64,000 bases of DNA from Zopfochytrium polystomum (taxonomy: Eukaryota > Chytridiomycota > Chytridiomycetes > Chytridiales > Chytridiaceae): positions 124,001 to 188,000 of the forward strand of contig JAIVFJ010000075.1 in the NCBI GenBank assembly GCA_025765615.1, written 5' to 3'. This document shows positions 1 through 64,000 of the stretch, piece by piece. Under the pieces are notes generated by a model. The model was given only the letters and a program-made list of their open reading frames with translations. It did no database searches and was not told where the DNA came from. The position numbers and the translations under genes were made by a program. Position 1 is the stretch's first letter, and each line of letters begins with the position of its first letter.

Positions 1-104
1 AACCGAGCAGCCAAAACCACCAGCAGTGCCGAAAACATTGGGCCTCTTTGGCCAGCTCCACCTTGCCAGTGACACCCACTAAACATAATTTCAGGCTTTG
101 AGGC

Positions 105-440
105 CCCATCAGTGCAGGGGCAGTGGATTGAAAGGTGGGAAAATGAAGGAAGAGGAAAAGGAGGAAAAATCAGAATGAATAATGATGAACAAGGGGTGTG
201 CCCCTTGTGCTTGGGCCAATTCAGCACAAGGAATGCAGGATGCTCTTTTATAGTGATAAACACTAGAGTCTGTGAGGGGATGTGATGAATGGTAATGAAG
301 ATAAAAATAAATTTAGGGGCCAATATAACAACATAGTCACAACTGGGGGAGAGCTTTTAGGGAGACTCCAACTAAGGCCATGATCAGTGAGATTTTATAA
401 TCTCACAAATGTGCATCTCACAGATGGTCAGAGGTCTCCC
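105..440 (+). repeat. dispersed repeat, inverted relative to 39.86-40.23 kb
   Basis: The segment from the GAAAGGTGGGAAAATG region through the AAGGGGTGTGCCCCTTGTGCTT block, then GGAGAGCTTTTAGGGAGA and a stretch with repeated AATCTCA, matches in the same order the reverse complement of 40230-39860. Similarity is patchy, so the copies are old. No coding potential or terminal repeat was seen. The 441-1530 stretch that follows holds no gene, tRNA or repeat I can support. Confidence 0.45.
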
Positions 441-1530
441 TGAACCCTCCTCACTAAGAGGACGACTTGTGTGATTCAGTACCAAGCCTGCGACAGCGAC
501 ATTGGAGAGGCCCACGCAGGCTTCCTTAAACAGAGGGGAATGAAAAAAGGTTCAGAGTACTTATACAAATCTGAATTCTTAGAGATGGCATTCATTGAGG
601 TTGTGGTCACATTTGTAAAGATAGTTGAGATTAATATAGGCTGCTTCTCCAAGGACAACTATTTACAGGGGAAGTGGCATTAGGAAAACGAGGAAAAGTA
701 AGCAAAAGAAAGGAAGAATGAAAATTACTGACAAGGAAGAAAAGATAAGAGATAAGAAGCATTTACATGATTATGTACACCTATAATCAAGAGGCGGCTC
801 CCAGGCTACATAGACCCATTTTTTTAACCAAGGAGCCAAATAGCTCTTTCATTATCACAAAGATAATGATTCTAATTGCACTGATAAGTGGCAATCCTCG
901 TTCTAGGACTTAAAATTAAGTCTACATAGCGGAAAAATTATAAAAGTTAGAGAAATGACCGAATCAATTCCTCTTTCTGAAGGGTCAAAGGTTCGTGTGA
1001 AAGTATACAATGTGTTTTACTGAATCATAGATTAGGTTCTTCAGCTCTTATGCTACTATGACCCACACCTTATGTGATATACCCAAGAATCTAACACAGG
1101 AGACGCAGGAGAAGCGAATGGGCCTAGGAAGTTGGGTGGGTTGCCTTAGTGGGGAAAAAGATCTGATGGGGAAACAAGAAAATCCAAATTTGCTTGATTT
1201 TGATGTCCCGCACTGTAGGTGCTGTGTTTTGTGCAGATGCTGCTGTTCTTGGTGTGCAAGTGGGTTTTTGTTTGTGTGTATGCTGGTTATTTTGGTGTGG
1301 CTGCAGCCAAAGTGGCCCTTGTCACTCCTTTTTGGCGAGTACTTTATGTGATCAAACACAAAATTTAAATTCTTCGTAGTTTTCTTGGATTTGTGGATGT
1401 TCAAGCCAGGGAAGAGGTTTGGAAGACAGGCTTTGTGAGTGAGTGGATCGCCCAACAGCTCCTTTGGTGAGATTGGTGAACCAGAATGGCAGTGACGCAG
1501 AAAGCTCCAATGCAAATGTCACCAGCGCCG

Positions 1531-1602
1531 TGGAGGCACAGGGGATCGAACCCTGGGCATCTCGCATGCGTAGCGAGCTATCTACCACTGATATATACCC
1601 CC
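1531..1602 (-). tRNA. tRNA-Ala(CGC)-like, possibly degenerate
   Basis: The minus strand folds as a cloverleaf: acceptor GGGGGTA/TGCCTCC with one G-T and one T-G pair, D stem TATC/GATA, anticodon stem CTCGC/GCGAG and T stem CAGGG/CCCTG with TTCGATC. The loop is TACGCAT, so the anticodon would be CGC (Ala), but position 33 is A instead of the near-invariant T. That makes function doubtful even though every stem closes. Confidence 0.55.
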
Positions 1603-1994
1603 AATAGTGGTACAGAGACCCCTTAGTACTAATAGCAAAACTTGCTGTGAAGCCTGGGCACGGTAGGTGCTTGAGCTTTAAACATGTTCCACACAACATG
1701 CCAGTGCTGGAAAAGGAAGACTGCATAAACAGGGGCTATTCAAAGCTGCCAAACACGCACTCATTCCTATCACATTGCTGGGGTGAGGCACACTGATGTT
1801 TTCAACCCAAGCGAATATCAAAACCACCTCCAGGTGCTTGTGCAGTGTCAAAAGCAGTAGAAGTGTCAATAGCACTGGGACCAGTGCAAATGTTATTTTT
1901 ACTTGCTATTACTCTTCAAAGGTATGTAGTGTGAGCAGATCCTGGATTTCAATCAAAGTAAGGCTCCAAGATAGGGTAACAAGCCACAAAAGGG

Positions 1995-2056
1995 CGTGTG
2001 GCAAAACGCTTGACTACAAATCAAGAGATTCCAGGTTCGACCCCTGGCACACTCGC
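1995..2056 (+). tRNA. tRNA-Cys-like fragment or pseudogene
   Basis: An anticodon arm CTTGA-CTACAAA-TCAAG and a T arm CCAGG-TTCGACC-CCTGG are intact. A D arm GCGT/ACGC can be drawn, but no 5' acceptor strand pairs well with the 3' CACACTC. The anticodon would be ACA rather than the usual GCA for Cys. I read this as a decayed tRNA-Cys. The 2057-2465 stretch after it has no supported feature. Confidence 0.4.
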
Positions 2057-2465
2057 TCCACACCCTCCTGTCTTGGGTGTGCAGAAAGGGTTGAAGGGTT
2101 AAAAGGAGTATCTGGGCTATGAGGGGTTGCGTAGAAATGAGGTCATGGGCCCAAATGCAAGGTGACAGCCAAGGTTGTTGGGCCTGGGGAGACTGTGATG
2201 GCGGTGATGGTGGCAATGACGAGAATGGCAAAACAAGACTGGTGAGGGAAGCGTCTTATCTTTTATTGAAAAACTGACAAAGTGGGGTCCAACATCCAGC
2301 TACGTCCTTCATGGCTGACTCAGGCTGTTTGCATTTGTAGAGATTTTTTTGCTCTTGGTTGGGGCAAGAGACAAACTTTTGCCATCTACCCCCAGGCCAG
2401 TGGCAGTAGCCTCTAGGTAAACAAAGGAAGGTGGCCTCCAGGCTGTGCCTTTTCTCCTGAATAGG

Positions 2466-2754
2466 GTCTGCCACAGACTGAACTGGGTCAAATCTGAAAT
2501 AAATTTGAGTTTGATTTGAATTCGAATCAGACTTGAATCAAATGAATTCTCCAGTATAGAGTTATTTGAATTCGATTTGGTTCAGGTTTTATGAGTAAAA
2601 AATCGAAATTCCATTTGATTTGGCGCAATTTGAGTGCAAAAACAGCATTTATCAGATTCAGTTGTCTGGGAAATACATTTTTTCTTGTCATTTGGGTCTG
2701 GAAAGCAGAATCAAATCAAATCAAACCCAAATGGGGATCTGTTCTGTGGCAGAC
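2466..2754. mobile_element. MITE-like element, family 2, copy 1
   Basis: A 289-bp AT-rich element is bounded by 12-bp perfect inverted repeats, GTCTGCCACAGA at the left and TCTGTGGCAGAC at the right. The interior is built of variants of TTTGATTTGAATTCGAATC. A second copy at 7313-7600 aligns along the whole length. There is no ORF of note, so it is non-autonomous. A clear target-site duplication was not found. Confidence 0.6.
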
Positions 2755-2951
2755 GCTACTTGTAAAATGCTTTGCAGCTGTCCACCACTGCTAGAAATCA
2801 TTGTCAGCTCTGCTGCTGGCAACCTTGCGACATCAGGGAGATTGTTGCCCTCATTGCAGCATATGATGGCAAAATCAGAAAGAAAAGACTCTGGAGCTTA
2901 TGGCCCTGCCTTGGCAAGTGATGGTTTTGGTTTCCTGAGAGTGACCCCCTT

Positions 2952-3305
2952 TGTTATGAATCACCCTCTGGAAACCTCTGGAACCTTCTAGAACATTCCT
3001 TAATGGAACCTTCTGGAACCTTCTGGAACCTTCTAGAACATTCCTTCATGGAACCTTGTGGAACCTTCTGGAACCTTCTTTGCTTTCCTGACTTGTCTTG
3101 TTGTCATTGGTATCATTGGTATCATTGTATTACTAATTGCTCTTTCTGGAACTTTCTTTGAGTCTTGACAAGGAACACTCTCAAAAGGTATAAAAGGGGG
3201 ATGGGGGGACCTGTCCCATCCCTCAAGTGAATTATTGTTTCCAATACAATCATCACTCCTCTCAGTTCCTTGTCTGCCTTGTCCTGGCCTGCCCTGTTCC
3301 TGACA
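2952..3305 (+). mobile_element. solo LTR of the Ty3/gypsy family (long form)
   Basis: The 354-bp sequence starts TGTTATGAATC and ends GTTCCTGACA. It is flanked by a perfect 5-bp target-site duplication CCCTT (2947-2951 and 3306-3310). It contains the GGAACCTTCTGGAACCTTC repeat array, a TATAAAAG box and the AAGTGAATTAT motif of the family. No internal region remains, so it formed by recombination between two LTRs. This form carries about 45 bp more of the GAA/TTC array than the 308-bp form. Confidence 0.9.
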
Positions 3306-3310
3306 CCCTT

Positions 3311-3967
3311 GGCACTTTCAGGCAACAGTCCACACAAATCTACAACCCTTATCGCTACCAGGTGGATTTGAACCACCAACCTTGCGGTGTGCTGACCATG
3401 CCTAACAGCCGCACCTGCTAAGCAGTTGCAGCACTGGCAGCATATTATAGTTTGGAGATGGTTGCCAATTGATCCTATTCTTTTCACACTTTTCCCATTC
3501 AAGGAAGCATTCAAAATGTGTGGCAGAGATTGCATATGATCATAGGATTGTTGGGTTTTGTGTTGACTCTCCATTCTCAAAATGGCATGCCAGTGCGGAT
3601 TCAGACGCCAGGCTGCAGGGCAAAGTATGTAAATCAAACAATGGACCACTCCCCAAAGCCATTGGACTTCACAAAATGCCATGCAGTCAATTTTTCTGTC
3701 TGAACCCCTGCCATGCACCTGTGACAGCAAAAATGTGTCAGATACCATTTGCAAAATTGCAGCACAAGGTGACCCAATGCTGGACCGCGTCTAATGACTG
3801 CAAATACCACAGAATTTTGGGTAAAAGCACACACTTGAAGGTCCAAATACATTCACTGATAACAGATAAAATGGGGTTTTGGCATAATAGTGGTATGCGC
3901 AATGGATACCGAAATGAGGTTTTCTGTCAGTTCAGACATATTTGATACATGCTGCAGGCTGCACTGC

Positions 3968-4002
<35 letters not shown>

Positions 4003-5163
4003 TTGGTGTTGTCAGCATTTTGCCCAGAATGAAAGCCTGCAGAGGCGTGAACCAATTTGGCAGGTCTGAAAAGCAAACACGCATTCTCAAGGAAATTTGC
4101 TCTTTGGCAATTTGACACTGATACTGGGCGAAACGTCCCAAGCTTCACTTTGAGACTGAAAAACTTAACAGACATTCACCCTTCCCTCATCACACTGTAA
4201 ATGCCCAAACTGCTGAATAGGGTCCAACACAAATCGAGTCCTTTTCAATGTTTGATTTGATTTGATTTGATTTCTGAATATAAATGACAATTTTCCCATG
4301 TCATTCGGCCATTTGATTCAGTAAATTTTCAAGTTTTGGGCTGAACAGTCAGACATGAGAAAATTTTACTAATGATAAAATCGCTTTTGAATCGAGTCCA
4401 AATGGTCATTCAAATCAGGACTCGCAAAAAGATGGCTCAGGTATGGGATCAAGCTTGGGATGCTCTGTGTGAGCACTGGGATCCTGTGTGCAACAAGGGG
4501 TTTAGGGAGTTGAGGAGAAGTGGCTGAATAAGGAGACTCAGGGAGTGACAGAGAAGCCTGATGGGTTGGGATGGGTTGACTCTGACACGGTGAGTGGCAC
4601 TTTGGTGGGAGGTGGGTGATTATTGGGATTCTTTGCCACATCATTGTTTTTCTTTTGTTTTTTGTTGTGTTGAACTATTATTTTACTGAGCTGTCGTACA
4701 TATTAAACCTTCTCTTATGTTCTTTGGCTCCTTTGCTTCACCTTGGCTTCTTTCTCTTTCACGTGTGGATCTTTTTTTTTTCTCTTGGACTTTCTCTTTC
4801 CTTCATCTGCATGTACTTTTTAACTTTCAAGTTGCAGATTCCTCACCTTCGGGTTGGAGCGAATAATACACTATTGAAAAGATAGGGTTAGGTTGGAAGG
4901 CCATTTATCCTATCCTAACCGAACTGCTGAGCCTTAGGTACCAGTTTTTCGAATTCTCTTGATGTGGGTTGTGGTTGGTTGGTGGAAAAGATGGAGCTCA
5001 AACAGCAGCTTGGGCTGCCACACAGTGTGTGTGCAGGATTGGCGTTGGCAGGCAAATCTGGGGCGCTGGAAGTGTGCACATGTGATTGTCAAACGGCAGA
5101 GCCCAAGTCACACACAGGAACCTGCGACAATCAGGTCCAGTGTTCTCTGAAAGCCAGAGCATA
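3311..5163. other. AT-rich stretch without genes
   Basis: A minus-strand T-arm-like motif lies at 3365-3385 (GGTGG/CCACC around TTCAAAT), but no full tRNA folds. A 30-bp A tract occupies 3970-3999. A decayed relative of MITE family 2, recognisable by tandem TTTGA units, lies near 4225-4420. Nothing else is supported. Confidence 0.5.
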
Positions 5164-5245
5164 TCTGACCACCCAGGTTCGAACTGGGGACCTCATGATA
5201 TCATCTCAATAAATTACAGTCATGCGCTCTTCCAACTATGGTCAG
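5164..5245 (-). tRNA. tRNA-Tyr(GTA) with intron, D arm shortened
   Basis: Acceptor CTGACCA/TGGTCAG and T arm CCCAG-TTCGAAC-CTGGG are perfect. The anticodon stem CATGA/TCATG encloses CTGTAA, then about 14 nt, then the last loop base. That is the canonical intron position after base 37 and is typical of nuclear tRNA-Tyr. The D arm reads GTTGGAAGAGC without its 5' strand, about 5 nt short, so the gene may be inactive. Confidence 0.65.
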
Positions 5246-5838
5246 AGCTGCCACAACTGCCCAAAATGCACATCCTAAGGACTGCCACGCACCAGACCCT
5301 ACTCTGCGTTTGATTTGATTCAACCCAGCTTTTCAGATGAAAATAACTGATTGTCCCCCAATTATTGGACGTTTGAAGTTGTCATTTTGCAAAACACAAC
5401 TGAATGCAGAGTCACAGACACTGCTGAGGCACAAACCCTATTTTTATTTATTTTGTTTATCTGGGCAAAAGACGTGCGACAAGAAAGAGCTCTCGCAGCA
5501 TAGCCTGTGCGTTGGTGTAAAGCAAGGTTGCCAGGGCTGAGGTAAAGCAATTTGGTCAGAGCGTTGCTGGGCCCACTAGGAATGCTGGCTTACCGCTTTT
5601 TGCACCTGGGGACGCCCTGGGACCCAATGCATTAAGTGAACCTAACAGCGGTTCCATGTACACTGGGTAAGGCAGTCATGTGACGTGGGAGAAAGCCTTA
5701 TGTCCGTGGGAAACAAAAAGGAAAAAAAAAGAAAAAACAACCATCACATTTGTCAAATCCCAAAACAGCAAAGGCGCAGGCAAGTACCAACACTGTGCCC
5801 CAACCAGAGATCACAGTTGAATGATATTGACAGAAGGG

Positions 5839-5907
5839 TGCAACAGCCGGGAATCGGACCCGGGTCTACCGTGGCAGGCGATAATTCTACCACTGAACCA
5901 CTGTTGC
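5839..5907 (-). tRNA. tRNA-Gly(GCC)-like, anticodon arm irregular
   Basis: Acceptor GCAACAG/CTGTTGC is perfect, the D arm GTTCAGTGGTAGAAT is typical, and the T arm is CCGGG-TCCGATT-CCCGG. The core CTGCCAC fits a Gly(GCC) anticodon loop. However, the stem pairs best as TATCG/CGGTA, which shifts the loop by one base and leaves a 3-nt variable region. At 69 nt it is slightly short, consistent with an indel in the anticodon arm. Confidence 0.55.
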
Positions 5908-6079
5908 TGTTGAAAATGCGAATTCCGGCTGCAAAATGTTGTACTCCTCTTTGTTGCAGTACACGCAAGCTGCCACTGATTGCGATAGACTCAAATGACA
6001 CACACAGATCCCTTGCTCCAGCTGGGATGAATTCTACTGTGGCAGCAGTTGATGAGCACTGTTTGTTAGGTGGAATGGA

Positions 6080-6155
6080 CTGGTTAGCCTCAAGAGGCAC
6101 AAGATAGACCCAAACCTAATGTGACTGTCAGTTGTCGTTCTCACAATGCCCATGG
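6080..6155 (+). repeat. dispersed repeat split by the solo LTR at 6156
   Basis: The segment ending CTCACAATGCCCATGG continues at 6465 as CATGGGAGAGTGAGCCACTGCC. The same sequence without an insertion is present at about 33140-33232. That copy is a paralogous empty site proving the LTR insertion point and its CATGG duplication. Confidence 0.7.
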
Positions 6156-6464
6156 TGTTATGAATCACCCTTTGGAAACCTCTGGAACCTTCTAGAACAT
6201 TCCTTCATGGAACCTTGTGGAACCTTCTGGAACCTTCTTTGCTTTCCTGACTTGTCTTGTTGTCATTGGTATCATTGGTATCATTGTATTACTAATTGCT
6301 CTTTCTGGAACTTTCTTTGAGTCTTGACAAGGAAGACTCTCAAAAGGTATAAAAGGGGGATGGGGGGACCTGTCCCATCCCTCAAGTGAATTATTGTTTC
6401 CAATACAATCATCACTCCTCTCAGTTCCTTGTCTGCCTTGTCCTGTCCTGCCCTGTTCCTGACA
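6156..6464 (+). mobile_element. solo LTR of the Ty3/gypsy family (309 bp)
   Basis: It begins TGTTATGAATC and ends GTTCCTGACA, with a perfect 5-bp target-site duplication CATGG (6151-6155 and 6465-6469). The heat-shock-element-like array, TATAAAAG box and AAGTGAATTAT motif are present. It inserted into another dispersed repeat whose uninterrupted copy lies near 33.2 kb. From 6470 to 7312 I see no supported gene. Confidence 0.9.
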
Positions 6465-7312
6465 CATGGGAGAGTGAGCCACTGCCGGATTTGTAGAAGC
6501 TGAAGGATGCTTTCATGTGGGCTTTAATATGTGTTTGCTCATATATATCAAGAGTACTTCCCAGACGGTCCCCAGACACTCCCTTCCTTGACAATGTCAG
6601 GGCTTAGTGCTCACCATGTGGCACACAGTGCCATGGGGAATTGCCTTGCTGACATGCGAATCTTACAGATTCAGACCAAGCTGGAGACGCTGCTGGTGCT
6701 GGTGGCGGCGCTCACTGCATCAGAGGTGGGCACAGGCACCATCCACACTGTACAGTTGGGTGGTGCATGGTAAGCACCACTTCCACTGCCACAGGACAGG
6801 TCACACGTTATGCAAGGAAAAGCACTGTGCATATTCAACTGTGCAGATTTCTGTGCGCAATCCAAAATACGCTCTCTGTGAAAACAGTCACTGATTGATA
6901 TCACAAGGGTTCAAGGGTGCTAAAGCCAGCTGCCCTCTCCCAGGTTTGGGCCGGGTGCCTTAAGATGGCCAGGCCAGCTGGTGTGGGATTCCAAGGACCA
7001 GATGGCTTCTTCAGTCTTACGCTCTCCCAGATGAGCTAAGATGGCTGCATCTGCCCAGTTGTACCTCCTGCACCCTAGTATAAAAGGGAACAGCTGGGCA
7101 ATCCCCAGTATAGCAGCAACTGGACACTCAGCACCCACATAAAAACAAACCACTATTGCAACACACAATGTCTCAAACTACCAACACTTGGGTAATTGAT
7201 CTGCAATGTCAACACACACAGACACACAATTGCAACAGTCCAGTCACCACTTGGACACAATTTTCGCGCTACTATCACACACTTGAGTGTTGTACCTTTG
7301 GCAGCTTGTAGG

Positions 7313-7600
7313 GTCTGCCACAGACTGAATTGGGTCAAATCTGAGGAAATTCAAGTTTGATTTGAAAATTTGAATCAGACTCGAACCAAATGAATTTTGT
7401 AGAACAAATTGATTTTAATTCGATTTGATTCAGGTTTTATTAGAAGAAAATCGAATTTCCATACGATTAAGCGCAATTCAAGTGCAATAATGGCCATTTG
7501 TCAAATTGAAATGTCTGGAAAATACTATTTTCTTGTCATTTAGATCCAAAAAGTTGAATCAAATCAAACCAAACCCAAATGAAGGTCCAGTCCTTGGTGA
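7313..7600. mobile_element. MITE-like element, family 2, copy 2
   Basis: The left end GTCTGCCACAGA and the interior of TTTGATTTGAA-type units align with 2466-2754 throughout. The right inverted repeat has decayed beyond recognition near 7600. Substitutions are scattered, so the copy is old. From 7601 to 7939 nothing is supported. Confidence 0.55.
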
Positions 7601-7939
7601 ACCCTAGCCGCTTGATACTTTGAACATAAATTTACCTACGCTTGGGAGCAAACTCCAACAGTCACAGAGCTCCAGAAGACTACAGCAAAAAAGGAAAACT
7701 GCTGCACAGACTTAGAAAAAAGGCAAAGCACCAAAATCCCTTTCATTCAGGAGCAAATTGCAGCCAGCTTCTGGCCCAAAAGTTTGATTGATTCCACTCA
7801 AGAAATCTGGTCAACTTTGTTCAAATTGGCCTCCAAGTTTCTGTAACCTCTCCTCAGGCAAGCCTAATCAGCAACATTGCACCAGCCTCTGGAGAAACAC
7901 AAATTGCGATTTTACCGAGCATACAATTTCCAGAGTAGT

Positions 7940-8011
7940 GGCTGCATAGTGTAGGGGTTATCACATCAGATTCTGATTCTGGGGACCCCGGTTCGATTCC
8001 GGGTGCGGCCT
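7940..8011 (+). tRNA. tRNA-Gln(CTG)
   Basis: The cloverleaf has acceptor GGCTGCA/TGCGGCC, D stem GTG/CAC, anticodon stem TCAGA/TCTGG with loop TTCTGAT (anticodon CTG, reading CAG), and T arm CCCGG-TTCGATT-CCGGG. An identical gene lies at 62052-62123. The identity of two copies 54 kb apart argues that both are functional or recently duplicated. Confidence 0.9.
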
Positions 8012-8411
8012 GGGGTGGTATATTGAGTGGCCCAGGCAATGCATGATTGTGCATCAAACACCAGCATTTCCGTTGTTGGCAGAAAATTGATTGTACCATG
8101 TCTGAAGAGATCTGTCCTTTATCCCACCTTAGCAGAATAAAAAATCAGTCCTTTTTGGTAGTCCCCTGCTTCATTTCACCTGTAACAAGTTGCTCTGGTG
8201 AGAGGGAGGACTTTTGTCTGTCACATTCAAAAGTTTGCTGAGATGCCTTGCTTGGCTGATGAGTGCCTCTGCGTGGGACATGTTATAAAAAAAAACAAGA
8301 AACAGCTTGCGCACTGAGAAAAAGGAAATTGCCAAAGTAGTTTTCCTCCTCAAGAACTGTAATGTTCCTAGCAGGTGGCTGATACTCATGCCACATTTCT
8401 AACACAGTCTT

Positions 8412-8651
8412 TGTAAACAGTCTACCCTACCCTGAGTGAGGGAGTGGAAGGAGTGAATAAAGTGGAGATGCGTGTTTGTGGGTGGTTGTTCTCCACAACT
8501 TGGAGAGAAAGACAAATAACCTCAGTTTGAATGATTGATACATAATGATGATATGCACGCTAATATAGTTGCTAGGCAAGCGTGCCCAGCACAGGGTAAA
8601 AACCTCTCCCATATTATCTGCTTGAGCAGAGGAGGAGGAAAACTGTTTACA
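8412..8651 (+). mobile_element. MITE-like element, family 1, full copy
   Basis: A 240-bp element has perfect 10-bp terminal inverted repeats, TGTAAACAGT and ACTGTTTACA. It has no ORF. A second near-complete copy lies inverted at 33293-33530, and a right-truncated copy starts at 10394. No convincing target-site duplication was found, so the true ends could extend slightly further. Confidence 0.6.
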
Positions 8652-8869
8652 CCAGGTTTCTGTTCCACCATATACTCAGAGTATTTGTCAACAGCACAAG
8701 CCAGCCCTTTGGTCTGAGGCTGCACACTACAGACTCAGAGCTTAGGTTGACCTCCAAAAAGCCAGATCTCGGATATCCAGGAGATCCACTCCGGCGGATA
8801 CAGACTTTTCCAGGTATGGAGGCGCAAATTCTGCAGACACACAGATGGTTTACAGCTTAGCAGTGCAAA

Positions 8870-9155
8870 GCAGAGTTGCAGGGTAGCAGAGTTGCACAGT
8901 TGCACAGTTGCAGAGTTGCAGAGTTGCAGAGCTGTGGAGGCAAGGAGTGGCAGAGCTGCAGAGTAACAGAGTTGCCAAGTTGGAGAGTCTGGGGCTCCCA
9001 GACTCCGCAACTTGGCAGCTCAAATAAGCCTGAAAGTCAAAAAGTAGCGCAGTCCTGGTCCCCTGGAATGCAACTCCCTGAATTTGCTTTGTTCTGCCAC
9101 TCTGCTACTCTGGCACAGTGCTACTCTGCCACAACTCTGCAACTCTGCAAGTCCC
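8870..9155. repeat. CAGAGTTG tandem array with inverted counterpart
   Basis: From about 8872 to 8970, units of CAGAGTTG and CAGAGTTGCA are repeated. From about 9095 to 9152 the reverse complement appears as CAACTCTG and CTACTCTG units. The two arms can pair into a long imperfect hairpin around a spacer of roughly 130 bp. Confidence 0.6.
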
Positions 9156-9232
9156 CAACTCTTTGTTCAGTTGAAGAATCTTGCCACACACACAAGACAA
9201 AAAAGTAGTCTCCCCAGGAGCAGTCTGACCTG

Positions 9233-9304
9233 TCCCAGTAAGTATAGTGGCTAGTATCACCCCCTGTCACAGGGTAGGCCTGGGTTCAATTACCTGACTG
9301 GGAG
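9233..9304 (+). tRNA. tRNA-Asp(GTC)-like, T arm degenerate
   Basis: Acceptor TCCCAGT/ACTGGGA and D arm GTATAGTGGCTAGTAT are intact, and the loop CTGTCAC gives anticodon GTC. The anticodon stem ACCCC/AGGGT has one mismatch. The T stem CTGGG/ACCTG has two, and the T loop is TTCAATT. The layout is clearly that of tRNA-Asp, but it is probably decaying. From 9305 to 9711 nothing is supported. Confidence 0.55.
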
Positions 9305-9711
9305 CAGCAGCTGCGAGACACAGGCTCGTGTGTGCTAGATGCACACTGGGGCAGCGTGGAATAAAGCATTTGCCCCTCATCAGTTTCCTGTTATGGCCTT
9401 GCCCTTGTTCACGCAGACCCCACCAAAGCCACAGAGCACCTACTGGGACTGAAATATTTGAGGAGGTTCAAAGCCCAAAGGACTGCTGCAAGCTGCCCCC
9501 AATGAGGGGGGGAGACCCACCTGCAATACCTGCAATGGCCAACAGTGCCTGTGCTTAGCTCACAGTTTGCCTCTTGAAGAATCAAATTTGAACAAAATTG
9601 GATGCAACTGCTGGGATTCACAAGCAGTAGCACATGCGCAGCAAGACCAAAGTGCAGTAGCTGCCAGAGTGGACCCTAAGCACTTGGCTGCATGTCCAAT
9701 GGGAAGATGTT

Positions 9712-9780
9712 TGAGTTGGCGTAACTGCCTAAGGCACCAGATTAAGGCTCTGGTCTCTCCAGAGGCGTGGGCTTGAATCC
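9712..9780 (+). tRNA. tRNA-Leu(AAG) fragment, 3' end replaced
   Basis: The D-arm/anticodon region TGCCTAAGGCACCAGA, loop TTAAGGC (anticodon AAG), matching stem TCTGG, the long variable arm with CTCTCCAGAGGC, and T-arm start GTGGGCTTGAATCCC are recognisable as tRNA-Leu. The second half of the T stem and the 3' acceptor are missing. The sequence passes directly into GC-rich chitin-deacetylase-like coding DNA. This is a rearrangement junction, not a working tRNA. Confidence 0.6.
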
Positions 9781-10300
9781 CCTCAAGGCCGCCTACGACG
9801 ACGGCCACCAGATCGGCGCACACACGTGGAGCCACCCGGACATCACCAAGCTGTCCGAGGACGAGCTGCGGCGCGAGATGGGGCTGCTGGAGAGCGCGGT
9901 CAAGATGATTACGGGCGCGCGGCCGAATTTTTTTCCGGCCGCCGTTCGGGTTGTACAACAAGACGTCGGCGGACATTGTGGCGGGCCTCGGGTACACGCA
10001 CTTTTTGCTGTGGGACATGACACCGCAGGAGCTGTCGAACAATAGGGGCCAGAGCACGTCGGCGGACGTGAAAAGAAGACGTACAATAACGCGGATCTGT
10101 CGGTGACGCATATTTCCTGCAACACAGCCAGATCAGGAAGACCGTCTCGGACATGGTTCCATTCATTATTAGCTGGGCGCAGAGCAAAAAGCTGAAGATG
10201 GTGACAGTGGCGGACTGTCTGGGGACCGGGATACCAAAGTACCGAGATATGGGGCAGCCGACAGCAAAAAATGATAGGTGGACATGCGACATAGGGTGTT
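9781..10300 (+). pseudogene. polysaccharide (chitin) deacetylase remnant, CE4 family
   Basis: Reading LKAAYDDGHQIGAHTWSH then PDITKLSEDELRREMG, this carries the CE4 metal-binding motif HTWSH and, after a frameshift, the RPPFG catalytic motif near 9945. Later frames show LGYTHFLLWDMT and a C-terminal ISWAQSKKLKMVTV stretch. Enzymes of this family deacetylate chitin in the fungal wall. The N-terminal half is absent, at least two frameshifts interrupt it, and the 5' boundary is fused to a tRNA-Leu fragment. It is far more GC-rich than its surroundings, so it was probably carried in from a gene-rich locus. Confidence 0.8.
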
Positions 10301-10393
10301 ATCCATGCCTTTTTGGAAGTAAACGATTGATCGCTTTGCTCGAACTTTGGATTTGCCTTTTTGGACCCAAGACGTTTTTCTTATCATCACTTC

Positions 10394-10577
10394 TGTAAAC
10401 AGTCTACTCTGAGTGAGTGAGTGGAAGGAGTGAATGAAGTGGAGATGTGTGTTTGTGGGTGGTTCTTCTCCCCAACTTGGAGAGAAAGAGAAAAAAAACT
10501 CTGTTATGAATTATTGATACATAATGAGGATATGCACGCTGTAATAGTTGCTGGGCAAGCGTGACTGGCACAGGTCA
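10394..10577 (+). mobile_element. MITE-like element, family 1, truncated copy
   Basis: The left end TGTAAACAGT and about 180 bp of interior match 8412-8651. Similarity stops near 10577 and the right inverted repeat is absent. Confidence 0.55.
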
Positions 10578-10875
10578 TTTTTCGAATTAAATGCCTGAGC
10601 CCTTGCTAAAAGTAACAATTTAGGTCCAAAACCCAACTCAAGTCCAATCGGGCTTCGAATCCTCCCTGATTCATGTAAGACGCTACTAAGGGTCCAAATC
10701 AATAACCAATACCGGAGATTTTGCATTTATTGTGTCACAATAAACCTTACAAACTAGTGGTGTGTGAAGACAACACAGAGATTCTCTGAGTAACATTTTA
10801 GGCTGGCATCCTCCAGATTTGGAGTGGATACTTGGGGAATACACAGACATGGTTTTGACATGTCTGTGTCCATGT

Positions 10876-11305
10876 TTAAGTCCCAGATGTCCGATAGAGG
10901 GCAGATACACATGCCTTGACGACAGAGAAGGCCTCCTCAATAGGATTGAGGTAGGGACAATATGGGGGAAGGTAGACAAGACGAACCCCTCGCTCAGCAC
11001 AAGCAAACAGAACACAGTCATCATGGTGGATTCGTGTCTCCTTCTTCCATGTTGGGCAGTAGGACATTCTCCATAAAATCCATGAAGATATCAGCAGTAG
11101 ATGATCCATCCACGGTGCATTTTGCGTGGATTCCATTGGCACCAAGGGCAGCAATGAGAGTGGTACTCTTTCCTTGAACGCCTGTCTGAGAGACAATTGC
11201 TCGACTTCCTCGACCACTGTACCTGTAATGACGGCTGACCATGGACGGCCGATCTTTTTGATTGCATCGTCCAAACAACCTGTTTTTATCGTTGGAATAC
11301 CCATC
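10876..11305 (-). pseudogene. Tc1/mariner-type (DDE) transposase remnant
   Basis: Two minus-strand frames together give a transposase C-terminal half: GRGSRAIVSQTGVQGK, then GIHAKCTVDGSSTADIFMDF, then after a frameshift TRIHHDDC and VRLVYLPPYCPYLNPIEEAF. These match the catalytic-domain pattern of Tc1/mariner DDE transposases, with the final acidic residue in NPIEEAF. The region around the central aspartate is disrupted, and the N-terminal DNA-binding part is lost at a CTGT repeat near 11310-11350. It cannot encode an active enzyme. Confidence 0.75.
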
Positions 11306-12055
11306 TGGTTCCGGATCTGTCTTTCTGTCTGTCTGTCGGTCTGTCTGTTTCCACTGGATCAATCAATCTCTCATTTTCCCCTGTGGTTTCTTGACACGTC
11401 AATGAGTCGGTTCTGCGACTCGAGCTGGCGGTGCCGTTTCCTTCTGAGCGAATTATAAGTGTTCTATTGAAAGTCAAAAACAAAGACACCCCTCGCGGCA
11501 AATCTGCTCTCAAACGAAAAGAAAAAGGGGCTTTTTCATTTTGGGTGGTTCCCAGTCTCCACCAGATGCCCATTTCGTCGATATGCAGCGGGGGTGATAG
11601 CGGGCTTCCCACCCCCAATCACAAATGCGATTGGCTGCGTGAAACCAATTCGAGACTAACTGCGGCCGCTCTCACAGTACGTTGCCCAGCAGAAGTCAAT
11701 GGGAAGGGAGGCCCAAACTGAACCGAAATCGGAACAAATATCCACAGTGGAGGGGAAAAAAAGAGGAAAGCAAGGAAAGAAACTGCGTTTGGGTCCCACA
11801 TTGTTGTTTGGCGAGGCGGTGGTGGCTGAAATTCCGGCATTGTGCGCCTAAGGAGGTTTAGCGTGAAGGGCTGCTTGGTCGTTTGGAATGCCAGAGCGGC
11901 CCTTGTAGCCTGCCTGCGCCTACCCAAACAAGCAAACTCGACCAGAAGCCAACGACAAACACACACACACACACACACACACTCACAGACTCATCGCTCT
12001 CCCCCAGTTTCCGCGGCCACCCACCCAAACACGGACGGCGCGCACCAAACACATT
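11306..12055. other. intergenic stretch with CTGT and CA repeats
   Basis: It holds a CTGT-type repeat (about 11320-11348) and a (CA)n tract (about 11957-11982), and marks the sharp change from AT-rich repeat DNA to GC-rich gene DNA. It probably includes the 3' flank of the transcription factor gene ending at 12056. No gene was seen. Confidence 0.5.
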
Positions 12056-15000
12056 TCACATCCTCAAAACACCGGCACTCGGCGAATCGGCTGCTATAAA
12101 CAGGTCCCACAGCTCGAAATCCGACAGCACCACCTGCTCGCCCGCGTCAGGGCCGGAGCCGGGCGAGTCTCCGGCACCATACGACAACGGCGACGACGAC
12201 GCCGACGCCGACGAAACCGACGGCGGTGCTGCCGGCCGTGAGGACGTCGACGGCGGTCCGGAGGAGGGCGGCAGGCAAGAAGATGGTGCCGACGGCGACG
12301 ACAAATACGGCAGCGACAAAGGCGATGACGACGGTGACGACGACGACGCCGCTGCCGCCGCCGAGAGGCATTCCCGCGCCCTCCGGACCCGCTGGAAGAC
12401 AGAGTTGTGCAGGAGGTTCCCGAACGACGCGGAGATGGACCACATGCGCTCGGCCTCGTCGGCCATCGTGGAGCCCCGCGCGACCCCGTGGAGCAGCGGG
12501 ACGCGGCCGCCGCTGCCGCGGACGCCGCCGCCGCCGTTGTCGTCGTCGTCGTCGTCGTCGTCGTCTTCGTCGACAAAGCCCACCTCGCCGTCGTTTTCGG
12601 CGGACGAGGACGCGGCCGCGGCGGTCGGCGCCGCCGGCGCGACTTCGAGCGCCTCGAACGCCCACAAGTTCGGCAACGCCGCGGGGTGCTGCTCGCTGGG
12701 GAGCTCCGGCGCGGTGGCGCACGAGGCGGTGGATCGCCGCGCCAGCGCCGCGCCGACGGCGTCAAAGTAGTCCCAGTCGGAGCGGCGGAGCCGGGTGTAG
12801 AGGCCGTAGACAATCGACCACATGGGCCGCGCGGCCCTGCGCGAGCGAAAGTACGCCAAATACGCGTCTATCGCCGCCGTGACCCCCTCGAGCGTCACCA
12901 CCGCGGGGTTGGCGGCGGCGGCGGCGGTGGGCGTCGGGGGAGGAGCGGCAGCCTGGTCGTGGGCGGGCGGGAACGACAGGATGCATTCGGCGAGGAAGAG
13001 GACGCAGAGGGCCTCCATCATCGGGATCGCGTCGAACGGGCCGCTGTCGATCCCGCAGGGCTCGAGGTTGACTGCGAGTTTGGCAACGGCCAGCGCGGAC
13101 GACAGGCACCTATCGAACGCGCGGTGGATGTGCGAAGCCGCCGCCGCGGCTGTAGTGGTATCTGCCGGTTCGACGGTGCTGTCTGCGGCGGTTGTTGCGT
13201 GCGCGTTGTTCGTTTGCGCCGTGCTCTGGTCGATCAGTAGGTCCAAGTACTCTTGCACAGAGGGAATTGTGAGCAGCATGATCGAGCCGTAGTACGAGCA
13301 AAAGGTGGACGCGAGGAACTGCGAGAGCACCGCACCTTTCGTGATGCTGCTTTTCTCACTACCCGAAACCTCGCAACTTTGGGTCCAGAGTTTGGGGGAT
13401 AGCGACCGGCGCAAGTCTTCCAACTGTAATTCTAGACGCTTCCGCCGACTTGCCTCAGCAGGCGAGTGCAGGTTGGTTCGACGGCCCCCTAGGATTTCCA
13501 TGAAAATGCAGACTGCATCTTTGTAGGCGGTGAAGTAGCCTCCTGGCTCCATTGGCTTGAGCGAGCTTGCAATAGCAGGGTCCATAGACAACCACAATTC
13601 TTCGTGGCAAATCGGCCTGACTGCTCCTGCACTGGCCAAAAGGAATGCAGGTCTCACAGAAGCAATGGATATGTCTTGTCGGCGTTTCGAAACGTGAAAG
13701 TCAGCAAGGCCAGTTTACTTTGAAAGAAGGATCTGCTCAACCCTCACATCTCTCTGTTAAGTAGCACGTCCACCAGCACCGCCTTCTCGTCTCCTTTTCA
13801 ACTGATGACATGTGCTGCGAGATATCGTCCGGATCTAAATTGAGCTGCAGATAAACAGCCTGTCCATAGTTTTTCTCAGCAATCATCCGGTAGAAATGAA
13901 CACGACTGTACCATCTGGCAGGCCATTCCCGACTGCAATCGACTTCGAGCAATTTTACCAATCGCTGTGGGAGCGTGAGTGTATCAGTCATCAACATTAG
14001 TGCTATCTACAAACCCACCAGAGGATAAGTACGACAATATCAGCAACCCCTGAAGATTTTCGATGGACGGAGAGTCGCAAGCCTCAAACAACATGGATCG
14101 AGCTGCTTTGTAATACCATAGCATTACGTCTTTCGGGAGACTCATCCGCGAAGGGGCGCTGGCACCCATTGCACAAATCGCAGCCCTAAAATAGCATTAG
14201 GCGCTGGAGAACTCAGGGCTGCGCCGGCGGAAAAAAAAAACATGCTGCTCTCTTTCGAACCCACTTTAAAAAGGTCGGAGCGTGTTTCGCGTTCGCCTTG
14301 AAACTGAGCTGGTGAACGATTTGAAAGGGGAGGAGGTTTGCGTGAAAGAAGGCATCTATCAAGATATCTTCCTCCTGCATCTGAGCGCCTGGCCGAGTCG
14401 GCAATCCCTTCCGTTTTGCCGGCTGCTCATCTGCGGCGGGATCGTACGCCGGTCGGAGCATGTTTTCTTGCAAGCTTATTTTGAAAAGCATTTCGTTGAG
14501 CGTTTCAGGGGTCACGAGCCAGGTTGGATCCACTGTTGCTGGAGGCAGGGGGAGGGGGGTGTCGGTCAGGGAATGCGACGGGTTTGCTTAAGAAAATTGG
14601 TTTACCACCGCGCGCGGTAGGAACGCCCTGCGGGCCCAGCGCCTCGTACATCTTCTTGGCCTCAATGTCCCGTTGGTTGCGCAGCACCAGTTCCGGGTCC
14701 GTCTTGACGCGGGCGCCGAGGTAGACGCAGTTCGCGGCCATGTCCCGCTTGACGCAAAAGCCGCAGGACGGCCGCGCCCCGTCGCACTTTCGCTTGCGCG
14801 AGCGGCACGTCTCGCACGACCTTTTTTTGTTAGTGTTTTTGTGTTTTTCATGGTTTTTTGTGTTTTGTTGTTGTTTTTTTTTTTTTTGTGGTTCGTTTTC
14901 GTGTGGTGTGATCGTTCGAATCAGCAATGGTATTCACGATGAGACGATATCGCGAACCCCCCCTCCCCACCCCCGAGCAGTGAAAGAGACCGAGCGGTCT

Positions 15001-15314
15001 GCTGACCATCGACGCGCAAGGAGACCGATCGGCAGGCCTTGGTGCGCTGGATCGGCCGTCGCAGCAGCAGCAGTAGCAGCAGCAGTTGTTGATCCTGCGG
15101 CTGATGTCGGGTACCCGGCCGCGGAAAGAGCAGTGGACAGAGTCGCTGTTGCCTGCTGCTGCTGCTGCTGCTGCTGAGGAAACGGTCCAGGCGGCGGGGT
15201 CAGCGACGACGACGAGGACGACGAGGAGGACGACGAGGAGGACGACGAGAGCGGCGGCGGCCGACTTTTCTTCGCTTGCGTCGACTCCCCAGTGTCTGAT
15301 GGTGGCCGAAACAT
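12056..15314 (-). CDS. Zn2Cys6 fungal-specific transcription factor, 6 exons
   Basis: Exons (minus): 15314-15115, 14820-14609, 14532-14265, 14185-14011, 13964-13748, 13620-12056. They join in frame to 878 aa. Exon 1 encodes poly-Ser and poly-Gln. Exon 2 opens with the Zn2Cys6 cluster CETCRSRKRKC...CGFCVKRD (spacing C2-C6-C6-C2-C8-C), which binds two zinc ions for DNA contact. Exons 4-5 carry the fungal_trans regulatory domain, including ICAMGASAPS, LQGLLILSYLSSGG and the signature KETRRRCWWTCYL. The last exon has acidic Asp runs and Ala/Ser-rich stretches. An intron before the zinc cluster shows a CTAAC branch site. The exon 4 donor (GTAGAT) was chosen because it alone keeps frame, so that junction is the weakest. 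Target genes are unknown. Confidence 0.85.
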
Positions 15315-15341
15315 TGAAAAATTATTTCCTTGGAGCCGCAC

Positions 15342-15374
15342 TTCTCTCTCTGTCTCTCTCTGTCTCTCTCTGTC

Positions 15375-15436
<62 letters not shown>
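15342..15436. repeat. (CT)n tract just upstream of the Zn2Cys6 gene
   Basis: About 95 bp of CTCTCTGT and CTCT units lie 28 bp upstream of the ATG at 15314, so the coding-sense 5' leader or core promoter is GA-rich. Similar tracts sit upstream of 21079 and 55225. Confidence 0.8.
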
Positions 15437-15437
<1 letters not shown>

Positions 15438-16719
15438 TCTCTATCTCTCTCTCACACGGCCTGATCTGCCGGCGGAAGGCGGGTCCTGGCTCGTACCACT
15501 TCCGCGGGTCTCCGGAATAACAATATCAAAAAACGGATGTGACGGACAAGGTTTCGAATCAATTCCTGGAGGATTGTCTAAAACAGAGGGAGGTTGTGCG
15601 AAACTTCATTTATTGTTCATTTATTGTACAGATGACACCACACACCGGGGCTGGCTGTACCAGCGCCGTCAAACTCCACGTGCTCCTCGCCCTCCTCGCC
15701 CCCCCGCTCTCCTCACTCTCCTCGCTCTCGTCCCAAAAGATTTCCTCGACAGATGATCCGTCCAACGATTCCATCTCGTCTGATTCTCCCCTCTCCCGCG
15801 TTTGACCACAGAAGGTCCATTCACCGGAGCAGCAGGAGCATCGCCTCTCAAATGTCGTACGTAGGCTCATACTCAGCTTCATGTTCACCAGGAAGCACAC
15901 AATTTTGAAAAACTCAATCAGCCTTGGGCGGCTGTGACGAAACTGCTGTGTTCCGTCAGAAAACTAGAATCGCCGCGAAAGCCTTTGTCCTCTGCGACGC
16001 ATTCGCCAGGACCAAGGAGAGGCGCAACCCTCCTACGAGCGATTCGGAGGTCTGAGTGGGACCCGCAAGGAAAGCCGTCACTCATTTTTGATCTTGGCCT
16101 CGTCGCTGGTGTCTGAGTGCACTAATTGGCGACGGTTAGATCCATGTTCAACATAATCATTTTCGACTGTAGTTCGCCTCCCACCGTTTTCATCGAGTTT
16201 CTCTCAAATTATCGCTCGGGACTTTTGACAGAGCCTGGGTCATCTTCAAAAAAATTGTTGAAAAGAGTCAAAAAAAAAAAAGGGGCGCTCTTTACGGGGA
16301 CTGGTAGTGCCAAGAACGCAGTCAAATCATCAACAGCTGGCTGGAAGCACACCACGGAATCGCCGGGTACGCTGATGTCGTCCATGATAGCAGTACGTTA
16401 AGGCCGAGAATTTAAAGGGCGTCGTTGTAGATATTTCCGAAGAAACTGATCTCCGATACACCAGCCTGTGCGATTCATTACTCCGCTGCATTCTTGACGA
16501 AAGGACCAACGCGAATAGAGCTCATATCGGGGTCGAGTCAAAAGCTTACCAATAAAAGCGTCACAAAAACGCTTACCTCCAAACGCTCAATCCCACAACT
16601 GTTGGAAGTCAATCGGGTGTCTAGTGTGCCCTTGTCACGTTCTTTGAGATCGAACGAGACTGCGCAGACGTCCCAGAGGCGAGGTCAACCTTTCGTGATT
16701 TCCGGCAGATCGCGCCTAT
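15437..16719. other. stretch without a recognised gene
   Basis: Only short ORFs are present in all frames. An exon of an unrecognised gene could be hidden here, but no domain motif was seen. Confidence 0.4.
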
Positions 16720-18128
16720 CCGATCGTTGACTTTTCACCCGATCGAAGCATCTCGTAGCTTCGCGCGTCCCCCGGGTGCATTGTCACTTTGGTCAACTTC
16801 GGCCGACCAGCTGCGCCAGACGAGCTACGGCTCCACCAGCGAAATGCCGAAGGGCTTCCCTTTCCACTGCAGCGATTTAAGGTCGTCCCGCCCCCGCTTG
16901 GTGAGAGAACGAGTCTGCCCCCTTTCAACCTTCGACCGCCACACAAGACTAGGCCTCCATTGCTACATCTGGACCCAGCGCGCTGCTTCCTGGAGGACTT
17001 GTTCCGCGACGAGGAAGTGTCGAGGGGTGGGAAGGTGGGGCTACGAGGAACGCATCGCGCGTATCCTTAAACGCGTGTGTGCACACTCTTCTCAGAGAAC
17101 TCGAAGATACCACAGCCTTCAATGCCGTCAAAGACGTTCGCAGACGCGCCGCCAGCGAACGACCAGCAGCACCCTCCTATACCGACGGTGAGTAATTAAT
17201 CCCTTTCAATATTTTCATACGCGCCGCACCACTCAAATCGCTCCTGCACATATTTTCTGACAAACAAAACCCCTTTCTACCCACCCCTCTCTGCACTTCT
17301 TTGCGACACCACAGCCGCCACACACGATCTTCCAGCCGCCGGGTCAAAACCGCCGCCGAATAATTTCACGATTTTCAACAAAAGCGTCCTTCTCCACCTG
17401 CCCGGCGATGGCAGTAACACCCAGATGCAGAGGCCGGATTCACCAGCGATCTTCAAGCAGACAAACCGGACGTGCTCCCACCAGGCGTTCGACGGGGCGT
17501 CGGCAACAGCGGTTCCCGTGGGGGTCGAAGAGGTTCCACTGTTCGGGTGCTTTTTTTTATCTTCTTATTGCACTTAATGAAACTTCTCTCGCTCACGATT
17601 TCTTCTAAATCACTTTTTATTCTAGAGCCCCAATCCCGTCTTTCTGTTTCCCCCATCCCCTCACCTCCACCCCTCCCTCCTGCCCCAACCCCAACCAGCA
17701 ACTCCAAACCCGCAGCACGGCACCTTTCATAAGCGCTCTCATCCAGTCGAGCCTCTTCCCATCCCACGCCCGCCTCACCGCCGACGTCAAAAACGGTACA
17801 CCCAAGATCCTAGCAGTCAGCTCGACTCGTATGGTCGGTCCCGCCGTCGCCACTGCGGCTAGAGTCGGCGGAATGGGACGACGCGGTTGAGGAGCGCCCA
17901 GCGGTCGCGTCAGACGCGGCGTCGTTTTTGCGGCGGAGGCACCCCGTTGGCGCGGACGGCGGCTCGCCGCGGCGCTGTGTTGGCCAAGGCAGCGACGCGG
18001 CGAGCGAAGGTGTTCGCCAGTCCTACCTTCCTGCCGACCAGTGTCACTCTGGTAGAGAGCAAAATCTGCTGTTCCTTCTTTCGCAGGCCGTCGAGATACT
18101 CAACAACAGCTGGTCTGGCGATGACTAA
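16720..18128 (+). CDS. candidate multi-exon gene, function unknown
   Basis: Coding-like segments follow one another with plausible splice sites. One is near 16790-17030, including ARCFLEDLFRDEEVSRG. Another is 17087-17190, reading ELEDTTAFNAVKDVRRRAAS and ending at a GTGAGT donor. A third runs from 17315 (after CACCACAG), reading NNFTIFNKSVLLHLPGDGSN. Two alternative frames lie between 17717 and 18128, one ending LLFLLSQAVEILNNSWSGDD and a stop. The start and several junctions are unresolved and no family was recognised, so the boundaries are rough. Confidence 0.3.
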
Positions 18129-19823
18129 GTTTTCCGACGAGCGACCGGCATTTCGATACTTCGACCACGACTTTCGCTGGATTCCCTATTCTTTTGCTTC
18201 TTTCAGTGGTTTTCTTAATTAAAGCTCGTGAACAGGATTCGTTGTTTTCCACGATTATTTTTTTCCTGATTTCCTGGTGGTTTTTGTGGTGAGCAGCTGG
18301 TTGCCAAAAGAAGATGTCCTATTGCAGTAGTAAAAACGCCCGGAGCCTTCTCGTATCTCGTTTTCCACATTTGAGCCCGTGCCACCCTCATCCCGCTCAC
18401 TGGCCGCGCCGCCGCCGACAGAGGCTTCTTTGTCTCGTCAGTCTTCATTTGTTTGTTGGAGAAGCGCCAGTATACCAACATCGCTCTCGCCGCATTCGCC
18501 GACACCCCCGGAGCGATTAAGGCTGACGAGGACGAGTCGTGGGTCAAAACGATGCATGGGCGGGAGAACGTCGTGAGGGTGCTGGTCGCATGGAATTTGA
18601 AGAGACTGCAGAGAAGGTGGCGCCTGCTGTGGCTGTGGCGGAGGAGGGCACGGCGGCGTCGATGAAGAATTGAAATCGCTCACGCATCAGCGGAAGCAGA
18701 AATTCGTGGGGTGGAAATTAAGGCGGGAAGACGAAGAACGGTGAAAAAATTGTCAATCAACGGTGCCTTCCGTCACGTTCGCATTCTAGGTGTTCCTTTG
18801 GCACAAGGATAAACAAGAACGGAGGTGGCGAAAGACAATCGGTCCCAAAAACGTGAGGAGTCGAAGGCGAGGGATTCGAAGTGATAACGTCCCTAGTTCC
18901 TTCCGACCTTCACGCTACGAGGATCCCAAGGAATCGAAAACCGAGGCGGCCAATGCTATTCGTAGAAACAAGAAAATGATAAGCGTGAATTCAGCGGAAC
19001 GAAAATTCGCAGCCTACCATGCTTGAGTCGCCGGCCCTATTTGCCTCTCAGTTTCGCATTTCGAAGATCGAAACGAAGACGAACAGCACATTGTACTTGA
19101 AAGTCGGCTTGAGATGCTTGCTTGATGAAAGGCTATCCATGGAAGTGAACAAATACGGTGCATGAAGCTGATTGCGAAAGGCCCACTCAGACGTGTTTCC
19201 TTGTGAAATAAGACAATCGTCAATCGGGTAAAGTTGGATCGTGATGTCGAGTTGCCACGTTTTACGTGTTTGCCATCAGAAGCAGGGAGGGTGCTGATGG
19301 AGGAGATCTCGAGGTCGTTTTGCAGCTACTCCGTGCTCTAACTTTTGTGTTCTCCATTCCTCATTGCACTCCTCCTCCCCCCCGTGATCCCAAACTCGCT
19401 CACTCTGGCAGAGAAGAAAACCGGGTACGGCAATAGAATCTTTCTTCGATTTCAGGGAGTGTTTATATTTTTCTCTCTGTGGTTCCGGCGGCGAGGAGCA
19501 GAGTAAAATTTGCCAAGATCACGGACGACGCCAAATCTGCCTTCAAGCTTTCCTCTTTGTCGGGACCGTCTTTCCTTTCCCCGTCGCTACCGCCGCCGGC
19601 ACGGCACCCTTGTCCCTTTGCTTTCCCGCCACCGCTTTCGTCCCGCCCACGTCCGACCGCGGCGCAGCCGGCGCGCCAGCCTTCTTCGCCGTCCCGCCGC
19701 CGCCGCCGCCGCCACTCTTCGCGCCCTTACTGCCGCCGGCGCTACCGGTGGGCCGTTTACACGCGGCAGCCGGCGCGCGCCGGAAGACCCCGCCATCGAG
19801 GCCGCCGCCAACGTCGCGGCGCT
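18129..19823. other. stretch without a recognised gene
   Basis: An exon-like reading (LEKRQYTNIALAAFADTPGA) lies near 18456-18600 on the plus strand, but no neighbours could be joined to it. From 19500 to 19823 the DNA is GC-rich and open in several frames without a recognisable domain. Confidence 0.35.
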
Positions 19824-20042
19824 TCAGCGAGCACGCTTCGACGCCGCCTTTGCTGTTGATGACTTTTTGTGTTTGTTTGTTTGCGTCTTCTCAGTACAGT
19901 TTTGTGGACGACGAATTGTGAAAAACTCACCGTCCTGGAAGTACGACGGGAGCGAACCCATGCCGCCGCCCTTCTTTCCCTGCGTCACCTGGCTGCTCGT
20001 CGACGTATTCTTTCCCTTCTTCCACTTTGTCGCGTCGCTCAT
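19824..20042 (-). CDS. small basic protein, hypothetical
   Basis: The ATG at 20042 opens a Lys/Gly/Ser-rich reading (SDATKWKKGKN...). A GTGAGT donor after 19931 and a CAACAG acceptor before 19852 join in frame to a 46-residue protein ending KRAR. Without splicing the frame is also open, to 72 codons. No family was recognised. It could be a short gene or part of a longer one. Confidence 0.3.
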   Translation of the reverse strand: MSDATKWKKGKNTSTSSQVTQGKKGGGMGSLPSYFQDGEFFTIRRPQNCTEKTQTNKHKKSSTAKAASKRAR

Positions 20043-20152
20043 CTCAATGCCTTCATGGACGGTGCGTTTCGGTTTTTCTGAGGGTGGTGAGGGTGGGCGG
20101 GTTAATTATTTCAACGTCGTGACTCGAAGGAGCAAAAAGGAGGGGTGCTGGC

Positions 20153-20582
20153 TCAACTGAGGAGCTCCTGCACGCCCTGGACCGCGGCGCCGCCGACGGC
20201 GCCCGAGACGGTGCTGAGGGCGGCGTTGGCGGGTCCGCCGGTCACGAGGCCGATGACACTGCCCTGCGCGGCGCCTATCATGGCCGAGTGGCCGATGCGC
20301 TGCCACGCGGTCGTCGGGCGGGGCTTGCTGTTGGTCGGCAGGATCTTTTTTGTTGAGTGTGCGTGTTTGTGTGTGTGTGTTTTGTGTACAGGTGAGCCCC
20401 CGCCCGCGCGACGATTTCCCAGCCGAAACGCAGGGAAGGATACAAAAAGGATCGTGCACTTACGTTGCTGAGCGTTTTCGCGCCGGGAATGCCGCTGTCG
20501 CGCATCCTTTCCTTGGTCGCCTGGAATAAACAGCTTTTCAGTACTTCGCTTTACTTCGTGTTCCCCAACGCACACAAACAAA

Positions 20583-20617
<35 letters not shown>

Positions 20618-21079
20618 CCCAACACTCACCGCTCCCCACCTCCCAACAGCCTCATTAAGCCCCGACACCTCCGCAGCCTTTTTCCCGACGGCGTTCGCGA
20701 CGGTCTGACCGACCGACATACCCGCGGCGACGGCGGCGCTGCCTGGGTTGAACGCGGCCTGGATGGCGACGTCGGGCAGGCCCTCGAGCACGCTGGCGGA
20801 GGCGGTGTGGATGAATCCCTGTTCCTGCGGCTCGCTGGTGCTGCCGGCGTTCGAAGAGTGCTTCGAGCGGCGGCGACCGTCGGGCGAGGGGGTTGCGTCG
20901 TCGAAGATGCGGCCGCCGGGGAGGGAGGTGCCGGTTGAGCGGTCAAAGGGTTTGGCGGCGTGGACAGGGTAGTGGGTAGTTGAGGAGAGGAGGGCGAGGA
21001 GGACGACGAGGAGGAGAAGGCAGTGTTCGAGTTGTTGCCGCCGTCGGCGCCGTTGGGCGGCGCGTGCGGAGGGCAGCAT
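20153..21079 (-). CDS. secreted or membrane Gly/Ala-rich protein, unknown function
   Basis: Exons (minus): 21079-20630, 20520-20464 and about 20344-20153. All junctions are phase 0 with GTGAGT and GTAAGT donors. The N-terminus has a basic start followed by a hydrophobic core (LLLLVVLLALLSSTT), read as a signal peptide or anchor. The middle is Ser/Pro-rich. The C-terminal exons carry small-residue helices such as GAAQGSVIGLVTGG and AVGGAAVQGV, which suggest membrane-associating or GxxxG-packed helices. The intron between exons 1 and 2 contains a (CA)n tract. The last acceptor could also lie 21 nt further downstream (AGCAAG instead of AAAAAG). No known family was recognised. Confidence 0.6.
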
Positions 21080-21129
21080 GATTTGGGGAGGCGGGCGAAG
21101 TTCGTTTGTTGTCCAGCCCTGAGGGAGAG

Positions 21130-21161
21130 AGAGAGTGTGTGTGTGTGTGCGTGTGTGTGTA

Positions 21162-21208
<47 letters not shown>

Positions 21209-21210
21209 CA
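21130..21210. repeat. (GT)n plus (GA)n compound microsatellite
   Basis: GT repeats pass into GA repeats about 50 bp upstream of the ATG at 21079. Confidence 0.85.
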
Positions 21211-21365
21211 GACAGACAGACAGGAGCGACAGGGTGAAGGTGTGTGCTCAGCCCTGCCGCCGCCGCGACGCGGAAGTCTCTCTGCCACCCCCTGCCTCTC
21301 TCTGCGGCCACAGCCAGACAGACAGGCAGACACTCGAGTGTTCGGGAGATGAAAAGAAAGTCAAA

Positions 21366-21378
21366 GGGACAGACAAGC

Positions 21379-21415
<37 letters not shown>

Positions 21416-21418
21416 GGC
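21366..21418. repeat. (GACA)n microsatellite
   Basis: About twelve tandem GACA/CAGA units. Related GTCT/CAGA repeats occur near 11320, 29880, 54566, 55305 and 55965. Confidence 0.85.
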
Positions 21419-21738
21419 AGGCTCGCGGATAGATAGGGAGCGCCGGCCAACGGAACCAACCACCAAGTCAAAAGTGTTCCTTTGTTTCATTCAAACTCCG
21501 ACAAATCCATGCAGGACCAAATCAATCCATTATCAATACCAATGGCCGGGCAGTTCTCTTCTTCCTGCTCGTCTTTCCTCCCCAATGTAACGAATGCTTT
21601 TTGCTTGGAAAGTCGGCCTGGATCAGAGGTCCCGTCCGGGTTTCCCTGCCTGCCCCCACGTGCGGAATCAAAACCAACAACGCCCGCATTTTGACCAATG
21701 ACATAGCCCGAAGAGAAGGAGGGAGCCATGTGTGTCTA

Positions 21739-21740
<2 letters not shown>

Positions 21741-21780
<40 letters not shown>
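21741..21780. repeat. (GT)n microsatellite
   Basis: About twenty TG units, followed by a run of 17 or so T at 21889-21905. The surrounding 21.4-22.4 kb has no confidently assigned gene. Confidence 0.85.
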
Positions 21781-21786
<6 letters not shown>

Positions 21787-22493
21787 TATCTCCTTGGCGG
21801 TGATTTTTTTGAAAGCGGGGAGATGTTGCTGGTGCACGAGAGCAGGATCTTCAGCGCGAGGATGATGATCGCTGTGAGGGTTTCTTTTTTTTTTTTTTTT
21901 TTTTTGCTTTGTGTTGGTTGGTGTCGTGTTCACTGCATGTAAAGACGCAGTGATACGCACGCCAACGCGACGACTGATGCTGGGCAAAGCCACCAGCAGG
22001 CAAGAGGAGGCGAAAGAGGACCTGCCGAGGCAGCATCTGCCAGCACCAGCACCATGAGCATCAGCACCGGCGGCGACGTCGTGGCAGTGGCCCACGGCGG
22101 CTGGAGAAGCAGCAGCAGCCCGCTGGTCGTGGGCTGCGGCGACTGCCGACCGCGTTCTACTGCGGCGAGGACCACCATGTTAGCGCGGGGGGCGCATCTT
22201 GCCAAGCACTGTATATCAAGGCAACCAGATCTAAACCCCCTCTACATCCCACCCCCAAACAGCGCCTCCACTGGCCGATCCACGAATACGGCTGCATCGC
22301 GCGCTCCGCGTCTCGTCTCAAGTCGCCTCTCCTCCGATCGTCCGTCCACTCCCTCGCCTTCCGCCACCCCTTGCCGCGACCGCTCCCCCGACCCCTCAAG
22401 TCCCAACCACGTCCACCTCCCCGCAGCCTGCGCCGCCGCCCCCGCCCACGCCGCCGCCCCACCACTACCGCCCCCACCGCCGGCGGCAACCTC

Positions 22494-22714
22494 CCAGCGC
22501 CCTTACCTCAGACGGCGAACTCGTCGCCCTGTGGATCCTCCCGACCGCCTTCTACCTCCTATCGGGCAGCAGTAACCCGGCCGGCCTCCTCTCCCTCGCC
22601 TTCGGCACTTTGTCGAGCGGCGCGTCGAGCGGGTCGTGCGGCGCTGCTTCGCTGCTGTGCGCGGCGGTGCTACCATCGCGGATGTTGTGGAGAGCTACCG
22701 TAACACCTTTATAA
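22494..22714 (+). CDS. candidate terminal exon, hydrophobic protein
   Basis: One plus-strand frame reads ALTSDGELVALWILPTAFYL, then Gly/Ser/Ala/Leu-rich residues, to a TAA at 22712. It looks like a short membrane-associated C-terminus. Upstream exons between about 21960 and 22490 could not be joined with confidence, and other frames are open too because the DNA is very C-rich. Confidence 0.25.
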
Positions 22715-23302
22715 TGGCCACCGAAGGTGGTGAAACTTGCAATACTGGAAAACGAACCGAATCAGCTTTTCAAAAATCGCGTTTACTTCTACCTGCTCAT
22801 TTGCTAGTGAGGGGAAGAGATTGCTTTGATTTTTGCGTGGAAAGCGTTTTGGGATCGAAAATACACTTTCGGAAAAAATGAAAGGTGGTAAAGGGGGTTT
22901 TGGGAGAGGGAAAACAAAGGAAAATAATGTGCGTGGTGGTGTTTTGGATCGGAAGTACACTTTGAGGAACTGGAAGAAATGAAGAAGACGTGAAAAGGGA
23001 GTGCGGGAGACGAAGGAGTTGAAAAAAAAAAAAAACGAAGGCGCTCTGCAAGTCCGTCGCGTTCTGAAGGGAACAAAAAGAAGAAAACTATTTGCGTGGA
23101 GCGTTCTCAATCGAAAGTACACTTTGAGGAACTTCAAGAACGAAAAGGAGAGGTAGCAAGGAGTGCGGAAGATGAATCAGTTGAAAAAGAAAAACTCGCA
23201 CTGCATGTCCGCCACACTTTGGGAGACCATAAAAAGGTACCACATAAAAAATAAAAAAAGTCAGACAGAAATCTTTCAACAGCCCACCTGCCCCATCCAC
23301 GC
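22715..23302. other. stretch without a recognised gene
   Basis: Two similar blocks contain GTACACTTTGAGGAACT(T/G)AAGAA near 22955 and 23115, together with the related ACACTTTCGGAAAAA near 22865. They indicate a short imperfect tandem duplication. No coding evidence was found. Confidence 0.4.
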
Positions 23303-23649
23303 CTACACATCTCCCACCCCAACCCCTTCCCCCGCAACCCCATCCGCCGCCGGCGCCATCGCCATCGCCGCCCCCGCGCACCACCCAACCTCGTTCCTCA
23401 GCCCCGTCGGAACCATAGCCGGCTTCGGCATGGGCACGCACGCCGCCGTGAGGTCGAACGGTCGCGGCTCGGCGGCCAGTCGCGCAGGCGCGGTATCGGG
23501 TGGGACGGCGGCTGGGGCGCGTCGTTGGAACATGCTGTGGTGGTAGGAGAGGGGTCGCAGGTGTGGCGGGTAGGCGGCGAAGGAAGGGTGGATGCGGGGG
23601 TAGGGGTGGTGTGGGAAGGGGGTTATGAAGAGCGGCTTTTGGTAATGTT

Positions 23650-23680
<31 letters not shown>

Positions 23681-24032
23681 GTGGATGGTATTGTGGTTGA
23701 GTCAAACAGATCCAACGCTCAAAAATGATTCCAAAAAAAAAGAGAAATAAGAAAAACCTGCAGCTTCGTAACCCGAAACGCGCTTTTCCTCGTCCCAAAG
23801 GATCGCCCGCCGCAGTCGGCGCCCCAGTCGGCGGCGACGCGGTCCAAGATGTGGTTTCGTATCATGACGGTCGACTGGCTCGTTTGGGCGGAGGCCGCAC
23901 GCTGCGGCGATCGGTGCGGTGGTGGTTGTGGCGGCTCTTGTTCTGTTGGCGGTGAGTGGCGATCTTTTTTCGAAGCTTGCGGTTGAGGTGGCGGGTAGCG
24001 TTGCGGAGTTGGCGGCTGGTCGGGGTTAGAGA
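23303..24032 (-). CDS. uncharacterised gene, two exons recognisable
   Basis: The upstream exon (about 24032-23760) reads a Pro/Gln-rich stretch and then VMIRNHILDRVAADWGADCG, GRSFGTRKSAFRVTKLQ, up to a GTTTTT donor. The intron contains a 28-bp T tract (plus strand). The second exon (about 23636-23303, phase 0) reads PLFITPFPHHPYPRIHPSFA and ends GVGVGDV and a stop. An ATG within VMIRN is the only in-frame start, unless a first exon lies close to the divergent gene at 24140. No domain was recognised. Confidence 0.4.
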
Positions 24033-24139
24033 TTGCTTCTGTGAGTGTGTGTGTGTTTGTGTTTTTAAATTTTTTTGTTCAAATGGACAGAACAGCTATT
24101 AAGTGACAGCGACCACCCCACCACCCCCCCAAAGCAAAA

Positions 24140-26077
24140 ATGCTTTCAGCGAGTAGAAGTCCGACATCGACCCGCCGCCAAAGCACCACCGGCTTTCAAA
24201 CGTTCCGCGACGACAACGTCGCCCGGACTCCCGCCGTTCAACCACCGCCACCACCACCCCCCCAAGCGGCGGCGGCGGACTGGACTCACCTGAGCCACTT
24301 CTACCCCAGCCCGCCGGAAGGACGTCTGTGCCGCGACGACGAGGACATCGAAAGGGACGAGCTGACGCTGCGCGAGCTTTGCGGCTGGACTTCACTGCTC
24401 GACTCGCCCCTTGAAAACAGCCGCAGCCGCAGCGGCGATGAGGCCTTCCAGCACAAGCTGCTAGTAGGTCATCCGGATCCGCGCGCGACAGCCAAGCACG
24501 GGCACTGCCTCCACTGCGGTCGGAGCGGTGGCGGTGACGGAAGCAGCAGCACCAGCAGGAGCAGCAGCCGCGGCAGTGACGCGATGGGGGATCAACTCAC
24601 TGTGCCTCTCTCGTCCATCGCGGCCGACTTCGACAAGCTGAGCCTGTTTGACCGCTCAACAACTCGATCCGGACCGCACTTGTTGTCGTCGCCGTCGACG
24701 TCCTCATCCTCCCCCACCGCCGTCTTTACTCACCCGCGATTTGACGACGCTCCACCGACCCCGATGACGATCTCGGACGAATTGGTCGGCTGCGGACAAA
24801 GGGGCTCGGCGCGCTTCTTCGATCTGTCGCTCGGCTTTGATCCGATCGCGAGGGACACGTCGTCTGGATGTCGTTCAACTCTGCTAACCGCTCAACCCAT
24901 GATTTCGAATTGCGCAGTCGACAATTCTAGCCGCGCCACCGTGAGTGTGAGCCAACCTTTCAAGCTTTTTGCTTGGTCCAAACTTTCAACTTCATTTTTG
25001 ACCGTTCTTTATCACCCCATCCCCCGCTCAAAACAGAACCTCAACAGCACCCTCTCCCCAACAACGCACGATCCGTCGACCATACAAGCCTTCTTAAATC
25101 AACAGCATCTCATGGAAATGGCCGCGCAGGTTGCGAGAATCAGATACGCGAAGTCGTTGCGCAGCGAGAGCATTGCTTTAGTGAACCCGAATTTTATGAG
25201 GAACGGTCCCGTTTTGTGCTCGCTCGGGAATCAGTGCCATAGTCTTGGATGCCCTCTTGTCCATCCGCGTATGGTGAGAGTTGTTTTTCTTTCATTCTCT
25301 TTGAGCTTCGAACTTCATTTTTGACCGTTCTTTATCATTCCAACCCGCACGCAAAAAACAGGACCTCAATAGCACCCTCGCGCCAAGAACTCGCGATCTG
25401 TTGACGCTACAAGCCCACTTCAATCAGCGGTTGTTGGAAATGGCCGACCAGATTGCGACAATCAGAAACGCGACAACGTTGCGCAGGGACGACATTGCTG
25501 CAGTGAAGCCGACTTCCAGTCCGATTCTGTGCTCGCTTGGGAACGAGTGCCATAGTCTTGGATGCCCTCTTGTCCATCCGCGTATGGTAGGGTTTTTCTT
25601 TTTTTTTTTTTTTTTTTTTTTTTTTTGTGAACTTCCAACTTCATTCTTAAGCTTCTCCCATCCCGCAATAAAAAAATAGGACCTCAACAACACCCTCTCC
25701 CCAACAACTCGCGATCTGTCGACGCTACAAGCCCACTTCAATCAACAGCGTCTCCCGGAAGTAGCCGAGCAGATTGCGAGAATCAGAAACGCGACGACGA
25801 CCGTGTGGCAGGCACGCAGGGACGACATTGCTTCAGCGAAGCCGACGTCCATGAAGAACAGTCCGGTTCTGTGCCCGCTCAGGGACTGGTGCCACGATCA
25901 TGGGTGCCCTCTTTTCCATCCGCGCATCGTAAGTTTCTTTTTTTTTCTTCTATTTTTTTTTTGTAATTTTTTTTCCAGTCCTAACGTTGTGTCGCCTTTT
26001 GCATCCAAATTGCGCAGCCTTGTCGATACGGCGCTCAGTGCAAGTATGGCAAGAGATGCATGTTCCAGCATTTTTAA
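24140..26077 (+). CDS. CCCH zinc-finger (Nab2-type) RNA-binding protein, 5 exons
   Basis: Exons 24140-24940, 25037-25273, 25362-25586, 25680-25928 and 26018-26077, all phase 0, give 523 aa. Exon 1 is Ser/Pro-rich with a C-x2-C pair (HCLHCGR). Exons 2-4 are tandem duplicates, each encoding a helical segment (like MAAQVARIR) followed by a CCCH finger: CSLGNQCHSLGCPLVH, CSLGNECHSLGCPLVH, CPLRDWCHDHGCPLFH (C-x5-C-x4-C-x3-H). Exon 5 adds CRYGAQCKYGKRCMFQH (C-x5-C-x5-C-x3-H). This spacing is that of Nab2/ZC3H14-like fingers, which bind poly(A) RNA, so a nuclear mRNA role is inferred. The introns between the duplicated exons are also similar. It is divergent from the gene at 23.3-24.0 kb. Confidence 0.85.
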
Positions 26078-28409
26078 AGGTTGAGTGACTGGGCTCTTAT
26101 GCAGTGCCCCCTCCCGCGTGTTTTGATGAGAGCGTATGTTTCCGACAACCCACTCTTTTATTGACCTTATTTATTTTTTTTTAATTGACCGTGAGCGAAA
26201 GCAAACAATCTTTTGAGTGTGCGTCCGATTGTATGTGCCTTTATGCATGTATTTGACCCTTTTTTATTCTCGTTAAGTCGATTGAGCCCTTATCACTTTT
26301 GCTTTGGCTCTCTGCCATCAGCCCCCTCTCCCCTCCCGGCACCTTCCGAAATCTTCATCATTAATGCGTTGTCCCGCTGTTTGTTCTTTATTGTGCAACG
26401 ATCACCTGCCCCCTCTCCCTTTTATTTGATAAAACGAATTCTTACATCTGTGTCCGAGGTCGCGCTAACCATTTGGACCCCTTTGGAATGAAGAGCAAAT
26501 ATCAAGAGACTAATGAAACAAGTCAGTACAACTCCTTTCTCCTGCTGGTTGCTTTTTCACATCTTTAAAGGGGCGAAAATCCTCAATCGCTCCTTCTCCA
26601 GCACGGTATACTCGCCGCGCTTGGAGGCTTCTGCGACAAGTTTTTTTCGGCGTGAAAGGATGCAACGGGAGCCGGAACAACTGCATGGAACCTCCACGCT
26701 AAGGTGTGGGAGCGGGAATATGGCGGGGATGCGAGCATCGCTTCAAGCTCTGTGGGGGTCGGCTGTTCTTTGTTCGAGTCGCAGAAGGCCTCCGCCGTCC
26801 TTTCACGGGAGTGGCAACTGTCGGCCTCGCAGTCGATTTCGCTCAGAGAAGGCCTTTTTCACCCTACGACTGCCAGTTCAACGGCGGGGACTCGGGCCTT
26901 GGTTGCCATCGTATTTTCGAAATACTCGGTGCAGAGTTGATCTGGAGCTGAAATATTTGAATCCGGGAGGCCTCGCTGGGTTTCAAACTGGTGAACGTCT
27001 CGAGCACTGCGCTTGCTGCACTCCCACGGTTTGATCTTTGCTTCCTTTTTTCAGGTCTCAGGCCGGCTCTTACCCGAAAAAGGGGTGTTTCGTGAGTACT
27101 GTCGGTCAGCCCACGCTCGTCGTCGGATTCGTCAATACTCGCAATTCACAAAAAGTGCCCAAACTCCCGTCGTCATTCAATCACAATCACGTCTCTTAAC
27201 AGCGTGGTCCCAAGCATTCGACTTTCGGGAACGGTGACCGTGTGGAGGGCAGCGGCAAACACATTGAGGAGCCTCAAAGTTCATTTTTTTTACACTATGA
27301 CCGGGATGTATCCGACGCTACAGCATTCCCAGCGCAATCCTCTCAGTCCCAACGCATAATCACCGATAAGTCTCCACTTTTTCTCGACAACAGTCTGTCC
27401 ACCTGGAGCTCCTTAAACTGCGTCTAAGACCTCGGGAACCGCAGATTCTTTTCACGGTACCCACGGGCTTTCAATTTTTGAAGGCTGGAACTTATCTCAC
27501 GCTGTGTCAATCGGGTGGATACTAGTTTCGCGAACTCGAGTTCTTTGGCGAATGCTACTGGCCAAGAAATTGGGAACTCGGCAAGGACGGCATTCCATGG
27601 AGACAAGACCAAGGACTTTGGCGGGCCAAGCGCTCTGGACGTGTTCTGGAATCCTGCTCCCGGAACCCCAACATCGTCTTCCGCGATACCACTTCCGTTG
27701 CCGGAACTGCAACCTCGACTGGCATACCATCGCAAAAGCTCCCAGACGTTGTCTTCGACACCGGACCACACAAACACTTCCCGCTGACGATGTCAAGAAC
27801 GCCAAGAAGTTTCGCCGGAGTCTTCCAAGACCCGTCGACCAGACACTCGAGCTCTGTGCGACGAATTTCATCCAAGCAAAACAAGGTCGACTCGCGGCTC
27901 CGCACACAGGTCGTCGAGCGCGAAGTGTCGGTTCGTGGTAGCCGAGATTCGATCGGATTGACGCACTGCTCGCATGCGAATGGCAATGGAGAAAGAGGAC
28001 GGTTGGGGGTGGTGGAGTATGGGTCCGCACTTATCCACGCTCCAAAGCCTCTCACAAGTGGAAGAACGACCGGGCCCGACACAAAATGAAATTCACCAGA
28101 AGTCAAATGGGAAAAAGCTTAGGGTCGCCTTTTTTTTTCATTTCCCCCCTCGCGATGCTGGCATGAGGAGTCAGGTAGGAAGGGCCGAGAAGAAAGAAAA
28201 GAAAAGAGGCTGTGGTCGGGCTTGGAGGGCGGCGGGACAGTTGAGGAAGTAATGGAACAAGAAACATATCGGATGAAGAGGCAATAGGATTCTGCGGGGA
28301 AAAAAAAAAAAAAAGCAACTTTTTTTTTTTTTTTTTTTTTTCAGCACAACAAGCCATCCCAAGAGAAGCAGAATCCCTTCAAAGGTGAAGAGCGTCGAAA
28401 GAGACGAGA
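26078..28409. other. stretch without a recognised gene
   Basis: There are only fragmentary ORFs on both strands with no recognisable domain. At 28303-28341 an A run is followed by a T run. The T run (28320-28341) is the downstream poly(A)-like tract of the minus-strand gene at 28410. Confidence 0.4.
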
Positions 28410-29732
28410 TCAATACGTGTCGACGACCCACACGCGGACGTCGCCGTCGCACACACTGAACACGCGCGCCCCCGCGACGGCGAGCCCGGCGCACCTTCCC
28501 ACCTCCGTGTCGGTCGGCGCATACACGACCCGGGCCGTCGCGAGGGATTTCCACTCGACCTGCGTGATGGCCCCAGTCACCGCCTGAACGTACAAGTAGT
28601 CGCCGCTCAGCACGGCCCGCACCACGCGTCCGACGTCCACGTTCTTCCTCGACGACCAAGCGATCGCCGGGACGGGCACGTTCGGGTCGATGGGGAGCAG
28701 TGCCACCGCCGGAACGGCGACTAGTCCGCCGGCGGGGTCCGCGGCAGGGTAGACGACGGATCCGCTGGCGAAGAGGACGGCCCCCGCGGTGGAGGATGCG
28801 TCGGCGTCGGAGGGCAGCCGGGAGGCGTCGGCGGCCGCGAACGAGGTCGCGGCGGACCCAACGGTGCGCACGGTATTGTCGCCGCTGACGGCGTACAGCC
28901 GGGGTTGCGGGTTCGCGGCTTCGTCGCACACCAGCCGCAGGGTGCCGTTTAGCGCGTAGCCGCCCTGCTGAGGCGGGAAGTACAATTTCGTCGCCGCGAT
29001 CGGTATACCGCCGTCGGTCGCCCGGAGCACGGCGACGGCGCCGGTGCCGTTCACGGCGACGACGTGCCCGCCGCAGAAGGCCCACGCGCGGAGGTCGGGC
29101 GCGAGGTGGAAGGTCTCGACGGGCGCGGTCTGGTTGTTGTCGGCTGGGGCGGCGGGGACGCACGAGAGTGTGCCGCTGCCGGCGGCGACCAGGCAGAGGC
29201 GCTGCGGCTGGCCGGGCAGCGAGACCGGCAGCGGCTGCTGGCTGGAACCTGCGACGGTCGGGTCAACGCGCGGGAGGATGCTCGCGACGCCGTTGGGGGC
29301 GGCGGTCGATTTGGTCGTGCTGCTGCTGTCTTGGGCGGTGGCGGTGGCGCTGAGGGTGAAGAGGCGCGGGCGGCCGTCGGCGGTGACGACGGCTACGGCC
29401 AGGATCTGGCCGTCCAGGAGCACAGCGAGGCGCGAGGCGGGGTCGGCTGCGGTGGTGCCGTTTTCGCTGACGACGATGCCTTCGGCGGGGATCAGCAGCT
29501 GCGAGCCGCCAAACGGGGCTTGTTGAGATGCCTTCTGTTTGCCGACGACGAAGACGACCGCGAGGATGACGCTGGCAGCGGCAGCGACGAGCGCGAGGAG
29601 GGTGACGGCGGTGACGAGGATGCGCTTTCGGGTTCGGGCCGTGGCGGTCGCTGGGGCAGCAGCCGGGTCGACTTTAGCGTCGCCGTCGCTGGGCAGGGGC
29701 AGCTTTTCGTCCTTCTCGTCGATGTTGCTCAT
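28410..29732 (-). CDS. single-pass (type II) membrane protein, intronless, copy 1
   Basis: An uninterrupted 440-codon frame. The N-terminus is charged and cytosolic in character, then RKRI precedes a membrane helix (LVTAVTLLALVAAAASVILA, about residues 38-60). The rest is a Val/Ala/Gly-rich ectodomain of beta-strand character with possible N-glycosylation sites (NGT, NQT), ending VWVVDTY. A repeat-poor beta-propeller-like fold is possible, but no family was recognised. A near-identical inverted copy lies at 42252-43576. Similarity stops close to the ATG and shortly after the stop, and each copy is followed by a homopolymer A tract (here 68 bp beyond the stop). Lack of introns and the A tract suggest origin by retroposition. 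Confidence 0.75.
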   Translation of the reverse strand: MSNIDEKDEKLPLPSDGDAKVDPAAAPATATARTRKRILVTAVTLLALVAAAASVILAVVFVVGKQKASQQAPFGGSQLLIPAEGIVVSENGTTAADPASRLAVLLDGQILAVAVVTADGRPRLFTLSATATAQDSSSTTKSTAAPNGVASILPRVDPTVAGSSQQPLPVSLPGQPQRLCLVAAGSGTLSCVPAAPADNNQTAPVETFHLAPDLRAWAFCGGHVVAVNGTGAVAVLRATDGGIPIAATKLYFPPQQGGYALNGTLRLVCDEAANPQPRLYAVSGDNTVRTVGSAATSFAAADASRLPSDADASSTAGAVLFASGSVVYPAADPAGGLVAVPAVALLPIDPNVPVPAIAWSSRKNVDVGRVVRAVLSGDYLYVQAVTGAITQVEWKSLATARVVYAPTDTEVGRCAGLAVAGARVFSVCDGDVRVWVVDTY

Positions 29733-29980
29733 GGCCGGAGGGGGGGTGGGGCGTAGTTAGTTGCGCGCGAGGGCTGGTCGAGTGCCCGGTCCTTTGTGTT
29801 CAGTAAATGTGGATGTTTGGAAGGTAGGCCTGGCAAGGCCGCTTGCATTGACAGAGAGACAAAATGTAAGGACGGACTGGCAGACAGACAGACAGACGGT
29901 GGGAAGTGTCTTGCCCGCCCTCCGCTGCCCTGCCGTGTTGCGAGAAGCCAGCAAGACAGGTAGGTCGAACGACTGACAGG

Positions 29981-30523
29981 TCAGGGCCTGTTCGCTAACC
30001 CTGCCGTGTTGGTCTGTCGCTCCTGCAAGCAATTTTCGAACCAATTCCCTGGTGAGGTGGAGTGCTGATCTCCACAGGAGGAAAGACACTTCCCCAAATT
30101 TTGAGGATGCTTGGGCCAAGTGCCATACTGCAGACAAATCCTCCCAAAAATCGGTCTGCCGCAAATTCCAACACCGGCTCGCTTCCACCTCGCGAAGAGG
30201 TGGTGCCGAAGAATACCGATGGCAGAATCGTTGTGCACAATGTTACTGGGAAAGTCACTGCCGGTTTCAGTCATCGGTTGTACTGGGTAGAACCGATCCA
30301 AGCGGGGTGCTCGGACCCAGAAGTCTGGATTTTGAAATGGGGGAACCTGCCGTTCTGGGGGGTTGATTTGAACGTTTCGATACTTCTCTTCAACCGTGTG
30401 CAACAAGTTCTCGTTGGCTAAGTGGGCAAAGAGCTCGTGGGTCCACTTTGGGAGATCTTGGGACCCTTGGAGCGGGTTAGTTATCAGCGCAACTCGGCGA
30501 AAGTCGGTAGTGTTGGTGGACAT
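29981..30523 (-). CDS. hypothetical 180-aa ORF
   Basis: The ATG at 30523 opens a continuous frame beginning MSTNTTDFRRVALITNPLQG and containing KWTHELFAHLANENLLHTVE. The composition is protein-like (mixed hydrophobic, aromatic and charged residues), unlike neighbouring chance ORFs. No family was recognised. It might be a fragment of a mobile-element gene. No partner genes lie near it. Confidence 0.35.
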   Translation of the reverse strand: MSTNTTDFRRVALITNPLQGSQDLPKWTHELFAHLANENLLHTVEEKYRNVQINPPERQVPPFQNPDFWVRAPRLDRFYPVQPMTETGSDFPSNIVHNDSAIGILRHHLFARWKRAGVGICGRPIFGRICLQYGTWPKHPQNLGKCLSSCGDQHSTSPGNWFENCLQERQTNTAGLANRP

Positions 30524-33130
30524 TTGCGTGTGTGTGAACTACAGCTCGAAGCCAATACGGGGCGTGATATTTTGCTAACACGAATTTTTCTCGAGGGTTT
30601 AGCTCCGTTGCTGTGACTCTTAATCTGATAGAAATCAGGTGCTTCTGGAATGAAGTCGACGTACCTTCTAGAAGTCAAGGTGATGGTGGTTGGGTTGATG
30701 TAGTTAATGATGCAATTCGTTACACACACACACTATTTATCCATCTCCTTAGCGCCTCACTCTCCTCAGCGCCTCATGACGGTGGTCGCACGTGATGCAC
30801 CGGAATTCTAACAGCCTCAGGGACGAACACTGAATCGAGAAGCTCGTCAGAGCTCGTCTATCAACCTCCCACGTTCAGGATCGTATCCCGCAAAGAAATA
30901 ATCCTGCCAGACGTTTAACCATCAGCTTTCCAGTCGAAGACGACGCTAAGTCGAATTGTATGGGCGCTCCTTTGCAATTAAGCCTACAGTTTTGTTCGGA
31001 AACTGTTTTTCAACGGCGCCGAGCAGAGTGAAAAAACGAGGCTGTTGTAGATGAGGTGCTGTTTACCGAAGTTCGGTGCAACGAGTTCGCCTTGGACGGG
31101 CCACGATGAATCCAACGATAATACTCCGCCGCTTAAACCACCAGCCATCTGCCCTCCCCGTGGCACCGTTCTCAACTTGTAATTTCAGACGCAGCAACAG
31201 CGTCCATTTTCATGGTTTATTCATCGCTTTTGCCATCTCAAGCCGACAATCAGATTATTTCATTCAATTTTAGGAAAGATCAATTGAGGTGGTTTCTTTT
31301 CTCCACTCACAGCTGGAAAATCCGGTTTTACAGCGGGGAAACCTCTGTGAGGTTGAAATAGATTCGGCAATGGAACTCTAAATGTAATTTTTTTGCTTCT
31401 ACGGATTTGCAGCGAAACAGCGTCCACCTCTCCACTGCCATCTTTCAGGCTCTCTCTTCTGCAAGCATCCAGTGAAAGACCAGATCTAGTTTTTCGTTTG
31501 GTGCTGCTGACAGTCGATTCGATGATGTTATCCCACTGGTGCAACTCTAGGAATGTCGACTGATGCGATTCGGGCCGCTGCGTGACAGATTAGTCCAAAA
31601 AATGTGCCTCAGATGAGTCGCCGGTGTTTAGGCTCCTAGCAATTTTGTTTGTTTGTCTTGTCGAAATTCAACGAGCGTGGACAGAATTCACCAGATTGCT
31701 GCATGTGATTTCACAGTGTTTGCTGAAATGAAGAAACGGAAATTAAGTCAAGTCAGATGCAAGTCTAAGCAAAGGCTAGGTGGAACTGTTCAGGAAATAA
31801 GTGAAATATTTTTTTCAGCCACGCTTCTTTCAGCCTTCAGCCTGTTCTTCTTGCCATATCAATCGACCTGCCAGCATCAAAATAATTGTTCACGGCACTC
31901 AAGTTACAATCTTGTGGGGATAGTGTTAAACTCATTGGTCGCTGACAGTGGTATTTGCCCAGAGGTGTTGAAAGGTCGAAAACCACTCAAGCTCTGCAGC
32001 TGAGGTAGCCTTCGAGAGAAGACCTGCTTGAAATTGGCGCTGTTGTGCTCACTGGCTGCATAGCAGTTGATCAACGATTTGAGTCGCTTGTGAACAGCCA
32101 TCAACGTCATCCTCTGTTGCGCCAAATGGTTGAGGTCCTCTTCTTGATAGCCGATGTTAAAGTTCGCAAGCTCCTTTGAGTGTATTGTTGGTGCAACAAA
32201 TTGGGAAATATCTTTGTGATGAGCCTGTGGGAATGGGGGAGTGCCTCTGAAAGATTCTCATCACATCGTTAACTTGGTTCTGTTGTGCGACAGTAGGTCG
32301 AGCTGCCGAGCATCTGGTGGCCCAAGACTCGCCCCATAAATTTGTTCAGGTTTTTTGCGGAAGATATTAGTTGTCAAAATTTGTGCACTGGGCAATTGAA
32401 GATCTTCCAAGGCGACAGTGTTGGATGTTCAGGTGGCCTTGCTGGGAGGCAATGGTAGCCTGTTACATCTCGCTGATTTGGCCAAAACTCCATGGAGTAG
32501 AGGATAGTTGGAGAGATTGGATTAACCCTTTGATGCGAAATGTGAGGAAACAAGTGACATGGCTCTCTGGATTTATTCGTATCAAATGGCACTGTAAAGC
32601 AATGATGTCACGTCTGTGTGAGACTACACCCAGGTCTCAGTGATAAAGTCTAGGGATTTTATTCGCAAAAACAAGCGTACCTGTCATAAAACCGCAAGGG
32701 TCAGGACCCCTATTATTATTCCCGGTTCCTTAGTTTCCAAGGCGTTATCAAAGTGTATTTGCGGATAACCCATCTTTATTATTGGGCCTGCTTTTACTTC
32801 TTTTGTCTTAACAGTTTCCATTGCGCCAGGGTTTTCTCAACATATTTTCTTTTTCTGTGACTAACGGAGACTGCCCGACTGCCTTGGGATGGGGTGCCTG
32901 ACAGGCTGTACCCCAAGCCCGCCTAATTTATTATTTATTTTTGGCACTTGTACATACACGCATAGGGTTGAGGGGACTTAGAGCATTTGTGGTGGATGCT
33001 CCAAGTCAGGGGGGGTTGACTTGTCAATTTCTCTCTCTCTGTTTTTGGGCCATTTCTCTTTTTCCTTTTTTCTTGAATTTGATTTCTGTCCTTTGGCACC
33101 AATACAGAGTTCCTTGAAATCCATCTTGTT
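30524..33130. other. stretch without a recognised gene
   Basis: ORFs are short and unsupported on both strands. The base composition falls towards AT-rich from about 31.5 kb, leading into the repeat compartment. Confidence 0.4.
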
Positions 33131-33240
33131 AGGCAGAACTGAATGGTTAGCAGCAAGAGGCAAAAGACTGACCCGAACCTATTGTGACTGTCAGTTATTG
33201 TTCTCACGATGCCCATGGGAGAGTGAGCCACTGCCAATGC
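33131..33240 (+). repeat. dispersed repeat, uninterrupted copy
   Basis: This matches 6080-6155 joined to 6465-6482 and shows the sequence before the solo LTR inserted at 6156: ...GATGCCCATGGGAGAGTGAGCC. Confidence 0.65.
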
Positions 33241-33292
33241 AGACCTGGGCACTGGCTAAATACTCCGAGTATTAAGTGGAACGGAAACCCAG

Positions 33293-33530
33293 TGTCAACA
33301 GTTTTTTTCCTCCTCCTCTGCTCAAGCAGATAATATAGGAGAGGTTTTTAACCTGTGCCAGTCACGCTTGCCTAGCAACTATTACAGTGTGTATATCATC
33401 ATCATGTATCAATAATTCATAACAGAGTTTTTTCTCTTTCTCTCCAAGTTGGGGAGAAGGACCACCCACAAACACACATCTCCACTTCATTCACTCCTTC
33501 CACTCACTCACTCAGAGTAGACTGTTTACA
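33293..33530 (-). mobile_element. MITE-like element, family 1, inverted copy
   Basis: Ends TGTCAACAGT and ACTGTTTACA form the 10-bp inverted repeat with one mismatch. The interior is the reverse complement of 8412-8651. It is 238 bp with no ORF. Confidence 0.6.
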
Positions 33531-34749
33531 CATCTGGCTCGCGACAGTGAGGGTAGTGAGAAGTGGTACACACCCAGGTGAGTACATGGTCCCTTCGTGG
33601 GCTCCTCTTGAGGGGCCATGGGTGGGGAATCTGTGTTGGAGTGAGGATCACAGACACTCGCCTCCTGCAGAGGCGACGGCGGTGGCGATGGCGGTGGCGT
33701 CGTTGACCCTGTGAGGTTGTTGGTGGCTGCGCCCTGTGCGGTCCGCCACACCTGAGAGTTCGATCTACGAGCGCCTGCCTTGGTCCTATTGCTGTGAGAG
33801 CGAGATGTGTGAATATGAGTGCGATGCAATGAGCCTGTTAGTCAAGTGATCATGCCGACGCAGCCTGGCGGGGTGCATGTATGATCACAGGTGTTTCTGC
33901 ATGCGAGTTCCCTGCTGGCAACCTTCCGACCACTAGATAGTCGACTCCCTTCTCTCTCTCCCCTCCGTCGCTGGCGACGACGAGGGCTCCCGCAGGACTG
34001 TCTGCGACGAGGGGCGCTAGGTTGCACCCTGTCCGTCGCATCGCTATTAACCGCTCCTGTTGTATTTGAGATTAGGTTCCTGAGATAAAAACCCCTGTTT
34101 CCCTCTTCTCTCTCTTTATTCTGCGGTTGTGTTACACCCTTGGGAGTGCCCTTCCGTTTTCCCTCGCATGGGCCTGTGGCCTTGCTAGTAATCGGTGCTC
34201 CGGCACTGATCCCTCAGAGGATTGTCCCTCTGAATGTTCATTCTTTGTGTTTGAGACCCCTGTTAGACAGATCAGTAGGCTTCGTAGACTAGGCAAGTAG
34301 TAGGGTTGAAACACCCCCAAGACAACAGCCCAATAAAGTTAGTTTTGGCCTATTATTTGCTTTCCCTCACTCTATGGCCCAGATCCCAGGGTCAAAGGAG
34401 TGAGTATAGTCTCACATCTGCCTGTGGATTGAAACCTTGGGAACCTTATCCAGTACTTATACAGGGCTTAAATACCTTCAGGACAGATCAGACCAACGTT
34501 GTATACTCCAACAGACATGTCCATGGAACGAGATTTGCGCTGGTGTGCCTGACCATCGAGTTTGGGGCAGTGGCTGTCCCAGTGGACAGTAAACAGGCAG
34601 CAATTTCAGGGGAATTTCCATATAATAATATCATCAAATAGAAACCAGACCTTTCCAACATTTCATTTCTCTCTCTATTGCGCTTGTTTCCATTTCCTGC
34701 GCAGCAGCAGCTGTTACTGCTGCTATCAATTTGCAAGGCACTCTCCACT
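33531..34749. other. stretch without a recognised gene
   Basis: Contains a moderately GC-rich segment (33.56-34.05 kb) with no convincing reading frame. It may be a decayed gene fragment or repeat. Confidence 0.35.
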
Positions 34750-35037
34750 TGTCAGGAACAGGGCAGGCCAGGACAAGGCAGACAAGGAACTGAGAGGAGT
34801 GATGATTGTATTGGAAACAATAATTCACTTGAGGGATGGGACAGGTCCCCCATCCCCCTTTTATACCTTTTGAGAGTCTTCCTTGTCAAGACTCAAAGAA
34901 AGTTCCAGAAAGAGCAATTAGTAATACATTGATACCAATGATACCAATAACAACAAGACAAGTCAGGAAAGCAAAGAGGGTTTCATGAAGGAATGTTCTA
35001 GAAGGTTCCAGAGGTTTCCAGAGGGTGATTCATAACA
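34750..35037 (-). mobile_element. LTR (3' LTR of element A), short form
   Basis: A 288-bp LTR in minus orientation, TGTTATG (at 35037) to CCTGACA (at 34750), lies directly downstream of the polypurine tract and pol of element A. It shares a deletion of part of the GAA/TTC array and several base changes with the LTR at 39519-39806, and differs from the LTR at 36799. Confidence 0.85.
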
Positions 35038-36798
35038 TCATCTCCCCCTTTTAGGCCTCTTCTGCAACTTGGTGGGGTACCTGGTCTTGAACTTGAGCAG
35101 AAGGTCTTGGCAGTGAGTGAGGTTTGACTCAGGTTCCCAGGTGTTGTCAGCATCTGAGTAACCTTTCCACTTGACAAGGAACTTGAGTGTCCTTCCAAAC
35201 CACTTGGCATCCAAGATTTGTTCAACCTCAAATTCCTCTTCACCTTCTGCCTCAACTGGAGGAGGAGGAGGAACAACTCTGCCTGGAATGGAATTGGCCA
35301 CAAACTTCTCCAAAAGGCTGACATGGAAAACTGGGTGGATCTTCATGGATGCAGGGACATCCAGCTTGAAGGTGACTGGATTGATTTGCTCCAAGATCTT
35401 GAAAGGTCCCAACTTGAGGTTGTCTCGCTTGGGACTTGGTCTTTTGGTCTGCAAGTTCTTCCTCAGAAGCCAAACTTGCTGACCCACAGCAAGGTCATGG
35501 TCCATTCTGTGAGTGTTGGCAAAGCTTGAGGTATCTTCTTGGGCTGGCTTCAGGGTGGAGTCCAGGAAGGTGCTGATGATCTTGAGCTTATGCAAGTGTG
35601 AAGCCACAGCAGGAGCTTGGACATTGGATAGGGTCTCTTGTCCCAAAAGATCTCCTCTTGGATTGAAGCCATAGGTTGCAAAGAAAGGAGATAGCTGGGT
35701 GCTTGAGTGGAGAGAATTGTTGAGAGCAAATTCTGCAGGCAGAAGGAGGGTGGGCCAATCATCCTGTTGATAGCTGACGTAGCACCTCAAATATTGCTCC
35801 AGGGTCTGGTTTGTTCTTTCTGTTTGTCCATCAGTCTGAGGGTGATAAGCAGTTGACAGTTGAGACGTGATTCCAAGGGCTGCTGTGAGTGCTTTCCAAA
35901 ATTGGGATCTGAACTGCGGTCCTCTGTCACTGACGATTGACTGAGGCAGCCCATGGAGCCTGAATATGTGCTGCAAAAACAGGTCTGCTGTTCCTTGTGC
36001 ATCTATATTCTCAGTGCAGGGGATGAAATGGGCCAACTTTGTCCTTCTGCAGATGACAACAAGGATAGAGTCAAATCCATGGGATGGGGGCAGTTTCACA
36101 ATGAAGTCCATGGATATTGATGACCAAGGGCTGATGGCAATTGGGAGGGGCTCCAGAAGTCCATAGGGCTTGTGTCTGCTGGATTTGTTTCTTTGACAGG
36201 TTTCACAGCTGCTGACATAGTTCTTGATGTACTTCCTCATGCCTGGCCAGTGGAAGTCTCTGGAAACAAGCTCATATGTCTTGTGCTCTCCTGGGTGTCC
36301 AGCTGTTGCTGCATCATGCCTTGTCTTGAGTATCTCAAGTTTTTCCTCCTCTTGGCTGATTTGAATCTTGTGAGGCTTGGGGTCCTTGGAAATAGCATTG
36401 GCCCACACACTGTCAGGAAGCAATGAAAGGTGTGTCTTGGATGGTGGGGTGAAACCATCTCCCCCTTCAGGTGCAAGGTCTGTTCTTCTTGACAGGGCAT
36501 CAGCCACAGTGTTCAGGTGGCCAGGAGAATAGCACAGCTTAAAGTCATACTCAGAGAGCAGTTCAGCCCACCTGGCATGCCTCTGCTTGAGCAACCTCCT
36601 TGCCCTGAAGAAGGTGAGGTTCTTGTGATCAGAATAGACAGAGATGCCTTTAGAACCAGCCAAGTAGTGTCTCCAGAATTTGAATGCTTCCACAATTGCA
36701 AGCAACTCCTTGTCATGGACTGTGTAGTTACACTCAGCACTGTTCAGCTTCCTGGAGTAATATGCCACTGGATGCAGAGGAGCAGAGGGGTCCTGAGA
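35038..36798 (-). pseudogene. Ty3/gypsy chromovirus pol 3' half: RNase H end, integrase, chromodomain
   Basis: The minus frame starts mid-RNase H (HPVAYYSRKLNSAECNY, HDKELLAIVEAF). The integrase zinc-binding region follows (GHPGEHKTYEL, CETCQRNKS). The catalytic core shows all three acidic residues (MDFIVKLPPS, VSDRGPQF, HPQTDGQTER). A C-terminal chromodomain (FLVKWKGYSDADNTWEPE) targets integration to modified histone in this family. The frame is open to the stop at 35038, within the AAAAGGGGGAGATGA polypurine tract. Reverse transcriptase, protease and gag are missing because the element is cut at 36798, where a plus-strand LTR begins. Confidence 0.9.
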
Positions 36799-36827
36799 TG
36801 TTATGAATCACCCTCTGGAAACCTCTG

Positions 36828-36880
36828 GAACCTTCTAGAACATTCCTTCATGGAACCTTGTGGAACCTTCTGGAACCTTC
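36828..36880 (+). promoter_or_regulatory. heat-shock-element array in the LTR
   Basis: GAA at 36828, TTC at 36833, GAA at 36838 and TTC at 36843 are spaced by exactly 2 bp, followed in the same 5-bp register by GAA at 36853 and 36863, TTC at 36868, GAA at 36873 and TTC at 36878. This is the nGAAnnTTCn array bound by trimers of heat-shock factor. It lies about 110 bp upstream of the TATA box, an enhancer-like position. Confidence 0.75.
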
Positions 36881-36990
36881 TTTGCTTTCCTGACTTGTCT
36901 TGTTGTCATTGGTATCATTGGTATCATTGTATTACTAATTGCTCTTTCTGGAACTTTCTTGGAGTCTTGACAAGGAACACTCTCAAAAGG

Positions 36991-37036
36991 TATAAAAGGG
37001 GGATGGGGGACCTGTCCCATCCCTCAAGTGAATTAT
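36991..37036 (+). promoter_or_regulatory. LTR core promoter: TATA box and inferred start site
   Basis: TATAAAA at 36991 precedes AAGTGAATTAT (37026-37036) by 35 bp, the expected distance for transcription initiation. The start site is inferred from this spacing and from the exact complementarity of that 11-mer to 37109-37119. Confidence 0.65.
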
Positions 37037-37108
37037 TGTTTCCAATACAATCATCACTCCTCTCAGTTCCTTGTCTGCCTTGTCCTGTCCTGCCCTGTTC
37101 CTGACATC

Positions 37109-37119
37109 ATAATTCACTT
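37109..37119 (+). other. self-primer binding site of element B
   Basis: ATAATTCACTT, two bases inside the 5' LTR, is the exact reverse complement of AAGTGAATTAT at the inferred mRNA 5' end. No tRNA-complementary TGG-type site is present. Tf1/sushi-type fungal elements prime reverse transcription with the first 11 nt of their own mRNA, and this layout matches that mechanism. Confidence 0.75.
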
Positions 37120-37146
37120 CACCCTCTCCTACTACTCTCTGCCATC

Positions 37147-38006
37147 ATGTCTGACCCAAACAACACCTTCCCTGATGCAACTGCCTTCCAAGCCTTGATG
37201 GACCAATTACAAGCCCTTTCAAGACAGACACACCAACTTCAAGAACAAGTCCTTCACCAGCAGCACCAGCTTCAACAACAACTTCACCAACAAGAACATC
37301 AAGCTCTTCCCCTGCCTCAAGCCAACCAAGCAAGAGAGCCCAAGGTTCCCAGCCCTGACAAGTTCACTGGGCTGGCCAAAGACCTTAGGAACTTTATGGC
37401 CACTGTGGAGAATGTCATCCTTCTCCAACCTTCAAGATTTCCCAATCTCTCCCAAGCACACCCACCACCCTGCAAGAGCTCTGGGAGGGGCTGGAAGCTA
37501 CCTTTGGTGACCCCTACGCATCTTGGACAGCAAGATCCAAGCTCAAGCATATCAAGCAAGGAAAGCAATCTTGTGTGGCCTACACCAACCAATTCAAGCA
37601 ACTAGCCAGAGACTCTGGATACAATGATGCAGCTCTGATGGAGCTGTACCATGATGGTCTCCATGAGTCTATCCAAGACATGCTCTCCCAGTCTCTGCAC
37701 ATCCCTGAGACCTTGGAAGAGTACATTCTCCTTGCCATCAAGATTGACAACAGACTCTACTCCAAGAGGCTGAAGCAAAGACAAGTAGGAACTACATCAA
37801 GACCTACCCCAGTCCCTCAAGCTCTTACAGTTCCTGAACCCATGCAAGTGGATGCAGTTGAGACACTTCCTAAGGGTCCTCTGAGCCAAGAGGAGAAAAC
37901 AAGGAGGGCCCAGCAGGGACTGTGTTTCTACTGTGACTCCAAGGAGCATGCTGTCAAGGACTGCCCAAGGAAGAAGCACCCAAACTCCCAGGTCCAGGCT
38001 CACTGA
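37147..38006 (+). pseudogene. gag of element B, frameshifted, with zinc knuckle
   Basis: The first frame (MSDPNNTFPDATAFQ) has a Gln-rich coiled-coil-like N-terminus and the start of a capsid-like region (FTGLAKDLRNFMATVENV). Near 37440-37460 the frame is lost: the capsid continuation (LQELWEGLEATFGDPYASW, then AYTNQFKQLARDSGYNDAAL) is in another frame. An internal deletion is likely, because the capsid is short. The nucleocapsid zinc knuckle CFYCDSKEHAVKDC (C-x2-C-x4-H-x4-C) follows, and the frame ends at 38006. The Gag protein cannot be made intact, so any mobilisation needs Gag in trans. Confidence 0.85.
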
Positions 38007-38101
38007 GGGGCAATTCCCTGGACCCTCCTCCAAGCTGCCCCTGTTTCATCACCACCACCAGCACCACAAACACCTCAGATTCCAAGCCCCACCAACTCAC
38101 C

Positions 38102-39505
38102 ATGGATGTCAAGATTCAACTCTCACCCAAGTCAACCATCACAACCAAGGCCCTTATAGACTCTGGATCATCCTGCAACTTCATTGATGCCACCCTTGCC
38201 AAGTCTTGTGCCATTCCTACGATCAAGAAATCCACACCCCTCAAGGTCCACTTTGCCAATCATGCTCTGTTCAAGGAAATCAGCCATGAAACCAAGCTAA
38301 ACCTCCACATCCAAGACTTTCCACCATCCATGGTCAATCTGGAAGTATTGGATCTTGGCTCACCCACATTCTCTGTCATCCTGGGATTACCATGGCTGCA
38401 AGCCCAGAACCCTGACATTGATTGGGTCACTGGTCAAGTCCAACCTCCACCAATTGGAACAGTCACCCAAAACTCAAGTCAAGCCTCCAAGTCTCATGCT
38501 CTCAAGTCCCTGATTCAAGGCTCTCAGCCTAGTATCCAAGGTCAACCACAAATGACAGCTCCAGTATCAGCCTGCAGCTCACAGATCCCAGCCAAGATTC
38601 AAGTTTCACAGTTCACAGTTCATAGTCAAGATTCCAGCACAGCTCATAGAGCTCACAGTCATGGCCAAGTCTGTAGTTCACAGAACCCACAGTCAAAGAT
38701 TCAAGTACCACAGTTCACAGTCCAAATTCAAGATTCAAGCTCCACAGCTCACAGTCTTTGCCAAGAACAGAACCCTCAGTCAAAGATTCAAGAATCACAG
38801 TTCCCAGTCAACAATTCAAGCCCCACTGCTGATGAGCACAGAAGGACAGACCTTGCACCTGAAGGGGGAGATGGTTTCACCCCACCATCCAAGACACACC
38901 TTTCACTGCTTCCTGACAGTGTGTGGGCCCATGCTATTTCCAAGGACCCCAAGCCTCACAAGATTCAAATCAGCCAAGAAGAGGAAAAACTTGAGATACT
39001 CAAGACAAGGCATGATGCAGCAACAGCTGGACACCCAGGAGAGCACAAGACATATGAGCTTGTTTCCAGAGACTTTTACTGGCCAGGCATGAGGAAGAAC
39101 TTGCAGTCCAAAAGACCAAGTCCCAAGCGAGACAACCTCAAGTTGAGACCTTTCAAGATCTTGGAGCAAATCAATCCAGTCACCTTCAAGCTGGATGTCC
39201 CTGCATCCATGAAGATCCACCCAGTTTTCCATGTCAGCCTTTTGGAGAAGTTTGTGGCCAATTCCATTCCAGGCAGAGTTGTTCCTCCTCCTCCTCCAGT
39301 TGAGGCAGAAGGTGAAGAGGAATTTGAGGTTGAACAAATCTTGGATGCCAAGTGGTTTGGAAGGACACTCAAGTTCCTTGTCAAGTGGAAAGGTTACTCA
39401 GATGCTGACAACACCTGGGAACCTGAGTCAAACCTCACTCACTGCCAAGACCTTCTGCTCAAGTTCAAGACCAGGTACCCCCACCAAGTTGCAGAAGAGG
39501 CCTAA
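38102..39505 (+). pseudogene. internally deleted pol of element B: protease-(deleted)-integrase Zn region-chromodomain
   Basis: One open frame of 467 codons. Residues 1-115 are the aspartic protease, with the active-site motif LIDSGSSCNFID and ILGLPWLQAQNPD. A Ser/Gln/His repeat tract follows (QVSQFTVHSQDSS and variants). At about residue 246 it joins RRTDLAPEGGDGF, which in element A lies downstream of RNase H, so reverse transcriptase and RNase H are deleted. The zinc-binding HHCC part starts (GHPGEHKTYELVSR), then a second deletion joins WPGMRK to NLQSKRPSPKR, removing the integrase core. The chromodomain is complete. TGAGGAAG is shared by both sides of the second deletion in element A. 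A polypurine tract AAAAGGGGGAGATGA precedes the 3' LTR. Confidence 0.9.
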
Positions 39506-39518
39506 AAGGGGGAGATGA

Positions 39519-39806
39519 TGTTATGAATCACCCTCTGGAAACCTCTGGAACCTTCTAGAACATTCCTTCATGAAACCCTCTTTGCTTTCCTGACTTGTCT
39601 TGTTGTTATTGGTATCATTGGTATCAATGTATTACTAATTGCTCTTTCTGGAACTTTCTTTGAGTCTTGACAAGGAAGACTCTCAAAAGGTATAAAAGGG
39701 GGATGGGGGACCTGTCCCATCCCTCAAGTGAATTATTGTTTCCAATACAATCATCACTCCTCTCAGTTCCTTGTCTGCCTTGTCCTGTCCTGCCCTGTTC
39801 CTGACA
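39519..39806 (+). mobile_element. 3' LTR of element B (288 bp, short form)
   Basis: TGTTATG to CCTGACA. It lacks about 20 bp of the GAA/TTC array found in the 5' LTR at 36799 and shares diagnostic changes (TTGTTATTGG, ATCAATGTATT) with the LTR at 34750-35037. Confidence 0.9.
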
Positions 39807-39859
39807 CAGGTGTGTCTCAGTGTGCCACTGCCACTGTGCTGGCCTCTGGGCCAACGTGC

Positions 39860-40230
39860 GGCTGCGCGCTGACCTGTGGCTGCAAGCCAACCTTATGAGA
39901 TTCCTAATCTCATGGGCCATTGAGCTGTTGAGGTCTCTTTAAAAGCTCTTCCTTGACTAGTTTCATTGGTTTTACCTTTACGTATAGTGGCCCCCCATCA
40001 ATCACAAACAACCACTCTATTCCTATGTTTGAATACTTATTCTTACTTTCAAAAGTAACTCAGTGCTGATGCCCCGCATCAAAAAGAGCATCTGGTGTTC
40101 CTTGTGCTGAATGGGCCTAAGCACAAGGCGCACACCCTTATTTCTTCTTATTTTTACTCATTTTCTCTTATTTTCCCTTTTTCCCACCTTTCAAGCCTCT
40201 GTCCCTGCACTGATGTGGCCTTCCCAGCCC
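39860..40230 (-). repeat. dispersed repeat, inverted copy of 105-440
   Basis: The reverse complement shows the same order of blocks as 105-440, including the AAGGGGTGTGCCCCTTGTG-like segment. It is diverged, and no ORF is shared. Confidence 0.45.
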
Positions 40231-40594
40231 TCAATTTCAGCCCATCTCAAATATGAGGCAGGAGAGAGACACTGGGTGGAGGGGGGTGTGGCTGAAAGAT
40301 GATTCATTCTTACAAATTGTACTTTTCTTTCATTTTCTCCTTTTTACATCTTTTGTCTTTTTCTTCTTTTTCTTCCTCCTTCTTTCTTTCTCTCTCTGAT
40401 CCCCATAAATACTGCCCCTTTCCCCCCTTCTTCTCTTCAATAATAACTCTCAACTCAAAACAATCAATAAGACTCCCCCTGGGCAGCCCCTGTTTGACTA
40501 GTTGTGTCCCTCATATCTCCTTTCAGGGTGTTGTAAGGTGAGTGCCTCCCCAAAAGACCATGTGTGTGGTGGATAGGAGACCTTCCCTGGCAAA

Positions 40595-40867
40595 GTGCAG
40601 AGTGGGCCAAGCAGGGAAGATGGAGTCCTCTTTTGGTGTAGGAGATCCCCCTGGCAAGTGCAGAGTAGGCCAAGCAGGGTGGATTAGAAGTCCTCTTTGG
40701 CCAGAGCCCCCAGACCAAGCAAGTAGAGGTAGTATTTCCCCAGGCAAGTGCAGAGTAGGCCAAGCTGTGTGAGTGCCCCCTTCCCAAAGCAAGAGTGTGT
40801 GAAGACCAAGTTGGGTTGGGTCTTCTGAGATGAGAACTTCGAGAGGCTAGTGCAGAGTGGGCCAAGC
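40595..40867 (+). repeat. irregular tandem repeat, four TGCAGAGT(A/G)GGCCAAGC units
   Basis: Units begin at about 40595, 40659, 40749 and 40851, with spacers of 64, 90 and 102 bp. The spacers share CCCC(C)TGGCAAG-like blocks. No function is evident. Confidence 0.6.
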
Positions 40868-41216
40868 TTTCTTTGTTACTTACAGTAATCTGCCATTGCA
40901 CCCCTCTTTTGAGCACAACTTCACCATCAGGTTCTTCCTTCTTCAAGTCAAGCCTGTCTCATCATCCACATCAAGTTGGTATGTCGGATACCATCCCGTC
41001 CTGTATGGGCGCTCCAGGGCTTACCCTGTCATCTCATGGCTATGGCACCCATGATTCATTCATGTGGAGACTTGTCTCTGTATGTTTGTCCATGGCTGTT
41101 ATGGCACTCATGAGTCCACAATGACTAATGACTCATGACAGTTGTTGATTGCTATATCTGTGCTTTCAGAGCATATATAGAGAGTAGTATTAACACCAAC
41201 ACCAGGGTACTGGCCC

Positions 41217-41510
41217 TTAGAACCAGGAGTTCCCCATCATTGATGACTTGTCCTTTCCCCACATATCCACTAGACTATGGGATGAGCCTTCAGAGATGTA
41301 GAGGATCTCATAACCTGTGGCTGTGAACCAACCTATGGCTGCCATTTCCTCGAAAGTGGGCTTTTGAATCATGGCACCGACGATCTTTGGGACGGCTGTT
41401 AGGTTCCGCAACTTGCCGTTATTCTCCTGCAAGATCTCCACATCTTGGTTGAGGAACAGGTCGGTGTTGCTGTGGATCTGATCCACAAAGTGGGTTAGCG
41501 GCCCACAGGA
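41217..41510 (-). CDS. hypothetical ORF, possible exon fragment
   Basis: The minus frame reads LTHFVDQIHSNTDLFLNQDV and then LRNLTAVPKIVGAMIQKPTF to a stop at 41217. It looks protein-like, but there is no upstream ATG beyond MDQIH-equivalent positions and no family was rec​ognised. It may be a displaced exon in repeat DNA. From 41511 to 42251 nothing else is supported. Confidence 0.3.
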   Translation of the reverse strand, partial: SCGPLTHFVDQIHSNTDLFLNQDVEILQENNGKLRNLTAVPKIVGAMIQKPTFEEMAAIGWFTATGYEILYISEGSSHSLVDMWGKDKSSMMGNSWF

Positions 41511-42251
41511 TTCAATGCCGCCTCAGGCACAAGCATTATCGGGAACAGAAAAGGAAATGGGCGACCCTGCTAAATTGTGGCTGCAGACCAACTGGTGGCT
41601 CAGCCACTTTCTTCTCCCTTCCAACTCGTCGACTGTGGTCTACTCCTGGATCAGATCTAGCGACTAGTCCTGCTGCTGAACTTTCACACGGGCCAGACCA
41701 GGCTGCTGCTGTTGTGTACTTGCTGTGGCATAAGCAATCAAGATTGTGGGAAGAGAAAAGAGATGGGAAGGAACCGCTACAAGATTGAAGGAGTGACAAG
41801 GGAAACTGTTCATTCAGCGCAACGCACAATACACACATACACGCGCTCGCAAGTCCGCGCTGCATTCACGCACACATTCATCAGTGACCTCAAAAGGCTT
41901 GCCTGCACAGGTGCGTGGCGGCAGTCCCCAGGGCTGATCCAGCGCTTTCCGCCACGGAACCTTGTTTCTTAGATCTGCGCAGTAGCCAGATCGTCGACAG
42001 GTGGTTTTCTGGAGGTCGTCCCAGCATAGTCGCGAGGGACAGTCGAGGCCTCAGGGGGCGATGACGCAAGACCTTGCAGCGAAATTTCGATGCATCTGCA
42101 TCGCAAGTCCGATGAGAGCAAGAGAAAGAGACACTCCCGGCCAGTTCAATCTCCACCCCAAAAGCCCTCTCACAAGAAACATTAGGTAAAGGCCCGCCCC
42201 CCTTCTGCCCCCTGCCCTCTGCCCGCCCTCTCTGTGCCAGCACTGCCAGCC

Positions 42252-43576
42252 ATGAGCAAGATCGACGACGACGAGAAGAAGGCCGAAAAGGATGACTACG
42301 CCGCCGCCGCTAAAGTCGACCCAGCTGCTGCCGCTGCGACCGCCACGGCCCGAACCCGAAAGCGCATCCTCTTCACCGCCGTCACCCTCCTCGCGCTCGT
42401 CGCCGCCGCCGCCAGTGTCATCCTCGCGGTCGTCTTCGTCGTCGGCAAACAGAAGGCATCTCAACAAGCCCCGTTTGGCGGCTCGCACTACTGGTCCCCG
42501 CCGAAAGCATCGTCGTCAGCGAAAACGTCACCACCGCAGCCGACCCCGCCTCGCGCCTCGCTGTGCTCCTGGACGGCCAGATCCTGGCCGTAGCCGTCGT
42601 CACCGCCAACGGCCGCCCGCGCCTCTTCACCCTCAGCGCCACCGCCACCGCCCAAGACAGCAGCAGCACGACCAAATCGACCGCCGCCCCCAACGGCGTC
42701 GCGAGCATCCTCCCGCGCGTTGACCCGACCGTCGCAGGTTCCAGCCAGCAGCCGCTGCCGGTCTCGCTGCCCGGCCAGCCGCAGCGCCTCTGCCTGGTCG
42801 CCGCCGGCAGCGGCACACTCTCGTGCGTCCCCGCCGCCCCAGCCGACAACAACCAGACCGCGCCCGTCGAGACCTTCCACCTCGCGCCAGACCTCCGCGC
42901 GTGGGCCTTCTGCGGCGGGCACGTCGTCGCCGTGAACGGCACCGGCGCCGTCGCCGTGCTCCGGGCGACCGATGGCGGTATACCGATCGCGGCGACGATA
43001 TTGTACTTCCCGCCTCAGCAGGGCGGCTACGCGCTAAACGGCACCCTGCGGCTGGTGTGCGACGAGGCCGCGAACCCGCAACCCCGGCTGTACGCCGTCA
43101 GCGGCGACAACACCGTGCGCACCGTTGGGTCCACCGCGACCTCGTTCGCGGCCGCCGACGCCTCCCGGCTGCCCTCCGACGCAGACGCATCCTCCACCGC
43201 GGGGGCCGTCCTCTTCGCCAGCGGATCCGTCGTCTACCCTGCCGCGGACCCCGCCGGCGGACTAGTCGCCGTTCCGGCGGTGGCGCTGCGCCCCGTCGAC
43301 CCAAACGTGCCCGTCCCGGCGATCGCTTGGTCGTCGAGGAAGAACGTGGACGTCGGGCGCGTGGTGCGGGCCGTGCTGAGCGGCGACTACTTGTACGTTC
43401 AGGCGGTGACTGGGACCATCACGCAGGTCGAGTGGAAATCCCTCGCGACGGCCCGGGTCGTGTATGCGCCGACCGACACGGAGGTGGGACGGTGCGCCGG
43501 GCTCGCCGTCGCGGGGGCGCGCGTGTTCAGTGTGTGCGACGGCGACGTCCGCGTGTGGGTCGTCGACACACACTGA
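42252..43576 (+). pseudogene. membrane-protein gene copy 2, one-base frameshift
   Basis: This inverted copy of the gene at 28410-29732 is nearly identical over the coding region: same membrane helix (FTAVTLLALVAAAASVILAV) and same ectodomain, ending VWVVDTH. Close to 42489, GGCTCGCA-CTACTGG lacks one base relative to copy 1 (GGCTCGCAGCTGCTG), so the first frame ends near 42593 while the remaining sequence stays open from 42563 to 43576. A sequencing error would have the same effect. The flanks differ from copy 1 almost immediately upstream of the ATG. A 33-bp A tract (43635-43667) lies 58 bp after the stop, as in copy 1. Confidence 0.85.
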
Positions 43577-43631
43577 TGTGCCGTTTTCCCTTGGTAGTTC
43601 GCCCTTGGAAGATAATCTGATGCTCCGTGTT

Positions 43632-43667
<36 letters not shown>

Positions 43668-43670
<3 letters not shown>

Positions 43671-44650
43671 AAAGTGGAAAATCGCTTTTACTACTTTCGA
43701 AAGGTCCACATTCGATCCGTTTCCAGTCTATTTCTTCTTCTTCTTCTTCGTCTTCTTCTTCTTCTTCTCTTCTTGCTCATCCTTCCTCTCCCTCCCCAAC
43801 CCAACCCAACTGTTCCCCTCGTCGTCCCTTGCCTTTCCTTGACTCCTCATCTCTCTTTTTTTTTTTCAATTTCTGAAACCGTGACCCTGCCACTTCCTCT
43901 CTCGCTTTCGTTGCTGCAACTTGCTGCAAGAGTGTGCAAGAGTGTGGAGTGCGGATACGCCCCATCCCTCCCTCCCTCTCTCCGGTCCCGCCCTTATGTG
44001 CGTGGTGACCCGCACGGCCGCGATGCTGGACCGCCCCTGTGCGAAGCAAAAAGACGTGAAAGTCTTTCCACGCCCCTTCTTGAGCGCGTGTTTGCCTTTT
44101 CGTTGCCCCTGCCCCCCCAAAAGGTCTCCTCTTCGCAGACCACCCCACAGTCGTAGCGTCTCCCGGAACTTCAAAGGACGAAGGTAGGTTACTCGTAGGT
44201 GTGGGGATGGACAAACCAACGAGTTCCATCGCAGTGTGGTGGAAGTTCCTCGCGGACGCGTATGACCGCCGACCGCAGGCGGCGCGGGTGAGTGGCGGCC
44301 GCATTCTTCCTTGCGGACACAAGATCGTCCACCATCCCACAGCTTACCACACTCTCGAAAGGCGGTTGCGCAAATGGGTTTCTGTTGAAGTGGAATAATA
44401 AGTCCAACAGCTTCTCACTTGCGGATTGGTTGAGCTGTGGCACTTGCACCGAACGTGGTTCACTCTTTGCTCACGTTGCTTCCAACAGCCAAACACGTTG
44501 GGACATACTGTCCTTATTACGCCAGAGTGAAAAAAAAGAAATAAAAAATAATAACGGAACTAATCGTCACCGGGAGCTCCACCACCCACCACCAAACCAA
44601 CCCGCTCGCCTTTTCCTCAAAGCCTTGCGCCGTCCTCCTCGCCGCCCTCC
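43668..44650. other. stretch without a recognised gene
   Basis: Only short ORFs occur; T/C-rich tracts lie at 43.73-43.87 kb. It separates the convergent genes ending at 43576 and 44651. Confidence 0.4.
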
Positions 44651-47084
44651 TCATCCGACGACGCCGCCCGCGGGACGGGGACTCCGGCGCACCCTCGGGT
44701 TCCGCGGCGACGCCGCCATCGCCCACTCCTGCTGCGTGCCCTGGACGGTCGTGACCAGCACGTCCGTGACGCTGCGGTCGAATTCGGCCAGCGCCTCCGC
44801 CGCGGCCGCCGCCCTCTGCGCCGCGTCCCGTGCCGGCGGCGGCGGCGGCGGCGGGGTCGAGCTCGACCCCGGGCGGGCGCGCATCCCGCGGATCCGCGAG
44901 ATCGCCGGCGACTTGACCGGAAGCCGCGGGTGCGGGTGCGGCTTTGCTTGTTCGGCGGCGGCGTGGCGACTTGGATCTTGTTGTTGTTGTTGGCGGCGGT
45001 GCGGCTGCGGTTCGGCGATTTCGCCGAGGGGACGGTGTGGGGTTGAACGCGACGGTGGTGCTGGCGGCGGCGGCGGCGGCGATGGCGGCGGTGACGGAGC
45101 TGGCGGCGGCGGCTGGCTGGCTGGAGGCGTGGTGGCAAACGGCTCTGGAAGCGTCAGCGTCGGGCCGGGTTCCGACCCGACTTTTGCGGCGGTTGCCACG
45201 GTCCTTTTTTTCCCATCGCGAGGTCGCGCGGTGGCGGCTTTCGGCGCTGCGGTTGCCTTATTCTGCAAAGATGAATCCAACTTTGTACCGGCTTTCTTCG
45301 ATTCCACGGTCCTGACGACGATGCCGATAGGTTGCTCCGGCGTGACTTCAATGTCAACTGCTCGATTCGCCGCGGCCACCTTCTCTGCGGCTGCGCTGGT
45401 GGCTGCGCGACGGTCCTTCACTTTTGCGGTTTGCTTATGCAGGGCCTTGGTCGCGACTGGCAGGCCTGATCTTCGCCGCAAAGCGTCTCGGGCCGATTTG
45501 CTATGTATCAAATCAGAGTTTTGTAGTAAATGCTCCGAGTTCGCGCCAAGGAGAACAAAAACTCGTGAGGATAACAAACATTGATGGTCCTGCAACATTT
45601 GGTTCATCGTTGCTGCTGCCGCTGCTCGTTGTCGTTGCCACTGCTGCGTTGTCCACAAATACAGCGTCTGCGTCTGCGTCTGCTGCTGTGGTACTGTCCC
45701 ATTCTGATTGCCGGAACCCTTCTGTTTTGTTCCTCTCTTGATTTAATACGAAGCCTGCCAAGTGGTCGCCGCTAGGCTTCGCCGTCGCTCTTTCCAACGA
45801 GGAGTTTGCTGCTGTTTCCGATTGGCAAGCGGGTCTTGACCGAAGAACCAATCAAAAATGTCAGATACGGAAGGGCGTGCCACAGCGGCCTATTGAGTGC
45901 TACTCTTACGCTTACCGCCCCTCCCCCCCCAAAAAAAAAACTGCAAAAAAGCAGATTCCTACCTCGTGTCCTCGCTTGCGCCGGTCGCATTCCACATGAA
46001 GCAAATTCCACACACCGTTGCATTGTCCATCCCAGAAGGTACACGGTCACGCGGAACAATCGGCGCGCGCAGCGGGTACAACACCCCGCTACCAACCGCC
46101 GCACTCAAGTTCCGGAGAAACACCTCAAGTCCATCGTACGCGCCGACCCCTCCAGGCGCTACCGCGTCAAACACACCACCGCCGATGCGGCAAAAGAAGC
46201 GGTGCGCGGTCGGTGGGATGGGTGGTGGTGGTGGGGATGGTGGCGGTGGGCTGGTTAACGGCGTCGTGGCGTCGGTGGCTGGCTCCAACAGCGCGGGAGT
46301 CTGGTCCGCTCCGGCTGATTCCAGCAGAAGCACGTCGTCTGCGTCCTTCATGACAACATCCCCATCGCCGTCGTTGGATGCTAGAAAAGGCCGCAGAATC
46401 GGTTGCGCGGGGGGCTTGGTCGTCGTTGGTTCCTCCTGCTTCTGCTGGCGCTGAGCGGTGAGGATGCCCTGTATTATTTCACGCGACTTTCACGGTGCAA
46501 AGTTCCGAAAGGAAAGCCAAAGAGTTGAGGTTCCAAAGAGAGGAAGGCGACGGAATGTAATTTAGAGGAGCCCATGAGAGGAAAAAGGCGAAAAAAAAAG
46601 AAGAAAAAACAACTCACCGGCCAATTACCCTTTACTCCGTCGAACCGCTTCGCGATCTGCTGGAGATCCTTCCTTCCCATCGCGGCCAGCTCGGCCTCGC
46701 CAAAGTCGCGCTGCTCATCGCGGGAGTGCCGCTCGGGCTGGTGCGAATCCGCTCCGCGGGCGGCTCGCCTTGTCGCTCCAGAGGACTTGGTTTTTGCGCT
46801 GTTGGAGTTCCCTGCCGCGTCTGCAGGTAGACGCAGCGCATCGACTGCCGCTGACGTTGCGGTTGTAGATGATGCTGCGGTGTTGGCTATGGCGGCGGAC
46901 TTTGGGAGTGCGGTGCGATCTGAAGCCTGTCGTGACTTTCGGGGGTGGATGGGGCGTTTTGAGTGTTAGAGTGGGGGTGTCGTGGGGGTGTCGGACAAGG
47001 AGGGCTGGGGTTGCTCACCGCATCGCGCTTGTTAATGTATGGAGCTGCGGCCGGCGGAGGTCGAAGTCTAGCGACTCTTGGCAT
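44651..47084 (-). CDS. low-complexity nuclear-type protein with SAP-like motif, 5 exons
   Basis: Exons (minus): 47084-47019, 46926-46618, 46468-45963, 45834-45580 and 45500-44651. They join in frame to about 661 aa. Exon 2 ends with AELAAMGRKDLQQIAKRFDG, VKGNWP, which resembles the helix-turn-helix SAP motif used for DNA or chromatin binding. The middle is acidic and Pro-rich (DGDGDVVMKDADDVLLLE) with a Cys-containing stretch (NATVCGICFMWNATG). The C-terminal exon is Lys/Ala-rich, then Pro-rich, ending RRSPRPAGGVVG. The first exon overlaps the last exon of the gene proposed at 47015-47913 in another frame, so the start is uncertain. The SAP call is by eye, and no orthologue was recognised. 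Confidence 0.5.
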
Positions 47085-47913
47085 CGGTAGAGTGTGAAAT
47101 CAGCGATGACGGGTTGGTAGTGGTGGGCGCAAGCGATCCGGTGGGCTGGTAGCTTGGTCGGAGTGTGGAGTTTCAATTTTTTCTTGGTGGTCCTTTTCGC
47201 GGTTGGAAGCAAAAGACACAGTATTAATTTATTTTTTTTTGTTTTTCGCCTTCTGTGTTTTCCAGTTCTACCAAGAGTAGTCAGGGATGGAACCAGACCA
47301 TCTAATGCTGCCGAAATCCAGGCGTTTCTCAGCTCGTCAAGAGGATTGGGACAAGGTAGCTGACTTGACAACGTCACTGTCGGTGGTAAGGAAGGTGGTG
47401 TCGGTGTTGAAATCCACCAATCGGAATACGTTACGTCAGGTGTTCGCGATGGCGACCACAGTGTCGACCACTGCGGTCCCGCTGCCAGATACACCGCAGC
47501 TTAAGAAAAAAAAGGGTACTCGCTCAGTACCAGGGCTTGGAAGAACATCGTTGGCTGAAGGTGATAAAGGTTGAATGAGGTTGGAAAGGTTGAGTCGAAA
47601 TTTTGCCGGGACGCCACCAAGGGCTGGTTGATCGGGCGAAAGAACAACATTGTAACGACGGCATGCACGACGAGCCGATTTCCCGCAAAGGGTGGGTCAT
47701 TGGCGACGGGAGGTCGTCCAGGACGGTGGCGCAGGGAGGCTGACGGCCGCTACCAACCACACAAATCAGGGCCGCGTCCGCCGCAAGCAACAATCACAAC
47801 CGTCAACGTTGGATCGGGCGAAGCTGGCTCGTCTTTGCAAGGCGCGGCGCGCTGGTCTCAGTTGCTGGTACTACCGCCTCTGCTGTTGGATCACGAGGAG
47901 TCCTTAGGGCCAT
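47015..47913 (-). CDS. uncharacterised protein, about 4 exons
   Basis: Coding-like minus segments join in frame: from ATG 47913 (MALRTPRDPTAEAVVPATE), then after a GCCGTCAG acceptor a segment with ANDPPFAGNRLVVHAVVTML and SFNLYHLQPTMFFQAL. Next comes a segment from near 47480 with DVTYSDWWISTPTPPS and PNPLDELRNAWISAALDGL. The last segment reads AHHYQPVIADFTLYRCQESL and ends LHTLTSAMR and TGA at 47015. Junctions are inferred from frame and splice dinucleotides; the last donor is ambiguous. No family was recognised. Confidence 0.4.
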
Positions 47914-48065
47914 CGTCCCCACGATGGATGATCTGGAGGAGGGTTTGGTTGTTGGCGAAATTTCCGTGACAGACGGGCCTCCACACCTTTCAATTTGAAC
48001 AGAAAGTGATTGATTCCCTTGACCCCTCACCCTCCCAAAACCTCATTCCCTTCCACACAACCTCC

Positions 48066-48928
48066 TCAAGACTTGGCCGCTGCGGCAGCTGCAAAAATGT
48101 AGCGGCCGCGGTGGTGTAATGGTCGGAACGACGGTTTGAAGCTGAGCTGATCCATCGATCTGAGTTCGGATGAATGCGAGGAGAAAGTGAGAGGGGACAG
48201 AGGAGAAAGGTCACTGTCAGCAAACGAGGAGCAGCCCGGCGGACAAACACATTGCACTCTCGCAAGCGGACGCGGCATCACAAGGCGGAAAGATATCCGT
48301 CGGTCATCCACCGCCCCACAACCCCAACGAATCGTACCTCTTCGCAATTTCCTTTTCCGTAGAGATCGGCTTGAACGGTCCCGAAAACATGACGACGCCG
48401 ACGGAGCAGAGAACAAGGCTGATAACGCATTCAACCTGGATCTGCAAGATATCAGAGGCAAAGGAAAACAAATGGGTCAGTCGTGGCATATGTTCCAGTT
48501 CGATACGTAAGCAAAGAATAAAGGAAGATATGGTGTGTAGAGGCTGGAGTTGCGTCATCTAGCCTCCAAAACTCCGCGATGTGGGAGTGACAACGAGAGT
48601 GCACCCGCGTCTTCTATTTGAGAAGAACGGCGCGATTGGAATGAAAGGGGGAGCATACCTCGATGGGAAGCGTCTGCTCCGACTTTCCAAGAACTTTGAC
48701 GTATCCGAGATCTGTTCGAAGGTAGGAGAATGGAAGTGGCACGTAAAATGATTAGATCCGAGAAGCGAACTTGGCTGTCGCCGTCACAATCCGTTCCAGT
48801 GGATCTCCCTCTCTCCTTCATCGCGCCTCACGTTCGAAAGCCGAGTACCCAGAGTGCACTAGAAAGATCAGTCCCGCGGTGAAGATGATGCGGCCAAGGA
48901 TGGCCAGCGGCGCGTTTGAAGGCGCCAT
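48066..48928 (-). CDS. EMC5: ER membrane protein complex subunit 5 (EMC5/MMGT1)
   Basis: Exons (minus): 48928-48832, 48711-48659, 48441-48338 and 48159-48066. They join in frame to 115 aa, the normal size. Residues 8-26 form the first membrane helix (LAILGRIIFTAGLIFLVHS), followed by the family signature SGYSAFEHLGYVKVLG and LPIE. The second helix is ECVISLVLCSVGVVMFSGPF, ending KPI. The C-terminus PSFRPLHHRGR matches the conserved RPSF...HRGR tail. EMC inserts tail-anchored and multipass proteins into the ER membrane. It shares a 242-bp divergent promoter with PCC1 at 49171. Confidence 0.9.
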
Positions 48929-49170
48929 TGTGGGTGGTGTGGAGAGGGTGGGTGGACCAGATCCAGATCGTTTCCTTGTCGGCCACCGAGGCAGTTCCGC
49001 GCACTGACAAGTCACAAAAAATAGAACGTTGAGCGCGATGGTGGCGAGGACCAAGAAGCAGAGGCGGGACGGTGACCACGACGAGCCGGTGCTGCCGTGC
49101 ACGATGTGAGGCCTTTACCTGCTTGCTGCCCTGTGCACTACAGCGAAGGAAGCAGACCTGGACTCAAGGA

Positions 49171-49706
49171 ATGGGTGCATCTGGATCTGAACGTGTCCTC
49201 GTCGACTCCAGGGAACTCCGGGTCCCATGCCCCAACGCGGTTGTTGCGGACACGATACGGCAGGTTCTTGCAGTAGATCGGGACGTCCGTCCGACTATTT
49301 CGAGACGGGAGTTTGCCGTCGACGTCGCGGACGCGAAGGTTCTGATTGTGTAAGTGTGGAAAGAAGAGCGCCCGTTCCGGCCCCCACGTTCATCCCACCA
49401 CGGGTCATCCGTCCACCAATCCTCTCCCCCCCTTTCTTCCCCCCTCGCGATACTCCATACGCGCACCCGTCAGCTGCGATGTACCCTTCTATGTTGTGCG
49501 ATTTTGCCCCAACGCGCACGCCTAAGCTTACACACACGCACACACACACACATGCACGCACGCACACACACACGTCGCCGAATGGCAGGAGGATACGCGC
49601 GGCGACGATCAAGGACCTGCGCACGACGGCGTCTTCGGTGCTGGACATGGCGTCGCTGGTTGGAGAGACGATCGACGCCTTTCCACCAAGAGAAACGGCG
49701 AAATAG
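49171..49706 (+). CDS. PCC1: EKC/KEOPS complex subunit Pcc1
   Basis: Exons 49171-49349 and 49589-49706 join in frame to 98 aa, the usual Pcc1 length. Family features seen: LRVPCPNAVVADTIRQVLAV, then DRDVRPTISRREFAVDV, and the C-terminal helix RAATIKDLRTTASSVLDMAS, LVGETIDAF. Pcc1 is the dimerising subunit of KEOPS, which makes the universal t6A modification at position 37 of ANN-decoding tRNAs and also affects telomeres and transcription in yeast. The intron (49350-49588) carries a (CA)n microsatellite. It is divergent from EMC5 and followed in tandem by RAD7. Confidence 0.9.
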
Positions 49707-49848
49707 ACGATCGGAGGAGAGAGAGAGATTGGAGGAGAGAGTGTGTGTTTGTGTGTGTGTGTGTGCGTGTGTGTGCACAGCAAGCGGAGAATGATGAGGG
49801 TGCAACAACCCAAACCCAAACCGATCGATCGAGGCAAGGCGAAGACTG

Positions 49849-49852
<4 letters not shown>

Positions 49853-49886
<34 letters not shown>

Positions 49887-50042
49887 CTAGAGACAGAGAG
49901 AGAGCGAGAGAGACAGAGAGACAGAGAGAATTCAATGAGCAGCACGAACAACATCGATGGCGGCGGCGGCAACTCCCAACCGCAGCAGCAGCAGCCGGCG
50001 CGGAGAAGGTGCGACTGACAGAGAGAGAGAGAGGGAGAGAGA

Positions 50043-50095
<53 letters not shown>

Positions 50096-50097
50096 AG
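49853..50097. repeat. (GA)n purine tracts flanking and inside RAD7 intron 1
   Basis: GAGA tracts occupy about 49853-49930, just before the RAD7 ATG, and 50018-50097 inside intron 1. The coding-strand purine run is interrupted only by exon 1. Confidence 0.85.
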
Positions 50098-52959
50098 ACT
50101 GGGCAGACCGACAGACTGACTGACAACTGCCCCCGACTTTGCCAACTTGCCGGCCTCGTTGCGACAAGCCAACTAACCCAAGCAACCCCTTTCCTTTGCT
50201 TTCCCCTCCCTCGACCAGGCGAGGCCGCAACGACCCCTCCGACGTGAGGGGCCCGTCATCAGCGCTCTCAAGGTAAGGGCTGGTTTGGCTGGCGCGCGAG
50301 AGAGCGAGCAGAGCGGGGGGGCCGATCGTTGCTAACCCACCCAAACACGTGCCTGCAGCTTCCTTCGCGAGCGGGGGATCCGGGCACCCCGCCTGAATCC
50401 GTACCAGAGACTGCCGCCGCAGAACCAGCAGCCGGACAACGGCGACAACAGCAACGCGGCAGGCGCAAATCCCAACGGCGGCGGTGGCGGCGGCTCGCAG
50501 GACGACGCGGAAGCGACCGCGGCGGCGGCAGACCCGACCGCAGGACCGTCCACACCCGCCGCACCCTCGCGCGCAGGGTCCAGCTCGCGAAAGCGGGCAC
50601 GGCCTGCAGACGACGATGACGACGACGACGAGAACGGCGACGACGACAACGACAAGGTCACCGGGCCCGACAAGACGACCCCGTCCGACTCGGAATTCGA
50701 AGCGCCACCGCCCACACCGGCGCCGGCCTCGGGCCGCCGCACCCGCGCGTCGGTGGCCGCTGGCACGCGCTTCCCCGCGGGCGAAGCCGCCGCCGCGGCC
50801 AAAGTGGCCAAGGGGACCAAGAACCACAAAAAGGCGGCCGGGAAGGGCGGTGGCAGGAAGAAGAAGAAGAAGGGCGACCACGACGACGACGACGACTCTG
50901 AGAACAACGACGACGACGACGACGACGCCTACGTCAACAACGAGCTCGCCGCAAAGATCGCCCCGCGCTCGGGACATTCGAAGCGGCGGCGGCTGGACCC
51001 GAACGCGGGTCCATCTTCCTCGTCGTCGTCGGCAGCGGCGGCGGCGGGCGGCGGCAACGGCCCGCCGTCGCTCCTCCGCTTCTGCCGCCGCTGCCTGCGC
51101 AAGTACGTCCCCGAGGCCGAGGAGGACGAGCTGTGCGTCGCCTGCGCGGGGATCCCGACGGAGAAGGGATCGCGCGGCGGCGGCGGCGGCGGCGGCAAAG
51201 GTGGGAGGCTGGGGCTCGTGAAACGGCGGAAGGCCAAGCTTGTCGACGACGTGGCCGACGGGACCGTCCCGAGCCTTCGGGATATGTGCATGCAGGTCAT
51301 TGCTGAAAACATTGAGCAAGTCGAGGCGGTGAGTATTTGTTTGCTGCTGCTGCCGCTGCTTCATGCCCTTTTTGGGAGACGGTGAGGGCGCGCTCCTCTC
51401 TCTTTGTTTTAACTGTGCTCCCCTCCCCAGTTTGGCGACATCCCGGACAATGTCAAGAGAGGCATTGCAAGAATCTTGAGCAGGCGGCGGCAGATTAACA
51501 AGAACACGATGAACTTGTTTATCGGTCCGGAGGAGCATTCGGTGGAGCTGTTTGACTGTGCACGTAAGTTCCTTTCAAGTGGGTTCGGTTTTGGCTGAAG
51601 TCCATCCTCTTTTGCTTTTTTCGCTCCCAGGGCTTGACAGCGACGCTCTATCGCAAATTGGGTACATGAGCATGAACTTGCGGATACTGAATCTCTCTGA
51701 CTGCGGTCAAATGACTGGTGCAGATCGATTTTTCTTGTTTTCACTTACCCCCCTAAAGACTGAAATCAAAATTTTTTATTTTTCTCCCCATTGGTCCTGA
51801 AAAACAGACTCTGCGCTATCCATATTCGCCGACACATGCAAGCACCTCACCTCCCTTACGCTCAAGGGCCCGTTCCTCGTCACCGACGGCGCTTTTGCGA
51901 ACCTGTTTTCGCGCCTGGAAACGCGCCTCGAGGAAGTCTACCTCGAGAATGCGGCTAAGCTCGCGGATAAAGGGTTGAACGCCCTCGTCGAAATGTGCAT
52001 GAGAGGAGGCGATGGTGGTGGTGATGGTAAAGGAGAAGAAAGAGTTTTAAGGAGGCTGGGGCTGAACCACTGCCAGTCTGTCACGGACGGCGCGCTGAAG
52101 CACCTGTGTCGGCTGGGTGGTGTGGGGTGTGATGCACCGGCAAATGGTGAAGGAGAACCCGGTCCAGAGGCCGGTGATGATGATGAAGCCGGCGTGGGTG
52201 CGAGGCTCGAGTCGCTGGAATTGGGCCATCTGGGCGGGACGTCGGACGCCGCGATTGTCGAGCTGCTGGCGGCGGTCGGGCCGGGGTTGCGGAAGCTGTT
52301 TTTGATTGGGTAAGGTTTTTGTTAATTTTTTCTTTCCCTCTTTTCTTTGTTGTTATGAACTCACGCGCCGCCCACTCTGCAATCTTCCGTCGAAACCATA
52401 AAACACACGCACAACAAGCTTCCCCGAAATGACCGACTCTGTGCTGCAAACGGGCATCGCGCCGCACTGCCCGCGCCTCGACACGCTCTCGCTCGCGCAC
52501 GACGAGTCGCTTTCGGACGCCGGGCTTGTGGCCTTTTTCAACGCCTGGCACGACACGCGCCGCCGCCACCCGGGCGCCCGCCTCGCCCGCCTCGACCTGA
52601 CGCGCGTCGTCAACCTCGGCGACGCGGCGCTCACGACCGTCGCCCAGCTGCACGGCGCTGACCTCGAGTCGCTGAGCATTAACAGCTTGGACGACTTGAC
52701 GGGCGACGCGCTGCGGAGCCTGGCGGCCGCCGTTGGAGGCGGGGGCGGCGGTGGCGGCCGGCTGCGCGAGCTGGACGTGTCGTTTGTGCGCGCGTGCGAC
52801 GACGACGTGTTTGCGGCGCTCGCGGCGGCCAGCGCGATGCTGGAGCGCGTGGCGGTGTACGGGTGCAACCGGCTGACGGAGGTTGCCCTTGGTGGCGTGG
52901 GGGGTGTGCGGAACGCGGCGGGGCGGGCGGTGAGGGTTGTTGGGACCGAGTTTGCGTGA
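49935..52959 (+). CDS. RAD7: DNA repair protein RAD7 homologue, 7 exons
   Basis: Exons 49935-50008, 50219-50272, 50359-51328, 51431-51563, 51631-51717, 51808-52309 and 52419-52959 join in frame to 786 aa. The N-terminal signature VRGPSSALSSFLRERGI spans two introns and matches Rad7. A long Ser/Ala/acidic linker with poly-Asp and Lys runs follows. A C-x2-C...C-x2-C finger (FCRRCLRKYV...LCVACAG) lies near residues 285-305. The Rad7 core FGDIPDNVKRGIARILSRRR and LIGPEE-like region introduces leucine-rich repeats (for example LRILNLSDCGQMT, LESLELGHLGG, LARLDLTRVVNLGD) to the C-terminus. With Rad16 and cullin partners it acts in global-genome nucleotide excision repair of silent chromatin. Intron 1 is filled with (GA)n repeats. 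Confidence 0.92.
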
Positions 52960-53455
52960 GGGGTTGCGCCGTGCGTCTTTTTTTTTCGGTTTTTTTTTCC
53001 CCCCCTTCTGCTGAGCTCTGCTGAGCTCTCATGAAGGACCGAGTAGCGAGAGCTGCCTTGGGAAAAGGGTTGTGTTTTCGCGTAATAAAGTTCTATATTT
53101 TTCTTAATTTCCTTCGTCAACGCGACTGAGCGGTGTGGCCCCAGCTCCGCAGATGTTTCAGAATGAAAGGAGTGAAACGATCGAAGGACACTGAGGGGAA
53201 GCAATCATAAGAAGGAAAAGAGGGGTTCCAACGTCAAACGTAGAAGAAGAGAAGGGTGCGAGACGCAAAACGAGAAGAGGGATACGGCAGTGGAAGGGGA
53301 GAAAGAGAAAGGAAAAAAAAAGAAGAAAAAAAAAGGGACCAGCGATTTAGGAGAGAAAGAACAGACTAGCTATGTAAGTGGCAAGTTACGGTTCAGGTTT
53401 GTGGCAAAAAAGAAAAGTCAGGTACGACATTGGTGAGCGAAACGGCTCCTCCACC

Positions 53456-54331
53456 TTAAAGAAGCATGGCGCCGGCGGCGGCGCAGACACCCGCGGCAAC
53501 GAGCCCCGTCGCGGAGTTGAACGCCCGACCGGCGCCGCTCTTTGACGACGTCGTCGCGGTCGACACGGGCGCCGACGACGTTACGTTCCCGGCGCTCGTC
53601 GGCTGGCCGGTGCTGCTCGCGCTCGTGCTGCTGCTGCTCGCCTTCTTGGTGGTCGTCGTGACGGCCGAGGTGCTGCTGCTGACGGACCCGCCCACGTTGG
53701 AGACGAACTGGCCCGGGTCCGGGAAGCTGGTGATGCCCCAGTTGCCGCACCCGGCCGTGTCGAACTGGGCGGAGCAGGGGGCGTCGGTGAGGTTGCCGTA
53801 CGACAGGCCCTCGCAGATGCGGATGCAGTACTGGCCGCCGCCAAAGTACTGGACGTAGTGGGTGAATTTGAAGGGGTTGCCGCCGGCGTAGCTCGCAAAG
53901 GGGCCGGAGGCGCTGTTCATGCTTTGGTCGACGCCAGAGTAGGGCTCTTTGCCGCAGGAGACATAGTCCGAGGAGTCGTCTTGTTGTTCCGGGTGGGGTT
54001 TTCGGGGAGGTGGAGAGAGGGAGGGTCAGATGGTGGTTTGGAGGCAAGGAAGAAGAAGTATGCAAACAATAATATACGAACATTGGCCGCCCATGTCCGT
54101 ATCCACCGGAAGCACGCCGACGACGGCGGGGTCAAAGTAGCCGTGCATTTGGACGTAGCGCTTGCCGGGGGTGCCAAAGTTGGTTGTAAGGGAGGCGGAC
54201 AGGATGGCGCCGGGTGCGACCGTCTTTCCAGAGAGGCCGCCACCGCTCGAGACGAAGCCGCCCTGGCATTGGGCGATGACGAGACCTTCCGCCTGGACGG
54301 ACTGGGGGAGGGTGCCCTGTATAGGGTGTGT

Positions 54332-54386
<55 letters not shown>

Positions 54387-55225
54387 CGTGTGACCGATGG
54401 GGTGTGTGAAAGAGAGATTGTGGCCAGTTATTGTTAGTTGTTGTGATGGTTGCTATTTCTGGGAACAATGGTGGGTGGGCAATTGGGTGGGCGATGCAGG
54501 CGATGGGCAAGCGAGCGCGTGGGAAGGTTTGCCAAAAGGGAAAAAAAGGAGGCGGTGGTGCGTTGTCTGTCTGTCTGTCTGTCTGTCTCGCTCCCTGGCC
54601 CGACCAAAAACCACCACCACTCACCAATCAGCACTACTCTTACCTGATCGTAGTAGAGCATCTTCAGCCACGGGTCGTCCTTGTTCGGGAGGATAAGGCA
54701 CCACTCGGATGCGCTCTTGAGGTACGCGAGCTGGTTGCCGATGCGGTCGGCGCCCGCAACGTCGGTGAACAGGCCGCTCGTCGGCTTGCACGGGTCGTTG
54801 GCCGCGGCGCCTGTCAAGTGGTATCCGGCGGCAGCGCAGGCCGCCTCGTTCGGGTTGGATCCGTAGCAGTTCGCGGGGAGCCAGCTAGGAGGTGCCAGCG
54901 GGCACCCGGGGAAACCCTGGTTGTTGGCGTCTCCGTAGGATGGATACTGGAAGCTGTTGTTGTTGTGGTTGCTAGTCAGATTGTGGGCATGACAGATCTC
55001 TCTCTCTCTCGCTCCTTCTCTCCCTCTCTCTGTCTCGCTCTCTCTTGCAGTCTCTACGTATGCGAGAAAGAGTGCAGTGCAGTGGCGGGCGCTTGCTTGC
55101 TCTGCTCTGCTTGCTTGCATATGTGCTTACCCCCGTGTGCAGGCGGGAACATCGGCGCGGGCGGTGCCGGCAACGACAGCCAGGAAAGCCGTGATGGCGG
55201 CGGCAACTGCGGCTGTGGCGGCCAT
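53456..55225 (-). CDS. secreted GPI-type glycoprotein, macrophage-activating-glycoprotein family
   Basis: Exons (minus): 55225-55131, 54953-54644, 54316-54082 and 53979-53456. They join in frame to 387 aa. Residues 1-24 form a signal peptide (AAITAFLAVVAGTARA). The Cys-rich body includes ASEWCLILPNKDDPW, AEGLVIAQCQGGF, FGTPGKRYVQMHGYFDP and QYCIRICEGLSYGNLTDAPC, which resembles fungal proteins annotated as macrophage-activating glycoprotein. A Ser/Thr-rich stalk (SSSTSAVTTTTKKASSSS) and a C-terminal hydrophobic tail (GLVAAGVCAAAGAMLL) indicate a GPI-anchored wall or surface protein. Intron 2 contains (GT)n and (GTCT)n repeats, and a (CT)n tract lies about 200 bp upstream. Confidence 0.8.
54331..54390. 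repeat. (GT)n microsatellite in intron
   Basis: About 27 GT units within the second intron of the surface glycoprotein gene; a (TCTG)n tract lies at 54566-54590 in the same intron. Confidence 0.85.
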
Positions 55226-55425
55226 GTCTGGTGGTGTGTGTGAGTAGTGTGGGGCTTTGTTACTTTTTATTTTCTTTTTCTTTGCTTTTTCTTTGTGGTC
55301 TGTCTGCTGTCTGTCTGTCTGTCTATCTGTCTGTCTGTGTGTGTTTGGAGATGTGAAAGTGAGATTGCCTTTTCATCAGCTGAACACCGTAGTCGTGTCT
55401 TTCCACCAAACTCTCTTGTCTTGCT

Positions 55426-55535
<110 letters not shown>

Positions 55536-56025
55536 CGAATCTGACAAGCGATGGATGAGGTGGGGAGTCTCACCCCCATTAAGTCCCCCCGTTGCCCATC
55601 ATTGCCGTCACCGAAAAGAAGGGCTGTTCCCGCACATCGCCCAACAAAAGAAATGCTAATGTAATCAATTTGCATGTAAATATTCATGAGCACGTATTTA
55701 GATTGGCGCTCAATATTGATACACTATTCGTAAATACTTACTTGCCTTCTTGCGTATTCCCGCGCTGCCAGGACAAGGTTTATTCCACTCTTCAAGCTTA
55801 TTATACTTGAATCTTCAATGATCATGACTTAGCAAGCCATCAGTCTGGTAAATTATCCGGCGCAAACCTACCACTGGATGGAGTAAACGGGCAGGGCTTC
55901 TGCGAACCTATCAAGGCGCTGAGGCGATTGATTGATTGGTCAGATTGAAAGGCGGCACTGACCGACAGACAGACAGACAGACCGACTTGATTTACTTAAT
56001 TGATTGGTTGGGAGAGAAATTTTGA

Positions 56026-58440
56026 ATGTCGTCGTCGCGATTGCGGGCTCCGCCGCCGCCGCCGTCCCTGTCCTCCTCCTCGTCGTCGTTGTCACACTCG
56101 CCATCGCCGCCGACGTTTCCCTCGCCCGCCACAAGCAGCATCAGCAGCATCACCACCACCAGCAGCAGTGGCGGCGGCGGTGGCGGCGGTGGCGGCAGTG
56201 GCGGCGGCAGCAACAGCAGCACTGGTGGCTGGAATATGTTTGATTCGTTGGGCTTGGGGATGGGCGACGCCAGCGTTTTCTCGGGAGATCGCAGTGGGAC
56301 GACTCCAGCGCAACAAACGCACCACCGCAACCAGCACCAGCAGCAACAGTTACTACTCCAGGACCATCGCCACCAGATGCATGCGCCACACCACAGTAAC
56401 CCCCTCCTTTCAATGCCGATGCTCCCTCCAGCGGTTGCCGGGCCTGTCTCCAATCCGTCAATGCTGTTTCCCTCGTCGTCGCCCGTCTCATCTGGGTATT
56501 TGGCGTCGTTTGGTCTTTATCAGCAAAGCGAGCAGCGTTCGCACACAACGACACACCAGGAGCTGCATCAGCTTCCCCAGTTTGCGGTTGTCCCTCCCGA
56601 TTATCCACACATGTCCTCCTCGCTGCCAGCCAACTCGATCCATGCGTCCGCTACCCCGTTTGCCCCGCAGATGGACCAGCAGCGGAGTCTACTCCATCAT
56701 TTCAACTTCACAGCCCCCGATCCGCATTTCCATCAATCACCACAACTGCAGCAGCCGAATCAGGCTCATCCACCGCATTTAGATGAGCAGCCGCAGCCGC
56801 AGCAGCAGCAGCCTCCTCAGCCTGTCGCACAAATGGGAACGTCGTCCACCATGCCAGCAGCCCAGCCAGCAGCCACACCTTCGACCTCCGGTCCAGGTGG
56901 AAGCCTGTTCACGTTTCACATCAGTTGAGCGACTGTTTTCCCCTTCATCACGCTCATCTTACCGATCGTCCACAGAACGCCAACCGAACCCACGTAGTTC
57001 CGCGTACGTATTTCCTGCTCCACGATAACTTCCTCCACGTCCTCGCTCACCCCTCCCCGCAGATCAAATTCGTCCACGTCCTCCGCCCTGTCGAGCCAGG
57101 CACCACGGAGCAAACCCGCTGCCGTCCAACTATCGCCATACTCCCTTGGAAACCCCAACAATTCTTCTTTCTCCATCACTCGTCATTCACTTGTTGAGCG
57201 ACGTGCGACGCATAACGCTACCGAGAGAGCAAGGCGCGAGAACCTGAACACCCGATTTCAGGAGTTAGCCAACTCCCTCCCGTCCATGGCGCAATCTCAC
57301 AAGCCTTCAAAATCGCTGATTGTAGCGAAGTCCATCGACTTTGTTTCAGAGGCGCATTTTCGAGTTGGCGTGCAGGATCGAGCTCTTCACTCGCTTAAGG
57401 GCAAGAATGACGCACTCTTCAGCGAGCTCAACCGGTTGAGAGCTATGCTGGGGATGCCGGCAGAAAGCGCTACGAAGCTGGTATTGACGGATGACCTCAT
57501 GCGAAAGCTGGACGAGAGCGCACCGAAAGCCCCGCCCTCAGTCGGTTCCACTTCGCTTACCAAGTCTGCAGTCGGCGCTGCCGATGATTTCGATCTTGAG
57601 GACGACGAGTTCGAAGACGGCATGGACTATGACGGCGTGCTTGGTGCCAACGGCCTTCCAACTTCGCCCGTGTCTGCCAACCCGGTCGGAGCGGAACTGA
57701 AAACCACATTTGAAAGCGCCGACGCGACAAGCCTGGCTGCCTCACTCCCTACCCATCTCTCTGGCGTCAATATTTGCGGATCCCCTCTTTCGTTCCTTGC
57801 CAACCAGTCTGGATCGTTTGCTCAACCATTTGCCCCGAGTGACTATGGCAACACTTTGCTCTCGCAGCCTCCTTTCACCGCCGACGGGACTCCATCGTTC
57901 CAGAGCCAACCTTCGTATGTCGACCCAGGGAACAACGGGATGGGTGGTTTCCTTTCGCAGCAGCTACCACTACCCCCGAAGCAGAATCAGCCCAGTACGC
58001 ACTCGTCGGCTCTGACCGCGCAGCTTACGAGCATGCACTTGAACCACCTGCAACAGCAGCAGCTCTTGCAGCAGCGTCAGCTGGTCAGTGCGACCAATGC
58101 GGGTCCAAGCGCCGCAGCGTCTGTGGGCAGCACCGCCGACACCGGGGGCGCCAACTCAAAGAAGCTCGGTAGCGGCTCCAGCGGCCGCAAGCGGGCGGGC
58201 AAGCGCAGCAGTGCCGGGCCGTCGTCATCGACGGCGGCGGCGACAACGACGACACCACCCGCACCACCACCACACTTGAAAGTGGAGGCGCAAGACGATT
58301 TTGCCGCGGCGGCTGCTGCGATGGTGGCCAACCTCTCGGCGGCGCAGCAGCAGCTCGGCGGAGGGTCGATGACGGCGGCGACGACCTCGTCTACGGGAAT
58401 GAGAAATGGAATGTGGCACGTGACGTCAGGATCTTTGTGA
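56026..58440 (+). CDS. fungal bHLH transcription factor
   Basis: Exon 1 56026-56912 and exon 2 57063-58440 join in frame to about 754 aa. The first 300 residues are Pro/Ser/Gln/His-rich, typical of activation regions. The bHLH begins near residue 340: basic region RRATHNATERARRENLNTRF, with the H-E-R pattern that reads E-boxes, helix 1, a loop, then KPSKSLIVAKSIDFV as helix 2 and a leucine-containing coil (LKGKNDALFSELNRLRAML). The C-terminus is low-complexity with an acidic patch (DDFDLEDDEFEDGMDYD). The PSKS.IV..SI helix is typical of fungal bHLH proteins. The exon 1 donor (GTTTCA) is weak and was chosen on frame, so the linker could differ. Confidence 0.8.
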
Positions 58441-60193
58441 GGGAAATGCGTCGTCTTCGCGTGGAACCCGCAAAAGTCTTTCTTTCATTCATTCCTCCAC
58501 TCGCACTTTGCCTTGGAACCTTCCCCTATTTCACCGCACCCTATGCCCCTAACCCTCCAGTTTGTTCCCCCCCCCCAAGTTGATTCCGTTCTTACCTTTT
58601 CTTTCTTTCCCCTGATTTTTCCCGCTACTCCTAATGCGTATAGGGGCTTTCCGCAACTAATGCTTGATTCGATGTATTCCCTCACTGAATTCCTCCCCAA
58701 CCCACGGAAACCCCCCCACCTTCTTTTTTTCTCGATTACCAGCAAAACCCACCTATGCACGAACAATAAATCAATGACCAAACAGTGAATACAGTTTCTG
58801 TAACAGCTTCTTGGTTCCTTTACTCCCGTCTTGGTTCCATGTTCGCCACGATGTGTCTGTTTCCTTTTACTACTCAATGGAGGAGGTGGGTCGTCAGCGT
58901 TCAGTCAGTTAGCTTGCTTACTTGGTTGTGCTTGCTTGCTTCACTGTTCACTCACACACTCACTCACTCACTGTGTCCTTTTCTGCCGGTGGTGGCAAAC
59001 TGCATCCCAATCGAACAACAACAAAAAATGAAGGAAAAAAAAAAGGAAAACTAAAAGTGAAGGCCTTCATAATGGTAGGATCTTTATTTCGTCGTGTAAT
59101 CCATTTGAGATGAAGACGGGGATTCACACTAGTGCAATGGGATTGGTAGAACGTGATTTGCACTTGGCTTTTGTTGGCACCGCCAAGAGGAGGCCTGTAT
59201 ACTGAGAAAATCTGCAATGCTCCACAACTTTGAAGCCGAAATTCCAAAAATTTTCACGTTGGCTCAGAATTCAGTCACCACAAAAAGTGAATGCGTTCTC
59301 GGAAATGCTTTTTTTTGGCTTTTTTCATTGTCAAAGGGGGCTTTTGAACAAATAAAGGAAAAGGTGCGAAGGGAGGAGATTGTTATCAGCAGTGGCATAA
59401 CCTTTGGGGTCTTTCTGCTGCTACCAATTGCTGAACTGCTTTTGGCTGGATAACAATCGTTGACAGGATCAGATTGACTTTTCCAGCGGAGAATTTACCA
59501 AAAAAGGTCTGGAATCCCAAAACCAGCTTCTCCAAATATTGCACAAATCTATGGAGTTCTGTTTTTTGGGTGAAGAAAGGCCTTTCAGAAATATAGGTCA
59601 GAATGAAGTTCTGAGAAAGGCCCTTGATCTGAAAGAGGGTGTTGACGTGGGAGCAGGGGAGGGACTTGGAAAACCCAAAATCAGAAAATGAATATGTTTT
59701 TCTGTTGATCATATTGGACATGTCAATATCTGCAACAAAAGCTTGGTTTCATCCATCCTTGTCAAAGATCCAAAAAAAAAATAAATTAAAAATAAAAAAG
59801 AAGTAGGCTTCCTTGATGGCAACAACTACAGGCAGAAACTGTGAACAGCAAAGGAAACAAAATACAAAGAAGACAAAGTTGTTCCACTTGTTCTTAGACT
59901 GCAAAAAAATGCATTAACAGCGAGAGCCTAGGATGCAGCAGCTACAAGCTTTTCTGTTTAATGTTGTACTTGGTTGAACCTTCAGTTTTACATGTATCTT
60001 TTCACTCCACTAGCCAGAAAACAACAAATTGTAGCTGTTCAATCCTTCCATTTTGTTCCCACCAGCAGCAGCCAATAAAGGCTGGCGTAAGGCTGATTCG
60101 GATAATTTGGCTATTCATTTAAAAAATTGCCAAGATTGAAAGTTGTGGTGGTGATTGGATATCTATGATCCCACAAAATCACAATCGAACACA
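58441..60193. other. stretch without a recognised gene
   Basis: The 3' flank of the bHLH gene passes at about 58.9 kb into AT-rich DNA with A/T runs. No ORF with recognisable content. Confidence 0.45.
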
Positions 60194-60265
60194 GCCCGTG
60201 TAGCAAAGTGGTATTGCGTTCCCCTCCTAAGGGAGAGATCGTGGGTTCGATCCCCACCATGGGCT
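60194..60265 (+). tRNA. tRNA-Arg(CCT)
   Basis: Acceptor GCCCGTG/CATGGGC, D stem GCAA/TTGC, anticodon stem TTCCC/GGGAG (one T-G pair) with loop CTCCTAA giving anticodon CCT (reads AGG), and T arm GTGGG-TTCGATC-CCCAC. All arms close, so it is likely functional. AGG is the codon type favoured by the CpG-poor retroelement genes. Confidence 0.9.
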
Positions 60266-60977
60266 TGCGTGGTGCTTCCGGCGCACTCACGTTTAGTAAC
60301 ATCGATGTTGTTCTCTCAAATAAACTCTCACCCGCTGTTCAGAATTGGTATCATGCAAACGCTGCAGAAGCCAGAGCGACCGTCATGGTTCTGTTTGTGC
60401 GATGCAAAATTGAATTTTCGCCTGGCTGCTGGCAGACAACCTTGTAATTTGCAAGGACCTTCACTGAAAATAAATGTAGGCACGTGACAATTCTCTAAAG
60501 TCAACCATCCACCGAACTTCACCCCATATTTTCTGATTCGATTTGGGGTGCACCAGGGAGGCAGCAAGCAACTTCAGAACCTTTTGACCCACTTCGGCAA
60601 AAAGACTTTCCCAAGTGGAAACAACTTTGCAGAGGTGAGTCAGTGTGAGAGACAGAGCCCATTGGGGATGACGACAGCAGGCTGGGTCAAAGACAGACAA
60701 TCCGATTAAGAAGACACACATTGACAAATGAAACAGACATTCTGAATGTACTATTTGGCAAAGATCCAGACTATCCACGGAACAGACGAAAAAGTGCACT
60801 AGTTACAGCGCACGATAAGGCAGGGGTTCGGAAGCCCGCCGGAATCGTGCTTTTGTCTGGAGTTGAGCCGGAACGCTTGCCTTCATAGTAAGTCTGTGGA
60901 AGCACCTTCGCTACCCATACTGTAACAGTAAGTCGAACGCACAGTATAAATATTACAGCTGCAGGGTGTCGAATTCA

Positions 60978-61051
60978 GGTCGCATGGTGTAGTTGGTTAT
61001 CACGTCTGTCTAACACACAGACGGTCTCCAGTTCGAGTCTGGATGCGACCA
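60978..61051 (+). tRNA. tRNA-Val(AAC)
   Basis: Acceptor GGTCGCA/TGCGACC, D stem GTG/CAC, anticodon stem TCTGT/ACAGA with loop CTAACAC (anticodon AAC), T arm TCCAG-TTCGAGT-CTGGA. All stems are perfect. The 61052-62051 stretch after it has no supported gene. Confidence 0.92.
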
Positions 61052-62051
61052 CTATTAGTGATTTGTGTTAGGATTCCGTTGATTGGAAATCATGACAGAG
61101 GAACCTTATTAACTTTTGTAAAAAAATGAAGAAATCCCGCACGATTCGTTCGCTGGGCCTTCCCAGTCGCTCGCAACGGGACTCTCTGGAAAATTGCGGT
61201 CAAAATTGAGCATCCCTATTATAGAAGTGAATTTCATTTGCTTTGAGATTTTGGGCCAAAAAAAATTTTTCGATTAGGAGGGGTGGTCCACCTCCAATTG
61301 TCAAAGTTTTTTATGCCTGGGAGAATTGTTGATGCTATCTTGAGATTAGCAAGGTGCTTATCCCGCACAATCAACTTCCAGCGGTACTTGCTTACTGCTG
61401 GTTGTTGAAAGGTTTTTTCGAAATTGCAGTGCTCCTTTCAGAATCAGGGAGAAAAAACACCGTCATTTTGCCCACTGGTTTGATGTGTGGAGCGTAACAA
61501 GCACAAGTGGGATAGTCTCAGTTGTCCTTTCCTCAGTGTGAGTGGTGCGTGTTGAAGAGGGGGTCGGGGGAGCAACCCCTTTTTATACCAGCCAGAGCTT
61601 ATGGACAGTGGCAAATATGGGCGAGAATGGCACCAAACAAGCGACCCCTGTCTTTACTGTGCCAATTGAAGTTCAAAAAAGCATCGGACCTGGACCCTGA
61701 GTTGAACAATCAACTGTTGTTGTTGCATCAATCACCAGAGCGTGCAGGGTCCACCGTAGATGACAGAAATGACACGTTTTGAGAGACACCAGAGCTTCCA
61801 CTGTATCTTAACGTGCTGCTGATGCAGGTCTGTGCGTTGCGGCTGCGCGTTGGCAACCTCAGGCAGGTGTGCAGCTGTTGCTTCTTTGTTTAAGTGTCAA
61901 CTTGTTGTAAAGTGGCAGGGGCCAAGGCTGGCTGGTCCTTGTTGCTCAGCATGGTTTGATTTCTGTCACTTGCACTAATACCCTCGACTGAAACTCTTCA
62001 TTACATTTATTACATACAAATATCAAATCACGTGGTGTTTGATCACCACGT

Positions 62052-62123
62052 GGCTGCATAGTGTAGGGGTTATCACATCAGATTCTGATTCTGGGGACCC
62101 CGGTTCGATTCCGGGTGCGGCCT
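62052..62123 (+). tRNA. tRNA-Gln(CTG), second copy
   Basis: Identical over the whole cloverleaf to the gene at 7940-8011, with unrelated flanks. From 62124 to 62922 nothing else is supported. Confidence 0.9.
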
Positions 62124-62922
62124 TGGTTGTTGGACAGGGACTGAGTCTTCAAATGTCATTCCTTCGACACAACTGACCTTTGACGATTGCACCACTTCAT
62201 TTCACCTGTTATGTGCTAGTTTGTTAAAAAGTGGAGGAGAGCGCATAAAGATCTTGGTCGAACAGGTGACAGACATTTTCTCGCAGCATACGATGAGAGT
62301 CATTTCGGTTTGAGTGCCATGCTTCTGCAAGTGAGTAAATATATCTCCAGTCTGAGGTGAAAGCTCAAGGAGAAATGCTGCATCCTGCTTGTACTTTTTT
62401 GTGTCAGTGAAGGTCTTGTGGTGATCACAGTGCATAACCTCCGCCTCATTACCCCCACCCCATGTCGCAAGAACATAAACAGTTTTCCTAATTGAGTGGC
62501 TGCCAACTTCCTGTCACGCTTAATGACGGACTCAAAAAGTTGTTGAAAATGCTGCTGGAACGAGCTATACAAAAGAGAATCCTTGTATGAACAATGTGTT
62601 GAAGTTGCAGTGTAGAAGGCGATGTCGTGAGTGGAGGCAGCGTCGCAAGAAGGTTGAAGGGTCAAGGAACCAAGGCTTGAATCAAGAACTTGTACAAGGG
62701 AGCGAGTGTAGCAAGCAACCAAGGGCAAGTGGGTAAAGAGAGCTTGTTTCAGATAGGGGCTGGCAAATTGGAGTGAGAATGCCTTTTTTTTTCCAAAAGA
62801 AAACTCTGTCCAATTTATACTCCTGCAGGGAGGTTGACCGGTTTTCCTGTTTTGCCTATCTGAACAAGTTGCAAACTGCTTCACACAGGACTTTGCTCTG
62901 GGGAGGTGTTGTAAACCCCTTC

Positions 62923-63275
62923 TGTCAGGAACATGGCAGGACAGGACATGGCAGACAAGGAACTGAGAGGAGTGATGATTGTATTGGAAACAATAATTCA
63001 CTTGAGGGATGGGACAGGTCCCCCATCCCCCTTTTATACCTTTTGAGAGTGTTCCTTGTCAAGACTCCAAGAAAGTTCCAGAAAGAGCAATTAGTAATAC
63101 AATGATACCAATGATACCAATGACAACAAGACAAGTCAGGAAAGCAAAGAAGGTTCCAGAAGGTTCCACAAGGTTCCATGAAGGAATGTTCTAGAAGGTT
63201 CCAGAAGGTTCCAGAAGGTTCCATGAAGGAATGTTCTAGAATGTTCCAGAGGTTTCCAGAGGGTGATTCATAACA
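62923..63275 (-). mobile_element. LTR (3' LTR of element C), long form
   Basis: A 353-bp LTR in minus orientation, TGTTATG at 63275 to CCTGACA at 62923, has the extended GAA/TTC array also seen in the solo LTR at 2952. It follows the chromodomain end of element C. Confidence 0.88.
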
Positions 63276-64000
63276 TCATCTCCCCCTTTTAGGCCTCTTC
63301 TGCAACTTGGTGGGGTACCTGGTCTTGAACTCGAGCAGAAGGTCTTGGCAGTGAGTGAGGTTTGACTCAGGCTCCCAGGTGTTGTCAGCATCTGAGTAAC
63401 CTTTCCACTTGACAAGGAACTTGAGTGTCCTTCCAAACCACTTGGCATCCAAGATTTGTTCAACCTCAAATTCCTCTTCACCTTCTGCCTCAACTGGAGG
63501 AGGAGGAGGAACAACTCTGCCTGGAATGGAATTGGCCACAAACTTCTCCAAAAGGCTGACATGGAAAACTGGGTGGATCTTCATGGATGCAGGGACATCC
63601 AGCTTGAAGGTGACTGGATTGATTTGCTCCAAGATCTTGAAAGGACCCAACTTGAGGTTGTCTAGCTTGGGACTTGGTCTTTTGGTCTGCAAGTTCTTCC
63701 TCAGAAGCCAAACTTGCTGACCCACAGCAAGGTCATGGTCCATTCTGTGAGTGTTGGCAAATCTTGAGGCATCTTCTTGGGCTTGCTTCAGGGTGGAGTC
63801 CAGGAAGGTGCTGATGATCTTGAGCTTATGTAAGTGTGAAGCCGCAGCAGGAGCTTGGACATTGGATAGGGTCTCTTGTCCCAGAAGATCTCCTCTTGGA
63901 TTGAAGCCATAGGTTGCAAAGAAAGGAGATAGCTGGGTGCTTGAGTGGAGAGAATTGTTGAGAGCAAATTCTGCCAGTGGAAGGAGGGTGGGCCAATCAT
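63276..64000 (-). CDS. Ty3/gypsy element C, pol 3' end (runs off window)
   Basis: The minus-strand frame encodes the integrase C-terminal part (DHDLAVGQQVWLLRKNLQTK) and chromodomain (FLVKWKGYSDADNTWEPE), nearly identical to element A. An apparent frame change lies between the 63743 frame and the 64000 frame (the latter shadowing LHSSTQLSPFFATYGFNPRG), so intactness cannot be judged. It extends past the window edge, so this could be a full-length copy. Confidence 0.8.
   Translation of the reverse strand, partial: DWPTLLPLAEFALNNSLHSSTQLSPFFATYGFNPRGDLLGQETLSNVQAPAAASHLHKLKIISTFLDSTLKQAQEDASRFANTHRMDHDLAVGQQVWLLRKNLQTKRPSPKLDNLKLGPFKILEQINPVTFKLDVPASMKIHPVFHVSLLEKFVANSIPGRVVPPPPPVEAEGEEEFEVEQILDAKWFGRTLKFLVKWKGYSDADNTWEPESNLTHCQDLLLEFKTRYPTKLQKRPKRGR

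Follow-up and report, generated by a model that had tools for sequence, protein, structure and literature searches.

Does a dense array of GAA and TTC triplets in the long terminal repeats (LTRs) of a chytrid retrotransposon place the element under the control of its host's heat-shock factor (HSF)? Such nGAAnnTTCn-type units, or heat shock elements (HSEs), are the docking sites by which cells switch genes on under heat stress. The array in question lies in a 64,000-nucleotide stretch of DNA (the window) from Zopfochytrium polystomum (Chytridiomycota), an aquatic chytrid and early-diverging fungus. The assembly containing the window amounts to 80.16 Mb, and a chytrid survey that uses the older name Cladochytrium polystomum describes an 81.2-Mb genome, the largest of its phylum in that survey, with 12.3% transposable elements (PMC9926174). 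One cytosolic HSP70 encoded by the assembly matches a Z. polystomum protein from end to end at 100% identity. Based on its anatomy, we consider it likely that the array is a bona fide HSE cluster in the U3 promoter of a Tf1-like, predicted self-priming chromovirus and that HSF drives this promoter on stress. The element would probably be transcribed when its host experiences heat stress.

The GAA/TTC array and the predicted transcript start

The initial annotation described GAA and TTC triplets alternating at 36828, 36833, 36838, and 36843, and we located exact triplets at these positions (GAA, TTC, GAA, and TTC, respectively). GAA at 36853 follows in the same 5-bp register, which is continued by GAA at 36863, TTC at 36868, GAA at 36873, and TTC at 36878. 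The claim that the blocks extend to 36880 held for the common register and for the location upstream of the TATAAAA box but not for the alternation, which is interrupted between 36846 and 36862 by a CTTCA spacer and by TTG where TTC is expected. Because of this break, the LTR at 36799 carries two runs of four units rather than one continuous run (Table 1). A three-unit run lies nearer the promoter, in a register that differs from that of the main array. The segment first delimited (36799 to 37036) comprises U3 of the 308-bp LTR together with the point where R is predicted to begin; its end is not the end of the LTR, which reaches 37106.

Table 1. Retroelement features in the window, with HSE run positions also given relative to the predicted transcript start
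Coordinates	Strand	Feature	Basis or remark
2952..3305	+	Solo LTR, 354-bp form, 5-bp duplication CCCTT; HSE runs of 4, 8, 4, and 3, the 8-unit run at 3006-3043	
6156..6464	+	Solo LTR, 309-bp form, 5-bp duplication CATGG; HSE runs of 4, 4, and 3	
34750..35037	-	3' LTR, 288-bp form, opposite-strand copy	Alignment, HSE scan
35038..36768	-	RNase H, integrase, Tf2-1-like SH3, and chromodomain, in order; opposite-strand copy	Pfam, relatives
36799..37106	+	5' LTR (308-bp form, TGTTATG...CTGACA) of internally deleted copy	Alignment of the six window LTRs
36828..36845	+	Distal HSE run, four exact units GAACCTTCTAGAACATTC	-198 to -181
36863..36880	+	Second HSE run, four exact units GAACCTTCTGGAACCTTC, 5-bp register as in the distal run	-163 to -146
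36946..36958	+	Proximal HSE run, three exact units TTCTGGAACTTTC, separate register	-80 to -68
36991..36997	+	TATAAAA box	Surrounding 20-mer: 1706 exact genome copies
37026..37036	+	Predicted RNA 5' end and self-primer, 11 nt (AAGTGAATTAT)	Exact reverse complement of the PBS
37109..37119	+	Primer-binding site (PBS) ATAATTCACTT, 2 nt past the LTR	LTR-PBS junction: 636 exact copies
37147..38006	+	Gag-like frames, two overlapping ORFs	CCHC knuckle spotted by eye
38102..39505	+	Aspartic protease fused to integrase zinc-finger part, SH3, and chromodomain	Pfam
39506..39518	+	Polypurine tract (PPT) AAGGGGGAGATGA preceding the 3' LTR	PPT-LTR junction: 628 exact copies
39519..39806	+	3' LTR, 288-bp form; run of 4 at 39548, run of 3 at 39646	Alignment, HSE scan
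62923..63275	-	3' LTR, 353-bp form; HSE runs of 4, 8, 4, and 3, the 8-unit run at 63184-63221	

In all six LTRs of the window, the array consists of exact GAA/TTC triplets in the 5-bp register and is followed downstream by a TATA box, and the LTRs come in different length forms (288 bp in two copies, and 308, 309, 353, and 354 bp). Both observations agree with the initial reading of a canonical HSE array that is polymorphic in length. Dinucleotide shuffles were run for two of the six copies. The longest run in 36799-36988 (4 units) was reached in 3 of 5000 shuffles and its total of 11 units in 0 of 5000, and neither the run of 8 nor the 19-unit total of 2952-3186 was reached in any of 5000. 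With the six LTRs removed, the window contains no HSE run of 3.

The TATA box lies downstream of the array, as first described, and the array is also upstream of a transcript start predicted independently, from self-priming. Complementarity between AAGTGAATTAT and the PBS places this start at about 37026, 35 bp past TATAAAA, which lends independent support to the promoter location of the array. The 11-nt complement is kept at 12 of 13 distinct 5' LTR-PBS junctions; the exception is L052, and a further hit, L043, is no junction of this type. In the folded RNA, the stem between AAGTGAATTAT and the PBS is closed in both the MFE and centroid structures (z, -2.06; 7 of 200 shuffles fold as well or better). 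We predict that the element is self-priming and that the 5' end of its mRNA falls at this position. Tf1 and Tj1 are described as using the 5' end of their RNA to prime reverse transcription (PMC4600332).

The element and its copies

The assignment to Ty3/gypsy was borne out by Pfam domains, which identify a chromovirus LTR element. On the minus strand, 35038-36768 encodes RNase H, integrase, SH3_Tf2-1, and chromodomain in the pol order of a Ty3/gypsy chromovirus; reverse transcriptase falls outside this fragment, but the closest relative, P0001 (68% identity), does have it. This chromodomain-bearing Ty3/gypsy pol is not the Ty1/copia pol of the ONSEN/COPIA78 family, and by these features the element is a Tf1-like chromovirus. 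Since the protease directly abuts the integrase zinc finger, the copy at 36799-39806 is internally deleted, and Pfam detected neither reverse transcriptase nor RNase H nor an integrase core in its 38102..39505 frame. The LTRs have TG...CA ends, and 7 solo LTRs and 5 LTR pairs are flanked by matching 5-bp duplications; the flanks do not match at five LTRs without an internal junction (L003, L040, L043, and two in L049) or at the non-paired copies. Within the window, the retroelement cluster is flanked by an inverted duplicate (28409-29688 and 42299-43577; 95-98% identity, ~12.6 kb apart) that contains a 440-aa ORF (28410-29732, minus strand) without a Pfam match.

Genome-wide, the core-promoter 20-mer that includes the TATA box has 1706 exact copies, and we counted 636 exact LTR-PBS and 628 exact PPT-LTR junctions; all three counts are lower bounds because exact matches were required. 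Among the listed genome matches to 36799-37036 (best 40 of 1023 candidates scored), 40 of 44 were 100% identical across all 238 bases. We were able to pair 37 of the 41 5' junctions on contigs C1-C9 with a 3' counterpart. The internal spans of these pairs cluster near 4600 bp, with shorter spans recurring near 2477 bp and, in clusters on contig C6, near 2865 and 1327 bp. Spans of 2475-2477 bp occurred in 5 of the 37 paired elements, and this class may be a non-autonomous deletion derivative carried along by the HSE-bearing LTRs.

Five LTR pairs with matching 5-bp duplications differed by 0, 0, 0, 1, and 0 substitutions across 308-354 bp, a series in which the pair L004/L005 is biased because its search ranked copies by identity, highest at the top. 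In three pairs whose duplications do not match there were 1, 1, and 0 substitutions, and the window pair 36799/39519, also without matching duplications, showed 6 substitutions and a 20-bp gap. Based on the near-identity of the duplication-matched pairs, the HSE-bearing LTR family is recently active.

Some copies show rearranged surroundings. Contig C1 (L031-L034, ~658,400-672,600) has a plus copy flanked by AGCTA/GGTGC and a minus copy flanked, in its own orientation, by GGTGC/AGCTA. Such swapped 5-bp flanks would be expected if recombination between inverted copies had turned round the ~4 kb separating them. The array of the minus copy is longer in its 5' LTR (398-bp form) than in its 3' LTR. 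On contig C6 (~360,000-372,700 and 235,300-240,500), core-promoter sites recur every 3171 bp, five in succession, and in the second stretch every 1725 bp on both strands; these periodic sites would represent either tandem and palindromic LTR-unit multimers or assembly effects.

Array length, host heat-shock genes, and competing readings

The basic dyad of the array is the 10-bp TGGAACCTTC. Three such dyads, TAGAACATTC, and CTTCA make up a 45-bp higher-order unit that contributes eight exact HSE units, and the array grows mainly via this unit, giving common LTR forms of 7, 11, 19, or 27 HSE units. Of fifty LTR rows compared, one lacked a reachable LTR start; the others reduce to 43 distinct LTRs, 39 with both ends. 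Relative to the common form, array length in the 43 was the same in 24, longer by 45 bp in 11 and by 90 bp in 2, and shorter by 20 bp in 2, with shifts of -10, +10, -45, and +19 bp in one LTR each. Copies differ in array length, as originally described, both in the window and among these 43 LTRs. In the 34 3' LTRs of contigs C1-C9 that could be measured, the TATA 20-mer lies 187 bp from the LTR start in 19, 232 in 8, 277 in 3, and 233, 167, 177, and 242 in one each; form frequencies derive from these contigs, where 9 of 43 3' LTR junctions had no exact core-promoter 20-mer nearby. The junction pattern of the extra unit occurs exactly 1130 times in the genome, an upper bound on extra units because it also matches a few LTRs that lack the additional 45 bp (L036, L049, and L051 among them).

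Loss of the 5-bp register among genome copies, which would have counted against the initial reading, was not seen: array length is shifted by 0 or a multiple of 5 in 42 of the 43 distinct LTRs (L042, at +19, is the exception). This is a weak test of register conservation, since slippage among 5-, 10-, and 45-bp repeats yields multiples of 5 anyway; slippage alone would also produce the observed length steps, which are thus no proof of selection. Every one of the 43 LTRs has at least 2 HSE runs of 3 or more units each, and the shortest form found, a 263-bp solo LTR (L041), retains runs of 4 and 3. Across 120 units taken from 17 distinct arrays, triplets had 0.046 mismatches per site and spacers 0.144; since these units are related, the lower variation of triplets is a weak hint.

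The host encodes candidate binding proteins. We found 14 HSF-domain matches at 11 places in the genome, with an in-frame stop at three of them, and the two reading frames tested (L009 and L012) were both identified as HSF_DNA-bind by Pfam. In comparison with solved structures, L009 matched HSF2, HSF1, HSF4, and other HSF chains and aligned through the segment FVRQLNMYGFHK; its recognition segment is preserved in the HSF2 alignments shown.

Four-unit HSE scoring of upstream DNA covered 16 (L053-L068) of 30 HSP70-family loci, including five of cytosolic type (100, 100, 95, 92, and 84% identity to L054). Four of these five match 11 of 12 triplet letters (e.g., GAACGGTCTGGAACATTC), compared with 0 of 97 overlapping 1.5-kb background windows; they correspond to three of four genes, as the DNA of L054 and that of L055, which lie on two contigs, is 99.8% identical. 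The fifth, L062 (84% identical to L054), scored 9, which is not above background, and 0 of the 11 other HSP70-family loci examined exceeded background for a four-unit HSE. For HSP90 (two genes), 0 of 3 loci rose above background in the 1.5 kb examined, which starts inside the gene. When five units were scored, three of the four positive HSP70 loci reached 13 of 15 (background, 0 of 97), and L061 reached 12 of 15, within background (3 of 97 windows reached 12).

Six-unit HSE matches numbered 2188 genome-wide versus 0 for the reversed pattern, overlapping matches included (one 8-unit run gives two). Of 25 clusters listed from contigs C1-C5, 21 were within 300 bp of the TATA 20-mer and 3 more were near family junctions, indicating that the strongest listed HSEs of the genome lie almost all in this element. 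C3:472624, the sole listed cluster outside those 24, possibly belongs to a host gene or a diverged LTR. The six-unit pattern also occurred in 15 stretches of IMG/VR viral contigs.

In the mechanism we propose, heat or proteotoxic stress would cause host HSF to trimerise, and trimers could then occupy adjacent sites in the 4- and 8-unit runs ~145-200 bp upstream of the start (further out in long forms) and on the 3-unit run ~70-80 bp upstream. Bound trimers would activate the TATA promoter, RNA would start at AAGTGAATTAT, and its first 11 nt would pair with the PBS and prime reverse transcription. Unequal copying between 10-bp dyads and 45-bp units would change array length while nearly always keeping the 5-bp phase. 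HSF binding, heat induction, self-priming, and any effect of array length are features that we infer from this anatomy, which indicates an HSF-responsive promoter about as clearly as sequence allows.

It is possible but unlikely that the array is a slippage by-product of a 10-bp palindromic unit, which may bind HSF in vitro while other U3 sequences set transcription. The array is a real tandem repeat of 10- and 45-bp units, its length steps are mostly of those sizes, and slippage by itself would preserve the 5-bp phase. However, the repeated unit is exactly an HSE, used too by most cytosolic HSP70 loci of the host, and the separate 3-unit HSE stands outside the repeat, in another register and closer to the TATA box. 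The retention of runs of 4 and 3 in the shortest LTR and, weakly, the greater variability of spacer letters argue in the same direction. Another doubt concerns the bound protein, which could be a different HSF-domain protein (Skn7- or Sfl1-like): HSF-domain paralogues bind related sites, and the genome has HSF-domain matches at 11 places. Were such a protein the main occupant, the array would mediate repression, or tuning to oxidative stress or development, instead of heat induction; the contiguous GAA/TTC layout, however, is that of the host's cytosolic HSP70 promoters, and we judge this reading quite unlikely.

The sheer number of sites, estimated at ~25,000 HSE units (1706 LTRs times a mean of ~14-15 units in 34 3' LTRs), together with the 7 of 43 distinct LTRs that are solo with matching 5-bp duplications, would suit arrays whose main effect is to soak up HSF like a sponge or to enhance host genes on heat from dispersed sites, a consequence of copy number and not a strategy of the element. 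Against this, the array sits directly upstream of the element's own TATA box and start, which favours a role for the element itself, and we find the sponge or enhancer reading very improbable. Also distinctly improbable, if slightly less so, is that the HSE behaves as a self-amplifying satellite: with nearly all six-unit HSEs in LTRs (24 of 25 listed clusters), heat shock would both launch the element and titrate or rewire host HSF, and array length would be subject to the opposing effects of element output and HSF depletion. HSF-driven transcription of the element on stress is the most probable reading.

Comparison with known systems

To our knowledge, no HSE array is known in the LTRs of Tf1/Tf2 or Tj1. 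These related Schizosaccharomyces elements self-prime through a PBS that pairs with their mRNA 5' end (PMC4600332), an arrangement that is predicted for the chytrid element. The literature searched, in which subscription papers were mostly outside coverage, made no mention of an HSE array in a chytrid LTR at the level of titles and abstract openings. Heat-shock-associated changes are described for MAGGY and Pyret of Magnaporthe (PMC3978060), and the term "heat shock element" does not occur in the main text of that paper.

Heat-responsive terminal repeats and HSE-bearing transposons are described from several other lineages. The terminal repeats of DIRS-1, a repeated element of Dictyostelium, contain a heat-shock promoter (cited in PMC2685390), but these repeats are inverted, and the element uses a tyrosine recombinase (PMC3266345) and is not an LTR chromovirus. 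In Caenorhabditis, Helitrons hold many genomic HSEs as overlapping tandem motifs bound by HSF-1 (PMC6927752); unlike these DNA transposons, the chytrid element has its HSEs in its own promoter. Among fungal LTR elements, Cryptococcus TCN3 and TCN12 are mobilised at 37 C and have two and one putative HSEs, respectively (PMC12810828); the sequence evidence is stronger in the chytrid element.

ONSEN/COPIA78 and TERESTRA, Ty1/copia elements of the Brassicaceae, have an nGAAn HSE cluster in the LTR; in ONSEN, this four-nGAAn element is bound by HSFA2 on heat (PMC5059998). Those plant elements belong to the copia superfamily and are described with clusters of four to six nGAAn, compared with exact runs totalling 7-27 units in the common chytrid forms, and their description includes no 45-bp higher-order HSE repeat (PMC5059998). 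The natural series of LTRs with 7, 11, 19, and 27 HSE units makes it directly testable whether HSE number sets retroelement output. The chytrid element is a strong sequence candidate for an HSF-responsive retroelement in an early-diverging fungus, and its array appears to be a more extreme form of the feature known from ONSEN and suspected also in Cryptococcus TCN3 and TCN12.
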